The notes under the pieces are model-generated. The model was not told the DNA's origin and ran no database searches. It saw only the letters and a list, made by a program, of their open reading frames with translations. Both the position numbers and the translations under genes were made by a program. From Promethearchaeota archaeon (GTDB taxonomy: Archaea > Asgardarchaeota > Lokiarchaeia > Sigyniarchaeales > SOKP01), in the NCBI GenBank assembly GCA_019058015.1, contig JAHLWH010000279.1:1-39821 (forward strand): a stretch of DNA of 39,821 nucleotides, given 5' to 3'. How positions within the stretch are numbered: the stretch's first letter is position 1; every line of letters starts with the position of its first letter. This document shows, piece after piece, positions 1-39,821 of this stretch.

Positions 1-364
1 TGCTTTCCGTGGAGACCACCTCGGTCGTGGTCCAGGCTGCCGTGGTCGCGTTCCAGCGCTTATAAAATATATCAAGATCCGTTCCCGAATCGCCATAATT
101 CGTCTCATCATTCCACGCAATGTGCACGTTTCCGGAACCGTCCACTGCTATTGTTGGAGAATAAGAATCACCAGTGCTTTCCGTGGAGACCACCTCGGTC
201 GTGGTCCAATTCCAAGCAGAAATTTTTAATTCTTCTGAAAAGCTCTCTAAATTTTCAACAATATTATCCTTCAACAAATTGGTGTTATTATAGAGATAAA
301 TAGTTGTGAAGCCACTAAAAAAAATGGTCAACGAGATCAATAAAGCTAATTTATATTGTCTCAT
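1..364 (-). CDS. Partial secreted/membrane-anchored repeat protein (BNR/propeller-like repeats), N-terminus at 364, runs off the window
   Basis: Reverse-strand reading from ATG at 364 gives MRQYKLALLISLTIFFSGFTTIYLYNN...AWNWTTTEVVSTESTGDSYSPTIAVDGSGNVHIAWNDETNYGDSGTDLDIFYKRWNATTAAWTTTEVVSTES; hydrophobic N-terminus plus repeat motif. Not in the ORF track because it is open at the edge. Confidence 0.8.
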   Translation of the reverse strand, partial: MRQYKLALLISLTIFFSGFTTIYLYNNTNLLKDNIVENLESFSEELKISAWNWTTTEVVSTESTGDSYSPTIAVDGSGNVHIAWNDETNYGDSGTDLDIFYKRWNATTAAWTTTEVVSTES

Positions 365-1164
365 AGATAATTACCCTTATAAAAGATTTTCATTGGGTAT
401 TTAAATATATCCTTTTTTTTTATTTATAAACTTTCTCAAATTAGCATTGTGTTTATTTTTAATTTACTTCTCTATTTTCCACCAAATTTTTGTTTTGTGT
501 TCATATTTTATTTATTTATTAAAAAATAGATGTTTTTACCTCTAATTTGAAAGAATTCTCAAATATTATATTACCTGATTATGAAATTATTAGTAAAATA
601 CAGATCAATTTAAATTTCATATTATCCAAAGATAAAATTTAATTTATCTAGAAATTTGTGGAATATGCGGAGATATTCCTAAGTTTAGACGATTATCAAG
701 GTATAAGTGATATAATATCTTTTTCTCAGAAATATAAATAAGGGTTGAGGGTTTGAGTTAAATTCAAAAGAACTTATCTCGTTTCAAATTTTCTTTAACT
801 TTCTCAAGTATGCTATAAATTAGGAATTGAAATATTATCTTTTAAAAGGTTCATGTAGAAACAAGTGTCGCATAACACTTTTTTAGCTCTTTTAAGAAAT
901 TTCAGCGTACGTTAATAAAATTTATTAGGAAATTTAGATTACCATCACAAGAGATTAAAACTTTATGTTGTTTTGCGAAATTATTTAATTCGTTATAAAT
1001 AATTTCTTTATATAACCATCTGTTTAATATTTTAAAATTAAAAATTTAGCATTAAATTATCTTGAAGAGAGCAATAATATTAAGATTTATCAATGAATAT
1101 TAAAAATATTCAAAATTTACAAATATTAGAGTATTAGAAGTATTTTCATTTTACACTTAATAAC

Positions 1165-2268
1165 ATGAAAAAAATTGGACTAATAATAAATCCAATCGCC
1201 GGGATGGGAGGAAGTGTAGGATTAAAAGGAACAGATGGGGATATTTTTAAAAAAGCTATAAAAATGGGAGCTCAACCAATAACACCAAAAAGACTTAGTG
1301 AATTATTATCTAATTTAGAAAACAAAGAAGATATTTTTTTCCTTGTAGCCCCTGGTAAAATGGGTGCAGATATTGTAGAAAATAAAGAGTTTAAATTTAA
1401 TACTATTGGAGAGATTGGTAACGATACTTCAGCAGAAGATACAAAAAGAATTGCAAAAATGATGTTAGAAGAAAATATTGATTTACTTATTTTTTGTGGA
1501 GGTGACGGAACTGCCAGAGACATCTTTGATGCTATTGGATTGAAAAAGCCCGTTGTTGCTGTCCCATCTGGCGTAAAAATGTTTAGTTCTGTTTTTGCTC
1601 TCAACCCTAGAGCAGCAGCAGAAATGGTAGATGCTTTTGTAAAAGGAACAGATACTCAAGAAAAAGAAGTTCTCGATATTAATGAAGATTCTTTCAGAAA
1701 AGGTATATTAGATTCGAGTTTGTATGGTTATTTAAAGGTTCCAAATGTCAAGCGCTTATTGCAATCAGGAAAAATAGGTTCGAAAATCAATAAGACTGCA
1801 GCGGAAAATAAAGTAGAAATTGCCGATCATGTAATTGAAAACATGAAAAATGATATTTTATATTTATTGGGCCCCGGTACAACTGTTAAAGCAATTACAG
1901 ATTCGTTAAATTTACCTAAGACTCTGCTTGGAATTGATGCTATAAATAATAACAAACGAGTTGGAGAAGATTTAAATGAAGAAGGTATTCTAAGATTACT
2001 TGATAAATATAATAATGTAGAAATAATTGTTTCCCCTATTGGAGGGCAGGGGTTCATTTTTGGAAGAGGAAATAAACAATTAACCCCAAAAATCATTTCA
2101 AAAGTTGGAAAGGAAAACATAAAAATTGTAGCGACAGCAGATAAGATGAAAGGATTAATGTGTTTGAGAGTTGATACGGGTGATATTGAAGTTGATAATA
2201 TGCTAAAAGGTTATACTAAAGTAATTATTGGATATAAAGAAGAACTCATAACGCAAATAGAATGTTAA
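1165..2268 (+). CDS. ATP-NAD kinase family protein (AcoX-like)
   Basis: MKKIGLIINPIAGMGGSVGLKGTDG; FCGGDGTARDI GGDG motif; long ORF. Confidence 0.85.
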   Translation: MKKIGLIINPIAGMGGSVGLKGTDGDIFKKAIKMGAQPITPKRLSELLSNLENKEDIFFLVAPGKMGADIVENKEFKFNTIGEIGNDTSAEDTKRIAKMMLEENIDLLIFCGGDGTARDIFDAIGLKKPVVAVPSGVKMFSSVFALNPRAAAEMVDAFVKGTDTQEKEVLDINEDSFRKGILDSSLYGYLKVPNVKRLLQSGKIGSKINKTAAENKVEIADHVIENMKNDILYLLGPGTTVKAITDSLNLPKTLLGIDAINNNKRVGEDLNEEGILRLLDKYNNVEIIVSPIGGQGFIFGRGNKQLTPKIISKVGKENIKIVATADKMKGLMCLRVDTGDIEVDNMLKGYTKVIIGYKEELITQIEC

Positions 2269-2293
2269 ATTTATTATTGAAGGACATTAAAAT

Positions 2294-3268
2294 ATGAGAA
2301 TTAGATTAGATAAAAATGAGATGTTTAAACCCCCTCCAAAAGAAATTATTGACCCTGTAAAGGAAAGTATTGAAAATATAAATCGTTATACTCCCCAAGT
2401 CAAAGTAGAAGAATTAATTGGATTAATCTCTGATTATACAAAAGTTCCTCAAGATTCCATAATTTTAAGTTCAGCTTCAGATATATTGATAAAAGAATTC
2501 ATTTATCTTTTTGCAAGAAATCGGCAGATAATTATTGCAGACCCAACATTCATTTTAATCACAAATACTGTTCAAAAAACCTCTTCACCATTATTAAAAA
2601 TCAGATTAAGAGAACCCGAATTTAAGATTTCTTTAGAACAATTTGGTGATGAAATTAGTAAACCAACTTTGATAGTGTTTGATAATCCTAATAATCCCAC
2701 TGGAAGTCTGCTATTAAATAAAAAAGACGTTAAGACTGTTTTGGAAAATGAAAATGTGATATTTCTAATCGATGAGGCATATTTCGAATTTTCAAAGATA
2801 TCTTATGTAAATTTCTTGATTGATTTTCCTAACTTAGCCATTGTAAGGACATTAAGTAAATCTTTTGGTTTAGCGGGTTCTGGAATTGGGTATATACTTT
2901 GCGGAGATGTTATAAAAAGGAAATTTATTGGTTTAGAAATTATGCTACCTTATCCTAGTGTCGTAGCTGCTATTAATGCATTACATAATTTGGATTACAT
3001 GAAAAAAAATATTAAAGAAATTGAAAAAGAAAAAAAAAGAATAATAACTTCAGTTTCAAAAATGGGAATTACAGTTTTTCCGAGTTATACCAATTTTATT
3101 TTAATGAAAACTGGTATTGAAAATATTACTCAAAAGTTATTAAAACAAGGAATTTATGTTCACGACGTATCTGAGCAATTAAGTTCAGAATACATAAGAG
3201 TTACAATAGGAACTGAAAAAGAAAATGATTATTTTATAAGTTATCTTGAACAATTAACTAAATCTTAA
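2294..3268 (+). CDS. Class I/II aminotransferase, histidinol-phosphate aminotransferase-like
   Basis: FDNPNNPTGSLL, LIDEAYFEF, VRTLSKSFGLAGSGIGY PLP-binding lysine motif. Confidence 0.85.
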   Translation: MRIRLDKNEMFKPPPKEIIDPVKESIENINRYTPQVKVEELIGLISDYTKVPQDSIILSSASDILIKEFIYLFARNRQIIIADPTFILITNTVQKTSSPLLKIRLREPEFKISLEQFGDEISKPTLIVFDNPNNPTGSLLLNKKDVKTVLENENVIFLIDEAYFEFSKISYVNFLIDFPNLAIVRTLSKSFGLAGSGIGYILCGDVIKRKFIGLEIMLPYPSVVAAINALHNLDYMKKNIKEIEKEKKRIITSVSKMGITVFPSYTNFILMKTGIENITQKLLKQGIYVHDVSEQLSSEYIRVTIGTEKENDYFISYLEQLTKS

Positions 3269-3395
3269 TTGAATTGTTTGTTTATTTATTTTTATCTTAA
3301 TCATTTTAAATGTTTTTTTTTCATAATTTTTTTAAAATATATTTTTTAAGACTCTAATCAAATTACTAATTATTAAAAATAAAAATAAATTTTTA

Positions 3396-4229
3396 GTGAA
3401 AAAAAATATGGTTAAAGAAATAAATGTTGTTGCAGTAATAGGAGCTGGGTTTATGGGGGATCAGATTATACGAAAAACAGCATTAAAAGATTATACTGTA
3501 CGTTTTTATGATGTGAATCCTAAAGGATGTGAAAAATTAGCAAATTCATTAACAAGAAAGAAAAAACGTAATCAAATAGAAGGAGAAGTTACTTTTCACG
3601 AAAAGCTTAATGAAGCTGTAGCAGACGCAGATCTTATCATTGAAGCAGTACCTGAAAAGTTAGAATTAAAAAAGGACATATTTTCACAAATTGATAAAAC
3701 ATCTCCACCTAATGCAATAATTGCTACTAATAGCTCATCGATTGCAGTTTCAAGGATTGAGAATGCTGTTGAAAGAAAGGATAAAGTATTAAATATTCAC
3801 TTTTATAACTTAACTTCAATCCCAATGGCGGATATAATGAAAGGTTCTAAAACAAGCGATGATACTTTCGAAAAAGGAAAAAAATGGCTTGAGAGTATAG
3901 AAATTACACCTCTTATTGTAAAAAAAGAATGTTTTGGTTTTGTATTTAATAGAGTGTGGAGAGCCGTAAAAAAAGAATGTTTGGAAATATGGGCAGGGGG
4001 ATATGCAGATATTGAAGAAGTAGATAAAGCATGGAAAATATATACTAAAATGGGAGTGGGCCCTTTTAAAATAATGGATGCTATTGGACTTGATGTTGTC
4101 TATGATATAGAAATGTCTTACTATAAAGAAAGCGGAGATCCTAGAGACAAACCACCACAACTTCTTAAGGAAAAGGTTGAAAGGGGTGAATTAGGATTAA
4201 AAACTCAAAAAGGTTTTTATTCCTATTGA
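3396..4229 (+). CDS. 3-hydroxyacyl-CoA dehydrogenase
   Basis: N-terminal Rossmann GAGFMGDQI, ATNSSSIAVSRI, NIHFYNL, C-terminal LGLKTQKGFYSY. Confidence 0.85.
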   Translation: MKKNMVKEINVVAVIGAGFMGDQIIRKTALKDYTVRFYDVNPKGCEKLANSLTRKKKRNQIEGEVTFHEKLNEAVADADLIIEAVPEKLELKKDIFSQIDKTSPPNAIIATNSSSIAVSRIENAVERKDKVLNIHFYNLTSIPMADIMKGSKTSDDTFEKGKKWLESIEITPLIVKKECFGFVFNRVWRAVKKECLEIWAGGYADIEEVDKAWKIYTKMGVGPFKIMDAIGLDVVYDIEMSYYKESGDPRDKPPQLLKEKVERGELGLKTQKGFYSY

Positions 4230-4355
4230 AAAAAAAACATTTATCTGATAATAAAATAGACATTGATAATAATAAAGATTTAATAGAAATTTATTTATGA
4301 ATAATTGGAAGAAATTTAATTGTATTAATAAATTTTAATCTTTTTAACTTCAGAA

Positions 4356-5456
4356 TTGATAATGGAAACTACTCATAAAATATTTTTTAAAAATTCTTCT
4401 GATATGCGCGAAGTAGAATCAGACACAGTAGATTTATTAATAACTTCTCCACCTTATCCCATGATAGAAATGTGGGATTCATTATTTTCATCCTTAAATG
4501 AAGAGATAGGAAAAGCATTAAAAGAAGAGAAGGGTAAAAAAGCATTTAACTTAATGCATTATGAATTAGATAAAGTTTGGAAAGAAACTGTAAGAGTTTT
4601 AAAATTAGGAGGGATCGCTTGTATAAATATTGGAGATGCAACAAGAACAATAAATAAAAATTTTCAACTATTTCCTAATCATGTTAAAATAGCCAATTTT
4701 TTTCAAGAAAATGGATTTATTGAGTTACCTTGCATTCTGTGGAAAAAACCTACAAATAGTCCTACAAAATTTTTAGGATCTGGAATGCTACCCCCTAACG
4801 CTTATGTCACTCTCGAACATGAATATATTTTATTGTTTAGAAAAGGGGAAAATAAAAGAAAAATACCACCTAAGTCAGAATATAGATCTAAAAGTGCCTA
4901 TTTTTGGGAAGAAAGGAATAAATGGTTTTCGGATGTATGGGTAGATATTAGAGGGGCATCTCAAAGTTTAAATAATGATAATAATAAGAAAAAATTACGA
5001 AAACGATCAGCAGCATTTCCAATAGAACTTCCATATAGATTGATTAATATGTTTTCTATTTATGGTGACATTATTTTAGATCCATTTTGGGGAACTGGAA
5101 CAACTTCATTGGCTGCCATGATTTCAGCAAGAAACTCAATAGGGTATGAGATTGACTCAGAATTTATGGTATCATTTAAAAAAAGTATTAGGAAAATTAA
5201 AAAATTAGCTGATTTAATTAATGAGAAAAGATTGCTACAACATGTTGAGTTTATTAAAAGATATAAGAAGCAAGATAAAGATGTTAAATATAAAGCAATT
5301 AACTATAAATTTCCATTAATTACAAAACAAGAGATAGGTATATTGTTGTATTCGATAAAGAAATATAGTGAGATAAATAATGAATTTCACGTTGATTACG
5401 AAAAATTTGAATTTGAACCAAAAAGAAAACTTGTTCAATCACGTCTGATACCCTAA
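4356..5456 (+). CDS. DNA methyltransferase (N4-cytosine/N6-adenine type)
   Basis: TSPPYPMIEMWDS (motif IV) near the N-terminus and DPFWGTGTTSLAA (motif I) near the C-terminus: beta-type motif order. Confidence 0.85.
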   Translation: MIMETTHKIFFKNSSDMREVESDTVDLLITSPPYPMIEMWDSLFSSLNEEIGKALKEEKGKKAFNLMHYELDKVWKETVRVLKLGGIACINIGDATRTINKNFQLFPNHVKIANFFQENGFIELPCILWKKPTNSPTKFLGSGMLPPNAYVTLEHEYILLFRKGENKRKIPPKSEYRSKSAYFWEERNKWFSDVWVDIRGASQSLNNDNNKKKLRKRSAAFPIELPYRLINMFSIYGDIILDPFWGTGTTSLAAMISARNSIGYEIDSEFMVSFKKSIRKIKKLADLINEKRLLQHVEFIKRYKKQDKDVKYKAINYKFPLITKQEIGILLYSIKKYSEINNEFHVDYEKFEFEPKRKLVQSRLIP

Positions 5457-5553
5457 AGTGTTGTTATTATTAAAAAAAGAATTTAAAATGTCAAACCTTT
5501 TTATTGAAGGCAATCTATTTAATTAATAACGATTTTTAAGAAAGTGGATTATT

Positions 5554-6657
5554 ATGGCAGATAATATTGAATATATCGACGCAGTCACACTCAAGAATTT
5601 TATGAAAGATGTATTTATTGGGTTAGGGGTTCCAGAAGAAGATGCAGAAATTTGTGCAGATGTGTTGATAACATCTGATTTAAGAGGAATTGAATCACAT
5701 GGAATTCAAAGAATGAAGATGTATTATGACCGTGTAAAAGCGGGTATTTATAATCCAAAAACGGAGTTTAAAATTATTAAAGATGGACCTACAACAGCTC
5801 TTATAGATGGAGGAGTGGGAATGGGCCATGTTATTGCTTTTAACGCAATGAAATTAGCCATAGAAAAGGCTAAAAAATATGGACTTGGAGCAGTTGCAGT
5901 TAGAAATTCAACCCATTTTGGAATCGCCGGATATTATTCTCTAATGGCAATAAAAGAAGGCATGATTGGAATTGCCGTTACAAATGCTAGACCTTCAATT
6001 CCCCCAACCTTTGGAGTAGAACCATTGTTAGGTACAAATCCATTAACTGCTGGCGCACCAACTGATGAAGAATTTCCATTCCTTATTGATTGCGCAACTT
6101 CAATCATTCAAAGAGGTAAAGTAGAGGTATATGATAGAATTAAAAAACCACTTCCAGAAGGTGTGGTGATTAATAATGAAGGGAAATCTGAAACAGATGC
6201 AAATAAAGTCTTAAAAGATTTAGCAAATAAAACTGTAGCTTTATTGCCCTTAGGTGGAAAAGGAGAAGAAACTAGTGGATACAAGGGATATGGATATGCA
6301 ACATTAGTAGAAATACTCTCAGCTGCACTACAGGATGGAATTTATTTAAGAGACACAATTGGAATCGAAGAAGGTGGAAAAACTTATTTAAAAGTCGGAC
6401 ATTTCTTTTTAGCAATTAATATCGAAAATTTTATTCCTTTAAAAACTTTCAATAAAACCGCTGGAAATATTATGAGGGGGTTAAGGAGTGCAAAAAAGGT
6501 TCCGGGACAAGAGAGAATTTATACAGCGGGAGAAAAAGAATTTGAAGCTGAAAAGGAGAGAGTTAAAGTAGGGATTCCAATTAATGAAAGTATTCAACGA
6601 GATATTAAAATAATGCAAAAAGAAATAGGTTTAAATCAATATAAATTTCCATTCTAA
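5554..6657 (+). CDS. Malate/L-lactate dehydrogenase family (Ldh_2) oxidoreductase
   Basis: SDLRGIESHGIQRMKMYYDRV, AVRNSTHFGIAGYYSLMA, PLLGTNPLTAGAPT. Confidence 0.9.
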   Translation: MADNIEYIDAVTLKNFMKDVFIGLGVPEEDAEICADVLITSDLRGIESHGIQRMKMYYDRVKAGIYNPKTEFKIIKDGPTTALIDGGVGMGHVIAFNAMKLAIEKAKKYGLGAVAVRNSTHFGIAGYYSLMAIKEGMIGIAVTNARPSIPPTFGVEPLLGTNPLTAGAPTDEEFPFLIDCATSIIQRGKVEVYDRIKKPLPEGVVINNEGKSETDANKVLKDLANKTVALLPLGGKGEETSGYKGYGYATLVEILSAALQDGIYLRDTIGIEEGGKTYLKVGHFFLAINIENFIPLKTFNKTAGNIMRGLRSAKKVPGQERIYTAGEKEFEAEKERVKVGIPINESIQRDIKIMQKEIGLNQYKFPF

Positions 6658-6689
6658 ATTAATTTATAAAATCTTTTTATAAAATCTTT

Positions 6690-8129
6690 TTAAAAAATAA
6701 TTCCGTCCGTTCGTCCGCTTAGAGGCTCAGAATGGAGAATAATAACATGGAGATTTTCAATTTTAATATTTTTTCGGATTTTTTGTTCTATATTCGTAAG
6801 ATAACCGTGAACAAGAGAAATATTCAACGATCCTTCAAAAAATATATGTAATTCAAGTATATAATTTTCACCAGTGGTAAAAAATTCAAATCCATGATAA
6901 CCTTTGACGTATGGACAATCTTTTAAAATAGATTCGATCAATTCTTTTATTTCCTGTATTTTCTGAGGGTTTACCTCTAACTCTGCAATTTGAATAAAAG
7001 AATATTGTCTAACCAGAGGTTTAGCTTCAATATGGGTTGTAATTCTAGTCAAAAATGGTGCCCGATTTTTTAAAACTTTTTCAAATTCTGAAGATGTTTC
7101 ATGAGCTTTATTGAGATTAAGTTTATCATCAACAACTAATGTCATGGAAAGATAATTTTTATCTTTTAAAGTAAAAAGGGCATAATCTTTAACATCGATG
7201 ATACCAGGAAATTCTAAGATCATTGAAGATATTAAGTTAATGATATTCTCGATTAATGATCCTTCCCCAGCAACGGGATTCATCTCAATGATACATTTCA
7301 AATCGTAATTAGGAAAAAATTTTTTAGCCATTTCATTAATAGCTATATTTATTTCATGGGCGTGGATAAGGGAAATATGATCTTCTACTAATAGACCAAC
7401 TTCTAAAAATAATTCCTTACCGATTGAACGTATGCGTAAATCTTCAACAGCATTGATATGCTCTAAATTAAAAATTTTTAGGCGTATTTCTTCTATATCT
7501 TGGTAATTAAATGGATTTGTATCTGAAATCTCTTTTATACTCTTCTTGGATAATTTCAGAGCACTTAAAATAATCCAGAGAGAAAGAGCGATACTGAATA
7601 ATGGATCAGTAAATAAGATACCAAATATCACAAATAAAAAATTTACCAATACAAAAATTGAACGTATTGAGTCTTGGAACAAGTTTAATCCCTGAATCTC
7701 CAAAATAAGACTCATACGACGTCTACCCTGCCAGATGAGAATTCGAGAAAATATTAAATTCACTGAGAAAGAAATGATTGTTATAATTAAACCTATATCT
7801 GGATTAGAAGGCAAAAAAGTTTCCTCAATAAAGATTTGAATTGTGAAAAAGATCAATAAACCATATAAATTTATTAAGATGATACCTTGAAGTAATGCTC
7901 CAATTGGCTCAATTTTAGCATGTCCATACATATGTTCGTAATCAGGAGGTTTTGAACTACGGAATAAACAATAAATCGTCAAAGAAACAAACCCTATATC
8001 CGTTATTGTATCCAATGTTTCGGATAATAAAGCTAAACTATTTGTTAGAATCACTCCAGATATTTTTAATGTAGATTGAAATAAAATAATAATAAGTGAA
8101 GCAAATCCAAACTTAATTTTAATCTCCAT
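6690..8129 (-). CDS. Cation diffusion facilitator transporter with extended C-terminal region
   Basis: N-terminal CDF membrane domain (LLSETLDTITDIGF; YEHMYGHAKIEPIGALLQG) followed by three consecutive ZT_dimer-like segments. Confidence 0.85.
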   Translation of the reverse strand: MEIKIKFGFASLIIILFQSTLKISGVILTNSLALLSETLDTITDIGFVSLTIYCLFRSSKPPDYEHMYGHAKIEPIGALLQGIILINLYGLLIFFTIQIFIEETFLPSNPDIGLIITIISFSVNLIFSRILIWQGRRRMSLILEIQGLNLFQDSIRSIFVLVNFLFVIFGILFTDPLFSIALSLWIILSALKLSKKSIKEISDTNPFNYQDIEEIRLKIFNLEHINAVEDLRIRSIGKELFLEVGLLVEDHISLIHAHEINIAINEMAKKFFPNYDLKCIIEMNPVAGEGSLIENIINLISSMILEFPGIIDVKDYALFTLKDKNYLSMTLVVDDKLNLNKAHETSSEFEKVLKNRAPFLTRITTHIEAKPLVRQYSFIQIAELEVNPQKIQEIKELIESILKDCPYVKGYHGFEFFTTGENYILELHIFFEGSLNISLVHGYLTNIEQKIRKNIKIENLHVIILHSEPLSGRTDGIIF

Positions 8130-8278
8130 ATAAGCTTATAGAATTAATTACTTATTTTAATCTAATCTATTCTCCTAAAACCGTCTTTATAATTTTGAAA
8201 TTTTATTCCTAAATTTTCATGCAAAGTAATATTGAGATGATATACCTCTTTTTGAATTAAAGTTGTTCAAACCAAGTT

Positions 8279-8440
8279 ATGGTTGAACCAGTTAAGATTG
8301 TTGAGGATGATATCTCGAAGGATTTAGATCATGCAATTGCTTCGAATATATTCAAGAAATTATATCAAGCAATAAAAGAAAATGATGAAGAGACTATTTG
8401 GAATCTCTCTAAAATCATAACGAGATATCGGTTTAGATAA
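8279..8440 (+). CDS. Small ORF (53 aa), unknown
   Basis: MVEPVKIVEDDISKDLDHAIASNIFKKLYQAIKENDEETIWNLSKIITRYRFR; balanced charged/hydrophobic composition, below the ORF-track size cutoff. Confidence 0.35.
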   Translation: MVEPVKIVEDDISKDLDHAIASNIFKKLYQAIKENDEETIWNLSKIITRYRFR

Positions 8441-8497
8441 AAAGAAATTTAAGTAAATATCTAATTCATAAAGTCCAACAAGAAGAGGAAGCAGAGA

Positions 8498-9682
8498 TTA
8501 AATTTTCTCTTTTTTAGAGAAATAGCTTAATTTGGCTAATTCATAAATCTCCTTCAAAGAGACATTATTTTCTTGTGCCAATTTTTTACAGTCTTCATAT
8601 TCAGGAGATACTAATTTTATTTTATCTTTTGTTTTTCCAATTTTAATGGTTATTTCACCATATTTTGTTTCCACTTTTTCCATCTCAACAAATAATTTTT
8701 TTCTATTAGTTTTATAAATTCTTAAACCAAAAGTAGTGGTTTCATTAAAGATAATATCGGTAAGTTGATCTGTAATTTCCAATGGCGAAATTATACTGAG
8801 TTTTATACCAGGTCTATTTTTTTTCATTTGAATATTTGTAAGATAGACATCTAAAGCTCCATTTTTTAATAGTTTTTCAAAAACAACTTCATAATGTTCT
8901 GGATTCATATCATCAATATTGATTTCAATTACATTCACAGTATCTGTGTCATATTTCTCTAAAGACTCACCAATAAAAATTCTTAATAAATTTGGGTGAT
9001 CAAAATCGGATTTACCCGCTCCATATCCGATCTTTTCGATTTGCATTAATGGCATTTCACCAAAACTTTCAGTTAAAGATGAAATTATTGCTGCTCCAGT
9101 TGGGGTAACTAATTCCCCCTCAACTTTAGTAGAATATATTGGAATTCCTTTTAATAATTCACTCGTTGCTGGTGCTGGGATTGGTAATTTTCCATGTGCC
9201 GATTTAACAAAACCTCTCCCTACAGGAATACTAGAACTATATATTTTTTTAATGTTGAGTTTATCAAGACCAATAACGGCTCCTATAATATCCAAAATGG
9301 AATCAATCGCCCCAATTTCATGAAAGTGGACATTATTAATGTCAATATTATGAATTTTTGACTCTGCTTTAGCTAGTTTTAGAAAAATATTTTTGCTTTT
9401 TTTCTTTATTTCTAGATTTAATTCGCTCTTATCGATTAAAGCATTAATTTCTTTTAAACTCCGATGTTTTTGCTTATCCTTTACAGTAATATTTACTTTT
9501 ATACAAGAAATATCATTTTTTTTAGTTTTTATAACATTTATTTCATAGCCAGAGATATTAATTTTTTTAAATTCGTTTTTTAAATATTCAATATCCAATC
9601 CCAAATCAATTAAGGACCCGAGTATCATATCGCCACTGATGCCTGAGAAACAATCAAAATATGCAATTTCCATTTGATTCAC
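8498..9682 (-). CDS. larC: LarC, nickel insertion protein for nickel-pincer nucleotide cofactor
   Basis: AYFDCFSGISGDMILGSLIDLG, NVHFHEIGAIDSILDIIGA, ELVTPTGAAI, NIDDMNPE. Confidence 0.92.
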   Translation of the reverse strand: MNQMEIAYFDCFSGISGDMILGSLIDLGLDIEYLKNEFKKINISGYEINVIKTKKNDISCIKVNITVKDKQKHRSLKEINALIDKSELNLEIKKKSKNIFLKLAKAESKIHNIDINNVHFHEIGAIDSILDIIGAVIGLDKLNIKKIYSSSIPVGRGFVKSAHGKLPIPAPATSELLKGIPIYSTKVEGELVTPTGAAIISSLTESFGEMPLMQIEKIGYGAGKSDFDHPNLLRIFIGESLEKYDTDTVNVIEINIDDMNPEHYEVVFEKLLKNGALDVYLTNIQMKKNRPGIKLSIISPLEITDQLTDIIFNETTTFGLRIYKTNRKKLFVEMEKVETKYGEITIKIGKTKDKIKLVSPEYEDCKKLAQENNVSLKEIYELAKLSYFSKKEKI

Positions 9683-10407
9683 CTATTTATTAAATTAGCA
9701 AAATAACCTGCACCAACACCGTTATCAATATTTACAACGGTGACTCCGAATGCACAAGAATTAAGCATTGTTAAAAGAGGACCAATTCCTTCGAAACTTG
9801 CACCATATCCTACACTTGTTGGAACAGCAATTATCGGTTTTGATGATAATCCACCCACAACACTTGGCAATGCTCCATCCATTCCGGCTATTACAATAAT
9901 TACGTTTGCCTCAAAAATTTTATCTTTAATATCAAATAAACGATGAATACCAGCTACACCTACATCATAAGATTTCTCCACCTTATTGCCCATAATTTCA
10001 GCTATAACAGCAGCTTCTTCTGCAATGGGTATATCCGACGTTCCCCCTGTTAAAATTAATATCTTTCCCTCCTTTAATTTTACTGGTTCCTTTTGAACAG
10101 CAATAATTCTAGCTTTTTCATAATATTCTGCTTCATTATAGACTTTTTTTATTGCATTAAAAATTTCTTTATTAGCTTTCGTTGCCAAAACCGTATGTTT
10201 AAACTTTATCATACTCTCAACTATTTTCATTATCTGTGGAATAGTTTTTCCCTGACAATAAAGAATTTCTGGAAAGCCCTTCCTGAGAGATCTATGAGTA
10301 TCTACTTTTGCAAATTCTAAATCTTCGTAAGGCAGAGTTTTCAATTTTTCTAAAACCTCTTCCAATGATATTTTTCCCTCCTTATAATCTTCCAATATCC
10401 TTTTCAA
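9679..10407 (-). CDS. larB: LarB, pyridinium-3,5-biscarboxylic acid mononucleotide synthase (AIR-carboxylase-like)
   Basis: ILTGGTSDIPIAEEAAVIAE, DVGVAGIHRLFD, VIVIAGMDGALPSVVGGL, PTSVGYGASFEGIGPLLTMLNSCAFGVTVVNIDNGVGAGYFA; TTG start; overlaps larC. Confidence 0.92.
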   Translation of the reverse strand: MKRILEDYKEGKISLEEVLEKLKTLPYEDLEFAKVDTHRSLRKGFPEILYCQGKTIPQIMKIVESMIKFKHTVLATKANKEIFNAIKKVYNEAEYYEKARIIAVQKEPVKLKEGKILILTGGTSDIPIAEEAAVIAEIMGNKVEKSYDVGVAGIHRLFDIKDKIFEANVIIVIAGMDGALPSVVGGLSSKPIIAVPTSVGYGASFEGIGPLLTMLNSCAFGVTVVNIDNGVGAGYFANLINR

Positions 10408-11213
10408 ATGTCTAAAACCTCATTTAGGCTCCCTGTTCTATATCCCTCTAAATCTAATGTTATATAAATGAATCCTAATTTTTTTAATTCTGCATTTATT
10501 TCATCTGAATGTTTTAACAATAATGGAATATCGTTTTTATTTATTTCAATTCTTGCTATTTCATTGTGATATCTTACACGAACTTGTTTAATATCAAGAT
10601 TTTTCAAAATTTCTTCTGCTTTTTCGATCATTTTTAATATCTTTTCAGTTATTTCAATACCATACGGAATCCTTGATGCTAAACATGCGAATGCTGGTTT
10701 ATTCCATGATTTTAAATTCATTTCTTTAGATAATGCTCTTATCTCTTTTTTTGTCAATTTAACATCTTTTAAAGGACTTATTATCCCAAGTTCTTCTAAA
10801 GCTTTTATACCAGGTCTATAATCATTCATATCATCAAAATTTGTTGCATCTAATACATATTTAATATTCTTTTTCTCAGCAATTTTCTTTATTAGGGAAA
10901 ATAATCCTTTTTTACAAAGATAACATCGATTAAGAGGGTTTTTCCGAAAATTTTCATTTTTTAATTCTTCAGATTTAAAAATAGTATGCCTAATACCATT
11001 TTGTTCAGTAAATATTTTTGCATCTTTTATTTCAAATTCTGGATAGGTTGGCGAGGTTGCTGTTACAGCTAAGATCTTATCTCCTAAAACATCTTTTGCG
11101 ACTTTAATAAGAAAAGTGCTATCAACTCCACCAGAGAAGGCAATAGCTACCTTTTCCATTTTCTTTAAAATCTGTTTTAAATTTTCCAGTTTATCCAAAG
11201 TTAATTGTTGCAT
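10404..11213 (-). CDS. larE: LarE, ATP-dependent sacrificial sulfur transferase
   Basis: PP-loop AFSGGVDSTFL, NPLNRCYLCKKGLF, DATNFDDMNDYRPG, PAFACLASRIPYG; start of a larEBC operon. Confidence 0.92.
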   Translation of the reverse strand: MQQLTLDKLENLKQILKKMEKVAIAFSGGVDSTFLIKVAKDVLGDKILAVTATSPTYPEFEIKDAKIFTEQNGIRHTIFKSEELKNENFRKNPLNRCYLCKKGLFSLIKKIAEKKNIKYVLDATNFDDMNDYRPGIKALEELGIISPLKDVKLTKKEIRALSKEMNLKSWNKPAFACLASRIPYGIEITEKILKMIEKAEEILKNLDIKQVRVRYHNEIARIEINKNDIPLLLKHSDEINAELKKLGFIYITLDLEGYRTGSLNEVLDI

Positions 11214-11287
11214 TCTTTTATCTAAGAATATATATCAATATTATAAAAAAATAAATTGCTTAAAATCAATAAATATTTAAGATAATT

Positions 11288-12730
11288 ATGGCATCTAAAA
11301 AAAACCCTAATATTTTAATATTTATACCGGATGAGATGCGTGCAGACTCTCTTGCATGTATGGGAAATCCAATAATTAAAACTCCTAATCTCGATAAGGT
11401 TGGTAAAGAGGGCGTAGTATTTACAAATTGTTTTGCTGTAAATCCAGTATGTGCACCATCTAGATGCTCTACTTTTACTGGACTTTATCCTCATTGTTCA
11501 GGACACCGTTCTCTATATTATCTTTTACAACCTCATGAAGAAAATTTACTGAAATTCCTAAAAAACTCCGGATATTATGTTCGAATGATTGGAAGGAATG
11601 ATTTGTTTTCCAAAAAAGCTTTTAAAACAAGTATATCTAAAAGAACTGGAGGTTTTTCGAAAGTTGACCTAAAAGCTTTTTTAGATTCACCTCCTATTGA
11701 AGACCGATTTAGAAAATCATTTTATTCAGGAAAAAGAGGAGAAAAACTTGTTAAAGATTTAGATTACAGTATTATTCAAGAAGCGCTTGAGTTTTTAGAT
11801 TCTAATCCGCCAGAACCTTTCTGTTTATTCCTTGCTTTAGCTTATCCACATCCTCCCTATTCTGTTGAGGAACCTTATTTTTCAATGTATGATAGACAGA
11901 AAATTCCTGCACCAATTCCACCCAAGTTGGATGATAAACCACACTTTATGAAAGAAATGCATGAGTCTTATAACTTAAACCTTTTATCAGAAGATAATAA
12001 AAAAGAAATAATTGCCACTTATTATGGGATGGTTTCGAGGGTGGACGACCAATTTGGGACAATTATTGAGAAATTCAAGGAAAAAAATTATTACAATCAC
12101 ACAGCAGTTTTTTTCTTTGGAGATCATGGCGACTATACAACTGACTATGGTTTAACAGAAAAATGGCCCACAGGTTTCCAAGATTGCCTGATAAAAGTTC
12201 CTTTAATTATAAAAATTCCTGGAATAAAACCAAATAATAATCCAATCAATAATTTAGTAGAAACAATAGATTTATTTCCAACTATGTTAGAAATTGCCAA
12301 TATAAAAATAAAATACACTCATTTTGGAAAATCTTTAATCCATCTAATTAAGGGAGAAAGTAATGAGCACCGCGATTCACTGTTTGCAGAAGGGGGCTAT
12401 TTACCTAGGGAACCCCAATGTTTTGAAGTGAAAATTAAATCACCAGAATTACCTCTAATTGGAATTTATTATGATAAAATTAGAATCTCCTATGATGACC
12501 CAAGCACAGTAAGCAGAGCTGCAATGATAAGAACCGAAGAATGGAAATATGTGGCTAGGATTGAAGGTAAAGAAGAATTATATAATATAAAATCAGATCC
12601 TAAAGAGCAAATTAATTTAATAGATGATCTCAATTTGAAAGAAATCAAGGCAAAATTGAAAGAGAGACTTTTAAGATGGTATATTAGTACAAGCGATAAC
12701 GCACCCATGAAAAAAGAAAGGGCTTTATAA
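11288..12730 (+). CDS. Type I sulfatase family protein (alkaline phosphatase superfamily)
   Basis: NILIFIPDEMRADSLACMGN; CAPSRCSTFTGLYPH (C-x-P-S-R formylglycine motif); FFGDHGDYTTDYGL. Confidence 0.9.
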   Translation: MASKKNPNILIFIPDEMRADSLACMGNPIIKTPNLDKVGKEGVVFTNCFAVNPVCAPSRCSTFTGLYPHCSGHRSLYYLLQPHEENLLKFLKNSGYYVRMIGRNDLFSKKAFKTSISKRTGGFSKVDLKAFLDSPPIEDRFRKSFYSGKRGEKLVKDLDYSIIQEALEFLDSNPPEPFCLFLALAYPHPPYSVEEPYFSMYDRQKIPAPIPPKLDDKPHFMKEMHESYNLNLLSEDNKKEIIATYYGMVSRVDDQFGTIIEKFKEKNYYNHTAVFFFGDHGDYTTDYGLTEKWPTGFQDCLIKVPLIIKIPGIKPNNNPINNLVETIDLFPTMLEIANIKIKYTHFGKSLIHLIKGESNEHRDSLFAEGGYLPREPQCFEVKIKSPELPLIGIYYDKIRISYDDPSTVSRAAMIRTEEWKYVARIEGKEELYNIKSDPKEQINLIDDLNLKEIKAKLKERLLRWYISTSDNAPMKKERAL

Positions 12731-12811
12731 TTAATTTAATTAATAAGATTTTTCTTTTAATCACTATTAAAATTTTTTTATTTTTTTTATTTAATATTTT
12801 TTATTCATTTC

Positions 12812-13228
12812 TTATTCAATCTCATAAGATTCAACTGGAACTTTAAACATTATAAAATGCTTAGGATTTCGAGTAATTATTTTTTTCGCCTTAATTACTT
12901 CTGCTGATACTCCAATGATACAATCACCAACATCTAAAGTAATCCCTTTAGCCCGTAATTGTCCTTTTATGACTCCTGATTGTTCTAAAATTTTTAGATT
13001 TATTGGTATTATTTCATAATCATTGAGTATTTTTGTATATTGTTGTTTAAATTTTTTATAGATGGTAATTCCCTTTTTTTCTTTAGTGTATCCAAGACCA
13101 TCATATATCTCTTCAACTGTAATAGCAGAGATACATAATTTTTCTTCTATGTTTTTCTTTAGGCATTTCCTAACTCCTGAATAACCTCTCCAAAGATCTA
13201 TAATCACTGTTGTATCTAAAATTATCAT
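12812..13228 (-). CDS. PIN-domain toxin, VapC-like
   Basis: MIILDTTVIIDLWRG...ISAITVEEIYDGL...DVGDCIIGVSAEVIKAKKIITRNPKHF PIN-domain acidic residues. Confidence 0.88.
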   Translation of the reverse strand: MIILDTTVIIDLWRGYSGVRKCLKKNIEEKLCISAITVEEIYDGLGYTKEKKGITIYKKFKQQYTKILNDYEIIPINLKILEQSGVIKGQLRAKGITLDVGDCIIGVSAEVIKAKKIITRNPKHFIMFKVPVESYEIE

Positions 13229-13485
13229 TCTTCATTACCCCACAGCTCTGAGAATCTTTTAGATGCTCTAGCTGCGTCTAATTTCTTAGCTTCTAAAACT
13301 GCATTTTCAAAATCATCTAGCATATCTTTTGGTAAATCTTTTGCTATTCCAAAATGTTTTAATGGATCTTTCTTTCGCCCTTTAATTAAACGCTCAATTA
13401 ACTCGGAAAAACTTTCATTTGGATTTTTCAATCGCTTTAAGTCGTTATAAATATCCTCTCGAAGAGAAATCATTTTTGACGTCAT
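13225..13485 (-). CDS. VapB-type antitoxin
   Basis: MTSKMISLREDIYNDLKRLKNPNESFSELIERLI (ribbon-helix-helix type); overlaps the downstream PIN gene by 4 nt. Confidence 0.85.
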   Translation of the reverse strand: MTSKMISLREDIYNDLKRLKNPNESFSELIERLIKGRKKDPLKHFGIAKDLPKDMLDDFENAVLEAKKLDAARASKRFSELWGNEE

Positions 13486-13670
13486 ATTACATTCCTCATA
13501 CTTAATATAGATATTTATATATATATTTATAGCTTTATAAAAAATCTTTAATTTTTAAAACTTTTGTTTCATTTCTTATTCTGAAAATTCTTAAATATAT
13601 CTTTTATCAATTTTTAATCCATTCCTGAATATTAATAGAGTTTTTTCTTTTACCAGATTAAATATTGTAA

Positions 13671-14354
13671 TTATTTATTATTTGATTTTTTAGTAAAGTT
13701 TAGTTGATAAGAAAAAAAATTTCCAAATTTTTCTTTTATCTCAAATCCTGATTCTTCTGCCCAGCGAATTTCGGTCTTTCTTCGGGGATAATCCGGATCT
13801 GGAAGGATTTCACAGAGAGATACTAATCCATCGGGTTTTAGTATTCTATTACAGTCGCGTAGAACTCTAATTGGATCAGGAATTTCGGGTAAACATGTAT
13901 TGGCAAAAACCCTATCAATACTTTTATCTTCAAAGGGAAAGTTATAGGCATCTCCAACTATCGGAATAATGTTAGAGATTTCTTCCTTTTCAATTCGTTT
14001 TTTTAAAGATTCTATTACGGATTCTTGGATATCAAGGGCGTATACTTTTCCATTGGGTATAACTTTCTTTGCTACCGCTTTGGTATAAGATCCCTTACCT
14101 GGACCAATCTCAACGACTATCATTCCAGCTTCAAGATGCATTCGCTCAGCAATTACTTTAGGTTTTTGTATGAATCTCCGCCAAGGATTATCAATTAAAC
14201 GGGTTGCAAATGCTGGAATTGGAAATTTATGATATCTACGAATAATTCTTAAAATTATCATCACAAAAACGAAAAATATTAAAAAAATAATCATAGTAAC
14301 CAAGAAAATCCATTTAAATAAAAGCCACAAATCAATCATCATATTCTTCACCAA
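13671..14354 (-). CDS. Membrane-anchored class I SAM-dependent methyltransferase
   Basis: N-terminal hydrophobic segment; VVEIGPGKGSYTKAVAKKVIPNGKVYALDIQ. Confidence 0.8.
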   Translation of the reverse strand: MVKNMMIDLWLLFKWIFLVTMIIFLIFFVFVMIILRIIRRYHKFPIPAFATRLIDNPWRRFIQKPKVIAERMHLEAGMIVVEIGPGKGSYTKAVAKKVIPNGKVYALDIQESVIESLKKRIEKEEISNIIPIVGDAYNFPFEDKSIDRVFANTCLPEIPDPIRVLRDCNRILKPDGLVSLCEILPDPDYPRRKTEIRWAEESGFEIKEKFGNFFSYQLNFTKKSNNK

Positions 14355-14491
14355 CCCAGATGATGCCTATTAATTTAAAAGTTTCATATTTATTTTTATT
14401 TTTTCAATTTCAAACTATTTATCGAATCTAAAAAAATATATTTATTTAAGTTAAAACAAAGAATCTTCTATTAATAATAGAGTTGATATAA

Positions 14492-15868
14492 ATGAATACC
14501 GATCAAATATTAAAAGATTTGCAAATCATTGTAGGTAGAGAATTTGCAACCAATAGCCCTGAAGATCTCTATATTTATTCCCAAGATCCTGGAGCTTCTT
14601 TACCTCGCCCCGTTGATTTTGTTGTAATGCCTAAAACAACCGAGGAAGTTCAAAAAATTGTAAAATTAGCTAACGAGGAAAAAATACCTTTGGTTCCCAT
14701 GGGCGGTGGACTGACGCTTAGTGGATTAATCATTCCAGTAAAGGGTGGTATTGTATTAGATATGAAGAGAATGGATCAAGTAATTGAAATAAATGAATTA
14801 AGCCGGTATGCCCTCATTGAACCTGGAGTTTCTACAGGACAATTGCTTGCATATTTAAATGAGCATCATCCTGATCTGCAACCTGCAATCCCTGACGCCC
14901 CTCCTTCTGCAACTATTGCTGGCAATGTATTAATTCATGGATCAGGCTATTTATCACAGAAATATGGAGACCACGGTGCAATAGTTAATGGATTGGAAGT
15001 TGTTTTGGCAAGTGGTGAAGTGGTTAAACTTGGATCTTGTGCAGTTTCCGATTATTGGTTTGCAAGAGGACCCATCCCTGATTTAGTAGGATTATTTCTA
15101 AGTTCATTTGGAACTATGGGAATCGTAACAAAACTTTCGGTTCAAATATTTCCAAAACCGAAATTTAGGGAAATCGTGTTTGGATTGATGAAAGATGAAG
15201 AAAATATTCCAAATCTTCTATTAGAAATTACAACTAAGGAGTTCATTGAAGATGTAATCCTTGGTAAACAAGACAAGCCCGAGTGGATGAAAGGATATAT
15301 CTTTTTTATGGTCTATATTACGGGAGATAGTCAAGAAGATATTGATGCTAAAATAAAGATACTAAAAAAAATATATCGTAAAAATGGAGCGAGATATATG
15401 AAGGCAACTCAAAAAATGATAGATCTTTATATAGAAAAGCCAATATTTGCATCAGGGGCTGCAGATTTCCGAAAAGGAGGTGGTTTTGAATATGTTGGTG
15501 CTAACATGCCATTAGAAAAAATTCCTGAAGCATAGCGTAGAGGGGCTGAAATTTCAAGAAAATATGGGATACCTCCTACATTAGGTTCTAGACTTATTGG
15601 ACAGACTCATAATATCGTAATGTTCTTTTCTTATTCTTTCAATAGAGCTGATCCAGACGACATGCAGAATGCAAGAAATGCACTTGAAGAAACAAATCAT
15701 TTAGCATTAGAGCTTGGTGGCATTCCTTGGAAAGGTGAATTGAGTGCACAGAAACTAACTCTTCAAAAAATGGATCCCAATTATAAAAAAATGTTTTTTA
15801 ATATTCGCCAGATGTTAGATCCAAATGATATTATGAATCCAGGAAATTGGAGTGAGGAGGAGAATTAA
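14492..15868 (+). CDS. FAD-linked oxidase (GlcD / D-lactate dehydrogenase-like) interrupted by an in-frame TAG at 15533-15535
   Basis: ORFs 14492-15535 and 15620-15868 are in the same frame (offset 1128 nt); the intervening codons read RRGAEISRKYGIPPTLGSRLIGQTHNIV with no other stop. PMGGGLTLSGLIIPVKGGIVLDMKRM FAD-binding motif. Confidence 0.85.
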
Positions 15869-17036
15869 AATGGCTTTAGATGATGTTAAACATATAATAC
15901 ATAGATGTTTTAGGTGTGGATATTGTAAATTTACCCATTCTTATTCCGAATTTAATTGTCCCAGTTATAATAAGCATCGATTTGAGACATACAGCGCAGG
16001 TGGTCGGATTTGGCTCATTTTTGGTCTAATGAATAATGAACTTCAATGGAGTGATAATTTAGCTAATATTCTATATGCATGTAGTACGTGTGGAAATTGT
16101 GTGGAAAATTGCAGGTTTGTAAAATTCAATGAATTTTGGGTGGATATTATTGAAGCAGCCAGAGCCGAAGCGGTTAAAAACGGTTTTTGTCCTGAAAAGC
16201 AGAAAAATTTATTGGAACGCACTACGAACCCAGAAATGTTTAATCCTTACGCCGAACCAAATTCAGATAATGAAGAGTTAAAAAAGGAATATAATTTACC
16301 GGATAAAGCAGAATGGGTCTATTTTATTGGGTGCACATCAAATTATCGTCAAAAAAATTTAAGAGATTCTACTCTAAGATTTCTTAAAAAAGCAAAAATT
16401 GATTTTACCTTAATCGATGAATATTGTTGTTGCAGCCCAATTATAAGAACCGGACAAATTAGTCCCGTAAAGGATTTTATGAATTATAATGTTGGAAAAA
16501 TTAAAGAAGTAGGAGCTACTAAAGTAATTACTTCTTGTGCTGGGTGTTATCGAACATTAAAGAATGATTTTGAGAAATTTGGAGTCGAATACGATTTTAA
16601 ACTATATCATACAGCTGAATTAGTTAAACAACTTTTAGATGAAGGGAAATTAAAATTCAAATCAAATTATGATAAAACTGTAACTTATCATGATCCTTGC
16701 CATTTAGGTAGGCACTCTGGTATATATGAGATTCCTAGAGAAGTTTATAAGAAGATTCCGGGTATTAATTTTGTTGAAATGAAGAGAAACAGAGAAAACG
16801 CATATTGTTGCGGAGCAGGAGGAGGCGTTAAAATTGGATTTCCCGACTGGGCTGTAGAAATTTCGAAGGAAAGATTAGAAGAAGCTAAAGAAACGGGAGC
16901 TACAGTTGTGTCTTCAACTTGTCCATTTTGCAGAACGAATTTATCTGATGCAAATGATAAGTTCGATTTGGGTTTTGAAGTAATAGATTTAATAGAGATT
17001 CTGGATAAGTTAGATCTGGAAATAATTGAAACTTAA
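15852..17036 (+). CDS. (Fe-S)-binding oxidoreductase with CCG domains (GlcF/HdrD-like); likely true start ATG 15870
   Basis: CFRCGYCK, CSTCGNCVENC, CCCSPIIRTGQ, HDPCHLGRHSGIYE, CCGAGGGVKIGFPD. Confidence 0.88.
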   Translation: MRRRIKMALDDVKHIIHRCFRCGYCKFTHSYSEFNCPSYNKHRFETYSAGGRIWLIFGLMNNELQWSDNLANILYACSTCGNCVENCRFVKFNEFWVDIIEAARAEAVKNGFCPEKQKNLLERTTNPEMFNPYAEPNSDNEELKKEYNLPDKAEWVYFIGCTSNYRQKNLRDSTLRFLKKAKIDFTLIDEYCCCSPIIRTGQISPVKDFMNYNVGKIKEVGATKVITSCAGCYRTLKNDFEKFGVEYDFKLYHTAELVKQLLDEGKLKFKSNYDKTVTYHDPCHLGRHSGIYEIPREVYKKIPGINFVEMKRNRENAYCCGAGGGVKIGFPDWAVEISKERLEEAKETGATVVSSTCPFCRTNLSDANDKFDLGFEVIDLIEILDKLDLEIIET

Positions 17037-17216
17037 GTAATTTTTTTTTGTTTTTTATTTAAACTTATTAAAAAATCTTAGTTTTATAGACTAATTCTTT
17101 ATTAACAATTTTTTTAAAATTATTTATCGGTACTTGACTAAATGATCATATATAACGAAACTTTATGAACATATGCTTAACTTATATTTAATCAATAGGC
17201 ATATTAACTGAAGTAT

Positions 17217-17585
17217 TTAATCATTTTTTCCTTTTCTGATAATCATTTTTTCCTTTTCGAATTCACTTGCTTCACTTATTCTTATAATAAAAACTTGGAA
17301 TTCGCCTAATTCACTTGGTATGTCTTGAATATTCGTCATATTATCTTCCACATATATGGCTATTCCGATAATATAATTACTTTCGTCCCGTGCAATCCCC
17401 GCTCCTACAACACCATCAATATTTAATAAATCATCCTCGTTTTCGTGGAGAATCTCTATTATCTTTATATCTGTGGGGTATATATTAAGACTAAATATAA
17501 AAAATAAACTAAAACTAAATAATAAAACCAAACCAATCCCAGTGATTATTAAATATTTTTTTGCCATACGATTAAAAACGCACAT
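17217..17585 (-). CDS. Small membrane-anchored protein with GVVGAGI-type domain, function unknown
   Basis: N-terminal TM helix and LLNIDGVVGAGIARDESNYIIGIAIYVEDN...DIPSELGEFQVFI. Confidence 0.55.
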   Translation of the reverse strand: MCVFNRMAKKYLIITGIGLVLLFSFSLFFIFSLNIYPTDIKIIEILHENEDDLLNIDGVVGAGIARDESNYIIGIAIYVEDNMTNIQDIPSELGEFQVFIIRISEASEFEKEKMIIRKGKND

Positions 17586-17729
17586 AATTATATTTAATTT
17601 TTATGCAAACCTAAAGAAATTAATAATCTTCCTTTTCTGAAGGTTCTTTCTCTTTATTTATTCTCTTAAGGTTGGAAGGGATTAAATTCGAATCGGTTCG
17701 AGAATTTTTTGTCGAGACAGAGAATTAAA

Positions 17730-17853
17730 AATAATGTGGAATTAGATAAAACACTCAAATGCTTTAAGAAAACAATTGAATTAGATCCAAGTTCTAAAAT
17801 TTGCAATAAATGAGATTACAAAATTAAAGAAAGATAATAAAAGAACCGAATAA
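17730..17853 (+). pseudogene. C-terminal fragment of a TPR protein, frameshifted
   Basis: NNVELDKTLKCFKKTIELDPSSK then, in the next frame, FAINEITKLKKDNKRTE*; TPR consensus ...A..CF.KAIELDP. Confidence 0.6.
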
Positions 17854-17897
17854 AAAGATTTGAAGAAATAATTTGGTTAATTTTTGATAAATTTTTT

Positions 17898-18080
17898 TCA
17901 TTTTATAAGGCTAGAATGGTTTTTAGTTTGATGTATGTGGATAATGGCTTTTAAAATTAAAGAAATGAGAAAAATTGGCGTTAGCAAAATTATTGCATCA
18001 AAACTTCTAGGCCACCATAATTTGAAACTCCACTTAAAATTAAGGGGATAGAACCAGTTTATCCCTCCTGCCCAATCCAT
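17898..18080 (-). pseudogene. C-terminal fragment of a DUF457/YdjM-like membrane protein, homologous to the gene at 22990-23604
   Basis: MDWAGGINWFYPLNFKWSFKLWWPRSFDAIILLTPIFLISLILKAIIH vs WPWAGGINWLYPFDFAMFRWSFKLWWPGSYDAIILLAPVFIAFLILKWFIH. Confidence 0.8.
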
Positions 18081-18307
18081 TAAATCTTTAACAACCTATG
18101 AGCTGAGGTAGAAACCTAACCCTCCTTTATCTCCTCGTGGGATTAATATAATCTAACAAATTTATTCTAAAAAATATTTTTCATTCTAAGTCAAATAAAT
18201 TATGAATATACAGATGTAATTCAAAAAGTTCATTTCTTACAAAATAGGCTTTTTCTTTATAAAGGTTTAATTTAAAAGTCTCTCAAAAAAAAATTTAAAA
18301 TTATGAG

Positions 18308-18646
18308 GTGAATAGAAAGATGAACGGAAAAAATTCAATGGATGATATAGCAATATGGAAGGCAATGGTTGAGATTACTCAAATACCAGCCAAGCCACAA
18401 AAGGAAGATTCTTGGTTGTTTTACATTCCTAATCATAATTATCCTATTGGATTAGAAATTTTTGGAGACAACAAACTAACATGGAGGTATTTTACAAAAG
18501 CAGACTATTTAGAAGGCGCCAAAGCCATAGGTTATCAAATGTTGGGACTTCTAAGGCAGAAATTTCCAAGTATAAATGGAGTAGTAAAGATAAGACCAAT
18601 AAAGAATAGAGAAATCAAAGAAGATTTTTATAAAGATGATAGATAA
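18308..18646 (+). CDS. Small protein of unknown function, upstream of the ATPase
   Basis: DSWLFYIPNHNYPIGLEIFGDNKLTWRYFTKADYLEGAKAIGYQMLGLLRQKFPSINGVVKIRPIK; same strand and close to the ATPase gene. Confidence 0.65.
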   Translation: MNRKMNGKNSMDDIAIWKAMVEITQIPAKPQKEDSWLFYIPNHNYPIGLEIFGDNKLTWRYFTKADYLEGAKAIGYQMLGLLRQKFPSINGVVKIRPIKNREIKEDFYKDDR

Positions 18647-18751
18647 GAATATTTTCAATTAAAATTTCCAGCAATTCGTTATAGAAGTAAAATCAATTTA
18701 ATTCAGAATTTTATTAATCAATTCAATAATAAAAATAAAGGTATAATATAC

Positions 18752-20380
18752 TTGTCTCTTTTATGGGAACGTATAGTTTCAATAGACAAATCAATGATGA
18801 ATTATCTTAAAGAACATAAAATGGCTGATAATTTATTATTAAACGAGTTATCATTCTATCCAGATGGTGAAATTCCAAGAGACGTACAGAATTTCGCTAA
18901 TAATTATACAAATTTATGGGGCTTAGATGGTTATAAGCTGAAAATATTCTATGGTTATGAACTGCGTGATGCCGAATTAAAAAACATAGAAATTGAGAAT
19001 TCTCTGAAAAGTCTATGTATTGGTATTGAAAATGAGCGTTATCACAACGCTAAATCATCGTTTATTTATAAATATAATATGATTATGCAGTTATTAAGGG
19101 TACATCCATTTGAAAAAGATAAATTTAATGTAATTTCTCCAAAAATGGTGGATTTCAACTTTCCAAAAAATACTCCATTGCAGAAGGGATATGTTTTAGA
19201 AAACGAAAATATCGTTTATACTAATCCTTTAATGGATGGAATTGTAATATTAGGAAATCACGTATCAAATGGCGTTCCTACCGAACACGAAGGAGTTATT
19301 TTTCAAAAAATACTCAATCAACATTGCTTAATTTGTGGCACTGTAAATACAGGTAAAACACTTTTTAGCAGTTTTGTTATTAATCAAATAGAAAATTCAG
19401 GAGTACTGATTTTTAACTTATTCAAACCTAAACAAGAGGGAATGTATAATGTAGATGTAATTTATAGGTACGGAGATGAGAATTTTGAAACCCCCTACTG
19501 TCCACCGCTTATTAATCCTCTCAATAAAGAAAAAATAATTGAAGAGACAGGGGAAATGTATGTAGCTTGTTTAGGGTTAAGAGATGTATTTGAGGAAATA
19601 ATATATTCGGTAAAACAATTCTATCTCGAATTAAAGTACGAATTGCCACAAGAAATTATGGAATTATTTGACGCTGTAAAGGAATATTTAATAGAAAATC
19701 CTTATGATAAAGAAGTCCAAACGAATTTTTTGACGGCATTTGAGAATAGAATTAAACCGCTTAGGAGAAATAGAATTCTGCAAAATACGCTAAGGTTGAG
19801 GAAAACCATACCAAAATGGTATAAAGACCTACAAAATGGGAAGAAAGTCTATATAGATTTAAGTATGTGCAGTAAATACGAACAGAGATTTATAGTAAGT
19901 GCGATGTTTCAGTTAATCCGTACTTTATCTTCTGGTATCGAAACTAAGGATTTAAGAATGTTGATTGTAGTGGATGAAGCACATAGAATCTTCCACAAGC
20001 CGAGAACACAAAACCCAGACCACCACCGATTTATCAGACAAGAAATGTTTGAAATGGTATTTTCAGAAATGATGAAGGCACTTAGGAGTGCAGGAGTGGG
20101 TGTAATGGTCATTGACCATGAGTTATATCGCTTGTTTGAGTGCATTGTTGAATTAACGGGGTTAAAAATATTATTTCGCATGGAAGAACGAGGTGCTGAA
20201 CTTTTTTCGAAGAACAAAAATGAACAAACATTACTCACCCAACAAAAAAATAGAGAGGCGTTAATCCTAAATAGAACTACAAGCGAGAAATACCAAATAA
20301 AGACAATTGATATCGAATTATCTGAAAGAATTAAATTTAGAAAAACAAGAGAGAAAACAAAGGTGACCGTAATTGAGTGA
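18752..20380 (+). CDS. HerA/VirB4/TraG-like P-loop ATPase
   Basis: Walker A CGTVNTGKTLFS, Walker B RMLIVVDEAHRIF, DLSMCSKYEQRFIVSAMFQLI; TTG start. Confidence 0.8.
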   Translation: MSLLWERIVSIDKSMMNYLKEHKMADNLLLNELSFYPDGEIPRDVQNFANNYTNLWGLDGYKLKIFYGYELRDAELKNIEIENSLKSLCIGIENERYHNAKSSFIYKYNMIMQLLRVHPFEKDKFNVISPKMVDFNFPKNTPLQKGYVLENENIVYTNPLMDGIVILGNHVSNGVPTEHEGVIFQKILNQHCLICGTVNTGKTLFSSFVINQIENSGVLIFNLFKPKQEGMYNVDVIYRYGDENFETPYCPPLINPLNKEKIIEETGEMYVACLGLRDVFEEIIYSVKQFYLELKYELPQEIMELFDAVKEYLIENPYDKEVQTNFLTAFENRIKPLRRNRILQNTLRLRKTIPKWYKDLQNGKKVYIDLSMCSKYEQRFIVSAMFQLIRTLSSGIETKDLRMLIVVDEAHRIFHKPRTQNPDHHRFIRQEMFEMVFSEMMKALRSAGVGVMVIDHELYRLFECIVELTGLKILFRMEERGAELFSKNKNEQTLLTQQKNREALILNRTTSEKYQIKTIDIELSERIKFRKTREKTKVTVIE

Positions 20381-20954
20381 TTTAAAGAAGGAACGAAAAA
20401 AGGATACAAAACAAAAAAAGGAGATTTGGAAACCGAATGAAAATATTAATGAAGTTGATGAGCATAAAAAAATGGAGAGAATTATTGAACACGCTGAAAA
20501 AGCTGGGAAGAACGAATTTGATGAAAGAGAGAAAATGAGAAGGATTCTCGATAGAGCAAAAATTAGGTCAAGAGATTCTCAGAGCGATATTGAAATGGCA
20601 AAAAAAATTATGGGAGCAATGGACGAGAAATATCGCCCTGAATTTATTGAAAAACTAAGAACCGAATATGAAGAACGTAATGAAAAAGGAATGGTGTTTA
20701 CGTCTAACATTAAAGTAGAAAGTCCAGAAAGAAAGAGCGATATTCCAGATAAAAAAAATAATAAATCAGAACTAAATAAACCAACTGAGAAAAAAGATAA
20801 AATCAAAGAAAATGGAGAAAAAAAAAAAAAAAAGAACCAGATAGAGAAAAAAGAGAAATTCCGAAAGAGAAACAAAAAACACGAGACATCAATCGAGAAC
20901 AAGAAGAACAAAAAAAAGTTAAGGAAAAGGAAAATAACGAAAGTGAAAAAATAA
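20373..20954 (+). CDS. N-terminal portion of charged coiled-coil GIY-YIG protein (0 frame before an A16 run)
   Basis: Overlaps the ATPase stop; after the A-run at 20818-20833 the -1 frame stays open into the 21056-22954 ORF. Confidence 0.7.
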   Translation: MSDLKKERKKDTKQKKEIWKPNENINEVDEHKKMERIIEHAEKAGKNEFDEREKMRRILDRAKIRSRDSQSDIEMAKKIMGAMDEKYRPEFIEKLRTEYEERNEKGMVFTSNIKVESPERKSDIPDKKNNKSELNKPTEKKDKIKENGEKKKKKNQIEKKEKFRKRNKKHETSIENKKNKKKLRKRKITKVKK

Positions 20955-21055
20955 AGGAAAAAAAATCAAAAAATATAGAAACAAAAAAAAAGCAAGATAT
21001 TTCAAGAGAAAAAAAGAAAATTGGCGAATCCAAGAAAGAGATTGACAAAAAGAAG

Positions 21056-22954
21056 GTGGTGAAGGACTATTTAGAAAAGCACAAAGAACCTAAAGATATA
21101 ACAAATGATCTTAATGATTTAAAAAGACAACGAAACGAAAATAGTAATTTGATTGATTTTTGTCAAAAGAAATTAAAAGAGGGGAATTTTAACGGAATTA
21201 TTACGCGTGAAGGTCACGAGCAAAAATTAAAAGAATTAATAAAAAAAAATGAACAAATGGAAAAACAACTAAGGGAATTTAACGATAATTCTTCTCACTC
21301 AAAAAAATTAAATAATGAAAAATTAAAAGATAAAAGAGAAGTGATATTAGAAAAGAGAAATACCGAGCTCAAACAAAAACTAAAAAACGAAAATTTGAAA
21401 GAAGAAGAGCAAATTTCAAAGGAAAAGGCTAAAGAATTAGGAAGAAACCTTCCTAACCATGAGCATGAAAAAGAATCCTCTTCAGAAGTAAAGGAAAAAG
21501 AAAAAGTATCAGATGATAATAATAAAGATAAGGAAATGTTTCGAGACAATAATGCCAAAAGAGAATTTGATAGAACATTGATAAAAAATCACCTTGTTGA
21601 CATATTTTGCAGATCAATAAAAGATAATTTAGAGAATGTTGATAATCCAGAAGAATACATCAAGAAAAATCCAAAATTAAATTATGATTTAAAAAAAAAT
21701 TTAGAGAAGAATTTAGATATTCCAGATAAGGTTTTATCAAGGGTTCTTAGATATTCAAGTAAGTGTTTAGACGAAGACACTACAAAAGCGTTAGATAATG
21801 CCATTAATTTATATAATAGAGTATTAGAACGCCCTCATGGTTATATTTATTTGCTTAAAAACTTTAAAAACGAGAAAGTCTATGTCGGCAAAACTGAAAG
21901 GGATAAAGAAAAGAGATATCATAATGATCCTATTCTAGACAGATGGATCAGGCATAAGAAAAGGGCTGAAAAGTTAAAGAATAAAAGAGAAGCTAATCCA
22001 GAGAAAAAGTTTTATGGAACTCATCTAAAGAATTCCATCATTAAATATGGACAAAATGCATTTAATCTTAAACAAATCGATGTAGCATATAGTCCAAAAG
22101 AGCTTAATGTAAAGGAAAAATATTGGATTGGGGAATATGATTCAATGAACCATGAAAAAGGTTATAATATGAGCTCAGGTGGTGATGGCGGAAGGCAGAG
22201 ATTAGATGTGTTAAAAAAAATAAGCGATACAATGAAAAAGAAGTATCAAGACCCCAAATATCTAAAAGAGAGAAAAGAAGCATACAAAAAGCAAAGCGAT
22301 ACAATGAAAAAGAAACATCAAGACCCTGAGTATAGAAAAAATTATATTAAAGCGAGGGAAACCCCAGAGTTCAAAAAAAAGCAGAAAGAAATAATCGAGA
22401 AATTAAACAAAGCATTGAAAAAGAAATATCAAGACCCTAAGTTTCAGAAAAAGCGGAAAAAATTAATAAGCGAAGGAATGAAAAAGAAGTATCAAGACCC
22501 TAAATATCTAGAAGAGAGAAAAGAAGTATACAAAAAGCAAAGCGATATAATGAAAAAGAAGCATCAAGACCCAGAGTTTAAAATGAAGTTAGAGAAAACG
22601 AGGAAAACCCCAGAGTATAAAGAAAAGCGAAAAAAAGCCAATAAGAAACACAGCGATATTATGAAAAAGAAACATCAAGATCCCGAATATAGAAAAAATT
22701 ATATGAAAGCAAGGGAAAACCCAGAGTACAAAAAAAGGTTGAGTAGGGCGCTTAGAAAAGAGATAGGTGACATAAAAATCTTCTTAATCGATATAAAAAG
22801 TGGAATGCTGAAAAAAGAGTTAATTCAAAAATACAATATGTCCTCTAAAACTATTAATAGAAGGATAAAAGAGATACTTGGTCGATATGGACCACAAAAC
22901 TTTTCAGAAGCGAAAAAATTTTTAGAAGACAAAGACATCGATGAAATTTTATAA
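21056..22954 (+). CDS. GIY-YIG nuclease-domain protein with NUMOD-like repeats and C-terminal HTH; open reading extends upstream to ~20834
   Basis: HGYIYLLKNFKNEKVYVGKTERD...YGTHLKNSIIKYGQNAFN...KEKYWIGEYDSMNHEKGYNMSSGGDGG; repeats MKKKYQDPKY; LKKELIQKYNMSSKTINRRIKEILGRYG. Confidence 0.85.
   Translation: MVKDYLEKHKEPKDITNDLNDLKRQRNENSNLIDFCQKKLKEGNFNGIITREGHEQKLKELIKKNEQMEKQLREFNDNSSHSKKLNNEKLKDKREVILEKRNTELKQKLKNENLKEEEQISKEKAKELGRNLPNHEHEKESSSEVKEKEKVSDDNNKDKEMFRDNNAKREFDRTLIKNHLVDIFCRSIKDNLENVDNPEEYIKKNPKLNYDLKKNLEKNLDIPDKVLSRVLRYSSKCLDEDTTKALDNAINLYNRVLERPHGYIYLLKNFKNEKVYVGKTERDKEKRYHNDPILDRWIRHKKRAEKLKNKREANPEKKFYGTHLKNSIIKYGQNAFNLKQIDVAYSPKELNVKEKYWIGEYDSMNHEKGYNMSSGGDGGRQRLDVLKKISDTMKKKYQDPKYLKERKEAYKKQSDTMKKKHQDPEYRKNYIKARETPEFKKKQKEIIEKLNKALKKKYQDPKFQKKRKKLISEGMKKKYQDPKYLEERKEVYKKQSDIMKKKHQDPEFKMKLEKTRKTPEYKEKRKKANKKHSDIMKKKHQDPEYRKNYMKARENPEYKKRLSRALRKEIGDIKIFLIDIKSGMLKKELIQKYNMSSKTINRRIKEILGRYGPQNFSEAKKFLEDKDIDEIL
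22230..22740 (+). repeat. Tandem coding repeats (M/L)KKK(Y/H)QDP(K/E)(Y/F), six copies
   Basis: Copies: TMKKKYQDPKY, TMKKKHQDPEY, ALKKKYQDPKF, GMKKKYQDPKY, IMKKKHQDPEF, IMKKKHQDPEY. Confidence 0.85.
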
Positions 22955-22989
22955 CACCAGAAGTAATTACAATTACAATTTTATGGACG

Positions 22990-23604
22990 TTAGTTGCTTT
23001 TACTCTCTAAATTTCTAACCTTATATGAGTGGATAAACCATTTTAAAATCAAAAAGGCAATAAATACCGGAGCTAGTAAAATTATTGCATCATAACTTCC
23101 TGGCCACCATAACTTAAAACTCCATCGAAACATTGCAAAATCAAAGGGATAGAGCCAGTTTATCCCTCCTGCCCAGGGCCATAAACCCATATCGAGAAAT
23201 AAATGGAATAGACCACCTATAAAAAGTAGGAAGAAAGGACTCTTTATTTTTGTTTGCCAAATTGATTGAAGTTTAAGTAGTTTAAATTTAAAGCCATTTT
23301 CATTTAAATTAAATTGATGTTTAATTTCGACGGATTCTAATGGTTTAAGAGATTTCTCGAAAAAAATTGAGATGAAGCTTGCAAGAGCAAGAACACCAAT
23401 AATGGAATGAGAGGATTCATTTATAGGATAACTAATAAAATATGAAATTATTTCTAGATTAAGAAATTCTGTTATAAAAATAGGAAATCTTAAGAAATCC
23501 GGCATTAAATTTCCTATTAAAAAAATTATCTTTTTCTCCTTTTTAATTCCCAATATGTTGGATAAAATTGTTCCAAACATTATGTGAGCGATCCAATCTG
23601 GCAA
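22990..23604 (-). CDS. DUF457/YdjM-like membrane protein (predicted membrane-bound hydrolase family)
   Basis: MPDWIAHIMFGTILS, NLMPDFLRFPIF, HSIIGVLALASFI, GGLFHLFLDMGLWPWAGGINWLYPF. Confidence 0.75.
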   Translation of the reverse strand: MPDWIAHIMFGTILSNILGIKKEKKIIFLIGNLMPDFLRFPIFITEFLNLEIISYFISYPINESSHSIIGVLALASFISIFFEKSLKPLESVEIKHQFNLNENGFKFKLLKLQSIWQTKIKSPFFLLFIGGLFHLFLDMGLWPWAGGINWLYPFDFAMFRWSFKLWWPGSYDAIILLAPVFIAFLILKWFIHSYKVRNLESKSN

Positions 23605-23605
23605 A

Positions 23606-24157
23606 CTAAGAACCTCTATTCGATTTCTTTGGGCTGTTATGAATTAATTTCAATTTTTTAAAATCTATTTTGAAATAATAAAAAATTAAGGGAATTATTA
23701 TTACTAGTCCCCCTAATGAAAGAATAATTGTACGGATACTATGTATCTCCATAATATCCAAGCCAATAACAACGCCCTCGGAATTAAGAAGTGATATCCC
23801 CTTAATACAATAAATATTTCCTATCTTTATATTTGTGATATTAAATTTCTCGTGTCCTGACCAATTATGAAATTGGATAATGATTTGAATGTCATAAAAA
23901 TCGTCTCTAAATACAATGGATAGAAGATCAATTGATTCATTATAATTATAGTCGCTTATCTCTTGATTTATTACAATTTGCTCATTCTCTACTATATTTG
24001 CTCCATTGTAGAGCTCGTAAAGATCAATACAATAAGGATCTTTATTCCATTTAGTGGGAATTGGAGGATATAAAAATCCTAAAAATCCAAAAAAAATTGA
24101 TCCAATAATTATGATTCCAAAAATTAAAATTCTTTTTCTTGTCTTTTTCTTGTTCAT
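23606..24157 (-). CDS. Membrane protein with two TM helices and an extracytoplasmic domain, unknown
   Basis: N-terminal and C-terminal hydrophobic segments; abuts the 22990-23604 gene. Confidence 0.55.
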   Translation of the reverse strand: MNKKKTRKRILIFGIIIIGSIFFGFLGFLYPPIPTKWNKDPYCIDLYELYNGANIVENEQIVINQEISDYNYNESIDLLSIVFRDDFYDIQIIIQFHNWSGHEKFNITNIKIGNIYCIKGISLLNSEGVVIGLDIMEIHSIRTIILSLGGLVIIIPLIFYYFKIDFKKLKLIHNSPKKSNRGS

Positions 24158-24343
24158 TTATTGGTAATCGCTTTATTTACATAATAGTTCGTATATTTTT
24201 AATATTTGTTTGATATTTTTATTTTTTCAATTAAAAAAAAATCCTTAAACCTACAGTTTTCTAAATGGGGAAATTTATTCCTCAATCCTTTATAATCAAA
24301 ATTCAAACTTTTATATTAGAAACATATTAGTAGGTTTAAAAGT

Positions 24344-25021
24344 ATGAAAAAAAATAAAATGATTTTATTTGGTGTATTATTGTTTTTAATAATTTTTTCC
24401 ATCGATAGTACCCAAAATGTGATAGCAGATAACCAGAATACAGTTGATGTCAATGGAGACTCAACACAGATCCATTTAATGGCTCATAATAGAGTTAATT
24501 ATCGCTTTCGACAGAGAACACAATTAAGAATCAATTGTTCGGCTAATCTCGATTTAGATATATCGTGTGATTCCTTAAATATTGGGAATAAGATATTTGA
24601 GATTGAAATTAATTCAACTAAAGATCTTAAAATGAATATGACATGTACTGAGGAACAAGCCGAACTTGGACTCTTAAAGGGAGAAATACATCAAAACAGA
24701 AATCGGAATAGATTTCGCTATCAAGCAGGGTTTGTTGTAGCTTTAGAAGTTAATGGAAGCATTCAAGCGAAATTAAAATTGCAAGCTGAAAATGAATATA
24801 AACATGGCACTTGGGCTTATTATGATGAGGATTCACAAACATGGATTCCGGTGGAGACTGTTCTTGAAGATGGGTTTTTAGTGACTGAAACCAATCATTT
24901 TTCAACATGGACCATAATAAATCTTGAACAAGATTTCACAATTGCATGGATTATCGGATTAGGAATTGTAGCGGTTTTAGCTATAACAGGATTAATCATA
25001 TGGAAAAAGAAAAGAAAGTAA
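24344..25021 (+). CDS. Surface protein with signal peptide, ectodomain and C-terminal TM; ectodomain similar to 25120-26376
   Basis: MKKNKMILFGVLLFLIIFS...LDISCDSLNIGNKIFEIEINS...NRFRYQAGFVVALEVNGSIQAKLKL...IIGLGIVAVLAITGLIIWKKKRK. Confidence 0.7.
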   Translation: MKKNKMILFGVLLFLIIFSIDSTQNVIADNQNTVDVNGDSTQIHLMAHNRVNYRFRQRTQLRINCSANLDLDISCDSLNIGNKIFEIEINSTKDLKMNMTCTEEQAELGLLKGEIHQNRNRNRFRYQAGFVVALEVNGSIQAKLKLQAENEYKHGTWAYYDEDSQTWIPVETVLEDGFLVTETNHFSTWTIINLEQDFTIAWIIGLGIVAVLAITGLIIWKKKRK

Positions 25022-25119
25022 AACTAAGAAAATCTATATTAAATAATTTTTTTTTTAATTTATTCTGAATTTTTTATGAACTATTAAAAAAATATTGATT
25101 AAAAACAAATTGGACTAAT

Positions 25120-26376
25120 ATGGTTGGAAAACATCCCCAAAATGTTAAATCACAGGAGAAACTTATAAAAATCACTTTTTTAATTATATTTTTCATTTTA
25201 ATTCAAATCAATCTATCAATACTTCCAACTTTAGCTAAAAAGAAAAACATTACAGGTTTCTCAACTCATGATTTTCTCAATCCTAATGAATCAATTACAT
25301 ATTATTTTTCAAATGGGATTCAATTTGGAATTAATACAAATGTCAGTATAGATTTCGATATCCAATATGATAATAAAATTCAAAATCGGGAGATCTATAT
25401 AAAGATAAAAAATAATCAATCAATATCGTTTCAAATAAATACAAAGACTAATATGATGAATTTTGGATTATCTAAACAACCAGGTAATCCTAATTATAAA
25501 AATAATCGGTTTGAATATCGGTTTAATTGTATATATCAATTCATTTCAAATGATTCAATCCAAAATTTAACTATTCAATTTAATAAGACCTCAAATTTTG
25601 GATTAAATCCAAATAAGACATATTTTATCGCAGTTTTTGAGTTAAGTAATGAATCTTGGCAGATTATTCCAACAGAAGAATTAATTAATGAATTATCTTC
25701 TGAGAGTTATTTAGAAACAACTATTCTAAATCTTGAAGGAAATACTGAATATTATATTACACTTTATGAAGTTTCCATTTCTTCAGATATTTGGCCATGG
25801 ATCTTAATTATCGTTATCATTGTAGTTATAGCTACATTAGGTTTAGCTATCACAAAAAAAGATTATATCAATTACTTAAAAAATAGATTAATTAATATTG
25901 ATAAAGGAGCTCATCGATTAACCATAGAAGAGGTCTTAGAAAATGAAAATCGAAATAAAATAATAGATCTAATTTTATCTAACCCAGGGGTTCATTTTAA
26001 TGAATTACTACGACAAACTGGAATAGCTGCAGGAAATTTGGTTTGGCATTTAGATATCTTAGAAACTTATAAAATTATTGGAAAAAAAAGAATTGGAAAC
26101 TATATTGCATATTTTCCATATTATAATAAAAATCCTATTAGCAACATTGATTTAAAACTCCAAAAGAGTAAATTTACACTAGAGGTTCTAGAAATGATTG
26201 AAAGAAATCCTGGAATATATAATAATTTGATCACAAAAAAATTTCGAGTTGATCATAAAACAATACACTACCACTTGAAAAAACTATTCGATTTGGGGAT
26301 TATATATTCAGAAAAAATCGGAAGGAAAAAACAACTATTTCCAAATTTGGATTCAGAATATTATAATTCAAAATAA
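25120..26376 (+). CDS. Transmembrane protein with extracytoplasmic sensor-like domain and two C-terminal winged-helix domains
   Basis: TM at N-terminus and WPWILIIVIIVVIATLGLAI; then IIDLILSNPGVHFNELLRQTGIAAGNLVWHLDILETYKII and VLEMIERNPGIYNNLITKKFRVDHKTIHYHLKKLFDLGIIYSEKIGRKKQLFP. Confidence 0.8.
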   Translation: MVGKHPQNVKSQEKLIKITFLIIFFILIQINLSILPTLAKKKNITGFSTHDFLNPNESITYYFSNGIQFGINTNVSIDFDIQYDNKIQNREIYIKIKNNQSISFQINTKTNMMNFGLSKQPGNPNYKNNRFEYRFNCIYQFISNDSIQNLTIQFNKTSNFGLNPNKTYFIAVFELSNESWQIIPTEELINELSSESYLETTILNLEGNTEYYITLYEVSISSDIWPWILIIVIIVVIATLGLAITKKDYINYLKNRLINIDKGAHRLTIEEVLENENRNKIIDLILSNPGVHFNELLRQTGIAAGNLVWHLDILETYKIIGKKRIGNYIAYFPYYNKNPISNIDLKLQKSKFTLEVLEMIERNPGIYNNLITKKFRVDHKTIHYHLKKLFDLGIIYSEKIGRKKQLFPNLDSEYYNSK

Positions 26377-26550
26377 GATCTATTCATTTTTTATAAGAAA
26401 TAAATGGAAGAAATTTTAATTTAGTCTATTAAATTTTTATCCTCTAAAATCTCCACTTTAACTTGAAATCCTGGTCTACACTTTTTTTTGAATATAGATT
26501 TCATAATTCTAATATTTTAAGGAATTCTAGGTTATATAATCTAATAATTA

Positions 26551-26578
26551 TTTTTAAAAATTTTGGATTATTGTAAAA
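26551..26578 (+). promoter_or_regulatory. Promoter-like element shared with 28704-28731
   Basis: TTTTTAAAAATTTTGGATTATTGTAAAA immediately upstream of ATG 26583; differs at 2 positions from the copy upstream of 28741. Confidence 0.5.
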
Positions 26579-26582
26579 CCTA

Positions 26583-27803
26583 ATGCAAAAAGAAAAAAAT
26601 AATAGTTCTAATGGGTTTCAAGGGTCTTTTGAAAAGTTAGAAAAAATTAAATATCCAAATTTGTTTCCACTCTGGATTGCGATTTTCATCGATATTCTAG
26701 GATTTTCGATATTAATTCCATTTTTACCAATTTTCGTAGAAGTATTTGAAACTAATGAATTTATTATTGGTCTCCTCTTGGCAACAAATGCGATGTTTTC
26801 TTTTTTTTTTGCAATCATTTTGGGAAAATTAAGTGATAAATTTGGTCGAAGACCATTATTATTAATATCTCAGATTGGAACAATGATTGGATTTATAATG
26901 CTTGCTTTTTCAACATCTTTAGAAATGCTTTTTCTTTCACGTATTGTTGATGGAATTTTCGGAGGGAATTATCCTATTGCTAAAGCTATTATTAGCGATA
27001 TCGTACCTCCGAAAGATAGACCCATTCAAATGACGAATGTTGGGGTATGCCATGTTTTATCTTCACTTATTGGTCCTGGTCTAGGAGGAGTTTTATCAAT
27101 ATGGGGTATCATGGCACCTGGATTAGTTGCTGCGGGATTATCGCTATTCACAATTATTATAACCATCTTTTTCTTAAAAGAAACTTGGCCAAGACATAAT
27201 CGAGTGAAAAAAGAAAAAGATAAAGTAATAATTAAAATTAGAAAAAATAAAAATGCAATGTTTTTATTGACTCAATGGGGGTTCCACACGGTGTCTTTCA
27301 TTATATATGTATCTACTTTTTCATTATTTGCAGCTAGCGTTCTTGGTTTAGATGGATTTCAGATCGGAATGTTATTGATGCTCTCAGGAATATTTAGAGC
27401 AATTATAAGATTTACTCTTTTTAAGCCTACTCTAAATAAATTAGGTCTTAACAAAATGTTAAAACTTGGGTTAGGTATATTTACTGTTATATTTTTTCTC
27501 ATTGGGTTTACTCAATATTGGCAACAAGCTTTAATTTTATTATTATTTGTTCTCTTTGCAGCTTCTTGTACCAGGGGTACTCTCAGTAGTAAAATAACTC
27601 AATCGGTAACTCCTAAAGAACAAGGAAAAATAAATGGTTATTCCTCTGCTTTGGATAGTTTTGCTCAAATGATAGGACCTTTGCTTGGTGGTTTTATATT
27701 ATGGGCGTTTGAACCTTACTGGTTGGGAATTGCTATGTCCATATTCTCTCTTGTTGCATTTTTCATGGCATTTAAAAAATTAAACCTTAAAACAACCAAG
27801 TAA
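26583..27803 (+). CDS. MFS transporter (TetA-like)
   Basis: LGKLSDKFGRRPLLLISQIGTMIGF, SRIVDGIFGGNYPIAKAIISDIVPPKDR. Confidence 0.88.
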   Translation: MQKEKNNSSNGFQGSFEKLEKIKYPNLFPLWIAIFIDILGFSILIPFLPIFVEVFETNEFIIGLLLATNAMFSFFFAIILGKLSDKFGRRPLLLISQIGTMIGFIMLAFSTSLEMLFLSRIVDGIFGGNYPIAKAIISDIVPPKDRPIQMTNVGVCHVLSSLIGPGLGGVLSIWGIMAPGLVAAGLSLFTIIITIFFLKETWPRHNRVKKEKDKVIIKIRKNKNAMFLLTQWGFHTVSFIIYVSTFSLFAASVLGLDGFQIGMLLMLSGIFRAIIRFTLFKPTLNKLGLNKMLKLGLGIFTVIFFLIGFTQYWQQALILLLFVLFAASCTRGTLSSKITQSVTPKEQGKINGYSSALDSFAQMIGPLLGGFILWAFEPYWLGIAMSIFSLVAFFMAFKKLNLKTTK

Positions 27804-27826
27804 AGTTCAATTAATAAAAAAAAAGA

Positions 27827-28456
27827 CTATAGTTGAAGATCTTTATCTTCCAAAATCTCAACTGTTATATTTGGATTTTTATTTTTCAATATTTCCTTAA
27901 ATTGGCTTAAATCCTTACCCCAATTATGCATCGGAATTGCTATTTTAGGGTTAATATCAACCACAGCATCAGTAGATTCGTCAAAATCCATGGTGTAAGT
28001 TCCCCCACATGGAAGCATCGCAACATCAATATCTTTTAAGTCCTTCATTTCCGGAATTCTTTCTGTATCTCCGGCGTGATAAATTCTTTTTCCTTCTGCT
28101 TCAATTATTATACCTGCCCACCCTCTATTTTTTGGATGAGTACTCTTTTTGATTGTATATGCGGGAACAAGTTGTATCTTAACATCTTCTACCTCGAAAA
28201 TTTCTCCGAATTTAAGACCTTTTCCATTAAATTTTTTTAAATTACCTGATTCACTTTTCGGTCCAATTACAATTGTAGAATCTTTAGATATTTCTCTAAT
28301 CGATGCACCATCCATATGATCTCCATGAGAATGACTTGAAATGATAATATCTGCCTTTTCTAAGCCAGTAGGAATTTCATAAGGATCTAAATACATAACC
28401 TTACCAGATTTTGTTATAATTTGAAAGCATGCATGGGATATCCATTTTATCTTCAT
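27827..28456 (-). CDS. Metal-dependent hydrolase, UPF0173/MBL-fold
   Basis: IKWISHACFQI, ADIIISSHSHGDHMDG, IYHAGDTERIPEM, PCGGTYTMDFDE. Confidence 0.88.
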   Translation of the reverse strand: MKIKWISHACFQIITKSGKVMYLDPYEIPTGLEKADIIISSHSHGDHMDGASIREISKDSTIVIGPKSESGNLKKFNGKGLKFGEIFEVEDVKIQLVPAYTIKKSTHPKNRGWAGIIIEAEGKRIYHAGDTERIPEMKDLKDIDVAMLPCGGTYTMDFDESTDAVVDINPKIAIPMHNWGKDLSQFKEILKNKNPNITVEILEDKDLQL

Positions 28457-28703
28457 AATTACAATTTATAATTATCTGATATTTAATAATTATGGATTTT
28501 TCGAAAAAGAATCTTTTTTATAGGTTTTACTAATCTATTTCTTTTTTCATCGAAGTATAATACATAATTTTTACCTAAATTCTTTCCAAAGGAGAGTGAA
28601 ATCTGGGATTCTTTTCTTTTATAAAAAATTTGCTTGGTTTTTTAATTTGGGTTTCAAAAATTTAATATTTTACATATTTTAATATTGAAAAATTTTATAA
28701 ATA

Positions 28704-28731
28704 TTTTTAAAAACTTTGGATTATTGTAGAA
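28704..28731 (+). promoter_or_regulatory. Promoter-like element shared with 26551-26578
   Basis: TTTTTAAAAACTTTGGATTATTGTAGAA just upstream of ATG 28741. Confidence 0.5.
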
Positions 28732-28740
28732 TTAAAGAAC

Positions 28741-29469
28741 ATGGAGTTTCCTAAAGTTAATCTACATATACACTCTAATTTTTCAGATGGGGCAAATTCA
28801 ATTGAAAAAATTGTATTAGAGTCTTTGAAATTAGGATTAGATTATATTGCAATTACAGATCATTTTACAAATACTTGGAAGGCAAATATTATTAAAACTT
28901 TAAACAATAGGAGAAAAATTTCAAAGTATTTGGATGAAATTTCAGAGTATCAAGAATTCTTAAGGTTAAAAAAATTACCTCTAAAATTATTGAGTGGTGT
29001 CGAAATTGATTTAAGAAGTTCAATCGATTATATAAAGAAGAATATTGAGATCGATAAATTCCAGTTAATTTTATTTGAATATCTTCAAAATATGAAAGAT
29101 GCTATTAAAATTGAAAGATTAATAAAATATTGGAAAATCTCAATTAACTCGGAGTCCAATTTTCCCATCATGGGATTAGCACATTTTGATCCGGGATATT
29201 TAATTTATAATTATTTAGAAGATTTAATTGAATTTCTGAAGGAATATAATATTTATTTTGAGTTTAACTATAGTTATTCTCAATATTACTCATCGGAATA
29301 TAGATTATTTTTTGATAAATTAAAAGAACATAAAGTTCCTGTAGGTATTGGTTCAGACTCTCATTCTTTACCTTATCTAGCTAATATTAAGGAACCCCTT
29401 GAAAAAATTATCCAATATAATTTAGAGGATAATTTTAGGTTATTGATTTCTAAATTAGAAGAAAAATAA
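28741..29469 (+). CDS. PHP-domain phosphoesterase
   Basis: NLHIHSNFSDGANSIEKIV, YIAITDH, LLSGVEIDL, VPVGIGSDSHSLPYLANI. Confidence 0.85.
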   Translation: MEFPKVNLHIHSNFSDGANSIEKIVLESLKLGLDYIAITDHFTNTWKANIIKTLNNRRKISKYLDEISEYQEFLRLKKLPLKLLSGVEIDLRSSIDYIKKNIEIDKFQLILFEYLQNMKDAIKIERLIKYWKISINSESNFPIMGLAHFDPGYLIYNYLEDLIEFLKEYNIYFEFNYSYSQYYSSEYRLFFDKLKEHKVPVGIGSDSHSLPYLANIKEPLEKIIQYNLEDNFRLLISKLEEK

Positions 29470-29570
29470 AATTCAGATCTTTTATTTCAATTTTAGGATA
29501 GTATAGCAATTAACTCTAAGATACAACCTTAGTGCCATCCTTTTAAACCATACACGTATAACTCAATATT

Positions 29571-29750
29571 TTATTTGGGTAAAAAAGTGAGATTACTTGC
29601 TTGAGCTATGTAATACACTCTCTCACATTCGGGACAACTTCTTGCCTCAATGATTTGAGAATCTTCAGTAAAGGGCTTAATTTCTTCACAACAGACTAAT
29701 TTTGTATTACAATGATCACATTTCTTGGGTAATTTTGTTTTTTTCCTCAT
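29571..29750 (-). CDS. Small zinc-ribbon protein (59 aa)
   Basis: Reverse strand ATG 29750 to TAA 29571: MRKKTKLPKKCDHCNTKLVCCEEIKPFTEDSQIIEARSCPECERVYYIAQASNLTFLPK; two CxxC pairs. Below the ORF-track cutoff. Confidence 0.65.
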   Translation of the reverse strand: MRKKTKLPKKCDHCNTKLVCCEEIKPFTEDSQIIEARSCPECERVYYIAQASNLTFLPK

Positions 29751-29961
29751 TTATTTATTCCTTATTTTATCAAATTTACTTAAATAAATTGGCAATTTTA
29801 TTAAATGTCATTATATTATTTAAAGATTTACTTAGGATTTTAAAGGTACTATAATAATCTCTTAAAAATCATCATTTAATTTTATCATTTTAATGTTTCC
29901 TTTTGTAAAACCAATAAGCTTTATATTATAAGATTTCCAATGATTCTTATTTTATACCTCG

Positions 29962-30066
29962 TTGAAAAATATTAAAAAACCCCTTGAAAAAATTATCCAA
30001 TATAATTTAGAGGATAATTTTCAATTATTAATTTTAAAATTAAAGGAAAAATGGTATTTCCTTTAA
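29962..30066 (+). pseudogene. Orphan C-terminal fragment of the PHP gene
   Basis: LKNIKKPLEKIIQYNLEDNFQLLILKLKEKWYFL*; 29978-30021 is identical (44 nt) to 29393-29436 in the upstream PHP gene. Confidence 0.85.
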
Positions 30067-30118
30067 GTTCTCTAACTTATATTTTTCTTCTTAACTATAA
30101 TTCAATCAATATAGAAAT

Positions 30119-30247
30119 TTAAAGTTTGAAGGCCGGTGTGGAAAATGTGTATATAAAACAATTTGTGGGGGCTGTCGAGCCAAAGTGTTTCTCGCCACCG
30201 ACTCTTACACCAAATCCGATCCAACTTGCATATTAAATAATCAATAA
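30119..30247 (+). pseudogene. Orphan C-terminal fragment of a radical SAM/SPASM protein
   Basis: LKFEGRCGKCVYKTICGGCRAKVFLATDSYTKSDPTCILNNQ*; CGKCxYxxxCGGCRA is the SPASM-type cysteine pattern. Confidence 0.8.
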
Positions 30248-30282
30248 TTGAATAAGATAAAATTATAAAATTATAAAAAATC

Positions 30283-31170
30283 TTATCTTTTGGCTGGAGA
30301 AGCATAGCAATAATCGCAATTATGAATACACTTAAAGATACCTGTATATCCTCCTATATCTTTTGACTTATGACACCCACAATCTTTTCTTTGTCCGGTG
30401 TCTTTAAGTGAGGGTATCTCTTCTTTAACTATTTTTTGGATTTTTATAGCATCAATGCAATGTGCTTGTTCTATTCCATCGATTTTGAGTAAATCCGGCT
30501 GACAGCAAGCCATCATTGTCATTTGGAACTTATCACATACTTTTTTTAATTTTCTGAGAGTTTCTTGTTTCTTTTTAAAAGAGAGTTCAAGAGGTACATT
30601 TCCCCTCGCTAACATTCGTTTTTTTACCTTTAGATAAATATTAGCAAAACTAAATATCATTTCTTTTATTCCAAAACTTGCAATATTCTCTATAATATAA
30701 TCAAATTGTTGCAAATTATGTTTAACTTTATCTGAATCTATTGATTTATAAAATATTATTGGGTCATACCTGAAATTGACCGCAAGAGTTCCGAATTCAT
30801 TGACCAACCATTCAAATTGCTCAAATCTTTTTTCTAATGATATTTTTAGATTTGATTCCAACTCTGAGGGTGTATTAATTGTGAATTGGAAATAGTGCCC
30901 TTTATAGGATTTGAATAAATCATTGTAGTTTTTATAGTATTCAATCCAGGTACTAAAATTTTTACTCCACCATACAAAGCATTTCACATCTTTAGGACTT
31001 AAAGATACTCTATAAACTTGTTTTCGATTGAAAGGATTAACAACATCAACATAACCTTGTTTTATTTTGTCAATAACCCAATCCATAAGGAAAGCAGGGA
31101 TATCTGTTCTTCGGGAACAAGAAATTATTGGAGATTTAACTAATTTGGGGATATCTGTATTTTTAACCAT
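30283..31170 (-). CDS. DUF1848 family protein
   Basis: IISCSRRTDIPAFLMDW, VNPFNRKQVYRVSLSPKDVKCFVWWSKN, CGCHKSKDIGGYTGIFKCIHNCDYCYA. Confidence 0.85.
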   Translation of the reverse strand: MVKNTDIPKLVKSPIISCSRRTDIPAFLMDWVIDKIKQGYVDVVNPFNRKQVYRVSLSPKDVKCFVWWSKNFSTWIEYYKNYNDLFKSYKGHYFQFTINTPSELESNLKISLEKRFEQFEWLVNEFGTLAVNFRYDPIIFYKSIDSDKVKHNLQQFDYIIENIASFGIKEMIFSFANIYLKVKKRMLARGNVPLELSFKKKQETLRKLKKVCDKFQMTMMACCQPDLLKIDGIEQAHCIDAIKIQKIVKEEIPSLKDTGQRKDCGCHKSKDIGGYTGIFKCIHNCDYCYASPAKR

Positions 31171-31224
31171 GTTTTTATATAATTAAAATCAATTCAAAAT
31201 TAATTAATTTTTTTAGATTAAGAA

Positions 31225-31689
31225 ATGGTTAATGTAATGGAGTATAAATTAACAATTCGGAAGGCGGCTTCAAAAGAAGAACTTGAGGAATTATATGATT
31301 TAAGATGGAAATTATTAAGAAAACCTTGGAATCAACCAAAAGGATCCGAAAGAGATGAAAAAGAACATGAATCTTATTCATTCATTGCAATTTTAGATGA
31401 CAAAATTGTTGGAACAGCACGTCTTCATAAAAATAATGAAAAAGAAGGACAAATAAGATACTTAGCAGTTGAAAAAGAATATCAAAAAATGGATATTGGA
31501 AAAAGTTTAATGAAAAAAATTGAAATGCATGCAATAAATCTTGGATTAGAATCTGTTATATTAAACGCTAGAAAAACAGCGGAAAATTTTTTTGAAAAAC
31601 TTGGTTATAAAGTAATTAGAAAAGGTCATACGCTTTTTAATGAAATTGAACATTTTGTAATGAGAAAAAGTTTAATCAATTCAAATTAA
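31225..31689 (+). CDS. GNAT-family N-acetyltransferase
   Basis: IRYLAVEKEYQKMDIGKSLMKKIEMHA; ILNARKTAENFFEKLGYKVI. Confidence 0.88.
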   Translation: MVNVMEYKLTIRKAASKEELEELYDLRWKLLRKPWNQPKGSERDEKEHESYSFIAILDDKIVGTARLHKNNEKEGQIRYLAVEKEYQKMDIGKSLMKKIEMHAINLGLESVILNARKTAENFFEKLGYKVIRKGHTLFNEIEHFVMRKSLINSN

Positions 31690-31795
31690 TCCAAAGTTTT
31701 ATATTGAGTTTATATCAAGAAAATATTATTATAAATATTATTTTAAAAATAAAATCATAAATACTATTGTTTTATTATATTATCACAATTTTTAG

Positions 31796-33253
31796 GTGAA
31801 AATAAAAATGGTACTGAAAAGTCCAGAAGAATATTTAGAAAGTATAAAGAGACCTGTAAATTTGTATATGTTTGGGGAGAAAATTAAAGACTTCTGGAAT
31901 CATCCAGTAATATTACCTTCAATTAATTCAGTTAAGAAAATTTATGAATTAGCTCAAATCGATGAATATAAAGATTTAATGACAGCAACTTCTCATTTAA
32001 CAGGTGAAACAATAAATCGATTTACCCATATCCATCAATCAGTAGATGACTTGATAAAAAAAGTAAAAATGCAGAGATTAATGGGGCAAAAAACGGCTTG
32101 TTGTTTCCAACGTTGTGTAGGCTTTGATACTGCAAATGCATTATATAGTGTAACTTATGAAATGGATAAGGAATATGGAACAAATTATCATGAACGATTC
32201 AAGAAATACTGGATTGAGGTTCAGAATCAAGATTTGATGGTTGACGGCGCAATGACAGATACAAAGGGAGATCGTAGTAAAAGACCGAACAAACAAACAG
32301 ATCTGGATGCATTTTTACATATTGTGGATGAGAATGATGATGGAATTATAGTAAGGGGTGCAAAAATTCATCAGACAGGATTCTTAAACTCACACAGAGC
32401 CATCATTATGCCAACTTTATCTTTACGGCCCGGTGAAGAGGAATATGCTGTTAGTTTTGGAGTTGATACAAATGAAAAGGGAATAACATTAATATATGGA
32501 AGGCAATCATGCGATACTCGTAAAATGGAAAAAGGAAAATTAGATATTGGAAATTATAAATACGGAGGTCAAGAAATATTTGTAATTTTTGAAGATGTAT
32601 TTATCCCAAATGATCGTATTTTTATGAAGAGAGAGATTAAATTTTCGGGAGAATTAGTTAATCGATTTGCGGGATTTCATCGTCAATCATATGGTGGTTG
32701 CAAAGTAGGTGTAGGAGATGTTCTTATTGGTGCAACATCTTTGATTTCAGAATATAATGGAGTAGAAAAAGCCAGTCACATTCAAGATAAATTAGTTGAG
32801 ATGGTACATTTAAATGAAACCCTTTATAGTTGTGGAATTGCTTGTAGTTCATTAGGATTTCAGAGAGAAGCTGGGAATTATGAAATGGACATGCTTTTAG
32901 CAAATGTATGCAAACAAAATGTTACTCGTTTTCCGTATGAAATTGGTAGATTAGCAGAAGATATTGCAGGAGGGATTATTTGTACATTACCATCTGAGGC
33001 AGATTTTAATTCTGAAGTAGTCGGATCTTTATTAAAGAAATATCTCAGTACATGCAATGAAGTTTCTGTTGAAGATCGATATAAAGTCTTACGCTTCATA
33101 GAGAATTTAACTATGGGTGTTGCTTCCGTGAGTTATAGAACAGAGTCAATGCATGGGGCAGGGTCCCCTCAAGCTCAGAGAATAATGATAAGAAGACAAG
33201 CAAATTTAGAAAGTAAAAAGAAACTAATTAAGGAGATTCTAGATATTAATTAA
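31796..33253 (+). CDS. 4-hydroxybutyryl-CoA dehydratase / 4-hydroxyphenylacetate 3-monooxygenase family
   Basis: CCFQRCVGFD (CxxxC) and FHRQSYGGCKVG (H-x6-C) match the Fe-S ligand spacing of the clostridial dehydratase; MHGAGSPQAQRIMI. Confidence 0.85.
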   Translation: MKIKMVLKSPEEYLESIKRPVNLYMFGEKIKDFWNHPVILPSINSVKKIYELAQIDEYKDLMTATSHLTGETINRFTHIHQSVDDLIKKVKMQRLMGQKTACCFQRCVGFDTANALYSVTYEMDKEYGTNYHERFKKYWIEVQNQDLMVDGAMTDTKGDRSKRPNKQTDLDAFLHIVDENDDGIIVRGAKIHQTGFLNSHRAIIMPTLSLRPGEEEYAVSFGVDTNEKGITLIYGRQSCDTRKMEKGKLDIGNYKYGGQEIFVIFEDVFIPNDRIFMKREIKFSGELVNRFAGFHRQSYGGCKVGVGDVLIGATSLISEYNGVEKASHIQDKLVEMVHLNETLYSCGIACSSLGFQREAGNYEMDMLLANVCKQNVTRFPYEIGRLAEDIAGGIICTLPSEADFNSEVVGSLLKKYLSTCNEVSVEDRYKVLRFIENLTMGVASVSYRTESMHGAGSPQAQRIMIRRQANLESKKKLIKEILDIN

Positions 33254-33330
33254 AAATCAATATTAATGATTGAATCTTTAATTCCTTATTCTTTATTAAA
33301 TTTTAAATAAACATTATATTAGTTAAGATT

Positions 33331-34350
33331 ATGATTCCTTCTATTGAATGGATTGAAAATAAAGTCAAAATGATCGACCAAACAATTCTACCGCACAAAC
33401 TTGAATTTTTAGAATTTGAAGATTACAGAGATATCGCGAAAGCTATAAAGATAATGAATATAAGGGGTGCTCCTGCTATAGGTGTTGCAGCTGCGATGGG
33501 AATGGCCCTAGCTTCTATTGAATTTAAAAATAAAAATAAAGAAGAGTTTCTGAGCTCATTAAAAGAGGCAGGAGAATTAATAAAACAGACAAGACCTACG
33601 GCTGTAAATTTATTTTGGGCAGTAGATCGGATTTTAAATAAGATTGAGGGAGTTGATAAAAAATCTAGTGAGCTTTCTGAAATCATAATAGATGAAGCAA
33701 AAAAAATGTGGCAGGAAGATATTGACACGAACAAGAGTATTGGTAAATATGGAGCAGAATTACTAGATGATGGAGATACAATCCAAACACATTGCAATGC
33801 AGGCTCCCTTGCAACTGTTCAATATGGTACTGCACTAGCTCCGGTAAGAGTTACTATTGAACAAGGTAAAAAAATTTCAGTAGTTGCTGACGAAACCAGA
33901 CCGAGATTACAAGGTGCACGATTAACTGCTTTTGAATTGCAATATGATAAGATTCCAGTAAGCGTCATTTCAGATGGTTCCTCAGGTTTAATGATGAGAT
34001 TAGGAAAAATCCAAAAAGTCATAGTTGGAGCAGATCGAATTACATCAGATGGCGTTTTTAATAAAATTGGAACATATATGGTCGCTTTAGCTGCTCAAGA
34101 TAATAAAATCCCATTTTATGTAGCAGCTCCCGTATCAACTTTATCAATGAGCGAATCATTTGAAGATGTCAAAATTGAACAAAGAGATTCTAAAGAAGTA
34201 AGTCATGTGTTAGGAAAAGTTCAAATTGTTCCAGAAGGGGTTAATTGTATTAATTATGCTTTTGATTTTACTCCTTTCGAATTAGTTACAGCTGTTATTA
34301 CTGAAGATGGGGTTTTCTCACCTAAAGATTTGGTGGAAAAATATACCTAA
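33331..34350 (+). CDS. mtnA: S-methyl-5-thioribose-1-phosphate isomerase-like (MtnA / eIF2B-like)
   Basis: MNIRGAPAIGVAAAMG, TRPTAVNLFWAVDR, THCNAGSLATVQYGTALAP, DETRPRLQGARLTAFEL, VGADRITSDG. Confidence 0.85.
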   Translation: MIPSIEWIENKVKMIDQTILPHKLEFLEFEDYRDIAKAIKIMNIRGAPAIGVAAAMGMALASIEFKNKNKEEFLSSLKEAGELIKQTRPTAVNLFWAVDRILNKIEGVDKKSSELSEIIIDEAKKMWQEDIDTNKSIGKYGAELLDDGDTIQTHCNAGSLATVQYGTALAPVRVTIEQGKKISVVADETRPRLQGARLTAFELQYDKIPVSVISDGSSGLMMRLGKIQKVIVGADRITSDGVFNKIGTYMVALAAQDNKIPFYVAAPVSTLSMSESFEDVKIEQRDSKEVSHVLGKVQIVPEGVNCINYAFDFTPFELVTAVITEDGVFSPKDLVEKYT

Positions 34351-34484
34351 ACAGAGATGAAAGTAAACTTTTAAGTATATCATCATTGAAATGACTAAGT
34401 GATTTAGATAACAAAATGCGAAGTATTAATCTACATCCAAAGAAACCCAAATTTTTTTAACATTATTATTAAATAATATATTTA

Positions 34485-34892
34485 ATGGAATTAACTTATA
34501 AAAATGCACATCGAATATCATCTGGAATAACCTTTATCATTAGTATAATCTGGTGGAGTATTTTTTAATTATTTCTTAGTTTAGATACAAATAGTTTCAT
34601 TATATGTGGAACCCTTGCAGGATTTGGTATTATTAAGTTTATTATAGAATCAATTCGTGATGACAACCCAGAAAGACCTAATAAATTTGAAGTAATAATT
34701 ACTTATTTAATAGGAATAATTTCGCTTGTAATTTGTCTTCTATTTAACTCCCTTTATTATCTTTTTATCTCCCTTATTTTCTTGAGTGCCGCACTAGTAT
34801 TCCATTTTTCATTCATTGCTTTAAAAAAACAGGGGGGCAAGAGAATATATCAACATAATGAATTGGAGCATGTTGATTGTGAGAAAATTTAA
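34485..34892 (+). pseudogene. Small multi-TM membrane protein with in-frame TAA after codon 27
   Basis: MELTYKNAHRISSGITFIISIIWWSIF*LFLSLDTNSFIICGTLAGFGIIKFIIESIRDDNPERPNKFEVIITYLIGIISLVICLLFNSLYYLFISLIFLSAALVFHFSFIALKKQGGKRIYQHNELEHVDCEKI*. Confidence 0.6.
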
Positions 34893-34913
34893 ATGATTAT
34901 TAAGGAGTTTACC

Positions 34914-35897
34914 CTAATTACTAAGGAAATTGTCTAATTCTCTCTTAAAGTCATATAGGGTTTTAATTCTACTAATATTATTTCTAAATACTGTTGCATT
35001 TTTCATAAATTTGGATAACCATAAAGAATTTCTTTTTAACTCAACAAATTTAAAATCATCATGAGGGTAATCAATCCCGGAAAGAAAGGTATCAATACAA
35101 TTTTCATAAATTTCTATCATATTTTTCAATGAATCCTTTTGGACTTTGTAAGTTTCTTTCTTTCCCGTTTTTAAATATTTTTCAATAGCCGAAAAAATTT
35201 GTGGATTCCCCATGGACTCTCTTCCAATCATTATTGCATCAACTCCTGTATAATCTAACATTTTTTTAGCAGACTCCAGATCAAAGATATCTCCATTGCC
35301 AACAACCGGAATTGATACCGATTCTTTTAATTTTTTTATTGTCTCTAATTCTACAGTTGTACTTTGAAATCGACTTATTACAGTTCTACCATGTAATGTT
35401 ATAAATTCAAAACCTAAATCTTCTACTATCTTCCCTATATCTAAATACACATTAGGTTTATAAAATCCCGTTCTCAGTTTTAGTGAAACTGGTTTATTTG
35501 AATATTTTATTATCGTATTTAAAATTGCTTTTAATAAATCAATGTCTTTTAATAGATATCCTCCCTCTTTTGAATTAATAGCTCTTCTGGAAGGACACCC
35601 TGCATTAAAATCCAATATATTAAAATCATAACTATTAAGAAAATCAACGCTCATTTTAACTGATTCGGTATCAGGGCCAATTATTTGGACACTAATTGGT
35701 TCCTCTTTTTCAATTTTAAAGAGTTCATGCTCAACGGATTCTGGCTTGCCTGCAAACCTTTTTGAATATAACATAGGCACTGAAACCAATCCAATGGCTC
35801 CAAAATGGCGGCAAAACCTTCTATACGGCCCTGTTGAAATATTTAATAAAGGTGCCAAAATTAAATTATTTTCGAGTTTTAATTTTCCTAATTGCAT
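34914..35897 (-). CDS. tRNA-dihydrouridine synthase family protein
   Basis: LILAPLLNISTGPYRRFCRHFGAIGLVSVPML, DFNAGCPSRRAINSKEGGYLL, VGNGDIFDLESAKKML, DAIMIGRESMGNPQIF. Confidence 0.88.
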   Translation of the reverse strand: MQLGKLKLENNLILAPLLNISTGPYRRFCRHFGAIGLVSVPMLYSKRFAGKPESVEHELFKIEKEEPISVQIIGPDTESVKMSVDFLNSYDFNILDFNAGCPSRRAINSKEGGYLLKDIDLLKAILNTIIKYSNKPVSLKLRTGFYKPNVYLDIGKIVEDLGFEFITLHGRTVISRFQSTTVELETIKKLKESVSIPVVGNGDIFDLESAKKMLDYTGVDAIMIGRESMGNPQIFSAIEKYLKTGKKETYKVQKDSLKNMIEIYENCIDTFLSGIDYPHDDFKFVELKRNSLWLSKFMKNATVFRNNISRIKTLYDFKRELDNFLSN

Positions 35898-35979
35898 TTA
35901 CATGAATATTAACAGTTTTTAATTATATTTCATTTAATATTAAAAAAGATTTAATTGTTTTTCTTCTTGATTAATAATT

Positions 35980-36462
35980 ATGTATGAGTTTCCGAAAAAA
36001 TTAAAAACTCTCAAATATCATGAAAATCAATCCTTCGCTTTACATAAAAATCTAATTTTATTACATAATAAATCGAGAATTCGCAAATTAATAACGGATT
36101 TGCAAATCTTGTTTAAAGAGAGGATTGGAATACCTTTAGACGCTACTGCTATTAGAGATAGTTATCTTAAAAAGAAACATTTTGATAAATATCTAATTTT
36201 ACTATGTGCCGAATTAGAAGAAGAAAAGGAATTAGATACAATAATTGATAAATATGAAAACGTTCAATTAAAAAGTGGAGCCTACGAAATAGAAGTAACC
36301 AAAGAATTCACTCTACTTAAAGCAATTGATTTTAAGGGTTTTGAAAAGGGAGTTAATACATTAAAAATCATTTTAGAGCAAACCTTCTCTAACTATTTTA
36401 AAGAAAATGAATTTGAAAAGTATATGCAAATTCCTTCTTTATCAATTTTAGATGAGATATAG
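35980..36462 (+). CDS. Hypothetical protein
   Basis: 160-aa ORF, good composition; no family recognised. Confidence 0.55.
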   Translation: MYEFPKKLKTLKYHENQSFALHKNLILLHNKSRIRKLITDLQILFKERIGIPLDATAIRDSYLKKKHFDKYLILLCAELEEEKELDTIIDKYENVQLKSGAYEIEVTKEFTLLKAIDFKGFEKGVNTLKIILEQTFSNYFKENEFEKYMQIPSLSILDEI

Positions 36463-36523
36463 AATGATTTAAATCATTTCCATAAAAAAAATAATTAAAA
36501 AATATAATAGGAAAAAAATTACT

Positions 36524-36673
36524 TATTTTGGGATAAATTTCCAAGGATCTTGTTTAACTAAATTCCAAGATTTTTCAGCATAATCCTGGATCATTCTGTG
36601 AATATTGAAATACGCAGCAGTTGCAATGGCATTTTTCATCCGCCAAAGCCACTCATCCTGGTCCATGTAAGTG
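36524..36673 (-). pseudogene. C-terminal fragment of an alpha-glucan (glycogen) phosphorylase-like protein, copy 1
   Basis: TYMDQDEWLWRMKNAIATAAYFNIHRMIQDYAEKSWNLVKQDPWKFIPK*; FNxHRMxxxYAE C-terminal signature; no upstream coding continuation. Confidence 0.75.
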
Positions 36674-36728
36674 GTAAAAATAAAAAAAAAGAAATTTATT
36701 TATATTATTATACGATAAAATTTGCTTC

Positions 36729-38300
36729 TCAACTCAAAAGGGCCATTATCTCCCCTAATTCTTTCATTTTTTTCATTCCGCTAATTTTTAACTTTCTGGT
36801 AAGCATCTTAAATAACGCTGAAATTTTGGATATATTTCCACTACTAAAATCAAAAAACAATTCAGCAGTGCATACCATTGAGGCATCAACTTCAAGGTTT
36901 TCCAGTGTTTCTTTGTCGTTTCTAATATGTTTTACATCCAATTTACCATTTTCTACTGTAATTAAAGCTCCATACTTCTGGTCTGTGAGATTATATAAAA
37001 TTTTTAATGTTTTATCTTTGTACTTTTCTTTAAACTCTTCTATATTATTTATGGGTTCCATTTGTTGCCATAGTAATCCTGCAAGCCCTCTTCTAACTTC
37101 TGTTTTTGGAAATGGCGTGGGTTTTTGTTTCCATTCATTAAAAGACTCCCTATGTGGTAACTCAAATTCAATGATATCCAAATTATCAGCTATTGGTAAT
37201 TTCCCATAAGTCTTAACTGCTGCTACAGCAGCGTGGATATGATCTGATGGAGCATCAGCCGGGATATTAGCTAAAAAAATGGACAAATTATGATCTCGAG
37301 CAAAAGCATCTATAAATCTCTTTATATTGTCTACAATTTTTTCAGCTGGACCATCACGGAGCAATCGAGCATTAACACCTGCTGTAATTGTCACTTTTTG
37401 ACCTTTTTTTCGATACTTTGCTGTGTAATCTCGAACAGCTTCCATAGGATATTCATGCCAACGTCCCATTGCAAGAAATAAAGCGGGAGCACCCGTACTG
37501 GCAATTTGGACATCAAAACTTCCATGCAAAATTTCTGGATCAAATTTTTCTAGTCGTTCTTCGCAATAATCACCACTAACGTTCATAGCTACTACACCAA
37601 ATTTCTTAATTTTTTTCGATAGGCGTAAATTATAGGGTACTACCCACTCCATCATTTCCTTTACTGATAAATTTGGGATACAAGCCCAAGCATCAGCCCC
37701 CACCGCCATAAGAGCTCCGGAATATTCGTTTTGTACTTTAATGTACGGAACCAAAACATCGTCTACAATAAATTGAAATAGTTCATGAGCAAATTGTGGA
37801 TTTTTTCTCATAGCTTTAATAAGCGCTGGATACCCCATCATTCCAACTGCCATGCTAAATGGTGCGCAAAAAAATCCTGTACTAAATCCATATTCGCAAC
37901 CTCGATCCATTAATTCAAAAACAAAAGGAAATCGTCCGTCTTTGTGAAAATTTATTCTCTTCTTTTTAAGTCTTTTCAAATCTTCGGGATTCTTGATAAG
38001 TGGTTCACGAAAATCGATAGTAGGCATTGAATTTTCGCCATAAATCATCTTTCCTCCTAATGCCTCTATTTCAATATTATAGGCATCAAGTCCAAGCGCG
38101 ATACTATCAAACCCATAATAACCTGCTACTAAAGTACCAGCTTCAATATTTGATTCTATTTCAGTATAAAACTTCTTTCCAGAGATTCCTGCTAATCTCA
38201 TAGTATGATCATGACATTGAACAGCAATTTGAAGCCTATCTTTTCCTCCAACACCAAAAACACTACCCAAATCTTTTTTTACTTCTCCTGTTTGAGCCAT
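36729..38300 (-). CDS. Uroporphyrinogen decarboxylase-like (MtaA/CmuA superfamily) methyltransferase with SCP2-like C-terminal extension
   Basis: URO-D fold motifs (FCAPFSMAVGMMGYPALIKAM; ADAWACIPNLSVKEMMEWVVPYNLRL); C-terminal ~110 aa ILYNLTDQKYGALITVENGKLDV...STISALFKML...LKISGMKKMKELGEIMALLS-type segment. Confidence 0.8.
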   Translation of the reverse strand: MAQTGEVKKDLGSVFGVGGKDRLQIAVQCHDHTMRLAGISGKKFYTEIESNIEAGTLVAGYYGFDSIALGLDAYNIEIEALGGKMIYGENSMPTIDFREPLIKNPEDLKRLKKKRINFHKDGRFPFVFELMDRGCEYGFSTGFFCAPFSMAVGMMGYPALIKAMRKNPQFAHELFQFIVDDVLVPYIKVQNEYSGALMAVGADAWACIPNLSVKEMMEWVVPYNLRLSKKIKKFGVVAMNVSGDYCEERLEKFDPEILHGSFDVQIASTGAPALFLAMGRWHEYPMEAVRDYTAKYRKKGQKVTITAGVNARLLRDGPAEKIVDNIKRFIDAFARDHNLSIFLANIPADAPSDHIHAAVAAVKTYGKLPIADNLDIIEFELPHRESFNEWKQKPTPFPKTEVRRGLAGLLWQQMEPINNIEEFKEKYKDKTLKILYNLTDQKYGALITVENGKLDVKHIRNDKETLENLEVDASMVCTAELFFDFSSGNISKISALFKMLTRKLKISGMKKMKELGEIMALLS

Positions 38301-38301
38301 T

Positions 38302-38976
38302 TTAATCCACCCCCAGAACCTTTTTAGCTTTTTCTACAGCATCAAAAGCATCTTTTCCCCAAGCATCCGCTCCGATTTCATCAGCAAATTCTTGTGTAGT
38401 TGGTACACCCCCCACCATTACTTTAACATTAGTTCTTAAACCTTCTGTTTGAAGTTTTTTTAGGATTTCCTTCATTTCCAGCATTGTGGTTGTCATGTAG
38501 CATCCTAATCCTAAAATATCTGGTTTCAATTCTTTTACTTTACTTATAAAAGTTTCAGTAGGAACATCCTCTCCCAAATCTATTACTTCGAATCCACCAC
38601 TTCTTAGAGTTGCTTTTACCATTATTTTACCTAGATTATGCATATCACCAGCTACAGTACCAATAATTACTTTCCCAGCCTTCCCAATCTCCTCTGCAGA
38701 TAATTGGGGCTCAACAACCTCCATAGCCATTCGGAATGCCTCAGCACTCATCACAACATCTGGCAGAAAATATTCATTTCGTTTCCATAGTTCTCCAGCT
38801 TCTTGAATACCAGGTACAACACCTTCATTCACTATTCGTAAAGATTCAATCTCTTCTTTGAGCGCTTTTTGGGTTAAATCATAGGCCAAATCATCCTCAC
38901 CTTCGAGTACTGCTTTTTTTATTTCCAATAAAATATCAGATTCATCTATAATTATATCAACTCTTTTTTTATCCAC
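38302..38976 (-). CDS. Corrinoid (B12-binding) methyltransferase protein, MtbC/MttC-like
   Basis: GTVAGDMHNLGKIMVKATLRSGGFEVIDLGEDVPTETFI (DxHxxG), GLGCYMTTTMLEM, MVGGVPTTQEFADEIGADAW. Confidence 0.9.
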   Translation of the reverse strand: MDKKRVDIIIDESDILLEIKKAVLEGEDDLAYDLTQKALKEEIESLRIVNEGVVPGIQEAGELWKRNEYFLPDVVMSAEAFRMAMEVVEPQLSAEEIGKAGKVIIGTVAGDMHNLGKIMVKATLRSGGFEVIDLGEDVPTETFISKVKELKPDILGLGCYMTTTMLEMKEILKKLQTEGLRTNVKVMVGGVPTTQEFADEIGADAWGKDAFDAVEKAKKVLGVD

Positions 38977-39163
38977 TTCTTAAAATCTAATTCATTTTTA
39001 ATTAGACATTTAAAACTTACGCTACATCATATTTATAAACTTTTTCACAATTAATCGATTATTTATAGAATATGTCATAAACTATATTATGAGAAGTATT
39101 ATCAATACTTTCAACCTATTACTGTTAAATTTAAAAAGAAAAAAAATCTTTAGGGTCAATATT

Positions 39164-39352
39164 CTAAATTGGGATATATTTCCAAGGATCTTGTCTAATT
39201 AAATTCCAGGATTTTTCTGCGTAATCGTTTATCATTCTGTGTGTATTAAAATATGTAGCTAAAGTGATTGTATTTTTCATTCTCCATGGCCACTCATCCT
39301 GGTCCATCCAGGTAGGAATAATTTCATTAATTATCCTGCAATTTTTGCACAA
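39164..39352 (-). pseudogene. C-terminal fragment of an alpha-glucan (glycogen) phosphorylase-like protein, copy 2
   Basis: IINEIIPTWMDQDEWPWRMKNTITLATYFNTHRMINDYAEKSWNLIRQDPWKYIPI*; homologous to copy 1 at 36524-36673. Confidence 0.75.
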
Positions 39353-39780
39353 ATATATGCAAAAATCAATATTCCTCCAGCAACAATTATTAGAATCATT
39401 CCCAGCCTCATTGTAAAAATTATTTCAATCCCTAGACCGATTTGTTCTAAAGCATATGAAACTACAAATATCATACCATAAAAAAATATTATTTCAGTAA
39501 TAATATAAGAAAGACCATTTCTTAACCATTTTTTCCTTGCTTTCTTAAGTTCTATATTCCCAGATACAACTCTAATCGCTGATATTATCAAAAATAATGC
39601 TCCAAGAATGAAAAAAACCATAAAAGATATTCCTAGCCAATAAAATGTAGTTTGAAGTCCCTCCGCCTCAGGTAAGATTGCTGTATATGACTCTAGTTCA
39701 TTAACGATTCCCCCTCCAAATGGTAATAAATCACCTTCTATTAACAGCGGGATTGAAGGAATATTTATAGCGATATGCAT
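39331..39780 (-). CDS. Integral membrane protein, unknown
   Basis: 149-aa ORF with four or so hydrophobic segments. Confidence 0.55.
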   Translation of the reverse strand: MHIAINIPSIPLLIEGDLLPFGGGIVNELESYTAILPEAEGLQTTFYWLGISFMVFFILGALFLIISAIRVVSGNIELKKARKKWLRNGLSYIITEIIFFYGMIFVVSYALEQIGLGIEIIFTMRLGMILIIVAGGILIFAYICAKIAG

Positions 39781-39821
39781 TATTGGATATAATAGAGAAA
39801 TTAATAATACTATAGCTGTAA

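What the first reader, a model, noticed from the sequence alone, without database searches (positions are those of the whole stretch)
18308..22954. Candidate undescribed three-component cassette: small protein + HerA-like ATPase + coiled-coil GIY-YIG nuclease
Three same-strand genes, with the ATPase stop overlapping the next start (20373-20380), indicate coupled expression. HerA-family ATPases paired with nucleases are an established theme in DNA processing and anti-phage defence (HerA-NurA, HerA-Sir2). A GIY-YIG partner with a long charged spacer and a C-terminal HTH is a pairing I do not recognise. It could be a DNA-transfer/packaging module or a defence system.
Basis: inference. Interest (0 to 1): 0.72.

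Follow-up and report, generated by a model that had tools for sequence, protein, structure and literature searches.

The report
Asgard homing element with HerA-type ATPase
The three supposed genes are really two damaged genes of a small DNA parasite of an archaeon (by gene content an Asgard archaeon) that inserted into the end of a host gene and supplied a substitute gene end; relatives pair the same ATPase with several unrelated DNA-cutting enzymes, a pairing I could not find described.

Summary
The genes exist but the "three-component cassette" does not. The 112-aa "small protein" is the N-terminal domain of the ATPase, cut off by one in-frame TAA. The 193-aa and 632-aa ORFs are one GIY-YIG protein, split by a 1-base change in a 16-A run. 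So this is a two-gene module with two lesions.

It is a mobile insertion. Three same-genus genomes carry the same flanks without it. It lies inside the 3' end of a YdjM-like gene. The original 3' end is stranded on one side; a diverged replacement completes the gene on the other, followed by a co-conversion-like tract of about 0.7-0.9 kb. A second member inserted the same way into coaBC. This matches free-standing homing endonuclease elements known from fungal mitochondria.

The ATPase family is restricted to one order-level group in this phylum. Relatives sit next to GIY-YIG, LAGLIDADG, HNH, PD-(D/E)XK or VSR-like nucleases. Tips are swapped on one scaffold: the window and a 97%-identical ATPase neighbour share 94% DNA to position 21463, then diverge completely.

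Homing-type mobility is well supported. The ATPase's role (end processing or DNA transfer) is inferred. Defence is not supported, though several relatives lie beside defence genes.

The parts
17898..18074 (-). Displaced original 3' end of the YdjM-like host gene (ORF 17898-18080)
   Evidence: C-terminus ...TPIFLISLILKAIIHIHQTKNHSSLIK resembles the native gene of G001 ...TPIFLIFLILGTIIHIHKTKSHSSLIK; 87% DNA identity over 171 bp
18054..18074 (.). Left copy of 21-bp junction core CCAGTTTATCCCTCCTGCCCA
   Evidence: identical to 23155-23175; part of the identity is expected because both are copies of the same gene
18075..23175 (.). Inserted mobile element, about 5.1 kb
   Evidence: absent from the orthologous locus of G001, G002 and G004, whose flanks are 92-96% identical
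18320..20380 (+). HerA/FtsK-like ATPase gene, one frame broken by an in-frame TAA at 18644-18646
   Evidence: relatives are uninterrupted; dN/dS 0.22 against the G002 orthologue
18308..18646 (+). 'Small protein' of the finding: N-terminal ATPase domain
   Evidence: blastp 3e-10 to 2e-4 with the N-terminal domains of about 15 relatives, nearly all fused
19337..19360 (+). Walker A, GTVNTGKT
   Evidence: G196, G201 and K202 invariant in 18 aligned sequences
19961..19987 (+). Walker B region LIVVDEAHR with D408 E409
   Evidence: D408 and E409 invariant in 18 aligned sequences
20373..22954 (+). Partner nuclease gene (scaffold + GIY-YIG tip), frameshifted at the A-run 20818-20833
   Evidence: L050 is open across the same region; one-base difference in the A-run
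20373..21463 (+). Partner scaffold shared with G002 proteins that carry different C-terminal tips
   Evidence: 94% DNA identity to L050 and 91% to L097, both ending at window 21463
21836..22190 (+). GIY-YIG nuclease domain; I-TevI-type motifs GYIY, YVG, RWIRH, E and N present by eye
   Evidence: PHROGs homing endonuclease 4.4e-13; weak I-TevI alignment
22200..22930 (+). Basic repeats and a C-terminal HTH-like segment, probable DNA-binding part
   Evidence: sequence; segment conserved in relatives; HTH_11 weak in L051
22990..23604 (-). Host YdjM-like membrane-protein gene, now a hybrid; 3' end (22990-23175) brought by the element
   Evidence: PF04307 1.7e-7; 22990-23073 does not align with the native 3' ends
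23176..23900 (.). Co-conversion-like tract from a diverged donor
   Evidence: mostly 78-88% identity to three relatives, versus 92-100% beyond 24000 and mostly 90-100% on the left flank

Best explanation
A homing-type mobile element. Its partner protein is a free-standing homing endonuclease (here GIY-YIG) that cuts a site inside a host coding sequence. Repair from an element-bearing DNA copies in the whole element together with a diverged gene end that completes the host gene, leaving the original end stranded on the other side; the changed site should resist recutting. Shown from sequence: insertion, gene-end replacement, one-sided co-conversion-like tract, a nuclease domain with its motifs, and swapping of nuclease tips on a common scaffold. 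Inferred: that the nuclease makes the cut, and that the HerA-like ATPase acts on the same DNA, either pumping or resecting broken ends (like HerA-NurA) or moving the element DNA between cells in relatives with membrane parts. The window copy is probably inactive: nonsense in the ATPase, frameshift in the nuclease, unless these are assembly errors.
For: Empty sites in three genomes. The displaced 3' end matches native genes while the replacement is diverged: window; coaBC 92-94% displaced versus 78-79% replaced. One-sided low-identity tract in both cases. A third element lies in the ribosomal-protein operon with a 66-bp repeat of the uS8 5' end. Homing-endonuclease domains in partners: GIY-YIG, LAGLIDADG, HNH, PD-(D/E)XK. 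Tip swap at 21463. GIY genes sit directly behind a thermosome gene in 12 loci, while eight genomes of one genus show a thermosome gene followed by other genes. ATPase dN/dS 0.22. Fungal mitochondrial mORFs have the same insertion anatomy (PMC3630166).
Against: No cleavage site or activity was tested. Only two insertions have clean empty sites, both in one genus. Some ATPases have no nuclease partner (L056, L059), and GIY genes also occur without the ATPase (L093, L094, L100), so the ATPase is dispensable for at least some copies. Several partners gave no nuclease hit (L063, L134, L136, L139, L065). The LAGLIDADG domains in L068 and L137 come with an intein-splicing domain, so they may belong to inteins inside the partner. 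Thermosome C-termini show no replacement.
Confidence: 0.75

Rival explanations
1. Anti-phage defence: the HerA-like ATPase and the nuclease form an effector complex, as in HerA-Sir2 or HerA-DUF4297.
For: PADLOC mad8 and HerA matches. In the GIY-linked ATPase clade, L059 lies beside Gabija GajA/GajB, L056 beside a methyltransferase, L062 beside a PtuA/AriA-like ATPase and L054 beside a BrxH-like helicase.
Against: Partner domains are homing-endonuclease families; insertion with gene-end replacement is mobile-element behaviour; the window itself has no defence neighbours among those scanned. Mobile elements often land in defence islands.
Confidence: 0.13
2. Part of a conjugation-like DNA-transfer machine: a VirD4-like coupling ATPase with a second, possibly VirB4-like ATPase and membrane protein, with the nuclease as a relaxase-like or transported substrate.
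For: Some ATPases carry 2-7 predicted membrane segments; others have an upstream 230-400-aa membrane gene and/or a ~1280-aa second ATPase with membrane segments (DUF87 0.008). TraD P-loop 0.016. Acidic D[FY]xP repeats in partners could be docking signals.
Against: The window and the thermosome-linked loci have no membrane part; no relaxase or pilus genes recognised; all profile matches to transfer ATPases are sub-threshold.
Confidence: 0.25
3. Polymorphic-toxin-like antagonism: a common delivery scaffold with exchangeable nuclease tips.
For: Same scaffold with GIY-YIG, PDDEXK_5 or VSR-like tips within one genus, switching at one point.
Against: No immunity-type gene follows the tip in the window; tips are site-specific homing-type nucleases; gene-end replacement is not explained.
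Confidence: 0.07
4. Chance neighbourhood or assembly artefact.
For: Metagenome assembly in 283 contigs; two lesions in the module.
Against: G002:C420 carries the same two genes with the same overlap at 94% DNA identity; linkage recurs in five further GIY loci.
Confidence: 0.03

Closest known systems
Fungal mitochondrial mobile ORFs (Allomyces atp6; Glomus atp6, atp9, cox2, nad3), PMC3630166
   Same: Free-standing homing endonuclease (LAGLIDADG, or GIY-YIG in atp9) inserted in the 3' part of a gene, a foreign C-terminus completing the gene, the native C-terminus displaced
   Different: Archaeal chromosome; no ATPase in the fungal elements; much longer nuclease protein here
Phage T4-type free-standing homing endonucleases (I-TevI and Seg relatives)
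   Same: GIY-YIG domain with DNA-binding repeats and HTH-like end; PHROGs homing-endonuclease matches
   Different: No HerA-type ATPase and no gene-end replacement in those I know (from memory)
HerA-NurA DNA end resection
   Same: HerA-superfamily ATPase encoded next to a nuclease
   Different: The nuclease is not NurA; ATPase similarity is remote (HerA structure 4d2i E=0.007); mobile and lineage-specific
MADS Mad8 and HerA-linked defence ATPases (PADLOC)
   Same: Best-scoring known ATPase models (mad8 7e-13 window, 4e-17 L051)
   Different: No MADS gene set; partners are homing-type nucleases
Heimdallarchaeal HeimM2 and aloposons, PMC8813620
   Same: Asgard mobile elements, HeimM2 with a homing-endonuclease homologue beside a conserved gene
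   Different: HeimM2: LRR peptide at the 16S rRNA/tRNA site; aloposons: giant proteins at tRNA sites; no HerA ATPase mentioned

Membership tests
Free-standing homing endonuclease element (mORF type) | Encodes a homing-endonuclease-family nuclease | tested here: met
   PHROGs homing endonuclease 4.4e-13; GIY-YIG Pfam 1.5e-8 in relative L051
Free-standing homing endonuclease element (mORF type) | Empty allele exists in close relatives | tested here: met
   G001, G002, G004; coaBC empties in G000, G002, G004
Free-standing homing endonuclease element (mORF type) | Foreign gene end replaces a displaced native end | tested here: met
Free-standing homing endonuclease element (mORF type) | Co-conversion of flanking DNA | tested here: met
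   one-sided low-identity tract in two insertions
Free-standing homing endonuclease element (mORF type) | Nuclease cuts the empty but not the occupied site | not testable with these tools
   needs purified protein
HerA-NurA | HerA family membership at curated cut-off | tested here: not met
   DUF87 and HerA_C below gathering score
HerA-NurA | Adjacent NurA nuclease | tested here: not met
   no NurA hit in the partner
Conjugation coupling protein (VirD4/TraD) | Match at curated cut-off | tested here: not met
   TraD 13.6 bits against cut-off 366
Conjugation coupling protein (VirD4/TraD) | Membrane anchoring | tested here: inconclusive
   absent in the window; present in part of the family
Anti-phage defence system in PADLOC | Both genes match a defined system | tested here: not met
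   ATPase weakly mad8/HerA; GIY protein none
Polymorphic toxin | Exchangeable C-terminal tips on a common scaffold | tested here: met
Polymorphic toxin | Immunity gene after the tip | tested here: not met
   no short same-strand gene follows in the window; the next gene is the convergent host gene

The most novel reading that the evidence does not exclude
A natural 'home-and-rescue' gene drive of Asgard archaea: homing elements that carry their own membrane DNA pump (HerA/VirD4-like, sometimes with a second ATPase and membrane protein) and exchangeable site-specific nuclease tips, so that they both spread between cells and insert into important genes while restoring the gene end.
Probability: 0.25. 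Interest if true: 0.9.

Novelty: new variant of a known kind. Interest (0 to 1): 0.7.

Why it matters
Homing endonucleases normally travel alone or inside introns and inteins. Here one lineage-specific ATPase family is repeatedly coupled to several of the known homing-nuclease families, with tip exchange, in what appear by gene content to be Asgard archaea. The elements leave hybrid host genes (YdjM-like, coaBC, perhaps uS8), so they move gene ends between lineages. It also makes a direct test possible: what an ATPase adds to homing.

Tried and rejected
Three-component reading: rejected. Plasmid or phage origin: no convincing match in plasmids (two records, E 5e-3 and 6e-4) or phages. The genome contigs and viral-contig scans gave no answer and alignment A1 was too diverse, so organism names and viral relatives are missing. 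Flank-duplication search over all loci found only the window and L063 as clear cases (L142 is a weak 32% match). Thermosome 3'-end replacement was looked for and not found. G002's N-terminal ATPase part is not in its assembly, so the TAA could not be checked in an orthologue.

Full report
What is in the window. The window is a whole contig of a 3.84-Mb assembly in 283 contigs (contig length). Four same-strand ORFs, 112, 542, 193 and 632 aa, lie at 18308-22954. They are two genes. Reading 18320 onward in one frame gives the 112-aa protein, one TAA (18644-18646), then EYFQLKFPAIRYRSKINLIQNFINQF... and the ATPase. A profile of 18 sequences matches 18332-20350 as one hit with one stop, and in nearly all relatives the 112-aa domain is fused. 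The 193- and 632-aa ORFs are separated by a 16-A run. The same-genus homologue L050 is open through it and differs by one base there. The G002 and window ATPases differ by 14 synonymous and 13 nonsynonymous changes over 489 codons, dN/dS 0.22, so the gene was under selection until recently.

What the proteins are. The ATPase is HerA/FtsK-like: Walker A GTVNTGKT and Walker B DEAH are kept, PADLOC mad8 7e-13, HerA structure 4d2i E=0.007 from the family profile. It falls below Pfam and NCBIfam thresholds. The partner has a charged scaffold, a GIY-YIG domain (PHROGs homing endonuclease; I-TevI-like motifs), basic repeats and an HTH-like end.

It is an insertion. The flanks 14002-17042 and 23080-27900 lie 132 bp apart in G002 and about as close in G004, and overlap in G001, at 92-96% identity. 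The site is the 3' end of a YdjM-like gene (22990-23604, minus strand). The left fragment 17898-18080 carries the native C-terminus, as in G001; the gene now ends in a different sequence. Identity to the three relatives falls to mostly 78-88% over about 23000-23900 and returns to 92-100% beyond 24000. The left flank stays mostly at 90-100% up to the junction, with 86% in one 200-bp bin beside it. This is the pattern expected from gene conversion after a break, with a diverged donor.

It is not a single case. In G001 a relative (L063) sits in the 3' end of coaBC (Pfam DFP and flavoprotein). Empty alleles are in G000, G002 and G004. The displaced end is 92-94% and the replaced end 78-79% identical to native, with a low-identity tract of about 0.6 kb on the right only. 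In L134 an element interrupts uS14-uS8 (my reading of the ribosomal genes) and is bounded by a 66-bp repeat of the uS8 5' end. GIY genes stand directly behind a thermosome gene in 12 loci of several genera, five of them followed by the ATPase; eight genomes of one genus show the thermosome gene followed by other genes instead.

The family. With the profile, 52 of 231 genomes of the phylum match; strong matches are confined to the window's order and the other hits are weak. I annotated about 54 loci. In most of them the ATPase has a same-strand neighbour, usually within about 150 bp or overlapping, which is often a very long protein. Its domain varies: GIY-YIG, LAGLIDADG with or without an intein-splicing domain, HNH, PDDEXK_5, HNH/VSR-like. 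Several long partners gave no hit. Within the window's own genus the same scaffold carries GIY-YIG (window), PDDEXK_5 (L097) and, in C75, a protein followed by a VSR-like frame. DNA identity between the window and L050 or L097 stops at the same base, 21463. A tree of ATPases places the window apart from the thermosome-linked GIY clade, so GIY pairing probably arose at least twice (no support values were examined). Many relatives have N-terminal membrane helices or an upstream membrane gene, some a second large ATPase; the window lacks these.

How it most likely works. The nuclease cuts a site in a host gene; repair from element DNA inserts the element and its version of the gene end. The ATPase role is inferred: end processing at the cut, or transfer of DNA. 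The same insertion anatomy is documented for fungal mitochondrial mobile ORFs (PMC3630166), where that paper states the endonuclease was shown biochemically to be responsible for mobility. PMC6083498 lists six homing-nuclease families; four are met here by profile matches and a fifth (VSR/EDxHD-like) is my reading of the sequence. Searches of open-access papers found no HerA-type ATPase described with homing endonucleases in Asgard archaea; subscription papers are not covered.

Limits. Genome names were not available; 'Asgard' rests on gene content (thermosome, Ras-like small GTPases, TFIIB-like genes), not on a marker tree. Clean empty sites exist for two insertions in one genus. No activity is shown. 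The lesions may be real or assembly errors.

Noticed in passing
L019:8636-8840 (own genome C174): A 206-bp remnant, 93% identical to window 18250-18454 (upstream TATA-like region plus ATPase start), in unrelated surroundings.
   Followed up: partly
L017:10500-12746 and 95-2972 (own genome C75): Two further scaffold proteins without ATPase in the thermosome region: a broken GIY-YIG copy and one followed by a VSR-like nuclease frame.
   Followed up: partly
L051:4822-5326 and 7842-8346: The 3' end of the ATPase gene is duplicated (95%) about 3 kb downstream with a small-GTPase gene between; possibly another gene-end-replacing insertion.
   Followed up: no
L132:439-5457: ATPase partner of 1673 aa contains a TFIIB repeat (2e-19) and HTH-like segments.
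   Followed up: no
L132:7539-11375, L136, L127, L135, L066, L124: About 1280-aa proteins with membrane segments and a weak HerA central-domain match upstream of the ATPase; possibly VirB4-like.
   Followed up: partly
L064-L067, L117, L137, L138 upstream gene: 230-280-aa membrane protein with an HExxH-type motif (HELCH, HELSH, HEIIH), no Pfam match.
   Followed up: partly
partners in L053, L065, L066, L119, L144: Repeated acidic D[FY]xP motifs, above shuffled expectation; possible docking motif.
   Followed up: partly
window 36528-36666 and 39169-39307: 141-bp direct repeat at 82% identity, unrelated to this element.
   Followed up: no
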